In this document: one piece after another, positions 1 to 64,000 of the stretch
Position numbering within the stretch: the first letter of the stretch is position 1
Layout of the letters: each line of letters opens with the position of its first letter
Assembly (NCBI GenBank): GCA_947581855.1
Contig: CANPVZ010000006.1
Span: 62,001 to 126,000 of the forward strand
Reading direction: 5' to 3'
DNA length: 64,000 nt
Source: an uncultured Phocaeicola sp.
Lineage (GTDB): Bacteria; Bacteroidota; Bacteroidia; Bacteroidales; Bacteroidaceae
Program-made: the position numbers and the translations under genes
Notes under the pieces: model-generated
Told to the model about the DNA's origin: nothing
Seen by the model: only the letters and a program-made list of their open reading frames with translations
Database searches by the model: none

Positions 1-2252
1 GCGATAGCTTGGATATTGGCATCTCCTACCTTTTCCTGTAATAAGTTGCGTACGGTTTCAGGCTGAGTAGGCTGTTCGAACTGTACTACAAAATTGCGTC
101 CTCCGGTGAAATCAATACTCTGACTTACTCCACGGGTGAAAAATGAGATAATACAAACAATAATGATGATTCCGAATACAGTAAATGATTTTTTCGCCAT
201 TCCCATGAACCGGTAATTCGTATTAGTCATCAAGTTACGTGAAAGTTTCGTTGTGAAAGTAAGGTTCAGCCACTTGTTTTTGTTCATAAAATGTTCGTAA
301 ACGATACGGGTCAAGAATACAGCCGTAAAGAATGAACAAAGGATACCGATAATTAATGTGGTGGCGAAACCACGGATAGGACCGGTTCCGAAGTAGAACA
401 AGATAATACCTGTTATGATAGAAGTCAAGTTTGAGTCGAAGATGGCTGAGAATGCATTGGAGTAACCATCTGCCAAAGCCGCTTTCACACCTTTGCCTGC
501 TTTCAGTTCTTCTTTGGTACGTTCGTAGATCAACACGTTTGCATCCACTGCCATACCCAGCGATAATACCATACCGGCAATACCAGACATCGTCAATGCT
601 GCTTGGAAAGAAGTTAGGATACCTAATGTGAAGAAAAAGTTAATAATCAACGCGCAGTTGGCAACCATACCCGGAATCAGTCCGTAAATGCTGCACATGT
701 AGATCATTAGCAGTATCAATGCAACAATAAATGATATGATACCTTGATTAATGGATTCTTGTCCGAGTGACGGACCTACTATATCTTCCTGTACAATACG
801 TGCCGGAGCAGGCATTTTACCTGAACGTAATACGTTAGCCAAGTCCTTGGTATCTTCCAGTGTGAAGTTTCCGGTAATAACAGAATTGCCACCGGTAATT
901 TCCGTATTTACATTCGGTGCACTGTATACATAACCGTCCAATACAATTGCAATGGCCTTACCGATATTTTGTTTGGTCAGTTGTGCCCAACGGCGTGAAC
1001 CTTCCGTATTCATGCTCATGTTTACGCAGGGTTTGCCATATTGATCATAACCATCGGATGCAGAAGTGACAACGTCACCTTCCATCGGAGCGCGTCCGTT
1101 GCGTTCTGTCACTTTGATGGCATACAATTCGAATATTTGTCCGGTTTTATCAAGGTCGCTTCCTTTTACACCCCATTTAAGGCTAAGTTCTCTCGGCAAT
1201 ACGCTCTTAGCTTCCGGCATAGCCAGCAATCGGTTGATTTCAGCCGTATCCGTGTAGTGTGCGTAACCTACAATACATCCCATTCCACTATTGTTGAAAC
1301 TAAGAATAGAAGCCAACGGATGTTCCTTTTTCGCTTCCGCAAGTGCAGCGCTTTGGTCGGCTACAGTCTTTTCACCTTTTAGTGCGGCAGCCAGACTGTC
1401 GGCAGCGCTTACAGTATTTTTTTCGGCAACTACGGTTTCTTCAGTAGCTACAGCACTATTGATTGCGTTCGCAGTATCTTTCGGTTGAGCATCGGCTATA
1501 GCAGTGCGTAATTTTGCATCGGCATTAATCAAATAAGGAACAATTTCTTTTGCATCGAATGTTTCCCAAAATTCGAGGTTGGCAGAGCCTTGGAGCAATT
1601 TCCTTACACGTTCGGGTTCTTTGATACCCGGAAGTTCTACCATAATACGTCCCACGCTTCCTTCCAATGCTTGGATATTAGGCTGTACCACACCAAAACG
1701 GTCGATACGGGTACGTAATATATTATAAGAGTTGTCGATAGCGGCTTTTACTTCTTCGCGGAGCACTTTCTCCACTTCGGCATCTGTACTTTTGGTAGTT
1801 ACTTTGTCTTTTAATTGTTGAGTAGCGAATATTTCGGAAAGTTTTCCTTCCGGAGCCAGTTTATGATACTCATTTACAAATAGAGTGATGAAATCGCTCT
1901 GACTGGTGATTTGTTGTTTTGCTGCATTGGCAACAGCTTGGTTGAAAGCTTCGTCGGTTTTGTGGTCGGCCAACATTTTAATCACATCGGGAACAGAAAC
2001 TTCAAGAATGACGTTCATACCACCTTTCAAGTCCAGACCCAAACCAATTTCCATTTCACGACATTGTTTCAGCGTGTATACACCCAAATACACTTTCTCA
2101 TTCTGCATAGAATCCAAGTAGTGTGATTCTCCTTTCGGGTCTTGTGCGGCCAAATTCATATGGTGGCGCGTTACAAAAGAGAACGAAAGATAGAACACAC
2201 ACACAAGTGTGAGTAATACCGCAAAAACTTTTACGAATCCTTTGTTTTGCAT
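1..2252 (-). CDS. secDF: Protein translocase subunit SecDF (fusion), 3' end outside window
   Basis: Minus-strand translation from ATG at 2252: MQNKGFVKVFAVLLTLVCVFYLSFSF...VYLGVYTLKQCREMEIGLGLDLKGGMNVILEV, the SecD N-terminus; frame runs off the left edge. Not in the supplied ORF list. Confidence 0.9.
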   Translation of the reverse strand, partial: MQNKGFVKVFAVLLTLVCVFYLSFSFVTRHHMNLAAQDPKGESHYLDSMQNEKVYLGVYTLKQCREMEIGLGLDLKGGMNVILEVSVPDVIKMLADHKTDEAFNQAVANAAKQQITSQSDFITLFVNEYHKLAPEGKLSEIFATQQLKDKVTTKSTDAEVEKVLREEVKAAIDNSYNILRTRIDRFGVVQPNIQALEGSVGRIMVELPGIKEPERVRKLLQGSANLEFWETFDAKEIVPYLINADAKLRTAIADAQPKDTANAINSAVATEETVVAEKNTVSAADSLAAALKGEKTVADQSAALAEAKKEHPLASILSFNNSGMGCIVGYAHYTDTAEINRLLAMPEAKSVLPRELSLKWGVKGSDLDKTGQIFELYAIKVTERNGRAPMEGDVVTSASDGYDQYGKPCVNMSMNTEGSRRWAQLTKQNIGKAIAIVLDGYVYSAPNVNTEITGGNSVITGNFTLEDTKDLANVLRSGKMPAPARIVQEDIVGPSLGQESINQGIISFIVALILLMIYMCSIYGLIPGMVANCALIINFFFTLGILTSFQAALTMSGIAGMVLSLGMAVDANVLIYERTKEELKAGKGVKAALADGYSNAFSAIFDSNLTSIITGIILFYFGTGPIRGFATTLIIGILCSFFTAVFLTRIVYEHFMNKNKWLNLTFTTKLSRNLMTNTNYRFMGMAKKSFTVFGIIIIVCIISFFTRGVSQSIDFTGGRNFVVQFEQPTQPETVRNLLQEKVGDANIQAI

Positions 2253-2391
2253 TTTACTTTGATATTTATTTTACTTACTTTGTTAATAAACTGAGTTACA
2301 AGGCTGCAAATATAATTCTTTTTTTCACATTTATACAGCTCCGACGGCAATAATTTAAGCGGAGGGAGTAAAATTGGGCAGTGGGGAGAAT

Positions 2392-3483
2392 CTATTTTAA
2401 TGATTTTTTTGAGATATAGCACCAAATAGGGTAATGGTCTGAATGTTTGGTGGATTTATCTACGATACATTGGTAACTTTGAAGATCTGGGCTAATAAGG
2501 ATATGGTCTATCCGGAAAAAGAATCCGTTTTTATTATACGAAACACCAAATCCACGTCCCGACTGTGTAAATGCGTCATTGAGTCCTTTCGATATAATGC
2601 GATGAGCATAAGAGAAAGGCGACGTATTGAAGTCGCCGCATACAATAATCGAGGGAGTAATTCTATTCCGAATAATTTGTGCGATGGTGTCTGCCTGGGC
2701 TGCCCGGATCGGTACGGCATCCACCAATTTGCTCAATAATTTTTTAGAACCTTCTTTCACCTTATCGGCTTCCGGATCTTTAATCATTTCCATGTAGATC
2801 GTTCGGTCGTCTAAAGTGAGTTTGTTCGACTCCAAGTGATTGTTTATAACCGTCACTGTATCATTCTTTATTTTTATCTTGTATACGATACTTCCGTTGG
2901 CTTTGCTTGAGTAAGGTACGGGAGTCGCTGATAAGATGGGAAAACGTGAATAACATCCCAAACCGTTAAGACCGTTTGCAATTTTATAAAAATGTCTGTA
3001 CGGATAGGCAGATAAGGCATTGTCTATTTCTTTCCTTTTTAAATTTGCTCCGGTAATATATTCTTGAAGACAAATGATGTCGGCGTTACTATTTTGAAGA
3101 TACGTTAATATTTCATTCGGATTCTCTTTCGTATGGGGCTTGTCCATATTAAAAGCCATTACGTTATAAGAAAGAAACTTAATGCTTTCTTCGGGCGCCT
3201 CCTTTTGGAAAAAATTCAAAGGGCAACATGTCCAAATAGCTTGTATGCAGCAAAGCATGGCAGCGAGTGAGATTAAGGTATATCTGCGATAGATGATAAG
3301 CCAAAAAAGCAGGAACAATAAGTTGATTGCCAGCATAATAGGAAAAGCTAATCCACAGCATGAAAGCAACGGATATCTTATCGGATCGATGTACGGACTA
3401 TAAGCACAAAACAGCATGATGAGAGCGCATAGAACATTAATTCCAAATAGCAACCATCCTAAAACTTTGCCTATGTATTTCAT
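2392..3483 (-). CDS. Endonuclease/exonuclease/phosphatase family membrane protein
   Basis: N-terminal TM segments, then KFLSYNVMAFN...DIICLQEY...NNHLESNK...VCGDFNTSP...HSDHYPIW motifs. Start placed at internal Met (3483) to reduce overlap with the upstream gene. Confidence 0.85.
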   Translation of the reverse strand: MKYIGKVLGWLLFGINVLCALIMLFCAYSPYIDPIRYPLLSCCGLAFPIMLAINLLFLLFWLIIYRRYTLISLAAMLCCIQAIWTCCPLNFFQKEAPEESIKFLSYNVMAFNMDKPHTKENPNEILTYLQNSNADIICLQEYITGANLKRKEIDNALSAYPYRHFYKIANGLNGLGCYSRFPILSATPVPYSSKANGSIVYKIKIKNDTVTVINNHLESNKLTLDDRTIYMEMIKDPEADKVKEGSKKLLSKLVDAVPIRAAQADTIAQIIRNRITPSIIVCGDFNTSPFSYAHRIISKGLNDAFTQSGRGFGVSYNKNGFFFRIDHILISPDLQSYQCIVDKSTKHSDHYPIWCYISKKSLK

Positions 3484-3508
3484 ACAGTTTGCTTTTTTTG
3501 TGCCTTTT

Positions 3509-4408
3509 TTATTTCTTGCTTGCATCGAACAAACTTTTCTTTTCATCGGTGGTTAAGCTGCCATAACCCGATTTTTTTAACTTGTCCAATATGCGGTCTA
3601 TTTCTTCCGATTGAGCTTTTTTACGTGCATTATAATCATAGTCTTTTTCACGGGAATTGTAATGGACTTTCATTTTAGGTCTCTTTTGCGGACGTTTGGA
3701 GATCCACGAGAACAAATTCACAATTTTATCGATAAGAAAATTAATCCATTTCGTTACATCATGTCCTCTTCGCATGCTGAGAGCAAACCATAGTCCCCCT
3801 AAAGCTCCGCCTAAATGGGCGATGTGTCCGCCAGCATTACCGGAAGTCATCATTAGCAAGTCGATTCCTACCATGATGAGTGCGATGTATTTTAAGCGTA
3901 CATTTCCAAAAAACAGTAGTCTTACTCTGAAGTCGGGTTCTTTAACAGCCGTAGCGACGGTAATAGCAAGTACGGAAGCCGAAGCGCCTAACAAATACGA
4001 CGTGTATACAGCCTGATTGAAATAAGGGAAAATATTATAGAAAAGCATATAAAGGGCTCCTCCGCACAGTCCGCCGAAGAAATAGAGTCCGCAAAACGAC
4101 CGTTCGGAATAAAAGTATAGGAACAATTGTCCGAACCAATAAAGCCACAACATATTAAACAGCAGATGAAAAATATCTGCATGCATAAACATATAGGTAA
4201 GGATACTCCACGGCTGGTAAAAGAATATTTCCATCCAAGCCGGCAACTCAAATAGGCGAAGAATGCCGGCACCGCTTTGGTTGAACAGCATCAATAATGT
4301 GTTCAATAAGAATGCGAGAATAAACACTCCCACATTTATATAAATAAACCGCATAGGCATCCGTCCCTGTTGGTATGCCTGCTTTATATTAGTAAAAAAA
4401 CTGCCCAT
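3509..4408 (-). CDS. Rhomboid family intramembrane serine protease
   Basis: Multi-TM; YMFMHADIFHLLFNMLWLYWFG, LLGASASVLA (GxSx), GGHIAHLGGALGG. Confidence 0.9.
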   Translation of the reverse strand: MGSFFTNIKQAYQQGRMPMRFIYINVGVFILAFLLNTLLMLFNQSGAGILRLFELPAWMEIFFYQPWSILTYMFMHADIFHLLFNMLWLYWFGQLFLYFYSERSFCGLYFFGGLCGGALYMLFYNIFPYFNQAVYTSYLLGASASVLAITVATAVKEPDFRVRLLFFGNVRLKYIALIMVGIDLLMMTSGNAGGHIAHLGGALGGLWFALSMRRGHDVTKWINFLIDKIVNLFSWISKRPQKRPKMKVHYNSREKDYDYNARKKAQSEEIDRILDKLKKSGYGSLTTDEKKSLFDASKK

Positions 4409-5063
4409 TTTTATTTTTTTTCTTCCAATACATAATTAATATGAAGCCGAACAGCATACCTCCCAAATGAGCGAAGTGAGCTATTCCGTCTCCCCGTTGC
4501 GACATTCCGAAGATTAGTTCCAGAACGGCATATCCCATTACGAAATACTTTGCTTTCATGGGTAGCAGGAAGTATAAATAGATAGGTTGGTTCGGAAATA
4601 TCATACCGAATGCCAATAAAATAGCGTATATGGCACCGGAGGCTCCTACGGTTGTCATCATGTTGAGATAATCACTCATCGGAATCACATAGTTCCCTCC
4701 CATATTCACACTGTCATATCCGGATAATACAGTTGCGTATTGAATATATTGTACTAATTCTTGAATTAATCCTGCGCCTACTCCACATACGATATAGTAA
4801 AAGAGAAATCGCCGGGGTCCCCAGACTTGTTCTAGTACCCGCCCGAACATCCACACGGCAAACATATTGAAGAATAGATGTTCGAACCCTCCGTGCATAA
4901 ACATGTAAGTAAACAACTGGTAGAGTTTGAAATCAGGGGCCATAAAAAAGTGAAGGCCAAACCATTGCGTCAGGTTTATCCCATATTTAGGCGCTACTAT
5001 GCTGCCCAGGAATGTTAAGACATTTATAATGATAATATTTTTTGTAACAGGAGGCATGTTCAT
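4389..5063 (-). CDS. Rhomboid family intramembrane serine protease (second, overlapping copy)
   Basis: YMFMHGGFEHLFFNMFAVWMFG, VGASGAIYA (GASG), IAHFAHLGGMLFG; overlaps downstream rhomboid by 20 nt. Confidence 0.92.
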   Translation of the reverse strand: MNMPPVTKNIIIINVLTFLGSIVAPKYGINLTQWFGLHFFMAPDFKLYQLFTYMFMHGGFEHLFFNMFAVWMFGRVLEQVWGPRRFLFYYIVCGVGAGLIQELVQYIQYATVLSGYDSVNMGGNYVIPMSDYLNMMTTVGASGAIYAILLAFGMIFPNQPIYLYFLLPMKAKYFVMGYAVLELIFGMSQRGDGIAHFAHLGGMLFGFILIMYWKKKNKNGQFFY

Positions 5064-5173
5064 ATTCAGTATATTTAGCGTGGCAAAAATAATAATTTAT
5101 TCTGTTCTAAAGCATAAAAAAGGTAACTCTTACATTTTTTTTCATCATTTTGGCGCATTTTTTTCATAGATTG

Positions 5174-5204
5174 TTTGATTATTAAAGCACAATCTCTATA
5201 TTTG
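5174..5204 (+). promoter_or_regulatory. Bacteroidetes-type promoter of the HU gene
   Basis: TTTG (5174-5177), 19-nt spacer, TATATTTG (5197-5204), matching the -33 TTTG / -7 TAnnTTTG consensus. Confidence 0.7.
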
Positions 5205-5264
5205 TGAATTATTTCAAATTAAATCTTTTGTGTTACAATTAATTTTTAATTAAACCATTACGTT

Positions 5265-5537
5265 ATGAATAAGGCAGATCTTATTAATGTTATTGCGTCG
5301 GAATCAGGATTGAGCAAAGCTGATTCTAAAAAAGCATTGGATGCTTTTGTTACTGCAGTTTCAAATGCTCTTAAACAAGGTGACAAAGTTGCTCTTGTTG
5401 GTTTTGGAACATTCTCTGTTGCTGAAAGAGGTGAAAGAACAGGTATTAATCCTTCTACAAAAGCTACAATTACTATTCCGGCTAAAAAAGTGGCAAAATT
5501 CAAAGCAGGAGCTGAATTGGCAGACGCTATTAAATAA
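5265..5537 (+). CDS. HU family DNA-binding protein
   Basis: MNKADLINVIASESGLSKADSKKALDAF...GFGTFSVAERGERTGINPSTKATITIPAKKVAKFKAGAELADAIK. Confidence 0.97.
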   Translation: MNKADLINVIASESGLSKADSKKALDAFVTAVSNALKQGDKVALVGFGTFSVAERGERTGINPSTKATITIPAKKVAKFKAGAELADAIK

Positions 5538-5559
5538 GTTGCTTTTTAGAAAAGAATCT

Positions 5560-5596
5560 AAAAAAGAGAGATACTCACGGAGTGTCTCTCTTTTTT
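5560..5596 (+). terminator. Terminator hairpin after HU gene
   Basis: AAAAAAGAGAGATACtcacggaGTgTCTCTCTTTTTT. Confidence 0.8.
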
Positions 5597-5682
5597 CTTT
5601 GTTCATTTTATAGTTACAGTCTCTCCGTATATCCGGATTTTTGTCTAACTTTGCACCCCGTAACAAAGTAGAATTCAGCCTT

Positions 5683-7500
5683 ATGAAGATTGAAACGAAG
5701 ATAACCACCTCTGTAATGGAAGGAATAAAAGTGTTGTATGGTCAGGAAGTACCTGCTGCACAAGTACAATTGCAAAAAACAAAGAAGGAATTTGAAGGAC
5801 ACCTTACATTGGTGGTTTTCCCTTTCCTTAGACTTTCTCGAAAATCGCCCGAACAAACGGCACAGGAAATTGGAGCTTATTTGCAGCAGAATGAACCGGC
5901 AGTTGCCTCTTTCAATGTTATCAAAGGTTTTCTTAATCTTACTATTTCTTCCGCTTGTTGGATAGATTTGTTGAACGAAATTCATGCCGATGCTCAATAC
6001 GGTTTGACAAAAGCTACCGAAACATCGCCCTTGGTGATGATCGAATATTCTTCTCCCAATACGAACAAACCTCTTCATTTGGGGCATGTACGCAATAATT
6101 TACTAGGAAATGCGTTGGCCAATATTGTTGCCGCAAATGGTAATAAGGTAGTGAAAACCAATATTGTGAACGATCGTGGCATCCATATTTGTAAGTCTAT
6201 GCTGGCATGGCTAAAATATGGTAAGGGAGAAACTCCCGAATCGTCAGGCAAAAAAGGCGATCACTTAATTGGCGACTATTATGTGGCATTCGATAAACAT
6301 TATAAAGAAGAAGTGAAGCAACTGACGGAACAATATATGGCTGGAGGTATGAGCGAAGAAGAAGCGAAAACAAAAGCCGAAAAAGATTCTCCGCTTATGA
6401 ATGAAGCGCGTGAAATGTTGGTAAAATGGGAGGCAAACGATCCCGAAGTCCGTTCGTTGTGGAAAAAGATGAATGACTGGGTGTATGCCGGTTTTGATGA
6501 AACATACAAAAAAATGGGCGTTAGCTTCGATAAGATTTATTATGAATCGGAAACCTATCTCGAAGGAAAAGAAAAAGTGATGGAAGGATTGGAGAAAGGT
6601 TTCTTCTACCGCAAAGAGGACGGTTCGGTGTGGGCTGATTTGACCCAAGAGGGGCTCGACCACAAATTGTTGCTTCGTTCGGACGGTACTTCTGTTTACA
6701 TGACGCAGGATATCGGTACCGCTAAATTACGTTTCCAGGATTTTCCTATTAATAAAATGATTTACGTGGTAGGAAACGAGCAGAACTACCATTTTCAAGT
6801 GCTTTCCATTTTGCTCGATAAGTTAGGCTTCGAATGGGGAAAGAGTCTCGTACATTTCTCTTATGGAATGGTGGAACTGCCGGAGGGAAAGATGAAAAGC
6901 CGTGAAGGAACCGTGGTGGATGCCGATGATTTGATTGAAGAGATGATTCAAACAGCTAAAGAAACTTCCCAAGAGTTAGGAAAGTTAGACAACATAAATA
7001 AGGAAGAGGCTGAGAACATTGCCCGTATTGTAGGGTTAGGTGCATTGAAGTATTTTATTTTGAAAGTGGATGCTCGCAAAAATATGACTTTCAATCCGAA
7101 AGAATCCATCGACTTTAATGGCAATACCGGTCCGTTTATCCAATACACTTATGCCCGCATCCGGTCGGTATTGCGCAAAGCAGCAGAAGCCGGCATTAGT
7201 ATTCCGGCCGCTCTTCCGGAGAATCTCGAACTGACGGAAAAAGAGGAAGGTTTGATTCAAATGCTTTCCGACTTCAAGGCTGTTGTGAAACAGGCAGGAG
7301 AGGATTACAGTCCGTCCGTAATTGCCAACTATTGTTATGATTTGGTGAAGGAATACAACCAGTTCTATCACGATTACAGCATTCTTCGCGAAGAAAACGC
7401 TGATTTAAAAGTGTTCCGTCTGGCTTTATCGGAGAATGTAGGCAAGATTGTTCGTTTGGGCATGGCGCTCTTGGGAATCGAGGTTCCCGAAAGAATGTAA
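5683..7500 (+). CDS. argS: Arginyl-tRNA synthetase
   Basis: MIEYSSPNTNKPLHLGHVRNNLLG (HIGH-like) ... KMKSREGTVV ... C-terminal anticodon domain; start moved to MKIETKI. Confidence 0.97.
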   Translation: MKIETKITTSVMEGIKVLYGQEVPAAQVQLQKTKKEFEGHLTLVVFPFLRLSRKSPEQTAQEIGAYLQQNEPAVASFNVIKGFLNLTISSACWIDLLNEIHADAQYGLTKATETSPLVMIEYSSPNTNKPLHLGHVRNNLLGNALANIVAANGNKVVKTNIVNDRGIHICKSMLAWLKYGKGETPESSGKKGDHLIGDYYVAFDKHYKEEVKQLTEQYMAGGMSEEEAKTKAEKDSPLMNEAREMLVKWEANDPEVRSLWKKMNDWVYAGFDETYKKMGVSFDKIYYESETYLEGKEKVMEGLEKGFFYRKEDGSVWADLTQEGLDHKLLLRSDGTSVYMTQDIGTAKLRFQDFPINKMIYVVGNEQNYHFQVLSILLDKLGFEWGKSLVHFSYGMVELPEGKMKSREGTVVDADDLIEEMIQTAKETSQELGKLDNINKEEAENIARIVGLGALKYFILKVDARKNMTFNPKESIDFNGNTGPFIQYTYARIRSVLRKAAEAGISIPAALPENLELTEKEEGLIQMLSDFKAVVKQAGEDYSPSVIANYCYDLVKEYNQFYHDYSILREENADLKVFRLALSENVGKIVRLGMALLGIEVPERM

Positions 7501-7548
7501 TATTTTTGCATTTTGCCTGTTTTATCGGAATTGTGGATAGTTAAATTT

Positions 7549-7644
7549 TTACTTTATCAGAAGTAAGAGGAGGCGAAACCGATAGCATTTCGGTGTTTTC
7601 TGACAAAAGAGGGCGCTGGCTTTCACTTTCTGGATCTTAGCCAT
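7549..7644 (-). CDS. Candidate 31-aa basic small ORF (MAKIQKVKASALFCQKTPKCYRFRLLLLLIK)
   Basis: Uninterrupted ATG..TAA on minus strand in the argS-lacZ intergenic region; no recognised promoter. Confidence 0.25.
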   Translation of the reverse strand: MAKIQKVKASALFCQKTPKCYRFRLLLLLIK

Positions 7645-7690
7645 GTGTAGGTTGAGTTTAAATAAGCAGAAGTTTTAAAAGATACATAGT

Positions 7691-7738
7691 AACGCGGACT
7701 TTTCAGATTAAATGTATATATCTGTGAAAGTCCGCGTT
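7691..7738. terminator. Intrinsic-terminator-like hairpin
   Basis: AACGCGGACTTTtCAGAT...ATCTGtgAAAGTCCGCGTT, long near-perfect stem. Confidence 0.6.
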
Positions 7739-7823
7739 CATAATATGTATATGAATGACTCTTTTTCAGTTTGCTGGAAAAGAATATAAGACAGTACATA
7801 CCTCCTTTGTTACCAATGATATC

Positions 7824-7902
7824 GTTTTAGTTTCCAATGTCTGGAACTAAAGTTTCGCCCTTATGAAACTAAAGTTTCAGGAGGTTGAAACTTTTAAAAC
7901 GG
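7824..7902. repeat. 22-bp-period palindrome array, family A (GAAACTAAAGTTTC-N8)
   Basis: GTTTC-caatgtct-GGAACTAAAGTTTC-gcccttat-GAAACTAAAGTTTC-aggaggtt-GAAAC; units start at 7843, 7865, 7887; flanked by CGTTTTAGTTTC / GAAACTTTTAAAACG. Confidence 0.85.
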
Positions 7903-8170
7903 TTTGTCTGCGTTGTTATAGTATGCCCTTTAACGATAAAAGTTAACGTTTTCTGTTTTTATTTATAAATAGAGAGCCTCCGTTTAACCTTGTCAATGCT
8001 ATAGGTTGACTATATGCAATTTCCTGAAAGATTCTTGTTTTAACGAAATCTGTAGAAGAACCATGAATTGCCGGTTCATTTAGTTCTGCAATGCTTTCTT
8101 CTTTTATAAATTCAGATTTATAGCTTATATTTGCGAAATCTCTGTCGGAGAACAAATAACCTTAAAATAA

Positions 8171-11314
<3,144 letters not shown>

Positions 11315-11476
11315 GATGCCGGACAGTGTTTGACATATAAAGGCTTCTTTTTGTTGTAATCTGGGGGGTAACCGTATATGTGATAACGCCTTGCCTGAGT
11401 TTGTTACTATGCAAAGTTTCCTCTTTACAAATCTGTTTTTTATTTCAGAGGGGAACTTCATCAAAGTTTGGTATAT

Positions 11477-11548
11477 AAAATCCTCCTGCTACGGCCGTCT
11501 TCTTCTTCATTGAAAGAGAAGGAAGCGACAGTAGCAGGAGGATTTTTT
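11477..11548 (+). terminator. Strong terminator hairpin after the beta-galactosidase gene
   Basis: TCCTCCTGCTAC (11481-11492) pairs with GTAGCAGGAGGA (11531-11542) followed by TTTTTT. Confidence 0.85.
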
Positions 11549-11577
11549 ATGGGATGGAAATATATTTACACTATATT

Positions 11578-11712
11578 ATTGTGCACAAACGCAAGTGTCA
11601 TTTGTGCATAAATCGACTTCTCGTTTGTGCACAAATGAGGTTAGGATTTGTGCACATTCGACCTTTGCGTTTGTGCACAAATCTGAAAGCCCCTTCAGTA
11701 AAGGGTTTCAGA
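11578..11712 (+). repeat. 23-bp-period palindrome array, family B copy 1 (TTTGTGCACAAA-N11)x5 + conserved hairpin
   Basis: GTGCAC/GTGCAT cores at 11581, 11604, 11627, 11650, 11673 (exact 23-bp spacing); hairpin TCTGAAAGCCCCTTCAGTAAAGGGTTTCAGA 11682-11712. Confidence 0.95.
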
Positions 11713-11862
11713 GGCATATTTCCTCCTGTTGGACAAAAAACACTGTTTGAAAAAATTCAACAAAGAACTGTTTCTTCTCTCCATAAAGCCTCTGTTTTTG
11801 TTCTCTTTTCATCATGGAAACAACCCATCGGTACGAATAGCCGACCCATACTGATCTCTATT

Positions 11863-13803
11863 TTATTCCATTTTCACCGTCAAGGTCTTCTTTGTAGGAG
11901 GAAAACAAATGTTGTTATCACAACATTGATAGCTGACAGTGCATTTTATTTCTCCTTTTCCGGTTCCGCTTAGTAGTTGCCGGAAAGCGCCGTCGCCGGT
12001 ATAAATGGTAGTTTCCGAACCGCTTAATTGAGTAAAGGCTGGAGTTTTCATTGTTCCTTCCCGTTTATAGCTTTCCGGAAGTTCAAGTTCGATGGTAGTA
12101 GGTAGAAACGGGTCTTTGCTCGATACTTGGGCATAAGTATGGTAACCGGTATGCACCTTCATACATACGACTAGCTCCTTCTTTCCGTCTGTTAGTGTAT
12201 GGATCGTAGCCGATAACGCTACCGGATTCTTATCATCCGTATCTTCTTTCAATTCAGGCATTTTTGTTTCGTGTGCTTTCTGTAATACACTGTAATCATT
12301 GCCCGGTATGCTTGTGTCCGTTGTATTGATTAACCACAACCATCCACCCGATTCGGTAAAGAACATCTTATCTCGGTTGGCATCGAACCATTTTCTCCAT
12401 TCAAGGGGAGAGGTAAAGCGGCAAAGCGTGTAGCGTTGCAGTATGCGGGTCGCCAACTCTGTGTTCTCTTTCTTCTCGAGCATTGAAATACAGGTATCCA
12501 ACAGACGAATATCATTATTGGGAATGCCTACTGTACGTACATCTTCGTCAATATCAAGGTCGTATCCTTGCTCGTCGGGATAGAACCAATTGCGGTTTTT
12601 CTCATAGTAACGTTGGTATTCGCTTGCGTCATCGCCAAACACATGGTAGAGCTTTGGGAAACGCTCTTTCAGATATTCGGCATAAGTCGGTTCTTTTTTC
12701 TCTTCTTCAATGTTGAAATTCAGATACATCTTTTCCGAAGCGCTTAATTCTTCCCCTTTTTTCTGTTTGGCTTGCGCCACTTGTTTGATACTATCGATAG
12801 CTTGATAAAATTCGCGGTTCGTTCGGTTGTAATCCTGCCAGGATTCTCGTGACGCTATGAATTTCTTTGCATCCGCATTTTGGCGGGTAGCGATGCTTTC
12901 GTTCAGTTTGCGGGCAATGATGCGTTGACCTGCAAAGTCGGAAATGTAGACGATAGCATTGGCAAGAGCCGCTTTGCCGGCTTCGGTCAGATAAGCCGGA
13001 GATGCCGAAAAGCCCCAGTGGAAGAAGTTGGCGTGACGGCCTATGGCTACAGCATCGATACTCTTGGCGCATGTTCCGCTGGAAATGATTTCAGTTTCAG
13101 GAGAATCTAAGAAACCTCCGGGACGGCTTACCATACCAATGCGATATTCGGGAGTTGTGGTATAGTTGGCTGTTTGTACGGTCCACATTTCCGTTTCGGC
13201 AGGCAGTGTATACCCATACATCTTTCCGTATTCGAAAGCCGGACCCGGAGTGGGTTTCATTTCCGGTTTGATGTTCACTTTAAAAGGGCCTTTGAATATG
13301 GGATGGTCTTTTACCCAGTGGTGAGCGTCCGCTTCCAGACATAGGCAGAACCAGTCGCATTTGCTTCCGAGGCTACGGCCTAGGTCTTCGCTGGCACTTG
13401 CAATGCAAAGAGTGGGCCGGTCGAAATTATCGGGAAGGTAAGCGGGCTTTTCGTAGCGGATAAGACGTCCGTTCTTATCATATTCTTTAATTGCCGGGCG
13501 GATGGGGTTAGGACGTCCGTCGAAAATGGTTACATCATATTGGTTGGACAAAGCAACGGTGTATTCTTTGCCATCGATAACCTTTACAGTACGGAAACGG
13601 GATTTCAGGAACTTTTCGAAAGAAGCCATACGTGATTTCACGGATTTGGCAAGAGTGAGACTATCGACTTCTATTCCTCCCATTGTTTCGATTTCGGCTG
13701 AGCCACCTACGTATAGTACGCTAATCTTTTGTTTCCCTTGTGCAATCAGGGAGTGTGTTCCCGTTACGAGAAACAATAATATAAGGTATAAATATTTTTT
13801 CAT
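11863..13803 (-). CDS. Secreted protein with C-terminal DsbD-alpha/nDsbD-like domain
   Basis: Signal peptide MKKYLYLILLFLVTGTHSLIAQG; C-terminal ...GEIKCTVSYQCCDNNICFPPTKKTLTV resembles the N-terminal domain of thiol:disulfide interchange proteins. Confidence 0.7.
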   Translation of the reverse strand: MKKYLYLILLFLVTGTHSLIAQGKQKISVLYVGGSAEIETMGGIEVDSLTLAKSVKSRMASFEKFLKSRFRTVKVIDGKEYTVALSNQYDVTIFDGRPNPIRPAIKEYDKNGRLIRYEKPAYLPDNFDRPTLCIASASEDLGRSLGSKCDWFCLCLEADAHHWVKDHPIFKGPFKVNIKPEMKPTPGPAFEYGKMYGYTLPAETEMWTVQTANYTTTPEYRIGMVSRPGGFLDSPETEIISSGTCAKSIDAVAIGRHANFFHWGFSASPAYLTEAGKAALANAIVYISDFAGQRIIARKLNESIATRQNADAKKFIASRESWQDYNRTNREFYQAIDSIKQVAQAKQKKGEELSASEKMYLNFNIEEEKKEPTYAEYLKERFPKLYHVFGDDASEYQRYYEKNRNWFYPDEQGYDLDIDEDVRTVGIPNNDIRLLDTCISMLEKKENTELATRILQRYTLCRFTSPLEWRKWFDANRDKMFFTESGGWLWLINTTDTSIPGNDYSVLQKAHETKMPELKEDTDDKNPVALSATIHTLTDGKKELVVCMKVHTGYHTYAQVSSKDPFLPTTIELELPESYKREGTMKTPAFTQLSGSETTIYTGDGAFRQLLSGTGKGEIKCTVSYQCCDNNICFPPTKKTLTVKME

Positions 13804-14061
13804 ACTTAGTATAGTTTTATTTAAGTTTTGCTGGTGATAATGAGCTGAAAGCCGGAGATGTAGAGCCAAAAAGCATTATTATGCTATTTTGTGAGCGTTG
13901 TATCGGTTTTTATTTCCTCACTCAGGAGCGCTTATTATCACATACAGGCTAAAACGGTGATGTTTAAATTTGTGTGAATATAAAAACTGAAAATAAACGT
14001 CTTCCTTTTAAAAGTTTCCTTTCTCCAGGAAGCCGTTTCTGTAAAATGAGAGAGTCTTTAT

Positions 14062-15210
14062 TTATTCTCCGAATATTTCTTTCAACTTGTTGTCCAGTTC
14101 TTCATCGTTGAACTTTCCGATAATCTTGAAATCTTTGTCAATCAAATATTTTGTAGGCAGGTAATGGATGCCATATTTGTCGCTGATGTCGTTTGTTTTG
14201 TCCAACTTGTAAGTCTTGCGGTCTATCACCTTCATGCCTCGGAGCACATGGTGGAACATCTCCACGCCATCGTCTTTGATGGCTTTTCGCCAGACGTCAG
14301 ATTGTCCGTCGTTGCTGGCTACGCAGAAAACCTCCAGTCCTTTGTCGTGGTATTTTTTATAAAGTTGTTTTACATGCGGGAAGCTTTTCCTGCACGGCAC
14401 GCACCAGCTTGCCCAGAAGTCGAGCAACACGTATTTTCCTTTTGCTACCTCGGAAAAACTGATGGAATCCCCGTGTACATTCAGTGTGGCGAAGTCGGGT
14501 GCGGGCTGTCCGGGTTGCACTTTTGCCAGGGAAGCCAGTTCCTCTTCAATCTCTTTCACATTGCCGTACTTTTTCACGTTGTCGCTGAAGTTGTCGTATA
14601 TCTCCTTAATCTCCCCGTACGTCATGTCGCCCATTAGGAAACGCATATACCCCGGAGCTGCGTATGAGTCGGGATGTGTCTTTAGGAACGCGGTCTGTAC
14701 TTTTTGTACTCGTTCGTAGTAAGGTTCCATCTGTTCGTGCAAGGCGGCCGCTTTTTCATGGTCTGTTTCTGCGGCGATGGCTTCTTGTATGGATTTTGCC
14801 TCATCTAGAATCTGTGTGGTGAGTGTTTCCAGACTGTCGACCTGTGCTTGGGTGAATGATCCAGTCAGCACCGGTTTTCCGAAGTTTGCCGTATCAATGT
14901 TCAGAGTCATTTCCTTGGGTTCCATATAAAGTCCGCATCGGTTTGGGTTCATATAGTCGTTGGGATCTCCCATGTAGAGCGAAACCTCCCTGTAAGGGGT
15001 TTCCATTTTTCCTTTGAACTCGAACGTTCCGTTGCTGATTAGGGCGCTGTCTTTAACGACTGTTGTATCGTTGGCCGCGTACACCATGTAGATGTATTGT
15101 CCATCCCTACCCTGAATGCTTCCGTTTAACAGATACTGGTCTTTAGGTAGTTGTTGGGCGCAGCTTGCCAGCAGGGCGACTGCAATACCGGAGTAAAGTA
15201 ATTTTTTCAT
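14062..15210 (-). CDS. TlpA-like thioredoxin-fold lipoprotein with DUF4369-like N-terminus
   Basis: Lipobox LLASCAQQ; LLDFWASWCVPCRKSFPHVKQLYKKY. Confidence 0.9.
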   Translation of the reverse strand: MKKLLYSGIAVALLASCAQQLPKDQYLLNGSIQGRDGQYIYMVYAANDTTVVKDSALISNGTFEFKGKMETPYREVSLYMGDPNDYMNPNRCGLYMEPKEMTLNIDTANFGKPVLTGSFTQAQVDSLETLTTQILDEAKSIQEAIAAETDHEKAAALHEQMEPYYERVQKVQTAFLKTHPDSYAAPGYMRFLMGDMTYGEIKEIYDNFSDNVKKYGNVKEIEEELASLAKVQPGQPAPDFATLNVHGDSISFSEVAKGKYVLLDFWASWCVPCRKSFPHVKQLYKKYHDKGLEVFCVASNDGQSDVWRKAIKDDGVEMFHHVLRGMKVIDRKTYKLDKTNDISDKYGIHYLPTKYLIDKDFKIIGKFNDEELDNKLKEIFGE

Positions 15211-15249
15211 GTTTGGAATATGTTTTTTAATTGAATGAATATCGGTTGT

Positions 15250-15759
15250 TTATAATTCATATTTGTTTTGGATGTTTTTTATTTCTTGCTCTTGCATTTC
15301 GAACCACTCATAATAGACTTGTGGAATTTGTACGATTCCATTTGTTTCTTTCGATTTAGTATGCCCATGCGTATCTTCCTAAAAAGTCGTTTCACTCGAA
15401 TAAAGGGTTAATCAGACTTCGGTTCCTTGTTCTTTCATTTTACTGATAAGAAGAGACACTTTTGTCATATAGCTTCTTCGTGTCGCGTCGGTCAGAAGGA
15501 TTTCCCAGAAAGAGGTACCTTTATCTTTTTTTCTTTCCGCAGTAATGCTTCCACTCTCCCGATCGTTATTGGTGATAATGAACCCTTTAGAAGCCAGCAG
15601 GGAAAGAGCCGATTTGAATACTACATCATAGTCTGCATCGAAAGTCCGTGTACTAACCATTTGCATCTGTTGTGGACTCAGTTGCAACGTTTTCATGCTT
15701 CCGCATGATGAGAGCAAAAGCGTTAAAACAGAAACATACGAAGGTATAACTTTTTTCAT
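15250..15759 (-). pseudogene. Small lipoprotein gene interrupted by two in-frame stops
   Basis: ORF ...KMKEQGTEV* (15412) continues in frame as LTLYSSETTF[TAG]EDTHGHTKSKETNGIVQIPQVYYEWFEMQEQEIKNIQNKYEL* to 15250; lipobox LLLSSCGS at N-terminus. Confidence 0.75.
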
Positions 15760-16025
15760 TATGTATGATTTATTAAGTGTGCTATTCTTAAGAATTTAAA
15801 TTGAAAATGTTAACTTATTTAGGTTTCATACATATCGAAGAAAATCACATCATAGAATGCTATCCGTTTCTAAAAGAGTGTCTTCACAAGAAAAAAGCAA
15901 AATTACATTTAAAAATAAAAGTAAATATAGAATTTGTTCTTATTTCTTTTAGGTTTAATCATATTCTTCTTTCCCCATTTATCACTTTACACTAAAATTT
16001 CCGTATCACAGGAGATACCGTCCTT

Positions 16026-17258
16026 TTATTTATAGAGACGGTAATCATCTTTAAACTTATTACCGTATTGACCTACAAGAAATTCATCTAATTGGGGTCC
16101 ACGGGCATTGTGATGCAAAATATTTCCGTCCGGTCCCACCAGCACACAGTAAGGGATACCATTGAAATTATATAGTTTTGCTATCGGTCCATCAAAAGCT
16201 TTCAGATCCGAAGCCTGTGTCCAGCTCATTCCTTCCGATTCGATGGCTTTCAGCCAGTCTTCTTTCTTGGCATCCATAGAGATGCTGATAATGTCGAAGC
16301 CATCCGAATGATACAACTCATATACATTTTTCAAATGCGGGATCTCACCCCGGCACGGACCGCACCACGACGCCCAGAATTCCACCAGCGTATAGTGGCC
16401 TTTTCCTACATAATCCGACAATTTGATGGCGTTTCCTTCTTTATCGAACAAATTCAAATCGATGAAAGGAGCTCCGATCGCGCAATTTTTCACGCTGTCC
16501 GCTTTGGCAAACACTTCTTTTCCAATTGCGTTCTCTTTCAAAGAGACCGGAAATGTTTGGATAAGTTCTTCCAAAGTGGCGGCATCGAACATTTCCATGC
16601 ACTCTTTCATAGCGTATAGACCTACAAAATTTTCTTTGTTTTCTTTTATAAGGTTTGCCATACTATTTGCAATGCTCTGTTGTAAGGAATCTGCTTGATG
16701 AACAAATGTCACACAATCGGTAATACCACATCCTTCTTCCGTGCGCGAACGACTATAAAAGTCGCTTGTCAGGTTGTCTTTTATACTTTTTTTATCTGTA
16801 CGCAGTTGCTTGTATTTCATGTATTTTTCTTGTAAAGGGGAACCTTTAACCGATATTTTATTATAATCATATGTTCCTCCGTAAGTATAGAAATCTAATG
16901 GAATGCTGTCGAGGCAAGCGGTTATTTCAATCGTGTTATTATCGACTATCAATGGGATGATAGGACGCATGACAACCCCGCGTTGTCCCATTAGGTTGCG
17001 TGTACTGTCCGGAAAGATTTTAATGGTCAGCAGTTCGGGGGTTTCTCTTTTTCCTTTAAATTCGAACCGTCCATTTTGAATAACGGTACTGTCAATGCCT
17101 TCTAACTGGAAGATGTTATCTCCTTTGCAGAGATATACGGTTTTGCCTTCAGTATCGCCGGTTAATATACCTTGTATGGTGTAGCCTTCCGGTTGGCAAG
17201 CTTGTAGGACGATAGCTCCTATTAACAGGAGTATGCCTTTTATATAAGTTTTCTTCAT
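16026..17258 (-). CDS. TlpA-like thioredoxin-fold lipoprotein
   Basis: Lipobox VLQACQPEG; TLVEFWASWCGPCRGEIPHLKNVYE. Confidence 0.9.
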   Translation of the reverse strand: MKKTYIKGILLLIGAIVLQACQPEGYTIQGILTGDTEGKTVYLCKGDNIFQLEGIDSTVIQNGRFEFKGKRETPELLTIKIFPDSTRNLMGQRGVVMRPIIPLIVDNNTIEITACLDSIPLDFYTYGGTYDYNKISVKGSPLQEKYMKYKQLRTDKKSIKDNLTSDFYSRSRTEEGCGITDCVTFVHQADSLQQSIANSMANLIKENKENFVGLYAMKECMEMFDAATLEELIQTFPVSLKENAIGKEVFAKADSVKNCAIGAPFIDLNLFDKEGNAIKLSDYVGKGHYTLVEFWASWCGPCRGEIPHLKNVYELYHSDGFDIISISMDAKKEDWLKAIESEGMSWTQASDLKAFDGPIAKLYNFNGIPYCVLVGPDGNILHHNARGPQLDEFLVGQYGNKFKDDYRLYK

Positions 17259-17272
17259 AGTTACTTTATTAA

Positions 17273-18721
17273 TTAATTTTTATAATTCTGCGATAAGTTG
17301 GGATTAGAGTTTATGGCGTTTTGCGGGAACGGGAAAATCCACATGGGGGAATCCGGTGTAAGTGTGAATATCTGTCCGGCAATGTCGCGTGTCAATGTTT
17401 CTTTATATCCTTCTACTTGGTTCCAACGTTTACGGTTGATAAAGTTATAATAGGAGTAGATGTTTTCGCCATGTGAAGTTTGCTTCAGGTGGAAAATGGC
17501 ATCTGCTTCTGTAGTAACGGTTCCTTCCAAGGGAGCGTAAACTGCCGGGTCGATACGATTTATACGAATGGCATCTAGCGCTTTCATCGCTTCTTTATAA
17601 TGACCGTTGTGGATTTCCGCTTCGGCAATTATCAGATACATGTGGGTAGTCTTCATCCCGCAACTGTTCCAGCCGGAACTGATGTCATAAGTAAATATGT
17701 AGTCCGGCAATCCCAAATAAGATTTACCCAATCCTATTCCGGGTGTTTTATCGTACATCAGATAGTCGGTAGACATTTTGTCGCGACTGGCATGCCCCTC
17801 TTCGAAAGCGTTCCATGCTTCGGGAGAGAGACCACTGAAGAATTCAATATGGTAAACATAGAATAAATCCTCTTCACATTTCAAAATAGGACGATAAATT
17901 ACCGGATATTCTCCTCCTGTGATGTTACCGGTCAGAGTAGTGATCATCTCATTGTAATTGTTTACGGTTTTGTTAAGCGCTAAGGCTTTTCGGGCTTCTT
18001 CCGCAGCAAGGTCGAATTCTTGCATACTGAGAAGCGCCAAGGCTTTGGCTGCATGAGCGCAAGGTTTGCTTATGCGCATACGGTTTACGGAAATGACTGG
18101 TAGTGCATCGAGTTCAATTGCTTCGTTCAAATCCGCTAGAATATTCTCATATACTTTTTGTACTGTGATTTGTTCGGTGGGCTGGGAAATATCCCATTCC
18201 TCCGTCACGTAAGGGATTCCAGGGTCTTGTGCAGCAGTGGCTGGGTTATAAGCTTTAGCGAATTTATTAACCAAAATGTAATGGAAATAAGCACGTAAAA
18301 CTAGTGCTTCACATTTCAGTTTCTTTTTAGTGGCTTCATCGCCTTCGGCAGCGTCAATATGTGATAAAATTGCATTTGAAATTTGACCGATGATTCCATA
18401 ACATTCGGAATAATCAGAGTCACTGGAAGTTAATTCCGCCATTTTGTCCTGATTCGTTTCGTCCCAAGAGATAAGGATCGCCGAACGGGTTTTGTTGGGA
18501 CGGTTGATAAGAGTTGGAATATTTTCGAAAGCTCTTATCATATCTCCGCAACATACATTCCAATCGGAAGTGGAGATGGAAATTTCTGCATTAAGCAGCA
18601 TTTCTAACTGGTCGGTAGTGGAAAGCAGATTCTTTCCTTTAGGTTGTACTTCTGTAAAGTCGGAGCAGGAACCAGTGAGTAATGCGGTTCCAAGTAGGAT
18701 GCTATATATATATTTCTTCAT
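17273..18721 (-). CDS. SusD/RagB family outer-membrane lipoprotein
   Basis: Lipobox LLTGSCSDF; ALVLRAYFHYILVNKFAKAYN...; adjacent to SusC-like gene. Confidence 0.9.
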   Translation of the reverse strand: MKKYIYSILLGTALLTGSCSDFTEVQPKGKNLLSTTDQLEMLLNAEISISTSDWNVCCGDMIRAFENIPTLINRPNKTRSAILISWDETNQDKMAELTSSDSDYSECYGIIGQISNAILSHIDAAEGDEATKKKLKCEALVLRAYFHYILVNKFAKAYNPATAAQDPGIPYVTEEWDISQPTEQITVQKVYENILADLNEAIELDALPVISVNRMRISKPCAHAAKALALLSMQEFDLAAEEARKALALNKTVNNYNEMITTLTGNITGGEYPVIYRPILKCEEDLFYVYHIEFFSGLSPEAWNAFEEGHASRDKMSTDYLMYDKTPGIGLGKSYLGLPDYIFTYDISSGWNSCGMKTTHMYLIIAEAEIHNGHYKEAMKALDAIRINRIDPAVYAPLEGTVTTEADAIFHLKQTSHGENIYSYYNFINRKRWNQVEGYKETLTRDIAGQIFTLTPDSPMWIFPFPQNAINSNPNLSQNYKN

Positions 18722-18726
18722 ATTGT

Positions 18727-21700
18727 TTATAAGTTAACGTTTATACCAAAGATGTAAGAGCTGGGATTACGCAGTCCCAATGTTTCGGGGTCTACACCCA
18801 CTTTATTCTTTACCCAGAGATATTTAGGATTGTCTATCTGGAAACGAAGATTGATGCGATTTACTCCAATGCCTTTCAACCATTTCTCAGGCAGTTCATA
18901 ACCGAATACGATGTTACGGATTTTCAGAAAATCAGCATCGTGTATGGCTGTATTGGAATATTGAGGTTCAGAACCGAGTGAGCTGGAACCGTAACGTCCG
19001 ATACCCGGTGTATTGGTCGGGTTCTCCGGTGTCCAAGCATTCAGGAAATAGCTGGCAATAGTTCCGTAGGATATCGAGAAAGTTTCGGTTTCTGCTAATG
19101 CGCGCATTTTGTGTCCGCCATAGTAAGCCATCAGGATGTTCAGACTGAATCCGTTCCAAGTAAAACGGTTATCCATACCCATCACCACTTTCGGCTCGCT
19201 TTGTCCGGAATACTCTAAGATGTCAATGCTCCTGCTTGATGCGGAATGAGTAGTATTTCCTTCTTCGATGTACCATAAAGTCTGTCCTTTTTGCCCCTCT
19301 TGGTCGCTGATGCCTGCGAAGCGATAGGACCATAGGGCACTGGTAGGATACCCCGTCCGGTAGGGATTGCTTATTAATTGGTAGGCAGAAGAGGACGGAT
19401 TTTCAACATCTGTTACTTTATTGTTGTTATGTGCGAAAGTTAAACTGGTGCTCCAACCAAAGTTTTCGCGTCGTCGTTCTACCAGCCAGTCATACGTTAA
19501 TGCCAACTCAACACCTTTGTTACGGATGCTTGCCATATTGACAAACATGGAAGTAAAACCAGTAGAGGGGTCTAGTGTTTTGTTCGAGAAAATATCTTTT
19601 CCTTCTTTATTGTAGTAGTCGAGCGAACCTCTTAACCGGTTGTTCAGCAAAGAAAAATCCATGCCGACGTTTGTTGTACGGCTCTGTTCCCATTTCAAAT
19701 TGGGATTCGCAGGGCTTTCCACTTCTCCGTACGGGAGGTTGGTATATTGGTTCATACCGGTAGAAGTAGCTGTCATATAACTGGTGGCTCCTTGATAGAT
19801 GTTACCTGTTACGCCATAGCTCACACGCAGTTTCAGGAAATTAATCCACTGTAACGGTTTCATGAAGCTTTCGTTATGTAAATTCCATCCTGCGCCTACC
19901 GACCATAACGGTTTCCCACGGAATTTAGAGTTCAAACCGTATACATCGGCATAATCTTTACGATATGAAGCAAATACATTATACTTTTCGTCATATGTAT
20001 AAGTCAGGTTGGCATAGCCTGATGCATAGCGGTGCAATTCTTCCGGAACGACACCCATGCCATCCCGGAAGTAGGGATTGAACACGAACTGGTTGGCGGG
20101 GTATCCTCCGGCAGAAGACATATAGTAAGGACTATAATTTACCAAGCTCAATGCGCCGAAGTCTATGGTATGGGTAGAACTGTTTTGCAGCTGTTCATCA
20201 TAGCCAAGCATCAGAGCTTTAGAACCCCTATATTTTGTTTCCCGGAATTCGAGGCCGGCTAATGCTGCAACGGCGTGTTTCCCGAATGTATTGGTGTAGT
20301 TCATCTGACCGCGGGCTGTCCAATAAGTTCCGTCTGTATCGGTGGTGCGAAGCATTCCGCCGTCTTGGGGAGTAAGGTAAGTAATCTTATTGTTAGAATC
20401 TATCGTTGTGTAGGCATTGCGAATGCTGCGTGCCACATGACTTTGGGCGTTTGCATACCATCTGGTAGTGGTGTGGTCGTTCTCATAAATGAACTGAGTG
20501 TTTACGGTAAGTCCTTTAATAATTTTGAAAAGTAAGTCACCATGATAACGCATGTGTTGGCGTTGAGTCGTTTCTACATTGTTATAAAATTCATCTTTGA
20601 TGTTTACACCCAAGTCATGGAGGCCTTCAGCTCCTTTACTGCTCCAGTAAGGATTACCGTCGTACCAATAATAGAAGGTATTAGCGGTACCATCTTCATT
20701 GTACATACGTTCGTAAGCGGGGATAGCCCACGGATTGGTATGTTTAGCATTATAATCTTCTCCCGGTTCTTTACTTTTGTCGTAAATACCATTGATACTG
20801 AAAGTAGCTGTCAGCCAAGGAGCCATTTCATAAATACCTTTATAGTTGATGTTCAACTGGTTGGCATTCGTATTTATTTTTCCGCTGTTATCATATTTAT
20901 AATTCAAGGTCAGGTTGCTTTGGAACTTGTCCGAACGACTGCGTACCGACAGGTTGTACTGTTGCAGAATTTGTTGCCGCAGGATGTTGTCGGCATATTC
21001 TTTGGCAAAGTTATTCTTTTTCAGTGATTCTAAGGTCTCTTTGAGTTGGTCGCGTGTGATTTCTCCCTTGGCAAGTCGGTAATAAGCGTATTGTATAGGT
21101 GATATGGCGCTGGAGCCTCCCTCAATCTCTGTGGTAGTGGAAGATATCGGATCACTTACCTCGCCGTCGTTGTCGAAGAAATAATATTCGTAGTAATCCG
21201 ATTCCACATTTACCTGCTGCTCGGGATTCATGTAGAAGTTGGCTGCATAATCCATATTCTTCTTTTCGTAAATGGTTAAGTTCGCAGAGAAATCAATGTC
21301 TATCTTGCCCTTCTTCTTGGCGTTTTTGGTAGTGATGACAATGATACCGTTTGAAGCGCGTGCACCATAGATAGCGGTGGCGGCGGCATCTTTCAGCACA
21401 TTGACGCTTTCGATGTCATAAGGATTTAAGTCTTCTATCTTGCCTTCGATGGGTATTCCATCTACTACCAATAACGGATTTGTTTCAGCGTATAATGAGC
21501 TTGTTCCACGGATGGTAGTCTTGCCGCCGTAGGTGCTGAGTCCTGCCACGCGTCCTTCCAGGTTATTCAAGATGTTGGTGGTATAGCGTTCCTCGATTTT
21601 ATCTGTACGGATAGTAGTAACGGCACCGGTCATTTTTTCTTTGGCAATATCCTGATAACCGGTAATGATTACTTCGGAAACCATATAGGCATCCTCTTCC

Positions 21701-22296
21701 ATGGTGAAAATGTTTTTGGAAGTTGATGTCACTACCTTCTCTGTTGTTTTTTTCCCTATATAGGAAATGACGAGTGTAGGATTTCCTTTTACCCGTTCAA
21801 GTGTGAAATTTCCATCCATATCCGTGGCCGTTCCTTGTTGGGTACCTTTGATAAGTACGGCTGCACCGATGATTGGGTCCCCATTCTCGTCCAATACCGT
21901 ACCGGTAATTTTTCTTTCTTTCGGTTGAGGTGTTTGTGGAGATGTTTGTCGTGTGATAGTGTAAATGTTTCCTTTCCTGCTGTAAGTCAAGGGTGTGTTA
22001 GTCAGTAACACATTCAATATTTCGCTCACTTCTTTTTGTTGGAAGATGTGTGAGGAACACTTGATTTGCGCCGCTTCGTTAGTCTTGTACACTAATTGCA
22101 CGTGGCTGTTCTTGATAATTTGTTGGAAGGCTTGGTCTAACGTAGTGCCTCGTTCGATACGGATCGTCAGTTTCTGAGCGGCGACTTCCGAAGGGAACAT
22201 ACTCATAAGTCCGATGGCCAAAACCATTAAAAATAGGGAGGTAGCTCTCTTTAAAGCAAAGCATGCCCTTTGTCCATTTTCTTTTTTCTCTCTCAT
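18727..22296 (-). CDS. SusC/RagA-type TonB-dependent receptor with STN domain
   Basis: STN-like N-terminus, carboxypeptidase-D repeat (KITGTVLDENGDPIIGAAVLIKGTQQGTATDMDGNFTL), plug (TIRGTSSLYAETNPLLVVDGIPIEG), C-terminal aromatic-rich barrel. Confidence 0.96.
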   Translation of the reverse strand: MREKKENGQRACFALKRATSLFLMVLAIGLMSMFPSEVAAQKLTIRIERGTTLDQAFQQIIKNSHVQLVYKTNEAAQIKCSSHIFQQKEVSEILNVLLTNTPLTYSRKGNIYTITRQTSPQTPQPKERKITGTVLDENGDPIIGAAVLIKGTQQGTATDMDGNFTLERVKGNPTLVISYIGKKTTEKVVTSTSKNIFTMEEDAYMVSEVIITGYQDIAKEKMTGAVTTIRTDKIEERYTTNILNNLEGRVAGLSTYGGKTTIRGTSSLYAETNPLLVVDGIPIEGKIEDLNPYDIESVNVLKDAAATAIYGARASNGIIVITTKNAKKKGKIDIDFSANLTIYEKKNMDYAANFYMNPEQQVNVESDYYEYYFFDNDGEVSDPISSTTTEIEGGSSAISPIQYAYYRLAKGEITRDQLKETLESLKKNNFAKEYADNILRQQILQQYNLSVRSRSDKFQSNLTLNYKYDNSGKINTNANQLNINYKGIYEMAPWLTATFSINGIYDKSKEPGEDYNAKHTNPWAIPAYERMYNEDGTANTFYYWYDGNPYWSSKGAEGLHDLGVNIKDEFYNNVETTQRQHMRYHGDLLFKIIKGLTVNTQFIYENDHTTTRWYANAQSHVARSIRNAYTTIDSNNKITYLTPQDGGMLRTTDTDGTYWTARGQMNYTNTFGKHAVAALAGLEFRETKYRGSKALMLGYDEQLQNSSTHTIDFGALSLVNYSPYYMSSAGGYPANQFVFNPYFRDGMGVVPEELHRYASGYANLTYTYDEKYNVFASYRKDYADVYGLNSKFRGKPLWSVGAGWNLHNESFMKPLQWINFLKLRVSYGVTGNIYQGATSYMTATSTGMNQYTNLPYGEVESPANPNLKWEQSRTTNVGMDFSLLNNRLRGSLDYYNKEGKDIFSNKTLDPSTGFTSMFVNMASIRNKGVELALTYDWLVERRRENFGWSTSLTFAHNNNKVTDVENPSSSAYQLISNPYRTGYPTSALWSYRFAGISDQEGQKGQTLWYIEEGNTTHSASSRSIDILEYSGQSEPKVVMGMDNRFTWNGFSLNILMAYYGGHKMRALAETETFSISYGTIASYFLNAWTPENPTNTPGIGRYGSSSLGSEPQYSNTAIHDADFLKIRNIVFGYELPEKWLKGIGVNRINLRFQIDNPKYLWVKNKVGVDPETLGLRNPSSYIFGINVNL

Positions 22297-22306
22297 AGCA
22301 TAATTT

Positions 22307-23458
22307 TTATTTAGTGATTAAAATGTGTCTGTCTTCAATTTCGAACCGGAGTCCGGTAGTTCGTTCGTAACTGTTCAGTAATATCCGGATATCTTCGTGT
22401 CGATATAGTTGTCCCGATAAGCGGATGTGCCGGATATCATCGGAAGCAAAAGAAACCTTGAAATTGTACCAGCGCGAAAGGGTGGTCATAATTTCTTCTA
22501 ACGGTTGTCCGTTAAAGATGAACAGGTGATCTACCCAGGCTGTATAGATAGAGGTGTCCACCGTGCAGACAGTGATGATACCCTTTTCCTGCTCATAAGT
22601 CAGTTTCTCCGAAGGCTTTATTTTCGTTTCTTTGCCTTCCGGGGTGGTAAATCCGATACTTCCCTCTACCAATACGGCGGCGAGAGGTGATTCGGCATAA
22701 TTAGTGATGTTGAAACGTGTACCGTACACCTTGATGTCGCCTTGAGTCATTGACACGATGAACGGCCGATTGTTGTCTTTGGTAACTTCAAAAAAAGCTT
22801 CTCCTTTGAGGTATACTTTGCGCTCGTCTTTTCCGAATTTTTTGGGGAAACGTAATTCTGTCTGAGAATTCAGCCATACGGAAGTGTTATCATCCAGTTG
22901 ACAAAAGAATTCTTCTCCGGCGGGAATAGACAGGGTATGGAATTCTGGTTTGGCCGGTTTTGTTTGGCGGTCATCTTCAACGTATATGGAATCGATGAGT
23001 TTTTTTACTTGTTTGTTATTTTGATTCAGTTGAATCGATTCTCCGTTAGCAAGTGTCAGGACGGCTCCTGTTTTGCCCGGTTGAATTACATGGGCGGTTT
23101 TCTTTAGCGGTTCGGCCTCCGGATAGGAAGTCTTGTACAACGTAACCGAAAGAATGAGCAGTGTCACAACAGCAGCAACGCTTCCTAACCATGCGTAAAG
23201 ATGTTTCCGTTGGTTGGGTTTCTCATGGGGGGGGGTAATTTTTCTTCTGAATCTTTCAGCCATTTTTTGCCCATATGCTTCTTGTTCCAGTTCCAGAATC
23301 TGCGATGTTGCTTGCAGACTCTTTATCTGGTTGAATAATGCTACATTGGCTTTTGAGGCTTTCAGCCATGCGTCCAACTGTTGTTGTTCAGTTTCGGATA
23401 AGGGTTGTCCCAAAATTTTTATAGCAATCAGCCGTGATATATTAGCAGGTGTTTTCAT
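22307..23458 (-). CDS. FecR family anti-sigma factor
   Basis: Cytoplasmic N-terminus, single TM, FecR domain (NTSVWLNSQTELRFPKKFGKDERKVYLKGEAFFEV). Confidence 0.93.
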   Translation of the reverse strand: MKTPANISRLIAIKILGQPLSETEQQQLDAWLKASKANVALFNQIKSLQATSQILELEQEAYGQKMAERFRRKITPPHEKPNQRKHLYAWLGSVAAVVTLLILSVTLYKTSYPEAEPLKKTAHVIQPGKTGAVLTLANGESIQLNQNNKQVKKLIDSIYVEDDRQTKPAKPEFHTLSIPAGEEFFCQLDDNTSVWLNSQTELRFPKKFGKDERKVYLKGEAFFEVTKDNNRPFIVSMTQGDIKVYGTRFNITNYAESPLAAVLVEGSIGFTTPEGKETKIKPSEKLTYEQEKGIITVCTVDTSIYTAWVDHLFIFNGQPLEEIMTTLSRWYNFKVSFASDDIRHIRLSGQLYRHEDIRILLNSYERTTGLRFEIEDRHILITK

Positions 23459-23543
23459 CTCTTTTTAATCCTTTTAAGGGCCTTTATTATATAGACGGGT
23501 TTTTTAGCAGAAAAGTATGACAAGCCCTGATGTTTTTAACATT

Positions 23544-24104
23544 TCAAAGAGATAGAAAAAGTAAAAGCAAGAGAAAATCTTCTTTAGACAGATATTCGGA
23601 TAATTGTTTTAAAGCTCTGTATTTTATAGTTTTAACCGTGTTGATACTAATATTTAGTGCATCGGCAATTTCATTCATATTATTTTCTTGCAGGGTCATA
23701 AGGATTACTTTTCGACTTTGCGGAGTCAGCTTTTGTATGGCTTCTGCAATAAGGCATGAACTCTCGGCTTCAATCATGTGCTCGATAAACGTCTCGTTTG
23801 AGGCAATATTCAGATAGTCTAACGTGTCTTTTTCCTGATCGTTTTGTTGATAGTAAGTCCAGTTATCAATAATTACATTCCGAATAACCGTAAAGAAATA
23901 GTTCCGGGGTGATTTTACCGCACCGATAGTTTTCCGGTGAGTCCAAAGCTTGATGTAAGCCTCCTGCAAGAAATCATCAATGGTTTCCTTATTGTCTACA
24001 TAGTGACTGGCAAAAACATAAAAGGAGGAGGAATTTTGTTTAATAAATTCCTGCATGCAATGTTCGTCCCAATCGGCAAGATTTAAAGGAATGTTTTTAC
24101 TCAT
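23544..24104 (-). CDS. ECF RNA polymerase sigma factor
   Basis: Region 2 (ETIDDFLQEAYIKLWTHR) and region 4 (LTPQSRKVILMTLQENNMNEIADALNISINTVKTIKYRALKQL). Confidence 0.93.
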   Translation of the reverse strand: MSKNIPLNLADWDEHCMQEFIKQNSSSFYVFASHYVDNKETIDDFLQEAYIKLWTHRKTIGAVKSPRNYFFTVIRNVIIDNWTYYQQNDQEKDTLDYLNIASNETFIEHMIEAESSCLIAEAIQKLTPQSRKVILMTLQENNMNEIADALNISINTVKTIKYRALKQLSEYLSKEDFLLLLLFLSL

Positions 24105-24402
24105 TTTCTTATTAGCGGTGAGATTTCATTGCAAATAAATCATTTTTTGGGGAGAAAACCAATAGATTGCTCTTTTTTTGATAGAGACATCTTAAAATCA
24201 ATCTTTATCAGAAGGGAGGTTGGATGAGTAAATCAGTTTGTCTGCTGTAACGCAGGTTTTAGTGGATTTGCATAGAACTATTCATTTGTTGGGAGATGAC
24301 TCATGTAAATATAGGTTTATTTATTTTTTCTATATGTTATCTTTTTTCAGACAGGAGAAAGATAACATGGTTTCACCGGAATGGAAATAAAGGATTTATG
24401 TG

Positions 24403-24410
24403 TACTTTTG
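24403..24410 (+). promoter_or_regulatory. -7 box TACTTTTG upstream of the RNase H gene
   Basis: TACTTTTG 22 nt before ATG at 24432; argues against the ORF-track start at 24381. Confidence 0.5.
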
Positions 24411-24431
24411 CTACCGGATAATAGAAACGTT

Positions 24432-25058
24432 ATGGCAAAAAAGAAATATTATGTGGTGTGGAAGGGTGTAGAACCGGGAGTGTATGCATCGTGGAAAGAG
24501 TGCGAAGCTCAGATAAAAGGTTATACGGGGGCCTTGTACAAATCGTTCGATAACGAGGACGAAGCCTGGCAGGCAGCCGCCTCTTCACCTTATATATATA
24601 TGGGCAAACAAGCGGAAACCCATGCAACGGCAGCTAAATCTATTCCCGATACGGTGTGCCGTGAGGCGTTGGCCGTAGATGCTGCATGTAGCGGCAATCC
24701 CGGTCCGATGGAATATCGTGGTGTCTATTTGCGCACGGGGCAGGAAATATTTCATTTCGGGCCGATGCACGGAACAAACAATATCGGTGAATTTTTGGCC
24801 ATTGTGCATGGATTGGCATTATTGAAGCAAAAAGGTCTGCACTCAATGCCTATTTATTCCGATAGTCGTAATGCCCTGAACTGGATAAAGCAGAAGAAGT
24901 GTAAGACAAAACTTACCCGTGATCAGCAAACGGAGCAGTTATTCCTTTATATAGAGCGTGCGGAAAAATGGTTGCGGGAGAATACATATTCCAATCCGCT
25001 CATCAAATGGGAAACAGAACAGTGGGGCGAGGTCCCTGCCGACTTCGGTCGCAAATAG
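24432..25058 (+). CDS. Ribonuclease HI with N-terminal viroplasmin-type domain
   Basis: MAKKKYYVVWKGVEPGVYASWKECEAQIKGYTGALYKSF (viroplasmin/RNase H N-domain), then ALAVDAACSGNPG...GTNNIGEFLAIVHGL...YSDSRNALNWI. Confidence 0.92.
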   Translation: MAKKKYYVVWKGVEPGVYASWKECEAQIKGYTGALYKSFDNEDEAWQAAASSPYIYMGKQAETHATAAKSIPDTVCREALAVDAACSGNPGPMEYRGVYLRTGQEIFHFGPMHGTNNIGEFLAIVHGLALLKQKGLHSMPIYSDSRNALNWIKQKKCKTKLTRDQQTEQLFLYIERAEKWLRENTYSNPLIKWETEQWGEVPADFGRK

Positions 25059-25092
25059 TTCCCGACAAGGTTATAAATCCTTACAAGAAAAA

Positions 25093-25227
25093 ACTGTGCA
25101 CAAACGCAACCTTCATTTGTGCACAAATCGTCTTGCCATTTGTGCACAATTCCACTTTGGATTTGTGCACAAACAGAGGTTGCGTTTGTGCACAGTTCTG
25201 AAACGCCCTCCAGTAAAGGGTTTCAGA
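25093..25227 (+). repeat. 23-bp-period palindrome array, family B copy 2 + conserved hairpin
   Basis: GTGCAC cores at 25096, 25119, 25142, 25165, 25188; hairpin TCTGAAACGCCCTCCAGTAAAGGGTTTCAGA 25197-25227. Confidence 0.95.
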
Positions 25228-25317
25228 AGGGTTTTTGGAGAAGACTTCCTAAATACGGAAAAGGAAAAAAATATACAGACGAGATCTCCGGACGGGTGGC
25301 TCGTAATAAATTCGTTC

Positions 25318-26217
25318 TTAATTCTTGATCTTTCCAAGTTGTTCTCGAATGCCATTTCGGTAAGCCGTCCAGAATTGTTTTACGTCACCCAACCGGTATG
25401 CGTCGGTAAATGGGGCACAGCAAAGCGCTAATACCATATAACCGCATACTCTCTGGAAGGCACGCCCGTAACGTACGAAAAAGTTTTTTCCGTAATGATG
25501 GTTGAAGTACGCGGAATTGCGTATCTGGTACATCCGTTTCCATTTCTTTTTCTTTTGCTTTTCTTTCCAGGTGTCTTGGGTAAAGAATTGCTCTTTCTGC
25601 AAAAGCGCGTCGGGCACATACATCACTTTATAACCCGCCAGCACGGTTCGGTAAGAGTAATCGGTATCATCGTAGAAGATAAATAAATCTTTGTTGGGAT
25701 AGCCTATTTTTTCTACTACTTCCCGTTTAATAAGCGGCCCTTCGAACACCATACCCATGATGGATACCGGTTCGTTAATTCCTTCGGCGGATAATTTTTG
25801 TTGGTGCAGCGAGGTGAAAGGGTTGGAGAGATTTACTTTTCGGCATTCGTTGACAAAGATTCGTCCGTTCTGCATCCGTCGGGGGCACAGTATGCCTGTG
25901 TCGGCACGGTCTTGCCGCAAAAGTTTCTCCAGACAGTCGGGAGCGGGAAATACATCGTCGTCCATGCACCATATCCAATCGAATTCCGCTTCGTAGGCGT
26001 ATTTCATGCCTGTGTGGAAACCTCCCGATCCGCCTACATTCTCCTGCTGGATAACCGTTAGTCCGCATTGTTCGGAAAGCCATTCTTCTGTACCGTCCGT
26101 ACTGCCGTTGTTTACTATAATAATGGTATCTAATGAGGGTGTACTTTTGAGGCATTGAACAGTTTTCTTCAATAAGGAGAGTCTGTTGAAAGTGACGACA
26201 ACGGCTGCTATTTTCAT
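25318..26217 (-). CDS. Glycosyltransferase family 2
   Basis: AAVVVTFNRLSLLKKTVQCLKS...IIIVNNGSTDGTEEWL...WIWCMDDDVFPAPDCL. Confidence 0.93.
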   Translation of the reverse strand: MKIAAVVVTFNRLSLLKKTVQCLKSTPSLDTIIIVNNGSTDGTEEWLSEQCGLTVIQQENVGGSGGFHTGMKYAYEAEFDWIWCMDDDVFPAPDCLEKLLRQDRADTGILCPRRMQNGRIFVNECRKVNLSNPFTSLHQQKLSAEGINEPVSIMGMVFEGPLIKREVVEKIGYPNKDLFIFYDDTDYSYRTVLAGYKVMYVPDALLQKEQFFTQDTWKEKQKKKKWKRMYQIRNSAYFNHHYGKNFFVRYGRAFQRVCGYMVLALCCAPFTDAYRLGDVKQFWTAYRNGIREQLGKIKN

Positions 26218-26321
26218 GTTCTCTTTTCTGTTTGGTTCAAAATAGATGATATCGGTTCAGCGGGCTAAGTTATAACAAATACCTTTGACCGGCAAGTGCT
26301 GGCTCCTTTTTAAACACATTG

Positions 26322-27056
26322 CTATGCTCCGAAAATCTCTTGTGCCTGCCGGTAGCTGTCCAGACTACCGATGTCAAATCGTTTACCCGGCATTTGCCAG
26401 GCATGAAGAGTAGTAATACCGCAAAGATAGTGTGCCAGATTGCCCGGCGCGTCGAACTTACATCCATATTGCAGGCAGTTTTTAATAAGCGGTAAATCGC
26501 GACGGCTGTATATGTAGAAAGGAGGAACCGCCCAGTTCGATACCGGTACTTCCGGTTTCTCCTGCATTTGCAACACTTTCATGTCGGCGTTCACTTCGAT
26601 AACTCCTGTGCGTTGTAGTGCTTTCAGACTCGGTTCGTTGTGACACATAATCAGAGAGGTTCCCTTTTTCTTGAATTCTTCCACGAAACCTTTGAATGAG
26701 AAGTCTAAAATATTATCGGCCGCAATCACTAATATATCCTCTTCCACGCGGCATTCTTTAATAGCCAGTAGTAAATCGCATACTGCTCCCAAACGGGTTT
26801 CGTTTGTTTCCGTTCCGTCATCGATAATGCGTATGGGGCTAAAAGTCTTCGTTTGCCTTGCCCATTCTTGGAAGTGGTGTGCAAATTTATGATTTGTTAC
26901 AATAATATGCTCGTTAATCTCTTCAATCCGGTCGATGTCCTCTATCAAGCGTCCCAGAATAGTGTTGTTTCCTACTTCCAGCAAAGGCTTGGGGAAGTTT
27001 TCGGTTAAAGGGTATAAACGAGTGGCATATCCTGCCGCAATAACTATGTTTTTCAT
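26322..27056 (-). CDS. Sugar-1-phosphate nucleotidyltransferase
   Basis: MKNIVIAAGYATRLYPLTENFPKPLLEVGNNTILGRLI. Confidence 0.9.
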   Translation of the reverse strand: MKNIVIAAGYATRLYPLTENFPKPLLEVGNNTILGRLIEDIDRIEEINEHIIVTNHKFAHHFQEWARQTKTFSPIRIIDDGTETNETRLGAVCDLLLAIKECRVEEDILVIAADNILDFSFKGFVEEFKKKGTSLIMCHNEPSLKALQRTGVIEVNADMKVLQMQEKPEVPVSNWAVPPFYIYSRRDLPLIKNCLQYGCKFDAPGNLAHYLCGITTLHAWQMPGKRFDIGSLDSYRQAQEIFGA

Positions 27057-27057
27057 A

Positions 27058-28248
27058 TCAGATAAATTTAACGCCGTCACAAACCTTACAGTAAAAGGCT
27101 TCGAATAATTCTTTATGCTGTGGAAAACGTTTCAAATATGCTTCGCTTACCGTCCGGGTAATTTCCTCTTTTTTGTCCGGGTTTACAAGCGAGATGCAAG
27201 CGCCTTTGAATCCGGCTCCGCTGAAACGGCCTCCGTATATGCCTTCTGTTTGTCGCATGATGTCGTAAAGAGCTATGAGCTCGGCAGAACCACATTCATA
27301 GTTATGGATAGAGCTTTCGCAGCTTTCGAATATATAGCGACCGTAGGTGTCAATGTCTCCTTGTTGCCAGGCTTTTATGCCGGCAGTTACCCGGTCGCAT
27401 TCCGTGTAGAAGTGGCGTGCCCGTTTGGCAAGTCGCTCAGGCATATGAGATTCGTATTTGCTGAACAAATGTTTCGGGACGTCCCGAAGACGGGTATTCT
27501 CCAATTCTTTAAGAGGAATATTTTCGTAGGCTTGTATCATCCATGCGGCTGTTTTGCATTCGTTTACCCGCAGATTGTAGTCTGTACCGGTCAGTTGGCG
27601 GGTTACTCCGCTGAAGAATATTCCGATTTCAAAAGGCAAAGGTTCTCCTTCTCCACCTCCGAAAGGTAACAACTTGTAATGGCTGTCCTCCGTATCGAGA
27701 TATAATAGACGGTTTTCTTTGCATAACACCACGCAAGCTTGGTCGAGAATACCGTTGCGGAGCCCGACATAGTTTCGTTCCGCTTCCGAAGCATAATGAA
27801 TAATCTGCATATCACTTAATTCCAATCCGTTGGATTGTGCCAGCGCTATAACAAAACCGCATAGCAATGCTGCTGAAGAAGAGAGCCCGCCGATAGGCAT
27901 AGAGCCTCTGACCACTCCTTTTACACCTTTCGTCAGGATGTGATCATGCTGTATGGCTTGAGTTGCTCCTCGCAAGTAGTCGCCCCAGTTGTTTTGCCGG
28001 GGTTCTACAGGGCGTTGCACATTAAATGTGGCAAGTCCCTCGAAGGAGAGAGAACACATTTCCACTTTTCCGTTGTCGGTGGCAGAAAACAAGAACTCGA
28101 TACCTTTGTCGAATGCGAATCCGGAAACTAATCCGTGTTGGTGGTCCACATACGCTCCGAGCGGACATATTCGGTAAGGTGAGAAAAGCCGGTATAGCGT
28201 GCCGCCTTTCCCGAAAATGGTACGATAAGCCGAAAGGAGAGTATTCAT
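27058..28248 (-). CDS. GHMP kinase (galactokinase-like)
   Basis: FSPYRICPLGAYVDHQHGLV..., VRGSMPIGGLSSSAALLCGF, GGRFSGAGFKGACISLV. Confidence 0.9.
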   Translation of the reverse strand: MNTLLSAYRTIFGKGGTLYRLFSPYRICPLGAYVDHQHGLVSGFAFDKGIEFLFSATDNGKVEMCSLSFEGLATFNVQRPVEPRQNNWGDYLRGATQAIQHDHILTKGVKGVVRGSMPIGGLSSSAALLCGFVIALAQSNGLELSDMQIIHYASEAERNYVGLRNGILDQACVVLCKENRLLYLDTEDSHYKLLPFGGGEGEPLPFEIGIFFSGVTRQLTGTDYNLRVNECKTAAWMIQAYENIPLKELENTRLRDVPKHLFSKYESHMPERLAKRARHFYTECDRVTAGIKAWQQGDIDTYGRYIFESCESSIHNYECGSAELIALYDIMRQTEGIYGGRFSGAGFKGACISLVNPDKKEEITRTVSEAYLKRFPQHKELFEAFYCKVCDGVKFI

Positions 28249-28877
28249 GCGTGTTGTTTTTTATATTTGTTCCCGATGATTAAGTTCCGACTATATGCTA
28301 TGAATCCTACTGATTGCCCTAATATCAGCACAGGATCAAGGCGATAGATGCCGTAAGCAATGATAATACCCGAGCCTATCAGGCTGATAATCCAAAATCC
28401 ACCCGGAAGGATCGATTCGTTTCGTTTAGACGATTCGTACCATTGATAAACAAAACGGAGCGTGAAAATAATTTGTCCCATCGAACCGAATAGAATCATC
28501 CATAATGGAAGGTTTTCGTTACGGAAAAACGTGTTAATAAAAGCCGGAAGATTATGAAATACCATGCCGAAAGCAATGAGCGGTGTGCCGAGCAATATGA
28601 TTTTGGCCAAAAGGTGTAGTTTTCTCCATACTCCTTTCTCATTCAGATTCCAGATGTAGATGTAGTAAGAAATCATCTGTCCAAATATAATGGCGAAATC
28701 ATCCCGTAGCCAGCCGTAAATAAACAGTAAATAAGCGCCGAAAATACTTAAGACCCAATAAATGGTAGGTGAAACCACTTGTTTGGCTCTTTCCGACAAA
28801 ATCCATTGGAATAAAATGCGGGCGGAAAAAAATGCTTGTGCCAGAAAACCTATGGCAAACATCAGATAGTCGTGCAT
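28245..28877 (-). CDS. Membrane protein with two LAB_N (lipid-A-disaccharide synthase N-terminal-like) domains
   Basis: Two internal repeats: FFSARILFQWILSERAKQVVSPTIYWVLSIFG... and IFTLRFVYQWYESSKRNESILPGGFWIISLIG.... Confidence 0.85.
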   Translation of the reverse strand: MHDYLMFAIGFLAQAFFSARILFQWILSERAKQVVSPTIYWVLSIFGAYLLFIYGWLRDDFAIIFGQMISYYIYIWNLNEKGVWRKLHLLAKIILLGTPLIAFGMVFHNLPAFINTFFRNENLPLWMILFGSMGQIIFTLRFVYQWYESSKRNESILPGGFWIISLIGSGIIIAYGIYRLDPVLILGQSVGFIAYSRNLIIGNKYKKQHA

Positions 28878-28887
28878 GGATAAATCA

Positions 28888-29622
28888 TTATTTTATATTA
28901 TTTGCAGCTATTGTATAATTGATATAGCGTTTGGCCATCCACCGGAACGCAAAACAGTCTTTAAACGGAGAGACGAGCCGGTTCCATAAATGATATTTTG
29001 ATACACCGGCTATACGCGGATAATGGCGTACGGGAATCTCTTTAAACTTTCCTCCGTCTTGTAACTGAATCAATGCGGGAAGGAAACGATGCATTCCTGT
29101 GAAAAAAAGAATGCGTTTGGCATAATCCGTATGAAGAACTTTCAGCGGACAACCCGTATCGGTTGCTCCGTCATGTGTCATCATTCGGCGGAATCCGTTG
29201 GCTATTTTCGATTGTAGTTTCTTGAATCCTGAATCTTTCCGGTTGGCACGGATTCCCATTACCAAAGGATATTCTTTGATATATTGAAGCAATAGGTTGA
29301 AATCCTCGGGGTTGGTTTGCAAATCGGCATCGATGTATCCTACATATTTGGATTCCGCCATGTCGATACCGGCTTTCATTGCTGCGCTAAGTCCGGCATT
29401 CTTGGCAAAACTGATATAATAAAAGTGGGGATTACGTGCGCAAATTTCTTTTATGTGTTTTTCGCTGTTGTCTTTCGAACCATCGTTAACAAATAATACA
29501 CAGGCTGGATAAGCGGAAGTAGGTAAGTATGCGCCTAATTTGCTTTCCAAAGCGGCCATATTGTCTTCTTCATTATAAATCGGAACGATAATAGTTAAGT
29601 CGTAATGGGATGTTTTATTCAT
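28888..29622 (-). CDS. Glycosyltransferase family 2 (dolichyl/undecaprenyl-phosphate sugar synthase-like)
   Basis: LTIIVPIYNEEDNMAALESKL...FVNDGSKDNSEKHI...VGYIDADLQTNPED. Confidence 0.92.
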   Translation of the reverse strand: MNKTSHYDLTIIVPIYNEEDNMAALESKLGAYLPTSAYPACVLFVNDGSKDNSEKHIKEICARNPHFYYISFAKNAGLSAAMKAGIDMAESKYVGYIDADLQTNPEDFNLLLQYIKEYPLVMGIRANRKDSGFKKLQSKIANGFRRMMTHDGATDTGCPLKVLHTDYAKRILFFTGMHRFLPALIQLQDGGKFKEIPVRHYPRIAGVSKYHLWNRLVSPFKDCFAFRWMAKRYINYTIAANNIK

Positions 29623-29624
29623 AT

Positions 29625-31259
29625 TTATTTCTTTTTTAGAATCGTTATATTATATAGAAACAGATTACTATACCGTTTTGTTGTTTTGGGACGACGATTA
29701 TTGTCGTAATGATCTATCCAAACAGTGTCTACTTTCTCCCAAAGAACAGAGGGCAGTTCTTCACCTACTCGTCCGTGGGTAAGAATGGCACAGGGAAGGG
29801 CTTCCAGTACTTCTTGCGTATTATTTACATCTAACGGACGTATTTTTTTGTTTGCTTCGTACACCAGCTCGATGCGAAGTTCCTGACCGGCCACGGAATA
29901 GAAAGGAAGCGGTTTTAAAGCTTCTATTTGTCTGATACCGCTGATACTTTTAAATTCAGGGTTGTTTACTAATCCGCCGATGTAAGGCATGCAAAATAGT
30001 TCAGCTATGATAAACAGGATCACAACTCCGGAAAGAAAACGCATCGGTTTTAGCTGAGTGATGGAAGTGACCATGAATGCTCCCAATCCCCATATTAGTA
30101 TCGTAAGTAATAGAAGAGAGGTTAAGGAGAGCATTCCTTTCTGATATAAAATAAAATATCCAATGATGGGGAGAGCAAATATAATGAGTGTTACTAATCC
30201 CGCGTTTATCAGATAGAGCCATTTGCCGGTTTTGTCAAGCTGGTTTTTTCGTATCTCTTCTGTCCAATATGTGAACAGAAATCCAATGGTGTAGGCTGCC
30301 GGAATCAGCACTGGGAGTAGATAACGATTTTTCTTTTCGGGGAGAAGGGATAAGAAAACAACTAAAAACAGCATCCAGCATAATGCGAACAAATATTCCC
30401 GGTTTAAACGTAGTTTCTTGTTCCAGTAAGGAACCAGAAGGGTGGTAAGTACCATAAGTGACCAGACACCAGTTTCCAAGAAAAAGGTACTATAATAATA
30501 CCAAGGACGGACGTTTCGTTCAATCCAGGCGGTGGATTCTTTATCCAAAACATAACGGGCTTCTTCCGAATGGAAAAAATAGATGAATAGATACCACCAA
30601 CCGCTGATAAGCAGACAAATGACTATCATGAGAAGAATGGGCAATCCTTTTTTCTCTAAAGAACTTCGGAGGAATAAGGCGTAGCTGACTAAGAAAGGCA
30701 GAAATAACGCATAAAATGAGACTGGTCCTTTACCTAAAAAAGAAAGCCCTAAGAAAATTCCGGCTCCAAGGAAATTCTTCCATTGTCGTCCTTTTTCCTG
30801 TAATCCGCTGTATAGGAAATAAATGGCTCCCAGCATGAATGCGTGGCAGTAAATATCCCACGAGGCTGTTCGTCCCATTAATATGAGGTTATAGGAAGTG
30901 CAGAGAACAAGGGATGAGGCTAAAGCAAAAGTGTCGTTTTGGGTAAGTCGTTTGCCCAATCGATAGAAGAAAAAAACTAAGAGAGTACCCGCAAGTCCAG
31001 CCATAGCACGTTGTGCTTCCATATTATCAGGAAATACCATTTCTACTCCGGCAGCAATCCACGTAGGTAACGGTGGCTTTTCCAGTCGTAATTCTCCGTT
31101 CATAGTGGGAACCATCCATTGCCCGTCGTATACCATTTCCCTGGCTGTAACGATATTGCGTGATTCCATAATGTCTGTATAGATCACTTTATTGTTAACA
31201 AAGAAAGTGAAAAAGCAGATTATAAGTAATAGAAATAAGTGTAGATGCTTTATTCTCAT
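29625..31259 (-). CDS. GT39/ArnT-like lipid-linked sugar transferase
   Basis: Polytopic; DIMESRNIVTAREMVYDGQWMVPTMNGELRLEKPPLPTW is the ArnT/PMT-like first periplasmic loop. Confidence 0.9.
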   Translation of the reverse strand: MRIKHLHLFLLLIICFFTFFVNNKVIYTDIMESRNIVTAREMVYDGQWMVPTMNGELRLEKPPLPTWIAAGVEMVFPDNMEAQRAMAGLAGTLLVFFFYRLGKRLTQNDTFALASSLVLCTSYNLILMGRTASWDIYCHAFMLGAIYFLYSGLQEKGRQWKNFLGAGIFLGLSFLGKGPVSFYALFLPFLVSYALFLRSSLEKKGLPILLMIVICLLISGWWYLFIYFFHSEEARYVLDKESTAWIERNVRPWYYYSTFFLETGVWSLMVLTTLLVPYWNKKLRLNREYLFALCWMLFLVVFLSLLPEKKNRYLLPVLIPAAYTIGFLFTYWTEEIRKNQLDKTGKWLYLINAGLVTLIIFALPIIGYFILYQKGMLSLTSLLLLTILIWGLGAFMVTSITQLKPMRFLSGVVILFIIAELFCMPYIGGLVNNPEFKSISGIRQIEALKPLPFYSVAGQELRIELVYEANKKIRPLDVNNTQEVLEALPCAILTHGRVGEELPSVLWEKVDTVWIDHYDNNRRPKTTKRYSNLFLYNITILKKK

Positions 31260-31728
31260 AGATTTCTTTCATTAATTTCCAGCAAAAAAATAATTGAAAA
31301 TTGAATAAATTCTGAATTCATACCTGCTTATTAACAAATTTTGTTTTAAAATTGTTTTGGATAATAATGGATAAACTGAAAAGATTTTAAATTCCCTTTT
31401 GATTTTTATATGGAAATACATTGTCCTCCTCATACGTCTATAATCATGGTAGAACCAACTCTTACATATTTCATTGTTTTGACTTATCCGATGATGTTTA
31501 AATTTATTCAGTACTTCCTCATGGTATTAACATCCCAAAAATAATACTAAATCTTTATGTAGTATTCAATAATAAATATTTTATGTGGAGCATTTATTGA
31601 TAGTTAAGTGATTAAACCTAATCTGCATATATTTATTAGCATAAATAGGATTTATTAAATCTTTTTCTAAAAACGAAAAGCAGCTCTCTTTTTCATCTAT
31701 AAAATTGGATTAATTTAGTTCAAATCTA

Positions 31729-31736
31729 TATCTTTG
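31729..31736 (+). promoter_or_regulatory. -7 box TATCTTTG upstream of GT2 gene
   Basis: TATCTTTG with TTGG 20 nt upstream. Confidence 0.5.
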
Positions 31737-31837
31737 CAACGAGAATAGTCGAAAAGACAGTATGAAACCGTTATTTTCTGAGGGAACGTAGAAAACAAGG
31801 AATCTATTATAAAACTGAATGAACTCAAATATCATAC

Positions 31838-32632
31838 ATGAAAAACTCTTTAATTATATCTACTTATAATCGCCCGGATGCTTTGCGGGTATGTTTAGAT
31901 AGTGTATTCAAACAAACTGTCTTGCCTGATGAAGTTCTGATAGGGGATGATGGATCAACAGCCGAAACCGCTCGGTTGATTGAGGAACTCCAGAAAAAGG
32001 CGCCTTTTCCAATCCTTCACGTGTGGCATGAAGATAAAGGCTTCCGGTTGGCAATGATGCGCAATAAATGTGTAGCGAGAGCTTCAGGGGAATATATTAT
32101 AGAAATTGATGGAGACGTGTTTTTGCATCCACAATTTATAGCCGATCATTTACGTGAGGCAGAGAAAGGTATATATGTGAAAGGAGGACGTGCTAATTTG
32201 AATAAGGAAACGACGGAACTTATTTGCCGGGAAGGTATTGCACGTAGGTTGTCTTGTTGGAGTAGAAGTTTTGAAAGTAAACCGGAGAATGCTTGGCACA
32301 ATCGTTTTATTGCCCATTTTTTAGCTCCCCGTTATCGGAAGCATCATTCTGCAGCTTTAGGATGTAATCTTTCCTTCTTTCGGGAAGACTTCATTAAAAT
32401 TAATGGATACGACGAGTTTTTTGAGGGATGGGGAGGAGAAGATATTGATTTAGGTAATCGTCTCCAAAGGAGCGGATGCAGAAAGCGTTATCTTAAATTT
32501 GCCGGTATTGTTTATCATCTGTGGCACGAAGATAAATTTATGTATAACCGTGAAAAGAATTTTGCTTACGAGGCACAACAAAACGAATGCCGTACGGTAC
32601 GTTGCAACAATGGGGTGGATAAATACCTTTGA
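31838..32632 (+). CDS. Glycosyltransferase family 2 with galactosyltransferase-like C-terminus
   Basis: SLIISTYNRPDALRVCLDSVFKQTVLPDEVLIGDDGST...YIIEIDGDVFLHP...INGYDEFFEGWGGEDIDLGNRLQRSG. Confidence 0.92.
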   Translation: MKNSLIISTYNRPDALRVCLDSVFKQTVLPDEVLIGDDGSTAETARLIEELQKKAPFPILHVWHEDKGFRLAMMRNKCVARASGEYIIEIDGDVFLHPQFIADHLREAEKGIYVKGGRANLNKETTELICREGIARRLSCWSRSFESKPENAWHNRFIAHFLAPRYRKHHSAALGCNLSFFREDFIKINGYDEFFEGWGGEDIDLGNRLQRSGCRKRYLKFAGIVYHLWHEDKFMYNREKNFAYEAQQNECRTVRCNNGVDKYL

Positions 32633-32891
32633 TTGCTTCCTTTTGTGAGTACCTTTTTCTTTCATTTATCGTAATTCCAGCGAGGGAAATAAACGGAAAA
32701 AGGGAATGAATTCGATTAGGTTTACTATAGGAGAAACTCTTTCGATAGTTTTCCACCATATCGAATTCTGTAAAGCCTAAAGTAGGTGCTATTTCTTAGG
32801 TTTCTTGTATTTTTACTATGTGTTCTTGTTGTGGATTTCTACCGTTTGGGCAGTCAAACCGTATTTTGGAGGAATGCTTAAAGATACAAAA

Positions 32892-32924
32892 AAGGCAAGT
32901 AATTCGTCATGAATTACTTGCCTT
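32892..32924. terminator. Bidirectional terminator between convergent genes
   Basis: AAGGCAAGTAATTCgtcatGAATTACTTGCCTT, perfect 14-bp stem. Confidence 0.85.
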
Positions 32925-33022
32925 ATATTTTTTATTTTCTGAATATCCCTAATTCGTTATATTTTATAATAAATGAAAGGACTCACTTTGATATACCTCA
33001 AAAAATAGGATAGAACTAAGAG

Positions 33023-34150
33023 CTATTTGGGTGAAACCGACTTAGAAGCGTGAGTTTTCCATAAATCCAATGCAGCAGCTACAGTATCATCCATATCGGC
33101 ATAGGTATACTGGGCAAGGCGTCCTCCAAACAATACATTCTTTTTGGTTTGTGCCAATTTTTGATATTGTTGGAACAATTGATTGTTACGGTAGTCATTT
33201 ATCGGGTAATAAGGCTCCTTTCCCGGTTCGAACAAGTCGGGGAATTCGTAAGTAATCACGGTGTGGGGTTGTTGCCCGAATTCGAAATGCTTATGTTCGA
33301 TAAGGCGTGTGTAAGGAACCTCGCTTTCGCAATAGTTTACTACGGCGTTTCCTTGAAAGTCCTCTATTTCCAACCGCTTGTGTTCAAAGCGCAGACTACG
33401 ATATTCCAAACGGCCAAAACAGTAATCGAAATACTCATCAATGCATCCTGTATATAATACAGTGTCAGCTAAGACATCAAGTTCTGCTCTATGTACCATG
33501 TAATCCACTCCCGTGCGTACATCGCACCCTTTCAACAAACGTTCCGTCAAAAGATTATAACCTCCAATCGGAATGCCTTGATATGGGTCGTTGAAGTAGT
33601 TATTATTATAGGTAAACCGGAATGGAACGCGGCGGATGATAAATGCGGGAAGTTCTTTTGCCGGACGTCCCCATTGTTTTTCGGTATATCCTTTGATTAA
33701 TCGTTCGTAAATATCTTTTCCACACAACGTCAAAGCCTGTTCTTCCAAATTGGCAGGTTCCGTAATGTAGGCATAGGCGCTACGTTGTTCCTCTATTTTG
33801 GCTTTTGCTTCCGCCGGAGTCCTTACTTCTTTCCATAATTGATGGAAAGTGTTCATATTGAAAGGTAAGTTGTATAACTCATCATGATAATGAGCTAATG
33901 GGGAATTTATATAGTGGTTGAATTCAACTAATCTGTTTACATAGTGCCATACTTCTTTATTGTCGGTATGGAATATGTGCGCCCCATATGTATGTACATG
34001 AATACCATCTATATCTTCACAATAGATATTTCCGCCTGTTTGCGGGCGTTTATCAATTACTAAACATTTCTTTCCTGCGCGGTGCGCTTCATGGGCAAAA
34101 ACTGAACCGAAAAGTCCTGCTCCGACAATTAAATAATCATATTGGCACAT
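33023..34150 (-). CDS. glf: UDP-galactopyranose mutase
   Basis: YDYLIVGAGLFGSVFAHEAHRAGKKCLVIDKRPQTGGNIY...HTYGAHIFHTDNKEVWHYV; GYTEKQWGRPAKELP. Confidence 0.96.
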   Translation of the reverse strand: MCQYDYLIVGAGLFGSVFAHEAHRAGKKCLVIDKRPQTGGNIYCEDIDGIHVHTYGAHIFHTDNKEVWHYVNRLVEFNHYINSPLAHYHDELYNLPFNMNTFHQLWKEVRTPAEAKAKIEEQRSAYAYITEPANLEEQALTLCGKDIYERLIKGYTEKQWGRPAKELPAFIIRRVPFRFTYNNNYFNDPYQGIPIGGYNLLTERLLKGCDVRTGVDYMVHRAELDVLADTVLYTGCIDEYFDYCFGRLEYRSLRFEHKRLEIEDFQGNAVVNYCESEVPYTRLIEHKHFEFGQQPHTVITYEFPDLFEPGKEPYYPINDYRNNQLFQQYQKLAQTKKNVLFGGRLAQYTYADMDDTVAAALDLWKTHASKSVSPK

Positions 34151-34467
34151 AAATTAAGTACTTTAGGCATTCGCCACATTTTTTAATGAGGGCAAACTTA
34201 CATATAAATTCCGATTTATATACCGGTTGAATATAGAAACTTTTTTTCTTCGAGGAAATATAAGGATTTCTTTGTACTTGTCGGTTGAATATATTTTTTT
34301 ACCAACTTCTCCTTTTTATTCATTATTTTTTGTTGTCCTTTGATGTAGAACCAAGAATTGTGGCATTGCGCAGGTTAAAAATGATGCAGTTGTTTTTGTC
34401 TGTAGTATTGCCTTGGATATGCGTCCATCCTTTTAGCAATTGAACTGACGCATATCCGGCAAAGAAC

Positions 34468-35604
34468 TTATTCAGGTTGGTTATATTGTACAGGAATCCG
34501 GATGGAGTAGTGTTCCATACCTTCCTTCAATACTGCGAAGAAGTCTTCAATATCTTTTTCATCAATAGCTCCTAAAGCACAGAGACGGAATGTATTGGTG
34601 GTGGAAATCTTTCCCGGGTAAATGGTGAATCCTCGTTCGTAACAATAATTGTGTATTTTCTCAAAGTCCCAGTTAGGATCATCGGGATAAAGTACGGACA
34701 CGACTAATCCCGACTGCCATTCCCTTTTAATGACATTTCGGAAACCCAGTTGTTCCAAGCCTTTATGGATGGCTTCAAAGACGCGTTTGTGTCGTGCGAA
34801 CTTCATTTCTTCTCCCATCTCGAAATACTCGTCTAAGGCTTTTCGGGTAGCGTATACGGTTTGTACAGGAGGAGTAAAATGCATCTCTCCGGTTCGTTCA
34901 AAGAAATCATATTGTAAATAAAGATTGCAGTAATAGGATCTTTTCGGATAGTTTTTCGATTGTTTGATGATATCTTCGTTTCCAATGATAAACGATAAAC
35001 CGGTCATTGCCATTAATCCCTTTTGAGCCGAAGCCATACAGAAATCAACGTTGTCTTTTTCCATATCTAAGGGGATCATGCCTAATGAGGATGTCGTGTC
35101 GACTACAAAAATAGCGTGATAGCGGTGTGCTAATGTTCCGATTTGTTGCAGTGGATTCAATAATCCGGTACCGGTTTCATGGTGGGTGGTGTATACTAGC
35201 GCAATGTCGGGATTTTCTTTCAGAGCCTTTTCCACTTCATCCGGTCGGATCGGTTCGTAAATAGATGATTTCAGGTTGATATGAGGAAGTCCGTAATATT
35301 CACAGATTTCTGCGGCACGTGTGCTATAAGCCCCGTTGTTCAAAATCAAAGCTTTTTTTCCGGCAGGTAACAATGAATTGAGGCAAATATCAATATTAAT
35401 TGTGCCTGATCCGCAAAATAGAACAGATGTATATTTCTCCGGTGAGGCATGCACAACCTTCAGCAAATCTTTTCTCAGTCCTTTCATCATGTCCGCGAAC
35501 TCTTTTTCGCGCGGGCAAATATCGGGCACAACTTGTGCCATTTTTACAGTGTCGGTGGTTGTGGCCGGCCCCGGATTCAGTAATATGTTTCTTTTTATGT
35601 TCAT
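34468..35604 (-). CDS. 2-aminoethylphosphonate--pyruvate transaminase
   Basis: LLNPGPATTTDTVKMAQVVPDICPREKEF...FCGSGTINIDICLNSLL...FVVDTTSSLGMIPLDMEKDNVDFCMASAQKGLM; located next to PEP mutase/decarboxylase genes. Confidence 0.93.
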   Translation of the reverse strand: MNIKRNILLNPGPATTTDTVKMAQVVPDICPREKEFADMMKGLRKDLLKVVHASPEKYTSVLFCGSGTINIDICLNSLLPAGKKALILNNGAYSTRAAEICEYYGLPHINLKSSIYEPIRPDEVEKALKENPDIALVYTTHHETGTGLLNPLQQIGTLAHRYHAIFVVDTTSSLGMIPLDMEKDNVDFCMASAQKGLMAMTGLSFIIGNEDIIKQSKNYPKRSYYCNLYLQYDFFERTGEMHFTPPVQTVYATRKALDEYFEMGEEMKFARHKRVFEAIHKGLEQLGFRNVIKREWQSGLVVSVLYPDDPNWDFEKIHNYCYERGFTIYPGKISTTNTFRLCALGAIDEKDIEDFFAVLKEGMEHYSIRIPVQYNQPE

Positions 35605-35609
35605 GATAA

Positions 35610-36737
35610 CTACTTGTTTAGGAATTCCATTAGGTTTTCTTTATTTTCAATTGGCGTGGTGGTAGGGCGTCCTAAGTCTTTGCGAGCTCCTTTCTTTACT
35701 TTCACTTCGAGCAAAAGCGGTGTTGGCTGTTCGGAAAGATGGTTCAAAGCCTCTTGCAATGCCTGTTCGTTTTCTACGCTTATCACTTTTTTATATCCGC
35801 AAGCTTGTGCTATTTGAGGAAGATCCAATTGGAATCCGATAGTCGGTTGCCCGCCTACGGAATCGTGTGCTCCATTATTCAGCACAATGTGAAAATAGTT
35901 GGAAGGGTTCATGCTTCCTATGATTCCGAGGGCTCCCATATGCATGATCGTTGCGCCGTCTCCGTCTATGCAAAAAACTCTTCTTTCGGGTTTGTTTAAG
36001 GCAATACCCAGTGCTATTTGCGAGGCATGCCCCATAGAACCCACTGTAAGGAAATCACGTTTGTGGCCTTGCCCCGTAGCTTCCCGGTATTCGAAAAGTT
36101 CTCTCGAAATCATTCCTGTAGTAGATACCACGATATCGCTGTCTTCCATATGGGATACAATCTGTCCGATTGTTTGCTCGCGGCTCAGTTCGTAAATCGG
36201 CAAGGTATTTTCGGGGCGTTTGTATTCCTCAAAAGAACCTTTTCGTATGACAAGGGCGAAGGGCTCTTTGGTTTCTTCCATAAAACGGATAGAGCGTTCC
36301 AATTGTACAGTCAGAAGCGTTTCCTCCGTTTCCATGATTTCGTGGCGGATTCCCATTGCTTCTAACAAGGGGATTGTTACTTTCCCCTGTTTCACATGCT
36401 GAGGCTCATCTTTTACTTCCGGTTCGCCTCTCCAGCCAATCAGTAATAATACGGGAATGTTATAGACCTCTTTATCCATAAGCGACAAAAGCGGATTCAC
36501 CGTGTTTCCTAATCCGGAATTCTGCATATAGACGACAGGAATGTTACCGGTAGCCAGATAATAACCGGCTGCTAATCCGACTGAACCTCCTTCGTTAGCA
36601 GCAATAATATGATTTTTCTTCTCCGTGTTATGCGTAAGATAAGCACATAGATTTTTCAATAATGAATCGGGTACTCCTGAATAGAACTCAAGTCCCCTCT
36701 TTTGTAAAAACTGGTAAAAGAAAGCGGGTGATATCAT
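35610..36737 (-). CDS. aepY: Phosphonopyruvate decarboxylase
   Basis: FYSGVPDSLLKNLCAYL...ANEGGSVGLAAGYYLATG...FCIDGDGATIMHMGALGIIGSMNPSNYFHIVLNNGAHDSVGGQPT (TPP enzyme). Confidence 0.95.
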   Translation of the reverse strand: MISPAFFYQFLQKRGLEFYSGVPDSLLKNLCAYLTHNTEKKNHIIAANEGGSVGLAAGYYLATGNIPVVYMQNSGLGNTVNPLLSLMDKEVYNIPVLLLIGWRGEPEVKDEPQHVKQGKVTIPLLEAMGIRHEIMETEETLLTVQLERSIRFMEETKEPFALVIRKGSFEEYKRPENTLPIYELSREQTIGQIVSHMEDSDIVVSTTGMISRELFEYREATGQGHKRDFLTVGSMGHASQIALGIALNKPERRVFCIDGDGATIMHMGALGIIGSMNPSNYFHIVLNNGAHDSVGGQPTIGFQLDLPQIAQACGYKKVISVENEQALQEALNHLSEQPTPLLLEVKVKKGARKDLGRPTTTPIENKENLMEFLNK

Positions 36738-36745
36738 TTTTATAA

Positions 36746-38047
36746 CTATTTGGTTCCGGGAATTAATTCTAAGATCTCTTTAATAGGCATGCAATACTCA
36801 TTAGCTTCTGCCGCTCGCTCGTTTTCAAGAATAAGAGTTGCTACTTTTCGCATGGCCGGATAGGCGGCTCGCAGCATGTGGTTGGCGTAAATCACTATAT
36901 TTACACCCCATTCGCAGAGTTCTTTCTCGTAAATCGTGTTATATGTGGTAGGTACAACAACGATGGGAACGGAGGGATGAAGTTTCCGAAAATGCAGGCA
37001 AAACTCTTTGATATCTTCTCCCGATTTGTTTTTACTGTGAATCATGATTCCATCGGCACCTGCGTTTACATAAGCATAAGCTCTTTCCAGTGCGTCCTCA
37101 ACTGTTTTTCCCGCAATCAGGCTTTCTATGCGTGCGATAATCATGAAGTCGTTTGTAACTTGTGCAGCTTTTCCCGCATGTATTTTGGCACAGAAACCTT
37201 CAATCGTATCTTGTGTCTGTATGGCATCGGTCCCGAAGAGTGAATTCTTTTTCAGCCCTACTTTATCTTCAATGATAACCGCAGAAATTCCGTGGCGTTC
37301 GAGCGTACGTACCGTAAAAACAAAATGTTCGATCTTTCCACCGGTATCTCCGTCGAAAATAATAGGTTTGGTAGTACATTCCAGAATATTGTTTAAATCT
37401 TGCAATCGGGTAGTGAGGTCTACCGCTTCGATATCCGGTTTCCCTTTAGAAGTAGAGTCCGTCAGACTGCTCGACCACATCCCGTCGAAAACTTCTGTTT
37501 TCAATTTGTTCTTTACTTCTAAATTCTCTATAATCAAGCCGCATAAGCCATCATGCGCTTCTAAAATGCGGACAATGGGTTTAGCTTGGATGAGTCGGCG
37601 TAAAGATTTTAGTCGTACTTCCGGCGTAGTTCCGATTGCCTTCATGTCTTCTATCAGGCCGGAAGAGTTGATTCCCTGAGTATATGGAATTTCTATAACC
37701 TTGCCGCCTAATTCTTCCATTACTTTAAAGACTTCTTCTCTGAGCTCCTGTTCCGGTCCGGTTTTCCAGTCATCACCATGAATAATATAATCCGGTTTCA
37801 AAGTTCTCAGATTATGCGTGTAACTCCATTCATCCTGCGGCACAATCAGCGATACGCCTTTAATATTTTCTACCACTTTCTTGCGTTGCTCATAAGTCAG
37901 GTAAGGCAACCGTTTGTGAGTGGCGATGGCTTTGTCTGTAAATAATCCTATTATTACGTCACCATAGTGAGTCGCTTCGTTGATGATATTTATTAGTCCC
38001 GGGTGCATGATGTCCGCAATCATTCCCAGATAAACTGTTTTACCCAT
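36746..38047 (-). CDS. aepX: Phosphoenolpyruvate mutase with N-terminal cytidylyltransferase-like domain
   Basis: N-term: VYLGMIADIMHPGLINIINEATHYGDVIIGLFTD; C-term PEP mutase: EAHDGLCGLIIE...DGMWSSSLTDSTSKGKPDIE...IIFDGDTGGKIEHF...IEDKVGLKKNSLFG. Confidence 0.95.
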   Translation of the reverse strand: MGKTVYLGMIADIMHPGLINIINEATHYGDVIIGLFTDKAIATHKRLPYLTYEQRKKVVENIKGVSLIVPQDEWSYTHNLRTLKPDYIIHGDDWKTGPEQELREEVFKVMEELGGKVIEIPYTQGINSSGLIEDMKAIGTTPEVRLKSLRRLIQAKPIVRILEAHDGLCGLIIENLEVKNKLKTEVFDGMWSSSLTDSTSKGKPDIEAVDLTTRLQDLNNILECTTKPIIFDGDTGGKIEHFVFTVRTLERHGISAVIIEDKVGLKKNSLFGTDAIQTQDTIEGFCAKIHAGKAAQVTNDFMIIARIESLIAGKTVEDALERAYAYVNAGADGIMIHSKNKSGEDIKEFCLHFRKLHPSVPIVVVPTTYNTIYEKELCEWGVNIVIYANHMLRAAYPAMRKVATLILENERAAEANEYCMPIKEILELIPGTK

Positions 38048-38059
38048 ATTTTATTTGTG

Positions 38060-38779
38060 TTAGATATATTTTATTATGTGTTCTTCTGCGTATTTAAGGT
38101 CATCTTTATCGTCTATTTCGTACCATTTCAGTCCCTCTACGTTTAATACATAAACGGGTAACTCGTGTTGAGACATATATAAGAGCTCATATTCGTAACC
38201 AAGTTTCGGTTGTTCTTTTAATTTCCGGGCGTAATCGCGACACATGGCATGGTAAAAGCGGTTGGAAAGCTTGTGAATACCTACCAACTCACCTTTTGCG
38301 TGGAGTACAGACGCATCTGTTGAGCAATTACTGAGAATGTGCTGTTCGTCATGTTCTACAAAATATTGATCCTGAAATTTGGTAAGTGGGGAAATCAACA
38401 TGACGTCCGGATGGGGACACTCCAATAAAGAAGTGATAGCTTTTTCTTCAAATACGAGATCCGATTCTAAAAGTAAAAAGTCATCTTTTCCTATTATTTC
38501 TTTGCATTGATATAAAGTGTACATGCTATTAGTTTCGGCATAGCAAGGGTTGTAGCAACATTCTATTTGCGGATAGTCCAGCGGGTACTTATCGTAAACC
38601 TCTTTTTGATATCCTGTACCGATAATGATACGTTCAATACCACAATGAATCAATGTTTCAACGGAACGTTCAATCATCGGTATGCCGCCTGCCTTAATGC
38701 ATCCTTTAGGAATCAACCGGGTATATTCCCCGAAACGGCTTCCGATACCCGCAGCCATAATAACTGCCGTTTTTATCAT
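38060..38779 (-). CDS. Nucleotidyltransferase (probable CTP:phosphonate cytidylyltransferase, PntC-like)
   Basis: IKTAVIMAAGIGSRFGEYTRLIPKGCIKAGGIPMIERSVETL; first gene of the phosphonate operon. Confidence 0.85.
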   Translation of the reverse strand: MIKTAVIMAAGIGSRFGEYTRLIPKGCIKAGGIPMIERSVETLIHCGIERIIIGTGYQKEVYDKYPLDYPQIECCYNPCYAETNSMYTLYQCKEIIGKDDFLLLESDLVFEEKAITSLLECPHPDVMLISPLTKFQDQYFVEHDEQHILSNCSTDASVLHAKGELVGIHKLSNRFYHAMCRDYARKLKEQPKLGYEYELLYMSQHELPVYVLNVEGLKWYEIDDKDDLKYAEEHIIKYI

Positions 38780-38930
38780 ATATCTGTGTTTTAATTTACT
38801 AATATGCAAAGATAAGATTATTTATTAAAAAAAGACTGTTGTTTGTTAACTAAATGTCATATATTCTTCTATTTGCTTCAGACTGTAAAAAGAACAAGTT
38901 AAAAATTAGCTTATAAAGTAAAAAAATAAT

Positions 38931-38938
38931 TATCTTTG
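38931..38938 (+). promoter_or_regulatory. -7 box TATCTTTG upstream of licD
   Basis: TATCTTTG 25 nt before ATG at 38964, in the region divergent from the phosphonate operon. Confidence 0.5.
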
Positions 38939-38963
38939 TCGAAAGATAAAACAGACATATACT

Positions 38964-39785
38964 ATGGAATCATTCAATCTTCGCACCTTTCAGTTAAGAT
39001 TGCTGGATATACTTACGGAAGTAGATGCAGTATGTAAAAAGCATGACATCTGTTATTATTTGGTGGCAGGGTCATTACTCGGTGCTGTACGCCATCAGGG
39101 ATTTATTCCTTGGGATGACGATATTGATATTGCAATGCCGCGTCCTGATTATGAACGATTTATCCAACATGCAAAAGAGTGGTTGCCTGGGCAATTAGAA
39201 CTTGTTTGTCCTGAAACTGTAGAAAATTATCCTTTTGGTTTTGGTAAGATACAGGATGCCAGCACTACTTTATTGGAACGACGTAAACTGCAGTATGTTG
39301 GAGGTGTGTGTATTGATGTTTTTCCGTTAGATGGAATCTCTTCAAATAAGATAAAGCAATGTTGGTTATTCATGCAAAGCCACTTTTGGGGGAGACTGTT
39401 ATATTTTACTTGTCGTGACCCTTATAAGCATGGACGCGGGTTACGTTCATTACCAACATTATGCTGCCGATTCTGTTTTAATCGTAGTTATTTGCAGAAA
39501 AAACTGAAACAAGTACGAACCAAATATGATTTTAATTCCTCCGAATGGGTGGTTGATCATGATTTTCCTAGGTCGCGTGCCATTGCGCCTAAAGCCGTGT
39601 ATGGAACACCTGTTTCGATTTCTTTTGAAGGGAAGGTATTTAATGGAGTAAGTCAGCCGGACGCATTGCTTTCATTGGTATATGGAGATTATATGGTTGT
39701 ACCGCCTCATTCCAAACAAAAGCAGCACTGTTACCGTATCGTAAAACTAGATCAGTCGTATCGTCAATATACGGGAAGCTTGTAA
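38964..39785 (+). CDS. LicD family phosphotransferase
   Basis: LLDILTEVDAVCKKHDICYYLVAGSLLGAVRHQGFIPWDDDIDIAMPRPDYERF. Confidence 0.95.
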   Translation: MESFNLRTFQLRLLDILTEVDAVCKKHDICYYLVAGSLLGAVRHQGFIPWDDDIDIAMPRPDYERFIQHAKEWLPGQLELVCPETVENYPFGFGKIQDASTTLLERRKLQYVGGVCIDVFPLDGISSNKIKQCWLFMQSHFWGRLLYFTCRDPYKHGRGLRSLPTLCCRFCFNRSYLQKKLKQVRTKYDFNSSEWVVDHDFPRSRAIAPKAVYGTPVSISFEGKVFNGVSQPDALLSLVYGDYMVVPPHSKQKQHCYRIVKLDQSYRQYTGSL

Positions 39786-39954
39786 TGCCATATTCATCTG
39801 GAAAGAAAGGTATCTTTTTGGCTAAATCAGCTTATGTAGGGGTGTTCTTTCTTCCGATTTCAACTTCCCGGTTTATAAAATAAGAGGGACAACTAGTATA
39901 GTTTGTTCTCTCTTACTTCTTTTTATTTTTAATAGGTTATTTTTCTTCGTCCTG

Positions 39955-40036
39955 CATACATGGGCTATAGAATTTACATATGCAGGCTATATAGTTTACA
40001 TACATAGTCTGTATCGTTTGCATATATGGGCTGAAG
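39955..40036. repeat. 22-bp-period tandem array, family C
   Basis: CATACATGGGCTATAGAATTTA / CATATGCAGGCTATATAGTTTA / CATACATAGTCTGTATCGTTTG / CATATATGGGCTGAAG, starts at 39955, 39977, 39999, 40021. Confidence 0.85.
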
Positions 40037-40233
40037 AAAAAGATAAGACTTTTAAAGAACTTTTCGGCATCGTTGAAGGTTTTTATAAGAAAGGGGAGAG
40101 AAAACTATTCTCTTTCTCCTGATGTAGTGAAAGGAACAATAAACTTAAAAAACGATGCAATAGAGATGGATGCTTTACCTTCAACATATTGAGTATAGTG
40201 GAATTTCCAAACTTTTAAAGGAAAATACCTTGA

Positions 40234-40361
40234 TTTGCATAAGCACCTGATAGGAGTCTGCAAATAAGTGTCTTAACAATGTATGACAAGCTGAAATAGC
40301 ACCGATAGGGGTGCTGACAAATCATTTGTCAACCCTTGTCAACACTCTTGCCAGTACATTG
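40234..40361. other. Nested/branched palindromic intergenic structure
   Basis: CAATGTATGACAAG...CTTGTCA...TACATTG outer arms enclosing AGCACCgatagGGGTGCT and TGACAAATCATTTGTCA; upstream TTTGCA..TGCAAA hairpin. Confidence 0.7.
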
Positions 40362-40768
40362 CAATTAATTAATAAGTATGTAATGTATTATATATACGTG
40401 TATTAGTGTGCCGGCGAAAATAGCAAAAAAGCAGAGACGCAAAGTAATCAAATTCGATGCATAAGCATGTTGGGTTTTAGTAATTATGTATAATTTTTTG
40501 ATTGTATAGATAAAACGCTTTAGCCAAATTGCATAACACTCTACATGAATAAGTACCCGCTGAACTATCCGCAGGTAAGGTTGTAATAAATATCTCATAT
40601 ATAATAGGAAATGAGGAATTTAACTTATAGATATTCTGTTCTGATTTGCTTCTTTTATTGCATATAAATTCTTTAAAGTATGAAATAACAAGATTGAGAA
40701 AACCTTTAAAAGCTACTAAAACTCTTTATATATGTGTGAGTAAATGGTTATATAGTAAAATAAATTTT

Positions 40769-41569
40769 ATGATGAACAGTATTGTAAAGATAGTAATACC
40801 CTTTTATAAAGTAAATCTTAAGAGTTGGGAACGTGTTTCGTTGGATAATACAATGAAAGTGCTTTCTGCCCATCCTATAGTTTTTCTTAAACCATTTGGG
40901 TTAGATATTAGTGAATTTACAATGGTATATCCTCAGGCAGAGGTGATGGAGGTTTCTTCTGAATGGTTGGGAAGGAAAAACGGAATAGACGGATACAATG
41001 AAATGATGATGTCGAAGGATTTTTATGATTTGTTTGCCGATACGGAATATATTTTTATTTGCCATCTCGATGCCTGGGTATTTCGTGATGATTTGTTGGA
41101 TTGGTGTAGAAGGGGTTATGACTTGGTGGCGGCTCCTTGGCCCACACGACCACGGTATACTCGTTTCCCATTGAAACAATATCTATGGTTGCGTTCATGT
41201 TTCATTTCCCCGAATCGGATGGTTCGTTCAAAAATGTTCGGTAAGATTGGAAACGGAGGATTATGCTTGCGTAAAGTGGCTGCTTTAAGTGCAGCATGTG
41301 AACGATATGCCGATGAGATTTTACGTTTTAATAAAAAGAAAGGACCTCTTTATAATGAAGATATCTTTTGGGCTCTGGTTCCGAAAGAATTTATTTATCC
41401 GAGTGTGGAAGAAGCCTTGGATTTCGCATATGATTTGAAGCCGGATGTTTGTCATGAGCTTCATCATCGGCAATTACCTATGGGGTGTCATGGCTTTATG
41501 CATAAGAGGAGGATTCGTTTTTGGGAGAAGTTTATTCCTTGTATCGGGACTTTTTCCGTTGAACGCTAA
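40769..41569 (+). CDS. DUF5672-like putative glycosyltransferase
   Basis: VKIVIPFYKVNLKSWERVSLDNTMKVLSAHPIVFLKP...YIFICHLDAWVFRDDLLDWCRRGYDLVAAPW...NGGLCLRKV. Confidence 0.75.
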   Translation: MMNSIVKIVIPFYKVNLKSWERVSLDNTMKVLSAHPIVFLKPFGLDISEFTMVYPQAEVMEVSSEWLGRKNGIDGYNEMMMSKDFYDLFADTEYIFICHLDAWVFRDDLLDWCRRGYDLVAAPWPTRPRYTRFPLKQYLWLRSCFISPNRMVRSKMFGKIGNGGLCLRKVAALSAACERYADEILRFNKKKGPLYNEDIFWALVPKEFIYPSVEEALDFAYDLKPDVCHELHHRQLPMGCHGFMHKRRIRFWEKFIPCIGTFSVER

Positions 41570-41772
41570 GTTCTGTGGTTGCTGATTTTCCGTTGGTTAC
41601 AATAGGATTGTTTTGGTTATTTTGTTTAAATTGAGGCATGCCATCGTCCGTGTCGGCACCAATTGCTTTTTATAAAGGCCGGCTGTGGGTCTGTATATAA
41701 ATATTTCAAACAAAAATGTGGGTAGATATGTTACGAATGTCTATATTTGTAAAGTAACTTATCGCCCTTTGT

Positions 41773-42795
41773 ATGAGAACGATTCTATTTTTGTGCTTAT
41801 TGATTTTGCTTTGTGTATGCGAGGCATGTGGTCCCGAAATGAAAGAGAGTGTTAGTCTTTCGGAAGAATCAGTCGGAACGGATTCTTTGGAAGCTGTCCC
41901 TGTTGAGGCTGAAGTAAAAGATTTGACTTCCGATGATATTGAGATTATAAAGGAACTCCTATACGATAAATATACCCTTGAAGATACTTATCCTTATAAA
42001 GATACTACCCGACATTTTCAATGGGATAAAATAAAAGAGCGGCTTGCGTTGCTTGAAAATATCCAACGAGAACCTGCACGGTGGTGTGTGTTGCAAAACT
42101 ATAAAAACCGGAACGGGGAGGCTCCTTTAGTGAAGAAGTATACATGGGGTGCTTACAAACGGATTACCGATACGTTAGGTGTGGAGCGTTATCAGTCGGT
42201 TCCTCTTTTTTTATTAACCGATACATTGGTGGCAGAGCGTTATGGTAGTGATGGAGCATTGAGCCGTTGTTTGGGTGAAGAGGGTTCGTATGTAAAAGTA
42301 ACCCCGATATTTATCGGCGGTGAGTGGCTGGCTCCGAAACGTTACGTAAAGTTGCTTCCGGATACGGTATTCTTTGATAAGGCCATTATGGTAGACCGGC
42401 TCAACCAAAATATTGCTACGCTGGAGCGGAAAGAAGAAGCACTTTGGTTAGTACGTAGCATGAATCCTGCTACCACAGGACGACACCATCCTCCTTATGC
42501 GCAGGAAACTCCGTTAGGAATATTTGTTCTGCAAGAGAAGAAAGTGAAAATGATTTTTTTGAAAGACGGTTCTGCCGATACTGGAGGTTTTGCCCCATAT
42601 GCTAGCCGTTTTCATAACGGAGGATATATACACGGGGTACCTACGAATGCTCCTGCTACTTATTTGTTGGAGTACAGTCAGACGCTTGGAACGATCCCTC
42701 GTTCTCACATGTGTGTGCGTAATGCTACCTCGCATGCCAAGTTTATTTTCGACTGGGCTCCTGTTAATGAAACAATTATATTTGTTTTGGAATAA
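41773..42795 (+). CDS. L,D-transpeptidase (YkuD-type) lipoprotein
   Basis: Lipobox-like CVCEACGPE; ETPLGIFVLQEKK...FHNGGYIHGVPTNAP...RSHMCVRNATSHAKFIFDW. Confidence 0.8.
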   Translation: MRTILFLCLLILLCVCEACGPEMKESVSLSEESVGTDSLEAVPVEAEVKDLTSDDIEIIKELLYDKYTLEDTYPYKDTTRHFQWDKIKERLALLENIQREPARWCVLQNYKNRNGEAPLVKKYTWGAYKRITDTLGVERYQSVPLFLLTDTLVAERYGSDGALSRCLGEEGSYVKVTPIFIGGEWLAPKRYVKLLPDTVFFDKAIMVDRLNQNIATLERKEEALWLVRSMNPATTGRHHPPYAQETPLGIFVLQEKKVKMIFLKDGSADTGGFAPYASRFHNGGYIHGVPTNAPATYLLEYSQTLGTIPRSHMCVRNATSHAKFIFDWAPVNETIIFVLE

Positions 42796-42837
42796 AATTC
42801 TGTCTATTTTTGCGGCGTTTCTAGTTTAAAATCGGGT

Positions 42838-43557
42838 ATGCGGAAGTTTTTGCTCTTGTTATTGCTTTGTAGTTTTCCATTAAATCATCTGCCTGTACGG
42901 ACAATTCTCTCATTTGAGAAAAACATGCCTGTTGCATCGGAAGAGATGGATGGTTCTGCTTTGTTTCATGCCATGCGATTGGATGGAGTGGTAGGTTTTC
43001 TTGCATTCCGTCAGGCTGTGGAAGGTTATAATAAGATAGAACAGAAGAATAAACCTATCTTGACGCTTATTGATTTTACGAAACCTTCAACCGAAAAACG
43101 CCTTTTTGTTTTTGATATGGAGAAAAAAGAGCTTCTGTATTCTTCGTTGGTTTCTCACGGACGGAATAGCGGTGAAAACTTTGCCGTCTCTTTTTCTAAT
43201 AAGCAAGGTTCTTATAAAAGTTCTCTGGGCTTTTACCTTACAGGGAATACGTATGAAGGGAAAAACGGTTATTCGTTGCTTCTCGACGGGCTTGAAAAAG
43301 GCGTGAATGATAAAGCGCGTGAGAGGGCTATTGTGGTGCATGGCGCTGCATATGCCAACCCTTCCGTTATTGCTTCGGCCGGTCGGTTGGGGCGGAGTCT
43401 GGGATGTCCCGCTTTACCGCAAGCTGTGGCGAAACCTATTATCAATACAATTAAAGGAGGAAGTGTTTTGTTTATTTATGCCAATAATCAAGATTATATG
43501 GCAAAAACCTCTGTTCTTGCTCCTAATCGGAATCTTTCTTTTGTCGCTGCAGATTGA
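42838..43557 (+). CDS. Murein L,D-transpeptidase catalytic-domain family protein
   Basis: LYSSLVSHGRNSGENFAVSFSNKQGSYKSSLGFYLTG...IVVHGAAYANP...GRLGRSLGCPALP. Confidence 0.88.
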   Translation: MRKFLLLLLLCSFPLNHLPVRTILSFEKNMPVASEEMDGSALFHAMRLDGVVGFLAFRQAVEGYNKIEQKNKPILTLIDFTKPSTEKRLFVFDMEKKELLYSSLVSHGRNSGENFAVSFSNKQGSYKSSLGFYLTGNTYEGKNGYSLLLDGLEKGVNDKARERAIVVHGAAYANPSVIASAGRLGRSLGCPALPQAVAKPIINTIKGGSVLFIYANNQDYMAKTSVLAPNRNLSFVAAD

Positions 43558-43565
43558 TTGCGTTT

Positions 43566-44489
43566 TCAAGTGCGGTTGGAGGCGGATTCTTTTTTCCGGC
43601 GTTCATATTCCTCTTTGGTACGTTTCCAACGGTCATGGCTCCAAAGCCATAAATAGGGTGTTTGCTTTATCATTTGTTCCAGTTGCGTGGCGTAAAGGTC
43701 GGTTACCTCGAAATTTTTTAAAGACTCGGGATGCTCTGTGAGTTTTTTAAAGGTGCAATGATAATATCCTCGTTTAGGGCGGGTTACTTCAGCATAATAA
43801 ATTAAAGCGCCGAATTTCTTTCCCATCTGTTCGGTTCCGGTAAACATGGCAGTGTCCCGATGTAGGAACGGAGTGAAGTGGTGGATACTGCTCCATTTGG
43901 GCAACTGGTCTGATATGAAACCAATAATGGTTTTCTGCTGTGCTTTTTTTAGTTCGATGATACGCCGCAAAGTTACTTTCATGGGGATACATTCACCGCC
44001 GAACTGGCTGCGCAATTTTATAAAAAGGGCATCGAAAGCTTTGTTACTGAGCGGATGGTATATTTGCGCACACAATATGTCTTTAGGCGTCCAATAACCA
44101 AGGGAGGCAATCCATTCCCAATTTCCGTAATGACCTAAATACACGAAACACAATTCCTTGTTCTTTGTTTCCAGCTCATCGGTAATATCTTCAATGCCGT
44201 CGAAAGTCATGCGTTTCATCAGTTGTTTTTTCGGCATGGTAAATAATTTAATGGTCTCCATCAGGTAGTCGCAGAAGAACTGATAAAACTCTTTCTCTAT
44301 TTTGATAATTTCTTTGATATCTTTTTCGGGGAAGGACCCTATCAGGTTTTTCCGTACAATGGGACGGCGGTAACGGATGCAATAGTAAAGCGGATAGTAA
44401 AGTAAATCGGAAAAGAAATAAAGAACCCGCAACGGTAGCAAAGAAAGCAGGTACCAGAAACAGAATATTAAGAAATAGACAATTTTCAT
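43566..44489 (-). CDS. Lysophospholipid/lipid A acyltransferase (LpxL/HtrB-like)
   Basis: LCFVYLGHYGNWEWIASLGYWTP (HxxxxE/NWE region), IGFISDQLPKWSS, MFTGTEQMGKKFGALIYYAEVTRPKRGYY. Confidence 0.92.
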   Translation of the reverse strand: MKIVYFLIFCFWYLLSLLPLRVLYFFSDLLYYPLYYCIRYRRPIVRKNLIGSFPEKDIKEIIKIEKEFYQFFCDYLMETIKLFTMPKKQLMKRMTFDGIEDITDELETKNKELCFVYLGHYGNWEWIASLGYWTPKDILCAQIYHPLSNKAFDALFIKLRSQFGGECIPMKVTLRRIIELKKAQQKTIIGFISDQLPKWSSIHHFTPFLHRDTAMFTGTEQMGKKFGALIYYAEVTRPKRGYYHCTFKKLTEHPESLKNFEVTDLYATQLEQMIKQTPYLWLWSHDRWKRTKEEYERRKKESASNRT

Positions 44490-44492
44490 AAA

Positions 44493-45314
44493 TTATTTGT
44501 GTTTTATTCTTAGCCAGCCTTGCAGCTTATGCTTCAACCGGTTTCTTTTTTCAAAGATATCTAATTGCCGTACAATTTTATCGGTACAGTCTTTCGAAGG
44601 CCACTGGCGCAGTTCGGCATATTGTGATACTAAATAGGTAAGTACATCACGCCGATGGGTGGTTCTTTTCAGGTTCTCCAGGCACTCGTTTGGGGTAGGC
44701 TGCTTGAAAATGGAGCGGTTTGTATCGATAACACAGAAATGGTACTTTCCATCTTCTTCCTGATAATAGAGGATATTGCTCAGATTCAAATCTCCGTGCA
44801 GTATTCCTTTACTGTGCAGTTCCACGAAGAATGCAGCCAGACTATTGGCTAACGGATAATTGAACTCTTTCGTTTCATCTGCGGGATAGGTGGTTGCGAC
44901 ATTACTGAAAAGAGGATTTGAGAATTTGAGATTGAACTCTTCCACATCAAGCTGAACACTGGTAGGAGGATAACTGTAATAGAGCGAAATAAAGTATCCG
45001 GTCGTAAACAACCCTTTTTTGAATGTTTCGATGTAGGCAACTTCATGCGGTGTATCGATTCCTTTTTCCCGCAGTAGGGCTGCATAGTCGTAAGCCCGTG
45101 CCATTTTTGAACGTTTAAAATAAGTATAGGCTACCCGTTGTATAATGTTGGGATGCTTGTATCTTTTTACAACCAGATTCGTGCCGTTCACCTGATATTG
45201 CTTCACTACATTACGCCCTTTGTACAAAAGCGTGCCTTCCGATTCGAACGTATGAGGCAAGTTGTAAATGAAACTTGTTAGATATTGATATGTTGGGTGA
45301 ATGACAACTTTCAT
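44493..45314 (-). CDS. Lipopolysaccharide kinase (InaA/Kdo kinase family)
   Basis: NLVVKRYKHPNIIQRVAYTYFKRSKMARAYDYAALLREKGIDTP...LHSKGILHGDLNLSNILY...FCVIDTNRS. Confidence 0.88.
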   Translation of the reverse strand: MKVVIHPTYQYLTSFIYNLPHTFESEGTLLYKGRNVVKQYQVNGTNLVVKRYKHPNIIQRVAYTYFKRSKMARAYDYAALLREKGIDTPHEVAYIETFKKGLFTTGYFISLYYSYPPTSVQLDVEEFNLKFSNPLFSNVATTYPADETKEFNYPLANSLAAFFVELHSKGILHGDLNLSNILYYQEEDGKYHFCVIDTNRSIFKQPTPNECLENLKRTTHRRDVLTYLVSQYAELRQWPSKDCTDKIVRQLDIFEKRNRLKHKLQGWLRIKHK

Positions 45315-45326
45315 AATCGTTTAATT

Positions 45327-46376
45327 TTAATTGAGATACTTCTTTAGATGCTCTACGATGACTTCCGGTTTTATACTGCTCATGCATGGGCAATATTCCT
45401 GTGGCTTGACTTTGATGCAGGGCTTATTTCCATAGATGGAACAAGGTCTGCATGGCAAATCTGTTTGTATGGCATCTTCCGTTTTCTGGTTCCATCCCAT
45501 AAACCCGGCGTACGGATGAGTGGCTCCCCAAACGGACACTACGGGAGTATTAACCAATGAAGCAAGGTGCATGTTGGCGGAATCCATGGAAAGCATTACG
45601 TCCAAATGGTTCATAAGAATAAGTTCTTCGTCCATTTTCAATTTTCCTATCATTGAAACAGTTGTACGGGGACACATGTTTTGCCATCTTTTCGCTATTT
45701 CCAACTGTTTCTCGCCTGCACCGAATATAAATATCCGAGTATCAGGAAATTTATCGAGCATCTTTATTACCTTTTCTTGTAATTCATAGGGATATACTTT
45801 TCCGTAATGTGCTGCAAAAGGCGCTATACCTATCCATTTGCTGTTTCCTTTTTCTCCGGTAATTTCGATAATCCGGGACAAATCGCTTTTTCCCTCGGGG
45901 AAGATGGAAGTGAAATGCGAAGAAATGCGGATGCCTAGCCGTTCCAACACTTCTGCGTAACGTTGGAAAGAGGTTTTTTGCTGCTTCATTATTTTGTGCC
46001 GTTCTCTTGTCAGCTGTTTTTTCCCTTTTCTTCCTTTAAGGATGTGGGCGACTCGAGTGCCGGATAGCATAAAACGGTATCGTAAATATTTGCTGCGCAA
46101 TACGTCATGAAAATCGGCTACAGCATCGAAGTTTTCGTTCTTTAATTCGTTGAAAAGCTTGTTGAGGCCTTTAATACCCCGATAGGATTCCTTTTTTAAG
46201 TCTACTCCTCTGAATTCTACATTCGCCGGCATACGGGAAAACAGAGGTTTAAGAAACTCACGGCTCAGTACGGTAATCCGAAGCTGCGGATTGTCTACAG
46301 CACAAGCATAAATGACGGGAATCGTCATTGCTACATCGCCAATAGCGGAGAATCGTATTATTAATAGCCTTTTCAA
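45327..46376 (-). CDS. Glycosyltransferase family 9 (heptosyltransferase-like)
   Basis: LLIIRFSAIGDVAMTIPVIYA...IFIFGAGEKQLEIA...VMLSMDSANMHLASLVNTPVVSVWGATHP. Confidence 0.94.
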   Translation of the reverse strand: MKRLLIIRFSAIGDVAMTIPVIYACAVDNPQLRITVLSREFLKPLFSRMPANVEFRGVDLKKESYRGIKGLNKLFNELKNENFDAVADFHDVLRSKYLRYRFMLSGTRVAHILKGRKGKKQLTRERHKIMKQQKTSFQRYAEVLERLGIRISSHFTSIFPEGKSDLSRIIEITGEKGNSKWIGIAPFAAHYGKVYPYELQEKVIKMLDKFPDTRIFIFGAGEKQLEIAKRWQNMCPRTTVSMIGKLKMDEELILMNHLDVMLSMDSANMHLASLVNTPVVSVWGATHPYAGFMGWNQKTEDAIQTDLPCRPCSIYGNKPCIKVKPQEYCPCMSSIKPEVIVEHLKKYLN

Positions 46377-46390
46377 ATGATAAGCGGTTT

Positions 46391-46996
46391 TTATTTTTTA
46401 CCGTAAAGAACAGGATTCAATGTGGGGTCGTTATACATTTTCATTTGTTTATACACCTTCATGTATTTGCGTCCGGCTTCGATATCGGTTATTAATTGAT
46501 CGATGGCGGACGAAAGGTCTTTTTGTTGTTCCAGCAACACATTCAGTTTATTTTCGCATTGGGAATGATGCTCGGCTGTCGTATCTGTGCGTTCCACTTC
46601 CTGGCGCATATGATAAATCTTCAGAGCCAGAATTGAAAGGCGGTCGATAGCCCATGCCGGACTTTCCGTGTTGATGGTTGCGTGGGGTAACACCTTTACA
46701 TCCTTATATTTGTCCAAAAAATAGCTGTCTATGAGCTCTACAAGATCCGTACGGTCTTGATTGCTTTTGTCTATGCGGCGTTTTAGCGTAAGAGCCTCTG
46801 CCGGGTCGATATTCGGGTCGCGGATAATATCCTCAAAATGCCATTGCACCGTGTCAATCCAGTTTTTCAGATAGAGATAGTACTCGATGCTTTTTAACTC
46901 GAATGGATTTTGTATAGGCGTATCCACATTGTCCGTTACGTGATAATCATGGATTGATTGTACGAAAATCGGGTTGCAAAGTTCGGTAAATGTCAT
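46391..46996 (-). CDS. DUF4254 family protein
   Basis: Helical ~200 aa protein with LEQQKDLSSAIDQLITDIEAGRKYMKVYKQMKMYNDPTLNPVLYG, next to GT9. Confidence 0.8.
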   Translation of the reverse strand: MTFTELCNPIFVQSIHDYHVTDNVDTPIQNPFELKSIEYYLYLKNWIDTVQWHFEDIIRDPNIDPAEALTLKRRIDKSNQDRTDLVELIDSYFLDKYKDVKVLPHATINTESPAWAIDRLSILALKIYHMRQEVERTDTTAEHHSQCENKLNVLLEQQKDLSSAIDQLITDIEAGRKYMKVYKQMKMYNDPTLNPVLYGKK

Positions 46997-47113
46997 GTCT
47001 TTTGTTCTGTTTAAAAATTATAATTTACAAACATAGCTAAACTTTTCGGAATCGACAATATTTATATGGTAAAAGTATATATCTTTGCCAAGAATTAAGC
47101 TTATAGAAGTGCT

Positions 47114-48154
47114 ATGCGGGTTATTGCAGACAGTAAAATTCCCTATATGAAAGGGGTGATAGAAAACCTTGCTGATGAGGTGGTGTATGCGGAAGGTAAA
47201 GATTTTTCGCCGTCGTTGGTGAAAGATGCCGATGCTTTGATTATTCGTACGCGTACCTATTGCGACCGTTCCTTGCTGGAAGGAAGCCGGGTGAAGTTTA
47301 TTGCTACGGCTACTATCGGCTTCGACCATATTGATACGGAGTATTGCCGGCAGGCAGGTATCGTTTGGTGTAACGCTCCGGGGTGTAATGCCGGTTCAGT
47401 GGCTCAATATGTCTGTTCTTCGTTGTTGCTATTGGAGAGAGATAAACATCTTTCTCTTCAAAATTCCTCTCTCGGCGTGGTGGGAGTCGGACATGTCGGG
47501 AGCAAAGTGGTAGAAGTGGGCAGGCGTTTGGGAATGAAAGTATTGCAGTGCGACCCTCCACGGGCGGCGAAGGGAGAACAGGGATTTTTGCCGTTGGAAG
47601 TCTTGAAAGAGGCTTGTGATGTACTGACTTTTCATACACCTCTCACTCGTACGGGAGCCTGTCCTACTTTTCATCTGGCAGATGAAGCTTTCTTCGCTTC
47701 GTTGAAGAAAAGCCCTTATCTTATCAATACTTCCCGTGGTGAAGTGGTGGATAATCTTGCTTTGCACGAAGCGTTGCGGCGTGGCATAGTGCGGGATGCT
47801 ATTGTGGATGTATGGGAGAATGAGCCGGATATTAACCGGGAATTGTTGAAACAGGTGATGATAGGTACTCCCCATATTGCAGGTTATTCGGCGGATGGAA
47901 AAGCAAATGCTACCCGTATGGCATTGGATGCTTTTTGTCGTTTCTTCCATCTTGAAGCGGATTATCGGATTATGCCTCCACCACCTTCCCAGCCTGTGCT
48001 ACGGGTAAGGAATGAAGCCGAAGCGCAATTGATTAGTTACAATCCTTATACAGACAGTAGAGCGTTGAAAGCACATCCCGAGCAATTTGAATATTTGCGG
48101 GGGCATTATCCGTTGCGGCGTGAACTGGGAGCTTATACATTAATAATGGGATGA
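47114..48154 (+). CDS. pdxB: 4-phosphoerythronate dehydrogenase
   Basis: MRVIADSKIPYMKGVIENLADEVVYAEGKDFSPSLVKDADALIIRTRTYCDRSLLEGSRVKFIATATIGFDHIDTEYC; GVVGVGHVGSKV. Confidence 0.95.
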   Translation: MRVIADSKIPYMKGVIENLADEVVYAEGKDFSPSLVKDADALIIRTRTYCDRSLLEGSRVKFIATATIGFDHIDTEYCRQAGIVWCNAPGCNAGSVAQYVCSSLLLLERDKHLSLQNSSLGVVGVGHVGSKVVEVGRRLGMKVLQCDPPRAAKGEQGFLPLEVLKEACDVLTFHTPLTRTGACPTFHLADEAFFASLKKSPYLINTSRGEVVDNLALHEALRRGIVRDAIVDVWENEPDINRELLKQVMIGTPHIAGYSADGKANATRMALDAFCRFFHLEADYRIMPPPPSQPVLRVRNEAEAQLISYNPYTDSRALKAHPEQFEYLRGHYPLRRELGAYTLIMG

Positions 48155-48288
48155 GCCGGGCCGGTTCGTCTTTTTGTCTGTCGATGTAGCAATTTAAAAG
48201 GAAACAGGCATATCGGCTTCTTAATCTTGATAAAACAGAGTGGAGTCGGAGTGCGAATTATCAAACGAAACGATACTTCTTTAGTAAC

Positions 48289-48378
48289 CTTACCACGTGG
48301 ATAGCGCAACGTGCCAACGTAGACAGCGCAACCTCGCAATGTGGACGGCTCTCTACCTTACAACGTAGACAGCGCAAC
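48289..48378. repeat. 22-bp-period tandem array, family D
   Basis: CTTACCACGTGGATAGCGCAAC / GTGCCAACGTAGACAGCGCAAC / CTCGCAATGTGGACGGCTCTCTAC / CTTACAACGTAGACAGCGCAAC; starts 48289, 48311, 48333, 48357. Confidence 0.88.
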
Positions 48379-48716
48379 CTCAACTGGTTAATAATCAATG
48401 GTCTGTTCTTATATAAAGTTTCTCCTGCAACTCTGTCGGTTGGTGAAGATAAGCATAGGTAGTCCACACTTTAAATTATTTGAAACATACGGATATTTGG
48501 AACTTATCTGTTCTTTAGGTGACTGAAAATGCAACTCCTTTAACTTCCGAAGAAGAGGAGGAGTCTTTTGAAGAAGGTATGTATCGGCAGCTTTTTTTGT
48601 TAGTTAATCGTTTACCAGACCGTTTATATATGTGCAAAGCGCAGATTTCTGCAATTCAATACTTCGTCTGCAAAAACCTGCGCCAATCAGCGTGTTAGCT
48701 GAGTATCATTTATTAC

Positions 48717-49802
48717 TTATTTGATGGAAATAAGCTCAATAGGTTGCTCTTTAACTTTATCGAGAGGTGCGGAATGATACTTAATATGTTTGAAGTCGAT
48801 TCTTTTCAGATCGATACAACGAATGGTGCTGTTGTACATGGTGCGATAATAAATCATACGGTTGGTCAAGTCTGTGGAGATGGTCCATTGGGTTGCGCTG
48901 GGTAACGATGCGGGAGCTTCTCCTTGTGGAAATTCAATGCCAGGAGGAATATCGAAATTGTTCAATATTTGTAAACTCTGTAATACGGTTTCCCGGGCGG
49001 TTGCCTGTTGGGGAGCGGTGGTCTGGTAGAAGGCGGCGCGTACGAAACGTGACGGAGGAGTTACGTCACCCGGAATACCTAAAAGTCCGCTACCTGCACC
49101 AAAGGAAGAAAGTTGTATATTGCCGAACGGATGCGCTTCTGTAGTACCGGGATATAAGTTAACGTAATTGTTGAGATTGGTCAGTTGCCATATAAACCCC
49201 GGTGCGTTCGTTAATACACCCAATTTGTTCTCGTAAAAATGCGGTATGCCTTCTATGATTTCCAACACCAGTTGATGACCGCTGCTATCGGACATGCGCC
49301 AATGAACGGTTGATGCTTTCGGTTCGATATTTACAACATGAATTTTCGGAAGTGCTTCTTTTATTTCGTCTACCGTTTTAAAGTTTCCCAATATCCACGA
49401 AACCAGTTGGAAATCGGATATGGTTGACGCCTTCTCCGAAGGATTATATTCTTCGTATTGTCCGTATTTGGGAAAGTAAAATAGTCCGGCGCAGAGTCCG
49501 GCTTCGTTTAGTCCATCGGCTATAAATTCCTCTTGTTCCACGCTTAATCCCACATATCCGTACCGTGCGGTAAATTCCATTCCCGAACGAGTCCCATCCG
49601 GCAAGATAGAGGTTTGCTTATATCCGCGTGGCACGATAACGTACCGGCTGTTTAGGTTATCGCCTGCCCATTCGATGGTACGTGCCAGAATGTGCGCTCC
49701 GTCTTGCGATTTTAATGTAATTCCTGTGCACGCTTCCATAGGTTGTGACAATAAGATGAAAGCATTTATTGCAATTAGGAAAGAAAACAATCTTTTAATC
49801 AT
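48717..49802 (-). CDS. Choloylglycine hydrolase (linear amide C-N hydrolase) family protein
   Basis: Signal peptide then CTGITLKSQDGAHILARTIEWAGDNLNSRYVIVPRG (N-terminal nucleophile Cys), GLNEAGLCAGLFYFP. Confidence 0.9.
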   Translation of the reverse strand: MIKRLFSFLIAINAFILLSQPMEACTGITLKSQDGAHILARTIEWAGDNLNSRYVIVPRGYKQTSILPDGTRSGMEFTARYGYVGLSVEQEEFIADGLNEAGLCAGLFYFPKYGQYEEYNPSEKASTISDFQLVSWILGNFKTVDEIKEALPKIHVVNIEPKASTVHWRMSDSSGHQLVLEIIEGIPHFYENKLGVLTNAPGFIWQLTNLNNYVNLYPGTTEAHPFGNIQLSSFGAGSGLLGIPGDVTPPSRFVRAAFYQTTAPQQATARETVLQSLQILNNFDIPPGIEFPQGEAPASLPSATQWTISTDLTNRMIYYRTMYNSTIRCIDLKRIDFKHIKYHSAPLDKVKEQPIELISIK

Positions 49803-49984
49803 AATGGCTTTTTCTTTTATAAACATTCAGGTAGAAAAAAGGTTCGTCTTTCCTTTTATGGAATATGGAAAAGAGTTGTAACTTCGCTCGGAATGGCTGA
49901 CGACTCTTGTCTATACAACAAATACGGGTGCTCACAGAAGCTACGAAGTCCGGAGGGTATTCGTAAGCGTATCTACAGGTACCT

Positions 49985-50557
49985 CTAGGATAATAGCGAT
50001 TCTATTACCTGCGGGTAATACTCGTACTCCAGAGCGTGTACCTTGGAGGCTATCTCTTCCGGCGTATCATCGGGCTGTATCGGACAAGTGACCTGGGATA
50101 TAATTTCCCCTTTGTCGTATTCCTTATTAATATAATGTATGGTGATGCCTGTTTCTGTTTCCCCGGCAGCTGCCACCGCTTCGTGTACACGATTCCCGTA
50201 CATGCCTTTCCCACCGTATTTGGGCAACAGGGCAGGATGAATATTGACTATACGGCGTGGATAGGCCTCCAGCAAGCTGTCGGGTACTTTTAATAGGAAT
50301 CCGGCCAATACGATCAAGTCGATTTCGTTACTTTGGAGCAAAGACAAAATTTCCTCTCCTTTTTCCCAATCATTTTTCGGAATATAACGACAAGGTATGT
50401 TCAATCTTTTTGCCCGTTCCAACACCTGAGCTTCTTTTTTGTTTGAAAGAACCAATTTAATTTTAATAGAGGCCGACTTCTTTTTTTCAAAATATCGAAT
50501 GATATTTTCGGCATTTGTGCCTGTACCGGAAGCGAAGATAACGATGTTTTTGCCCAT
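49985..50557 (-). CDS. purN: Phosphoribosylglycinamide formyltransferase
   Basis: KNIVIFASGTGTNAENIIRYF...DLIVLAGFLLKVPDSLLEAYPRRIVNIHPALLPKYGGKGMYG. Confidence 0.95.
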   Translation of the reverse strand: MGKNIVIFASGTGTNAENIIRYFEKKKSASIKIKLVLSNKKEAQVLERAKRLNIPCRYIPKNDWEKGEEILSLLQSNEIDLIVLAGFLLKVPDSLLEAYPRRIVNIHPALLPKYGGKGMYGNRVHEAVAAAGETETGITIHYINKEYDKGEIISQVTCPIQPDDTPEEIASKVHALEYEYYPQVIESLLS

Positions 50558-50707
50558 AATTTGCTGCTTTTGTGCACATATTATCGAAAAATGTGCAAAA
50601 TAATTGCATTTATTTAATCAAATATTTGCTCGTAACGATAAATATTTATTTCTTTGCACCGCAAAATTATAGAAATAAAACAAATTATTAATTAAAAACT
50701 TAAAATT

Positions 50708-50944
50708 ATGTCTGAAATTGCATCAAGAGTAAAGGCGATTATCGTTGATAAATTAGGTGTAGAAGAATCAGAAGTTACAAACGAAGCAAGCTTCACTAAC
50801 GATCTTGGAGCAGATTCATTGGATACAGTTGAGTTGATTATGGAATTTGAAAAAGAATTCGGTATTTCAATTCCTGACGATCAAGCAGAAAAAATTGCCA
50901 CTGTAGGCGACGCTGTATCTTATATCGAAGCTAACGCTAAGTAA
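50708..50944 (+). CDS. acpP: Acyl carrier protein
   Basis: [74 protein letters not shown]. Confidence 0.98.
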
Positions 50945-50960
50945 ATCCCATTTCATAAGT

Positions 50961-52223
50961 ATGGAATTAAAAAGAGTTGTAGTAACAGGTCTTGGTGCAT
51001 TGACCCCCGTCGGCAATACTGTTTCTGAAACATGGAACAATTTGGTGAATGGAGTAAGTGGGGCAGGACCTATTACTCATTTCGACGCTTCACAGTTTAA
51101 AACCCAGTTTGCTTGTGAGGTAAAGAACTTCAATGCTTCCGATTTTATCGATCGCAAAGAAGCTCGCAAGATGGATTTGTACACCCAATATGCTGTTGTG
51201 GCAGCTAAAGAGGCTGTAACAGATTCGGGCCTGGACGTCGAGAAGGAAGATTTGAACAGGATTGGAGTGATTTTTGGAGTCGGTATCGGAGGTATGTCAA
51301 CTTTCGAAGAAGAGACAGGCAATTATGCTCTTCATAAAGATATGGGCCCAAGATATAATCCTTTCTTTATACCGAAGATGATTGCTGATATTTGTGCCGG
51401 ACAGATTTCTATTATGTACGGTTTTCATGGTCCTAACTATGTGACCTCTTCAGCATGTGCGTCTTCTTCCAATGCTATTGCTGATGCGTTCAACTTAATT
51501 CGCTTAGGTAAAGCAAACGCCATTGTTACAGGTGGTGCCGAGGCTGCTATATTCCCTTGTGGAGTGGGTGGTTTCAATGCTATGCATGCTTTGTCTACCC
51601 GTAATGACGCACCGCAGAAAGCAAGCCGTCCGTTCAGTGCAAGCCGTGATGGTTTCGTGATGGCCGAAGGAGCCGGTTGTTTAATTCTTGAAGAATTGGA
51701 ACATGCCAAAGCACGTGGCGCTAAGATTTACGCCGAAGTGGCGGGTGTGGGTATGAGTGCTGACGCTCATCACCTTACTGCTTCTCACCCGGAAGGATTA
51801 GGCGCCAAATTAGTGATGACGAATGCATTGGAAGACGCTGAAATGAAACCTGAGGATATTGATTACATCAATGTTCACGGAACTTCTACTCCGGTTGGAG
51901 ATATCTCAGAATGTAAAGCTATTAAGGCCTTGTTTGGCGATCACGCTTACAAACTTAATATCAGTTCAACTAAATCTATGACCGGTCACCTTTTGGGAGC
52001 TGCCGGTGCGGTAGAAGCACTGGCTTGTGTTCTATCTGTTAAGAATGATATTGTTCCTCCGACAATTAACCATGAAGAGGGCGATAATGACGAAAACATC
52101 GACTATAATTTGAACTTTACGTTTAATAAAGCTCAAAAACGTGTTGTTAACGCTGCGCTTTCCAATACATTTGGTTTTGGTGGACACAATGCATGTGTAA
52201 TCGTTAAGAAATACGCTGAATAA
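50961..52223 (+). CDS. fabF: Beta-ketoacyl-ACP synthase II
   Basis: KRVVVTGLGALTPVGNTVSETWNNLVNG...TSSACASSSNAIADAF...GTSTPVGDISECKAI...STKSMTGHLLGAAG. Confidence 0.97.
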   Translation: MELKRVVVTGLGALTPVGNTVSETWNNLVNGVSGAGPITHFDASQFKTQFACEVKNFNASDFIDRKEARKMDLYTQYAVVAAKEAVTDSGLDVEKEDLNRIGVIFGVGIGGMSTFEEETGNYALHKDMGPRYNPFFIPKMIADICAGQISIMYGFHGPNYVTSSACASSSNAIADAFNLIRLGKANAIVTGGAEAAIFPCGVGGFNAMHALSTRNDAPQKASRPFSASRDGFVMAEGAGCLILEELEHAKARGAKIYAEVAGVGMSADAHHLTASHPEGLGAKLVMTNALEDAEMKPEDIDYINVHGTSTPVGDISECKAIKALFGDHAYKLNISSTKSMTGHLLGAAGAVEALACVLSVKNDIVPPTINHEEGDNDENIDYNLNFTFNKAQKRVVNAALSNTFGFGGHNACVIVKKYAE

Positions 52224-52226
52224 GCT

Positions 52227-53105
52227 GTGTTTCGGCTAGATATAAATAAAATAAGGCTCTTTTTCCGTAAGGACAGGGAGTCTTATTTTCGTTTATATAA
52301 GATTTTGGGATTTTATCCCCGTCAACTTCGTTATTATCAGGAAGCTTTGTTACATAAATCCTCTTCGGTACGAAGTGAAAAGGGACGCCCTTTAAACAAT
52401 GAACGGCTGGAGTTTCTAGGCGATGCTATTCTCGATGCCATCGTTGCCGATATTGTTTATAAACATTTTGATGGGAAACGGGAAGGCTTTCTTACCAATA
52501 CCCGTTCCAAAATCGTGCAGCGGGAGACGCTGAACAAGGTGGCTGTAGATATTGGCCTCGATAAACTTATCAAATATTCTTCACGCATCAACAGTCACAA
52601 CAGCTATATGTGCGGCAATGCTTTCGAAGCGTTAATTGGCGCCATTTATCTTGACTTGGGCTATGGTTATTGTATGCGTTTTATGGAAGAACGTATTTTG
52701 CGCCAGTATATTAATTTGGATAAAATGGCTTATAAAGAAGTGAATTTCAAATCTAAATTAATTGAATGGGGACAGAAAAATCGTATTATGCTAGAGTTCC
52801 GTTTAGTGGAGCAAAGTAAAGAGGTGAGCAGTCCGGTGTTTCAGACAGAAGTATTGCTCGAAGGTATCTCTGCCGGGCAGGGAACGGGTTACTCTAAGAA
52901 AGAGAGTCAGCAAATTGCTGCCAAACAAGCCTTGAATTCTTTAAAGAAAGATACATTTTTCTTAGATTCCATATTTGCTGCCAAGCAAGAACGCTTGATT
53001 GCGGAGGCCGAGCACTCGGAAGAAGAGTTTATATCGGAGGACCCCGTTTTATTATCATCAAAAGATTTGTCTGAAGCGGAGGCTTTGGATGACGCTGAGT
53101 TTTAA
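52227..53105 (+). CDS. rnc: Ribonuclease III
   Basis: NNERLEFLGDAILDAIVADIVY; dsRNA-binding C-terminal domain (FKSKLIEWGQKNR...GYSKKESQQIAAKQAL). GTG start. Confidence 0.95.
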   Translation: MFRLDINKIRLFFRKDRESYFRLYKILGFYPRQLRYYQEALLHKSSSVRSEKGRPLNNERLEFLGDAILDAIVADIVYKHFDGKREGFLTNTRSKIVQRETLNKVAVDIGLDKLIKYSSRINSHNSYMCGNAFEALIGAIYLDLGYGYCMRFMEERILRQYINLDKMAYKEVNFKSKLIEWGQKNRIMLEFRLVEQSKEVSSPVFQTEVLLEGISAGQGTGYSKKESQQIAAKQALNSLKKDTFFLDSIFAAKQERLIAEAEHSEEEFISEDPVLLSSKDLSEAEALDDAEF

Positions 53106-53548
53106 CCTTTAATCCTATTTCGATTTTAATTCCGACCTAAATAAAGAATCGAAGGCAATATGTCGAAGTGTTTTATGTTTGCTTTTTCTGCATTAATGGT
53201 AGAATTCGTCACAGTTAAAAACAAGTAATCGGAATTTTTCCGTTCTATTATCAAATTATAAGTATCCTAGTTTTTACATCTTATCAAAAAAGGCTTCAGT
53301 AATTTAATCGGTTTATTTGTCTGTCTTGAGCTTAAAAGTTGTTCGCTATTTAGGAATCACTATATTAAAAGGCATATTCTTAAAGAAGAAAATTATGAAT
53401 ACATATATACCTTGTGAAAGTAGTTTATCCGATAAGATGAATAAGGAGAGAAAAGGTAGGATTGTTGAAGAACCAAGCGTAGAGTATGCTAATAATTCTG
53501 ATAGTATAAGATGTTTATTAGATACTCTACGTGGTAATCTGAATTAAG

Positions 53549-54415
53549 TTATTCTGTCGGAATCAATATATTTTCGCTAAAGTAGTTAGCATTTTGCTCT
53601 GTAACCTTCATTCTGTCTTTATGGATGAGTTCAATGACAGCAAAGTCCTCCTCATACCATTCTCCATCCCATGTATATTGGATAATTCCCTTTGATATAT
53701 CTTTCCATCTCCATTTTGCAATATCGGAAGATCCATCGTGGTAGTATACTACATAGGTACCCGCTTTGGAAATCAATACATGGGTAGCATCTCCTTCTTT
53801 TATGACTTCTTGTGGATTATAGATTTCATCACGAATAGGTAGTCCATTCTCGTATTCAATTTCGTGGTTAGAAATAATTTTCCACTTTCGAAATAGATTG
53901 TCTGTAAACTGACCTGAAGCTACTTCCTCTCCTTTTTCTACTTTGAACAAAACAGCGGTGCTGTTTGTAGGAGTAAGTTTAAAAGAAGAAATGGTGTTAC
54001 CGTTGTAAACGATTACAAGAGTTCCATAACCTTGAAGCATCAAAGTGTTATTTTTTGCTATGGTATAAGTTCCGGTAAAAACGAGTGTTTTATCCGAACG
54101 TGTACTTTTCAAGGCTTTACTGTGCAAAGTTTTGGCAAGATAAGCCGGAGTGTTAGCTCTGTTTTCTTCATTGTTGTTTTGTTGCCAACCGATTTTGGCA
54201 ATAACATAATTGCCATCTGCAGTGAGTTCGATAAAATCGTATTCACCGGAGTCTTTTACATTGTATTTTCCACTGATGGCTTCCATGGTTGCGTTTGTCG
54301 TTTGTCCCTTGCCATCGTCATCATCATCGTCATCAGAACAACCGACTAGAGCAGTGCCTGCACATACAATTAATAACATAAGGTAGAATACCTTGTCATA
54401 AAATAGCTTTTTCAT
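53549..54415 (-). CDS. Secreted lipoprotein with lipocalin-like repeats, function unknown
   Basis: Lipobox CAGTALVGCSDDDDDDDG; beta-rich repeats. Confidence 0.6.
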   Translation of the reverse strand: MKKLFYDKVFYLMLLIVCAGTALVGCSDDDDDDDGKGQTTNATMEAISGKYNVKDSGEYDFIELTADGNYVIAKIGWQQNNNEENRANTPAYLAKTLHSKALKSTRSDKTLVFTGTYTIAKNNTLMLQGYGTLVIVYNGNTISSFKLTPTNSTAVLFKVEKGEEVASGQFTDNLFRKWKIISNHEIEYENGLPIRDEIYNPQEVIKEGDATHVLISKAGTYVVYYHDGSSDIAKWRWKDISKGIIQYTWDGEWYEEDFAVIELIHKDRMKVTEQNANYFSENILIPTE

Positions 54416-54793
54416 AAATTGAGAAGTTTGTTTTGTCTGCGAATTCCTTGCGCAAAACGTGATTTAAATTGTAATTTATTAAAGATAACCTTGAAAATGA
54501 GGAACTGTTTGTGTACTATGTCAATACAATAAACCATCTTCTTAGATATCTTAATGACAGTTCGATTTAATAATTTGTATTCTTCAAACGGTTTCCGGCA
54601 ATTTGCCGGTCATTTAGGAAGGAAACAGAGTTTATTGTTTTGAAATTTGTGATAAAAGTTATTCTACTGTCGGAATAAGCGGATAGAAGTAATGACCTTT
54701 GTACATACAGAGAATCAGATTTGCGGAATGTTTTCATACTTTTTTATTTTAAGAAAAGGCGGGAACCATTCAATGCTTATTTCAGCTTCAGGT

Positions 54794-54895
54794 TACCGCC
54801 AAGTTGCCTTACATATAAACAAGCATGAACAGTTCACGCCTAGAAGGCGTGAACTCTTAGTTTGCTTGTTCTCATATGTGTGAATATTGGCGGTA
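54794..54895. other. Four-arm ~102-nt interrupted palindrome
   Basis: TACCGCCAA..ACATAT..AACAAGC..AGTTCACGCC-tagaa-GGCGTGAACT..GCTTGTT..ATATGT..TTGGCGGTA. Confidence 0.85.
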
Positions 54896-54985
54896 TTCGA
54901 AGCTGGAGAACAAAAGCTAAAAGCTCAAGTATCTTTTATAAGTATGAAACGGAACGCTCTCCCTTTCGTTGTTAACAAATTAATG

Positions 54986-55039
54986 GGAAGAAACAACCTT
55001 TTTGAGAGCCTTGGCTCTCCGTGTTAAGGCTTTTCTTCC
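54986..55039 (+). terminator. Terminator-like hairpin
   Basis: GGAAGAAA..ACCTT..GAGAGCCttGGCTCTC..AAGG..TTTCTTCC followed by T-rich CTTTTTATTTTG. Confidence 0.6.
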
Positions 55040-55217
55040 TTTTTATTTTGTAATATTATAATGAACAGATTTCATATCTGTCGGCCACAAAGCTAGGGAC
55101 TTCTCGCTTAATTTCAAAATTTTGGAATAGAATATTTTATTTAAATTTTATCTACTAAGCTTCCGCAAGAGATGTGGAAAGTTTCGAGTTTTGTGATTTT
55201 ATACAAAATTAACTAAT

Positions 55218-55253
55218 GGGGGGGGGGTAAATCATTCGCTTATATTATCTTTG
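55218..55253 (+). promoter_or_regulatory. G10 homopolymer (55218-55227) plus -7 box TATCTTTG (55246-55253)
   Basis: aactaatGGGGGGGGGGtaaatcattcgcttatatTATCTTTG; 18 nt between last G and the -7 box, so the tract occupies the -33 position. Confidence 0.6.
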
Positions 55254-55278
55254 TGGGGTAATGTAAAAAACTTTTGTT

Positions 55279-55365
55279 ATGTCTTTTGATACAGTAGGGG
55301 AGATAGTTTGTCTTGTTGCAGCATTTATTCTTATAGCTTTTATATTAGTGATGTCTGAGAAATGA
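55279..55365 (+). CDS. 28-aa single-TM small protein MSFDTVGEIVCLVAAFILIAFILVMSEK
   Basis: ATG to TGA; hydrophobic core IVCLVAAFILIAFILVM; preceded by a TAnnTTTG box. Below the ORF-track length cutoff. Confidence 0.5.
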   Translation: MSFDTVGEIVCLVAAFILIAFILVMSEK

Positions 55366-55396
55366 CATATTTTGATAGAACGGTATAGCATAAAAA

Positions 55397-55441
55397 ACGC
55401 CATGTTCCCGAGAATTCCTCCCGTTTGAACACGACGTTCTG
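55397..55441. terminator. Hairpin between small ORF and nadB (convergent)
   Basis: AACGccaTGTTC...GAACAcgaCGTT. Confidence 0.5.
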
Positions 55442-55460
55442 AAAATATTCTTTTGTTATT

Positions 55461-57032
55461 TTATTTTTCAGCGTGCGGATAATCAATGGTATAATGCAGT
55501 CCGCGGCTTTCCTTACGTTCCATAGCCTGGCGCGTAATTAAATAACCTACGTTAATCATATTGCGCAGTTCGCAGATGGCTTTGGATGCTTTACTGCGTT
55601 TGAAGAGACTTTCCGTTTCCTCGTACAGTATATCCAGACGCACCCATGCACGTTTCAGGCGAAGATCGCTGCGTACGATGCCTACATACGAGCCCATAAT
55701 CTGGTTCACCTCTTTCATGCTTTGGGTAATTAATACCATTTCTTCGTTGGAAGTGGTACCCTCATCGTTCCATTCCGGAATTTCTTCATTGAATTCGTAA
55801 CGGTCGATAACACTTAAAGAGTGTTTGGCTGCCGCATCGGCATATACCACTGCTTCGATGAGTGAGTTGGAAGCCAGACGATTGCCTCCGTGCAGACCCG
55901 TGCATGAGCATTCGCCAACGGCGTACAGGCGGTTGATGGACGATTCGGCATTCAAATCTACTTTGATGCCTCCGCACAGATAGTGGGCGGCAGGAGCTAC
56001 CGGAATATAGTCTTTCGTAATGTCAATTCCCAGACTTAAACACTTTTCGTAGATATTGGGGAAATGTTTCTTGGTTTCTTCAGGATTTTTATGGGTTACA
56101 TCGAGGTATACATGGTCGTCACCCCGAGCTTTCATTTCACTGTCAATGGCACGTGCTACTATATCGCGTGGCGCCAGAGAAAGACGCGGGTCATATTTTT
56201 GCATAAATTCTTTGCCGTCCATGGTGCGGAGTACGCCTCCGTAACCTCGCATAGCTTCGGTGATGAGGAAACAGGGACGGTCGCCCGGATGATAAAGGGC
56301 TGTGGGGTGGAACTGAATGAATTCCATATCTTTAACCAAACCTTTGGCGCGGTAGACCATGGCAATACCATCGCCTGTGGCAACCAGCGGATTGGTTGTA
56401 TTGCGGTAAACGGCGCCCACTCCTCCGGTAGCCATTAAAGTTACTTTCGAGAGGAAAGTATCCACTTCGCCGGTATCTTCATTCAGGATGTAAGCTCCAT
56501 AGCATTTAATGCCCGGCGTGTGGCGGGTGACAATGATTCCCAGATGATGCTGGGTAATGATTTCAACGGCAAAGTGATGATTGAAAATAGTGATGTTAGG
56601 ATGTCCTTTTACGGCTTCTATCAGGCTTTCCTGTATTTCAGCGCCTGTATTGTCTTTGTGGTGCAGGATTCTGAATTCGGAGTGCCCGCCTTCCCGATGC
56701 AGGTCAAATTCCCCTTTTTCGTTCTTGTCGAAGCTTACTCCCCAATTAATGAGTTCCCGGATTTGTCCCGGAGCTTCCCTTACCACTTTTTCTACGGCGG
56801 CGCGGTCGCTTATCCAGTCTCCGGCAATCATCGTGTCCTCAATGTGTTTGTCGAAATTGTCCACTTGCAGGTTCGTAACGGATGCTACACCACCTTGCGC
56901 AAAATAGGTATTGGCTTCTTCGAGTTCCGTTTTGCAGATAAGTGCAACGGTACCTTTCTTGGCGACTTTCAGAGCGAAGCTCATTCCGGCAATACCTGAG
57001 CCGATTACTAAAAAGTCATATTTCTTAATCAT
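55461..57032 (-). CDS. nadB: L-aspartate oxidase
   Basis: MIKKYDFLVIGSGIAGMSFALKVAKKGTVALICK...TYFAQGGVASV...GGVGAVYRNTTNP...HFPNIYEKCLSLGIDITKDYIPVAPAAHYLCGGIKVD. Confidence 0.96.
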   Translation of the reverse strand: MIKKYDFLVIGSGIAGMSFALKVAKKGTVALICKTELEEANTYFAQGGVASVTNLQVDNFDKHIEDTMIAGDWISDRAAVEKVVREAPGQIRELINWGVSFDKNEKGEFDLHREGGHSEFRILHHKDNTGAEIQESLIEAVKGHPNITIFNHHFAVEIITQHHLGIIVTRHTPGIKCYGAYILNEDTGEVDTFLSKVTLMATGGVGAVYRNTTNPLVATGDGIAMVYRAKGLVKDMEFIQFHPTALYHPGDRPCFLITEAMRGYGGVLRTMDGKEFMQKYDPRLSLAPRDIVARAIDSEMKARGDDHVYLDVTHKNPEETKKHFPNIYEKCLSLGIDITKDYIPVAPAAHYLCGGIKVDLNAESSINRLYAVGECSCTGLHGGNRLASNSLIEAVVYADAAAKHSLSVIDRYEFNEEIPEWNDEGTTSNEEMVLITQSMKEVNQIMGSYVGIVRSDLRLKRAWVRLDILYEETESLFKRSKASKAICELRNMINVGYLITRQAMERKESRGLHYTIDYPHAEK

Positions 57033-57129
57033 GTGAATGGTTTTATCTGCTTGCAAAACTACTAAATAACTCAATTTAGTGATACTTTTTAAGTCATTTA
57101 ATTCGTAAAATTCGTAACTTGCGGGCAAA

Positions 57130-57528
57130 TTGAAGATGATGGACAGGATATTTCACGCACGAGTACCTTTTTACATGTTTATTTTTATCGCTTTGGTGGG
57201 TGCCATGGCGTTACTTTTTCTCTGGAAGATGATGCCTTTATGTGGCCTGGCTATGTTGCTGCTGTTAATTGTGGCCATAGAGCGGGTAATACATACTACC
57301 TATACGATTACGACCAAGGGGTTGCTCATTGTTTCTTATGGGCGTTTTCAACGGAAAAAGGAGATTTCCCTTCAGGAGATTAGCAGAGTAGAGAAGCTGC
57401 GTAGTTTCCGAATCGGGCGTATGTGTCTGGTGGAATATTTGCTGGTTTTTTATGGCAATGAGAAGCATGTGACGGTGATACCTGTCAAAGAGGATGAATT
57501 TTTGGAAACGCTTCAAAAAAGGAGATGA
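57130..57528 (+). CDS. PH-domain (bPH) membrane protein
   Basis: Two TM helices, then TTYTITTKGLLIVSYGRFQRKKEISLQEISRVEKLRS. Confidence 0.75.
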   Translation: MKMMDRIFHARVPFYMFIFIALVGAMALLFLWKMMPLCGLAMLLLLIVAIERVIHTTYTITTKGLLIVSYGRFQRKKEISLQEISRVEKLRSFRIGRMCLVEYLLVFYGNEKHVTVIPVKEDEFLETLQKRR

Positions 57529-59027
57529 AAATGAAACGTATTCTTTTAGGTTGTGTCGGATTCCTTTACCTGGCTGTTTTGCAGGCCCAACCGCTGGCTA
57601 CTCGTTTGGAACGTTTGTTGAATGACCCTGTGCTGCGTACTTCGGAAGTGGGGATTACGGTATATGACCTCACTGTGCAGCAACCGGTTTTTACTTATCA
57701 GGATAAGAAATTATACCGACCGGCTTCTATTGAAAAATTGTTGACAGGTATCACGGCGTTGTCGGAACTCGGTCCTAACTATGCGTTTACCACCTCTGTA
57801 TATTACAAAGGTGTAGTAGCGGATTCCATATTGCATGGCGATTTGTATGTGGTGGGTGGATTTGATTCCGAGTTTGGCGAGCAGGAGATGGATGAGTTGG
57901 TTGGTCGGGTAGCGGCATTGGGCATCCATCGTATTGAAGGTAAAGTGATCGGTGATGTCTCTTTGGCCGATTCGCTTTATTATGGTGACGGATGGTCGTG
58001 GAATGATGCGGTATATGAGTTTCAGCCTTGTTTGTCTCCGTTGATGTATTGTAAAGGGGTCGTCAGTGTGACGGCTCACCCTGCCCTGCAAGATACCATA
58101 GCTGAAGTTTATGTATCGCCGGTATCTTCTTACTATACAGTGGAGAACAAGACCCGTTGCCGTCGTCCGGAAGCTGGCAAATTTCGTGTTACCCGCAACT
58201 GGATGGAACAAGGAAACCGACTGATCGTTGCAGGCAATGTGTCGGCACGGACAACGAAACTGCTTAGCCTGCACAATTCGCAGAATTTTTTTATGCACAC
58301 TTTTACCGAACGTTTACGGCGACAAGGCATTGAAACCGGAGATTATTGTTTTGGAGAACTCTCTCTGCGTGCCGACAGTTTGTGCGTACCGGATAAAGTT
58401 CCCCCGTCCGTCTCTCCGGTTCATTCGGATGCTGACAGCTTATATGTACGGGGTAAATCGTCTTTGTCTGCCGACAGTGCAGTGTGGGTAGCTTCTGTAT
58501 CCCATTCATTGGCTGAAGTATTGACCCGTGCCATGAAAAAAAGCGATAATCTTTCTGCAGAAGCCATGCTCCGCCATTTGGCGCTGACGGGTGATAAGAA
58601 GAAACATGTGTCTGCTTCCGACGGGGTAGAGATTATTGGTCACTTGATACGGCGAATGGGTTATGAGCCGAAGGACTATTGTATTGTGGATGGCAGCGGA
58701 GTGTCGCTTTATAACTATATTTCTCCCGATTTGCTTCTTGCTTTTTTGAAGTATGCTTACGCCCGCCCGGAAGTGTATACTGTGTTAAAAGAGTCCCTTC
58801 CCATAGCCGGTGTAGACGGTACGTTGCAGTATCGGATGCGTGGAAAAAGCGCGTATAAGAAAGTGCGTGCCAAAACGGGAACGGTAACAGGCATCAGTTC
58901 GTTGGCCGGATTTGCCCGTACGCCGGACAACCATGTGCTGGCATTTGTCATTATCAATCAAAATGTGTTGAAAGCGCGTGAAGCCCGGGCTTTTCAAGAT
59001 AAAGTTTGTGTGGAGCTTTGCAGATAA
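57525..59027 (+). CDS. dacB: D-alanyl-D-alanine carboxypeptidase/endopeptidase (PBP4 family)
   Basis: RPASIEKLLTGITAL (SxxK), KKSDNLSAEAMLRHL (SxN), VRAKTGTVTGISSLAGFA (KTG). Confidence 0.93.
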   Translation: MKMKRILLGCVGFLYLAVLQAQPLATRLERLLNDPVLRTSEVGITVYDLTVQQPVFTYQDKKLYRPASIEKLLTGITALSELGPNYAFTTSVYYKGVVADSILHGDLYVVGGFDSEFGEQEMDELVGRVAALGIHRIEGKVIGDVSLADSLYYGDGWSWNDAVYEFQPCLSPLMYCKGVVSVTAHPALQDTIAEVYVSPVSSYYTVENKTRCRRPEAGKFRVTRNWMEQGNRLIVAGNVSARTTKLLSLHNSQNFFMHTFTERLRRQGIETGDYCFGELSLRADSLCVPDKVPPSVSPVHSDADSLYVRGKSSLSADSAVWVASVSHSLAEVLTRAMKKSDNLSAEAMLRHLALTGDKKKHVSASDGVEIIGHLIRRMGYEPKDYCIVDGSGVSLYNYISPDLLLAFLKYAYARPEVYTVLKESLPIAGVDGTLQYRMRGKSAYKKVRAKTGTVTGISSLAGFARTPDNHVLAFVIINQNVLKAREARAFQDKVCVELCR

Positions 59028-59039
59028 ATCTTTGACTGT

Positions 59040-59660
59040 CTAATCTTTGTTTGGATGAATTCTATACCTCTCCGATAAAGTCTGCAAATATAAATGTGTA
59101 TATTGCGGATAATTTACGAGTGGAATAAAACAATGGCAAAATTTTAGATGCTTGTCAATATAACCTAGAAATGGCGCATATTCTATAGACATAAGTTCCC
59201 AAAATGCATCATTACTGAATGTATATATTTCAGAGTCGAATCCTAAATCATAAATCATATTTCGAACTTCATTATATTTCGTTTTGTTTGTAATAATATT
59301 AATATCAGAATTTAAAGAATCTTTTGCATAAAGGAGAGCTTCGTAAATTTCATCGTAACAAACGTTACAACTTTTTCTCGGAATAAATAATATTTGTTTG
59401 TTTCGTAAATCTTGAATGCAGATAGAGTCTTTTTTTCGTGTTTGTATCGATATAGGATAAGATTCTGATGTAATGAGAAATTATCAGAATTGGTTATAGC
59501 TTTTAAATTTCTATATAGCATTTTCTGCAGGGTATGATAATTAGCTGAATTTATATATATCCTCTTTTAATGCTTGACATTCTTTATTTTTATTGTTTAA
59601 TAAAAAACGTTGATATGAGCAATAAAAGTGTGCATAATAGGGCTATATATTTGATACTTT
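59040..59660 (-). pseudogene. Decayed membrane-anchored CxxC protein gene
   Basis: Coding sense spreads over several frames: KSIKYIALLCTLLLLISTFFIK / LNNKNKECQALKEDIYKFS / ANYHTLQKMLYRNLKAITNSDNFSLHQN / ISIQTRKKDSICIQDLRNKQILFIPRKSCNVCYDEIYEAL...RYRIHPNKD*. Confidence 0.7.
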
Positions 59661-60815
59661 TTTCTTGAATCTGCATTTTACTAATATAGGATTATGTTCT
59701 TCACTTATGTTTTTCTCTCTTACATATTGGCTATAACTCTTATTCTTCTTAGTTGTTTCTATAAACTGACTAGCAGATATAAGAAAATATAAGCATTCTT
59801 CGTTTATGGCAAATAGGGTGTTTGGATTCTCTATGGGGAAATCGGATAATTTATGGATATCATCTTCTAAAATGTTACCCGTATAGTTCGTTTGTTGTTC
59901 TATATCATAAAGATTCCAAAAGTATTCCTTATCTAAAAGGAAAGACAGTAAAAGATATTCGTTATTTGCCGAGAAATTATTGATAAAATAGACATATTCT
60001 CGCTTGTTAGCTTGCTTTGAGAAGTCCATAATGTCGGAGAATTTACGATTGTAGAATTCATCAGGAATACGGTGGCGACCCAAGTTAAAGGTATAAGCGA
60101 TACGTGGTTTTTCTTTTAATGAGTAAATCGTATCCGAAGGGCATGCGAAGAAAAGGATACCATCTTTTTGATTGGTAAAATTATTTCCTTCCATTACAAA
60201 AAAGAATTCAGATAAATGAGGATTGATGGGAAAATATTGGTTGATGACGCGTTCATTATCAGCATCATAATGGATCACTTTGGAGTTTGTTTTATCGGAA
60301 ATTAGATTGTTGTTGTAGAACCAGTAATTTGATTTTTTTTGTTTGGTGAACGAAAAGGACATAAATGGTAGTGATAATGAGCTTTTAAACTTTCCGCTCA
60401 TATCATATTTTTGTATTTTTTTCCCATTCATGTCTAACAGTTCTATACAGTTCTCTTCTTTGTCGATATAAACATCGTAGACCGATTAATATTCTTCTGG
60501 CGCGCTTCCCAATTTAGAAAGTTTCAGCTCTGATTTTCCATTTTGTATGTTAAATATAAGAAGGGATTTATCACATAAGATGCAGACTTTGTCGTCAAAT
60601 ATTCGTAATCTTTCTACTGTACCTACTAAACAGGTGTCTGTAGTTTCTAATGGAATATATTCTACCTGTTCAAAGATGTCGGAAAAATGTATTTGGGCGT
60701 TTTTTTTAACTTCTATGGCGATGTCTGCTTTGCTTAAGTTCTCTGTTTTTTGAGGGGCATTACAAGCGAGAAGTGGAAAAACAAAGCATATTAATTTAAA
60801 TAAGGCTGATTTCAT
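59643..60815 (-). pseudogene. 6-bladed beta-propeller lipoprotein gene with in-frame TAA
   Basis: ORFs 60486..60815 and 59643..60431 share a frame (384 nt apart); junction reads GSAPEEY[TAA]SVYDVYIDKEENCIELLDMNGKKIQKYDMSGKF. Confidence 0.8.
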
Positions 60816-60902
60816 ATAAGGATTGAAAGTTTTAATTTAAGAGCATTTGTATTGAATGCAAATACTCTTACATTTAATAGTTGTTTTATAATAGATGAAA
60901 GA

Positions 60903-61134
60903 TTAACATGCAAAACTACAACCTTTTCCTGCACAACTGGCACATTTGAAAATACCAGATGAAGTGTAGTAAAGGATGACCGTAATTGTCTCCTGATTTG
61001 TCTGTAGAAATAGCTTCAATATCATTTAATAATATTTTAGCTGTTTCTTTTTTATAGGAGATACGCAAATAATGATGTTATAAGCTTACTTAAGCGATTG
61101 ATAACATTGTGATTTTAAAGATTGTTGTTTTCAT
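60903..61134 (-). pseudogene. Decayed NVEALA-type Cys-rich peptide gene
   Basis: MKTTIFKITMLSIA*VSL*HHYLRISYKKETAKILLNDIEAISTDKSGDN then, in a shifted frame, TVILYYTSSGIFKCASCAGKGCSFAC*; upstream of the beta-propeller gene. Confidence 0.6.
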
Positions 61135-61713
61135 TTTAGTTATTAATTAGGGCTTTTTGTTGGTTTGATATATTTTTAAATTAACTAGTGAGACCATAAA
61201 TGCTGAAATCGTTTTCGAAGATATAGAAAATAGTTAATAGACAAAAAGTTTTTTGAAAATATTGCAACTTCTTCCTTACTATTCTTCTAATTCTTATAAT
61301 AAAGTTTTGTTCTATTCGAGTTAGGCAATGAGTATAAAAGCTAAGGTAAACGACATGCGCTATCTATGGAAGTCTGTTTTAGAAGAAACCATTCCACGAG
61401 AAAATTTTGTATTTTCCATTAATAAAGAAACTGCATTGGAAAGTAGTAGTGTTCACTATAAATCATAACTTGACTTATATTTTGACAAATATGGTTCCGT
61501 ATGAACAAATATTAAGTAAATTGCTCTGAATCTCAAGATTCGAGATAATTCGAACAATTGGAAATAATCTTATACTAATTATAAACGAGTTATATTTGTT
61601 ATAATCCCCCTATTTTAATCGACAATTTTTTAGTGTAGATTAATGATTGAATATGGGTAGAGTTGTTCATATTTTTAACTTCCGATATCATCACCTTTTC
61701 GGTGAGAAGCCCC

Positions 61714-61851
61714 TCTGAAACCCTTTGCTGGAGGGCGTTTCAGATTTGTGCACAAACGCAAGTGCCGAATGTGCACAAATCCCAACCTCGTTTGTGCACA
61801 ATGGAGACCCTCGTTTGTGCACAAATGACCTTTGCGTTTGTGCACAAAAAA
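61714..61851 (-). repeat. 23-bp-period palindrome array, family B copy 3 (inverted) + conserved hairpin
   Basis: GTGCAC cores at 61748, 61771, 61794, 61817, 61840; hairpin 61714-61744, whose reverse complement TCTGAAACGCCCTCCAGCAAAGGGTTTCAGA differs from copy 2 at one base. Confidence 0.95.
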
Positions 61852-61895
61852 GCATGTAAAAAATAATGGAAAAAATGAAGCGTTAGGTATATCCT

Positions 61896-63245
61896 TTATT
61901 TTATGGAACATTTAATTGTGCGGAACGGTAAATCGATCATGCCTTCCGGAGCTGCGCTACGTAGATTACGTGTCTTTTTAGGACCGGGAATCAGTGGGCT
62001 GTACATCAGGACGTGACGGATACGTGTACGTTGGTCTGCTGTAAACTGATTACTATAGCTTACAAAATAATCCATAATGTTGGTGGAGATAAAATTTTCT
62101 CCGGTTTCTTCATTGGTTCTCTGGACAAATAGATCAAACCGGTTCACTCCCGAGAGGAGCTGTGCGGCGTACCAACTTTCATATTTGTTGCGGTTATAAG
62201 AGGGGGTATCTTTACAATAATCCGTATCCGCACAACTGTCAGTATAACCATTTTCATCTTCTGCGAAAACATGATGCAATCCGAGGTAATGCCCCAGCTC
62301 GTGTGCCAGATTCTTTGTAGCGTCGGCCGAGTCATAGTATCGGTCTGTGGACATACGGTTGATATACGTACTGTTTATAGACACACTGTAAGGATTCCGC
62401 AGATTTTGTTTCTCCAGATACGTTATATCTATTGGCTGAAGTCCTTCCAAAAAACTTCCTTTTGCAGAAAAAGGAAGATAAGTGATACCTAAAATCAGAT
62501 CTTCAACGAAAGGATAAACCATTACATTGATATATCTATTGGGGTCCCAAAGAAGTAACGATGCATATTTTCCTGTTTCTTCAGTCATGAACTCTTCGCA
62601 ACTGATAGGATAGCTTTCGTTCCAATGAATATATTCCACGCCCGGAGCCGGTAGTGCTTTACCGGTTTCATTCGTGGCGGCAAGGGTAAAGGTCAGGTTC
62701 ATGTCTACGCTTTTAAGCTTATCCTGGTACAATCTGTTCACACCTTGCAATATTTCGGCAAGGCGGCTTTGCGGCACATATTGTGTGGGGTCGGAGGCAT
62801 TTTCGTAAAGCACATGGAAGATAACCGGCAGTTCGTAATGATATTCTCCATCGGTAGTGGTTGCTGCGTTTTGTGTCAGTTGGATGGATTTGTGGATTCC
62901 GTTGGCACTTACCGTTACATAGGTGCTTCTTGTTCTCTCATTCAGATTAGCCTCTATATATAAGATAAGTTTTCCATTACCCGATCCCGATTTTTGCGAT
63001 AGCGTACACCATTTGGCGTTATTCGGCATATTAACCGTCCAATTGTAGCTGCTTTGTATGTTTACTTCCAATGTTTCGCCGTTGCTACTGATTTGGTTGA
63101 ATACGGAAGTGGATAATTCTAAAGCGGGAATCGGGTCATTGTCCGAGTCTCCTCCGCAACTAAAGCATACGGAGCTCAGCAGGAAAAGGAGGATGAGGCG
63201 TGCGATTTTCATAAGTATTGTTTTGATTTTGAATATGCGCTTCAA
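61896..63245 (-). CDS. Zinc metalloprotease lipoprotein (M43 type) with BACON-like N-terminal domain
   Basis: Lipobox SSVCFSCGGDSD; SSYNWTVNMPNNAKWCTLSQKSGSGNGKL (BACON-like); NLAHELGHYLGLHHVFAE (HExxHxxxxH). Confidence 0.9.
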   Translation of the reverse strand: MKRIFKIKTILMKIARLILLFLLSSVCFSCGGDSDNDPIPALELSTSVFNQISSNGETLEVNIQSSYNWTVNMPNNAKWCTLSQKSGSGNGKLILYIEANLNERTRSTYVTVSANGIHKSIQLTQNAATTTDGEYHYELPVIFHVLYENASDPTQYVPQSRLAEILQGVNRLYQDKLKSVDMNLTFTLAATNETGKALPAPGVEYIHWNESYPISCEEFMTEETGKYASLLLWDPNRYINVMVYPFVEDLILGITYLPFSAKGSFLEGLQPIDITYLEKQNLRNPYSVSINSTYINRMSTDRYYDSADATKNLAHELGHYLGLHHVFAEDENGYTDSCADTDYCKDTPSYNRNKYESWYAAQLLSGVNRFDLFVQRTNEETGENFISTNIMDYFVSYSNQFTADQRTRIRHVLMYSPLIPGPKKTRNLRSAAPEGMIDLPFRTIKCSIK

Positions 63246-63363
63246 AGGTAGCGTTTTTTTCGTGCGAACATACTTTTGCGGTTGTTTTTTCTAAAATAGA
63301 AAAACGGATTATCCGTTCCGAAAGGGTAACCGGATAATCCGTTTGAAAGAGAGAGAGTATTTA

Positions 63364-64000
63364 TCATTCGAGAGGTTCAGCCATCATGCCCAGCATTTCG
63401 ATTGTTTTTACATCGGATGGGCGAGTCATGTTTGCTTCAATAATTTTGCCTTCCTTATCTATTAAAATAAAATGAGGAATACCTTTTACATGGTAGTCGG
63501 TGCAGAACTGGGATTCCGGTCCGGCATAGAGCTGGATGCCGCCCAATTTGTCGTCTTTTACTTGTTTCTCCCATCTGTCTTTATCCTTATCGATAGACAT
63601 ACTTACAAAACACAGGTTAGAGCCGACAAACATTTCTTCGAGCGCTTTCAAGTGGGGAAGTTCTTCCTGGCAAGGTGCACACCACGTAGCCCAGATATCG
63701 ATATATACAATTTTCCCTTTGAAATCGGCCAACGTATATTCTTTGCCGTCGATGCTGGTCATTTTAAAATCGGGTGACGGGCAACCTTTCGCCAATGTAG
63801 CGCCGTTTGAATATGCAGCATGGAAAGTGTCAAGAATTTCTTTATCCGTAACGTTTTCTTCTAATAGCGTTTTAATTTTCTCGGCATTGTTTACACCCTT
63901 GTCGGTAACGTACGAAATGGCGTATACTCCGAGCAAATATTCTTTGATTTTCGGCGCTTTGATATGGTTGATCACATACTCCATATTATTTTCGGCCCTT
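63364..64000 (-). CDS. TlpA-like thioredoxin-fold protein (5' end outside window)
   Basis: YIDIWATWCAPCQEELPHLKALEEMF; frame stays open to the right edge upstream of the listed Met. Confidence 0.88.
   Translation of the reverse strand, partial: RAENNMEYVINHIKAPKIKEYLLGVYAISYVTDKGVNNAEKIKTLLEENVTDKEILDTFHAAYSNGATLAKGCPSPDFKMTSIDGKEYTLADFKGKIVYIDIWATWCAPCQEELPHLKALEEMFVGSNLCFVSMSIDKDKDRWEKQVKDDKLGGIQLYAGPESQFCTDYHVKGIPHFILIDKEGKIIEANMTRPSDVKTIEMLGMMAEPLE

Follow-up and report, generated by a model that had tools for sequence, protein, structure and literature searches.

The G10 tract at positions 55218-55227 (+) of the window, the 64,000-nucleotide stretch of DNA analyzed here, raises two questions. 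Is the tract a promoter switch thrown by slipped-strand mispairing, and does the promoter serve the short membrane peptide encoded downstream? Genome comparisons suggest that the tract belongs to a set of about 57 poly-G contingency tracts in its genome and favor, with moderate confidence, a slippage-driven promoter switch. Phase-variable promoters of this kind are well supported as a class by sequence, and the window tract is likely to be one. A real peptide product is somewhat less probable than its absence.

The tract, the promoter box and the open reading frame

The G10 tract, a putative slipped-strand contingency element, has a T on either side. An A-run precedes it at 55205-55208 (+; -13 to -10), slightly outside the usual position. 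The tract is followed directly by TAAA at 55228-55231 (+), the 3' flank shared by most of the 57 own-genome tracts in the flank statistics described below; the full flank here is TAAAT. Eighteen nt 3' of the tract, TATCTTTG (55246-55253, +) matches the Bacteroides sigma-ABfr -7 box, TAnnTTTG; this consensus and the -33 element of sigma-ABfr promoters are described in PMC7366714. Another 25 nt on, an ATG at 55279 opens a 28-aa ORF (55279-55365, +; MSFDTVGEIVCLVAAFILIAFILVMSEK) with one hydrophobic segment, the candidate product. Tract, box and ORF are all as the original prediction described them.

The same prediction held that slippage would alter the -33/-7 spacing, and this part fails. The G's themselves span about -30 to -39, where sigma-ABfr promoters have their -33 element, with their 3' end 18 nt before the box, and no separate -33 TTTG is present at a usable distance 5' of the tract. 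The distance from the last G to the -7 box stays constant, so gain or loss of G's would move the upstream DNA and not the -33/-7 gap.

Downstream, nadB (55461-57128, -) is convergent with the 28-aa ORF. An inverted repeat followed by T6 on the minus strand (55390-55432, -) lies between them and is a probable nadB terminator; it is evident by direct reading and was not detected by a simple scan. An Rfam search of 53000-57200 at E≤1 returned no match.

Poly-G tracts in the genome

The source genome (3.62 Mb, 39 contigs, 88% complete) is apparently an incomplete draft. It contains about 57 distinct tracts of at least G9 (76 overlapping G9 matches). Two G/C runs of nine or more are in the window, G9 at 23227 and G10 at 55218, and Markov simulations of the window predict 0.25, 0.075 and 0.025 such runs at orders 1, 2 and 3. 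The G/C run lengths in 414 kb around the tracts are bimodal (G5, 85; G6, 7; G7, 0; G8, 1; G9, 39; G10, 17; G11, 1); these 414 kb were selected because they contain tracts; the counts at nine and above therefore stand for the whole genome, and the gap at G7-G8 is not due to the selection. A/T runs in the same DNA decay smoothly in length. Within the peak, 67% of the tracts are G9 and 29% are G10 (n = 58), and the Campylobacter poly-G phasome has 53% and 26% at these lengths (PMC6321876). The set therefore has the excess over chance and the discrete length peak of SSR (poly-G) contingency loci.

The second window tract, G9-TAATTT (23227-23235, +), is on the antisense strand within the coding region of a fecR gene (22307-23458, -) and leaves this gene in frame (ON). 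This fecR adjoins a sigma-factor gene (23544-24104, -). The longest tract seen is a G20 with a TAAAT flank in congener G006 (L206:1504). Viral contigs have five matches to the tract motif. No duplicated contig ends that differ in tract length were found within the assembly.

The genes with coding tracts encode SusC/TonB receptors, FecR anti-sigma factors and an AraC regulator, and several belong to capsule-type clusters. In SusC/TonB genes the tract directly follows the signal-peptide segment or falls within the N-terminal portion; in fecR genes it is internal. By a simple criterion, the reading frame is continuous across 13 of 25 sense tracts and 3 of 7 antisense tracts (16/32 overall), and the rest are shifted. 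In the SusC genes L096 and L119 the signal peptide before the tract and the receptor after it are in different frames; in L111:13721 both are in one frame across the tract. The set thus contains ON and off copies inside ORFs, and its targets are surface structures, as in SSR contingency loci. The 55218 tract itself is intergenic and has no such target.

Capsule-type clusters at L114 and L115 (own genome, C9:116000-144805), L129 and L131 carry poly-G tracts. There are up to nine per 23 kb, within and between genes, in frame or not.

Promoter tracts

A TAnnTTTG box lies 12-23 nt downstream of 10 of 45 intergenic tracts, with 0.37 expected (maximum of 4 in 500 shuffles). A reverse-oriented box is found 10-18 nt from 7 of the 45, with 0.20 expected (maximum of 2 in the shuffles). 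The tract-to-box spacings cluster at 16-21 nt in the forward class, in which the tract covers -33, and at 13-15 nt in the reverse class, in which it is in the spacer. These tracts thus occupy a constrained position within promoters, another property of SSR contingency loci, and the window tract, at 18 nt, is in the middle of the forward range.

These features suggest how the switch could work. The tract would gain or lose G's by slipped-strand mispairing, and each change in length would rotate and displace the DNA 5' of the tract with respect to the core promoter. Transcription from about 55260 would then switch, being stronger in some cells and weaker in others, and the transcript would carry the candidate single-helix peptide of 28 aa and meet nadB head to head. 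The phase-variable promoter of the original prediction is thus sustained insofar as the poly-G tract is of the slippage type, occupies a promoter position and is part of a genus-wide set with contingency-like coding loci; its 28-aa product is the weak part, since it lacks homologues. Most promoter tracts precede lipoprotein, SusC and outer-membrane genes of normal length, 30-190 nt downstream, and 55218 precedes only 28 codons, which counts against a switch in the window.

Most similar to the window case is L111:10659-10667, a promoter tract (G9, 16 nt, TATCTTTG) before a 60-aa ORF.

The candidate microprotein

No homologue of the 28-aa peptide was found in 60 relatives, where the only other match is partial (56%) and inside a long ORF (E 0.096), and the peptide has no Pfam match. 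Downstream of nadB, congeners have neither the ORF nor the tract. The homologues under purifying selection that would mark a conserved membrane microprotein are therefore lacking. In Markov sequences, an ORF of at least 28 codons starts within 60 nt of the start site in 12.6% of cases, and one with a hydrophobic segment in 0.17%, a value obtained post hoc; in the window only 4 of 355 short ATG ORFs have such a segment. On these grounds the 28-aa ORF may encode a real product, at slightly less than even probability, and the microprotein is unproven. Otherwise the promoter would yield a non-coding transcript or be a relict.

The principal alternative is accordingly a phase-variable promoter without a microprotein, which would make a short non-coding or nadB-antisense transcript or be left over from a lost surface gene. 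It is a possibility of roughly one in three or a little below. Its transcript would face nadB, and the surface-gene targets of the other promoter tracts fit it, since only a homologue-less ORF of 28 codons is found here; the rarity of a hydrophobic ORF just after a -7 box (the post hoc figure above) and the short ORF behind the promoter tract at L111:10659 argue for a peptide instead.

The shared flank context

Most tracts share the context A-run...G9-10-TAAA irrespective of the coding strand. Of the 57 own-genome tracts, 43 have T at the first position 3' of the G's, 49 have A at the second and 43 have A at the third (binomial p≤2e-12 each), and 33 have A at the fourth. A is also over-represented at -8 to -10, and binomial p values across the flank positions run from 8e-4 down to 2e-18. 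AAA occurs within -13 to -6 in 25 of 39 TA-flanked own-genome tracts, compared with 10/57 and 12/57 in control intervals of the same flanks. The G4-6 runs in the same DNA have no flank pattern. The motif GGGGGGGGGTAA occurs 36 times in this genome versus 4 for its reversed control, and in congeners 26 versus 2, 19 versus 1, 10 versus 0 and 8 versus 0.

The TAA flank is present in 20 of 25 sense-coding, 5 of 7 antisense-coding and 11 of 25 intergenic tracts. Selection of TAA as a stop codon after the tract is rejected as the sole cause: antisense and intergenic tracts have TAA as well, and an in-frame stop cannot explain these cases. The 14 of 25 own intergenic tracts without a TA flank imply that not every intergenic tract need be functional; they could form a separate population, such as T8-9G9 runs. 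L093:3730, L097:6208 and L109:4560 have T8-9 followed by G9 and no TAAA, possibly a second kind of intergenic tract.

One further reading of the flanks, which appears unlikely, is that a machinery recognizing them creates the tracts or holds them at 9-10 G, in addition to selection on passive slippage. It would recognize the A-run about 9 nt upstream and TAAAA directly downstream, about two helical turns apart. If this were true, a sequence-specific process would install the switches of a single bacterial genus, whether in sense, antisense or promoter positions. The fixed flank offers a handle on what makes a tract mutable.

An inert G10, one that arose by chance or mutation and does not affect regulation, is quite improbable. 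The unflanked intergenic tracts and the lack of a promoter box at most intergenic tracts are what it would predict. It does not account for the set, since the order-2 expectation above, given per 64 kb, compares with about 57 tracts genome-wide, nor for the window tract, which has both the flank and a box at the class spacing.

Conservation and distribution

Orthologous tracts are kept between species at 70-81% DNA identity with differing lengths or frames (L122/L178, L119/L182, L120/L190 and L112/L186). L122 is G10 and off, and its ortholog L178 is G9 and ON; L119 is G9, and L182 is G12. In the promoter pair L110 (G10) and L179 (G9), both tracts are 21 nt from the box, and G002 and others have no tract at this site. 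The set thus shows the between-species length differences at orthologous sites that are typical of SSR contingency loci; 55218 has no ortholog. Conserved position with differing length or frame argues for long-term maintenance of the tracts and against an artefact. A sequencing or assembly artefact from poly-G read tails, which the draft state of the genome would allow, is very improbable, since long ORFs continue in frame through tracts, assemblies made independently have them at the same orthologous positions, and the near-closed congener G008 (3 contigs) has them too.

Within the genus, only this genome has the 491-bp region at this locus. None of 14 congeners has a counterpart of the tract, its flanks or the ORF, so the 55218 locus is without an evolutionary test. 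SDR homologues were considered as a tract-free ancestral site and are too distant (39% at best).

Context-bearing tracts are common only in some species of the genus (G000, G007, G009, G008, G002 and G010). There are 0-3 in 22 named Bacteroides, Phocaeicola, Parabacteroides and relatives, and at most five in each of 118 other Bacteroidales genomes. The tract set is largely confined to this genus. As far as MutS1 is concerned, loss of mismatch repair is rejected as the cause of the tracts, since all 15 genus genomes have this protein.

NadB is 92% identical to Bacteroides stercorirosoris NadB and only 84-89% identical to NadB of congeners, which possibly reflects transfer or an odd genus boundary.

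Comparison with known switching systems

Homopolymer switches in promoters are known from Neisseria, in genes of the porA, opc and nspA type. As there, the homopolymer here is within the promoter and its length would tune promoter strength. Unlike there, the promoter is of the Bacteroidota type (-7 TAnnTTTG), and the tract is over -33 in the forward class or in the spacer in the reverse class.

The Campylobacter jejuni phasome resembles the present set in its many G9-G10 tracts in surface-structure ORFs and some promoters, its ON and off copies and its length peak (PMC6321876). It differs in phylum; here the targets are SusC/TonB, FecR and capsule genes, the A-run...TAAA context is shared, and each of the 15 genus genomes has MutS1. 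Judged from sequence, the set is a poly-G phasome in Bacteroidaceae, a variant of known poly-G contingency loci, and the window tract is probably one of its promoter switches.

Bacteroides invertons likewise switch SusC, capsule and surface genes stochastically (PMC12632263), and an invertible promoter of this usual kind would suit the same sort of targets. It is a very poor explanation of 55218, where no inverted repeat pair flanks 55218-55253 and the proposed mechanism is a change in tract length.

Accounts of phase variation in gut Bacteroidales deal almost exclusively with DNA inversion. No report of homopolymer phase variation in this order was found in the open-access literature, an absence that is not proof. 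A poly-G phasome of Campylobacter size would add a second layer of switching on glycan receptors, anti-sigma factors and capsule. Such switches would escape inversion-finding software and could easily be taken for pseudogenes.

A neighboring leader RNA

Upstream of the tract, 54751-55010 (-) is a copy of a conserved, structured, multicopy 5' leader RNA. Its covariance model has matches in 39 of 81 Bacteroidales relatives. The number per genome reaches 21 (about 15-21), and a hairpin matched on both strands contributes two to it. The leader has no Rfam match. A probable promoter for this copy, TAGCTTTG at 55095-55088, is separate from the G10 tract. In nearly all of the 20 copies with flanks read (L264-L283), a gene starts directly after the leader, often one for a secreted protein or lipoprotein. 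Two mutually exclusive helices share GAGAACAAG, and four sequences have a coordinated three-way change. The 3' end is terminator-like, GGCGGTAACC...GGTTnCCGCC-T6 before the ATG, with a helix only 73% paired across the alignment. These features make the leader a candidate attenuator or riboswitch-like element.
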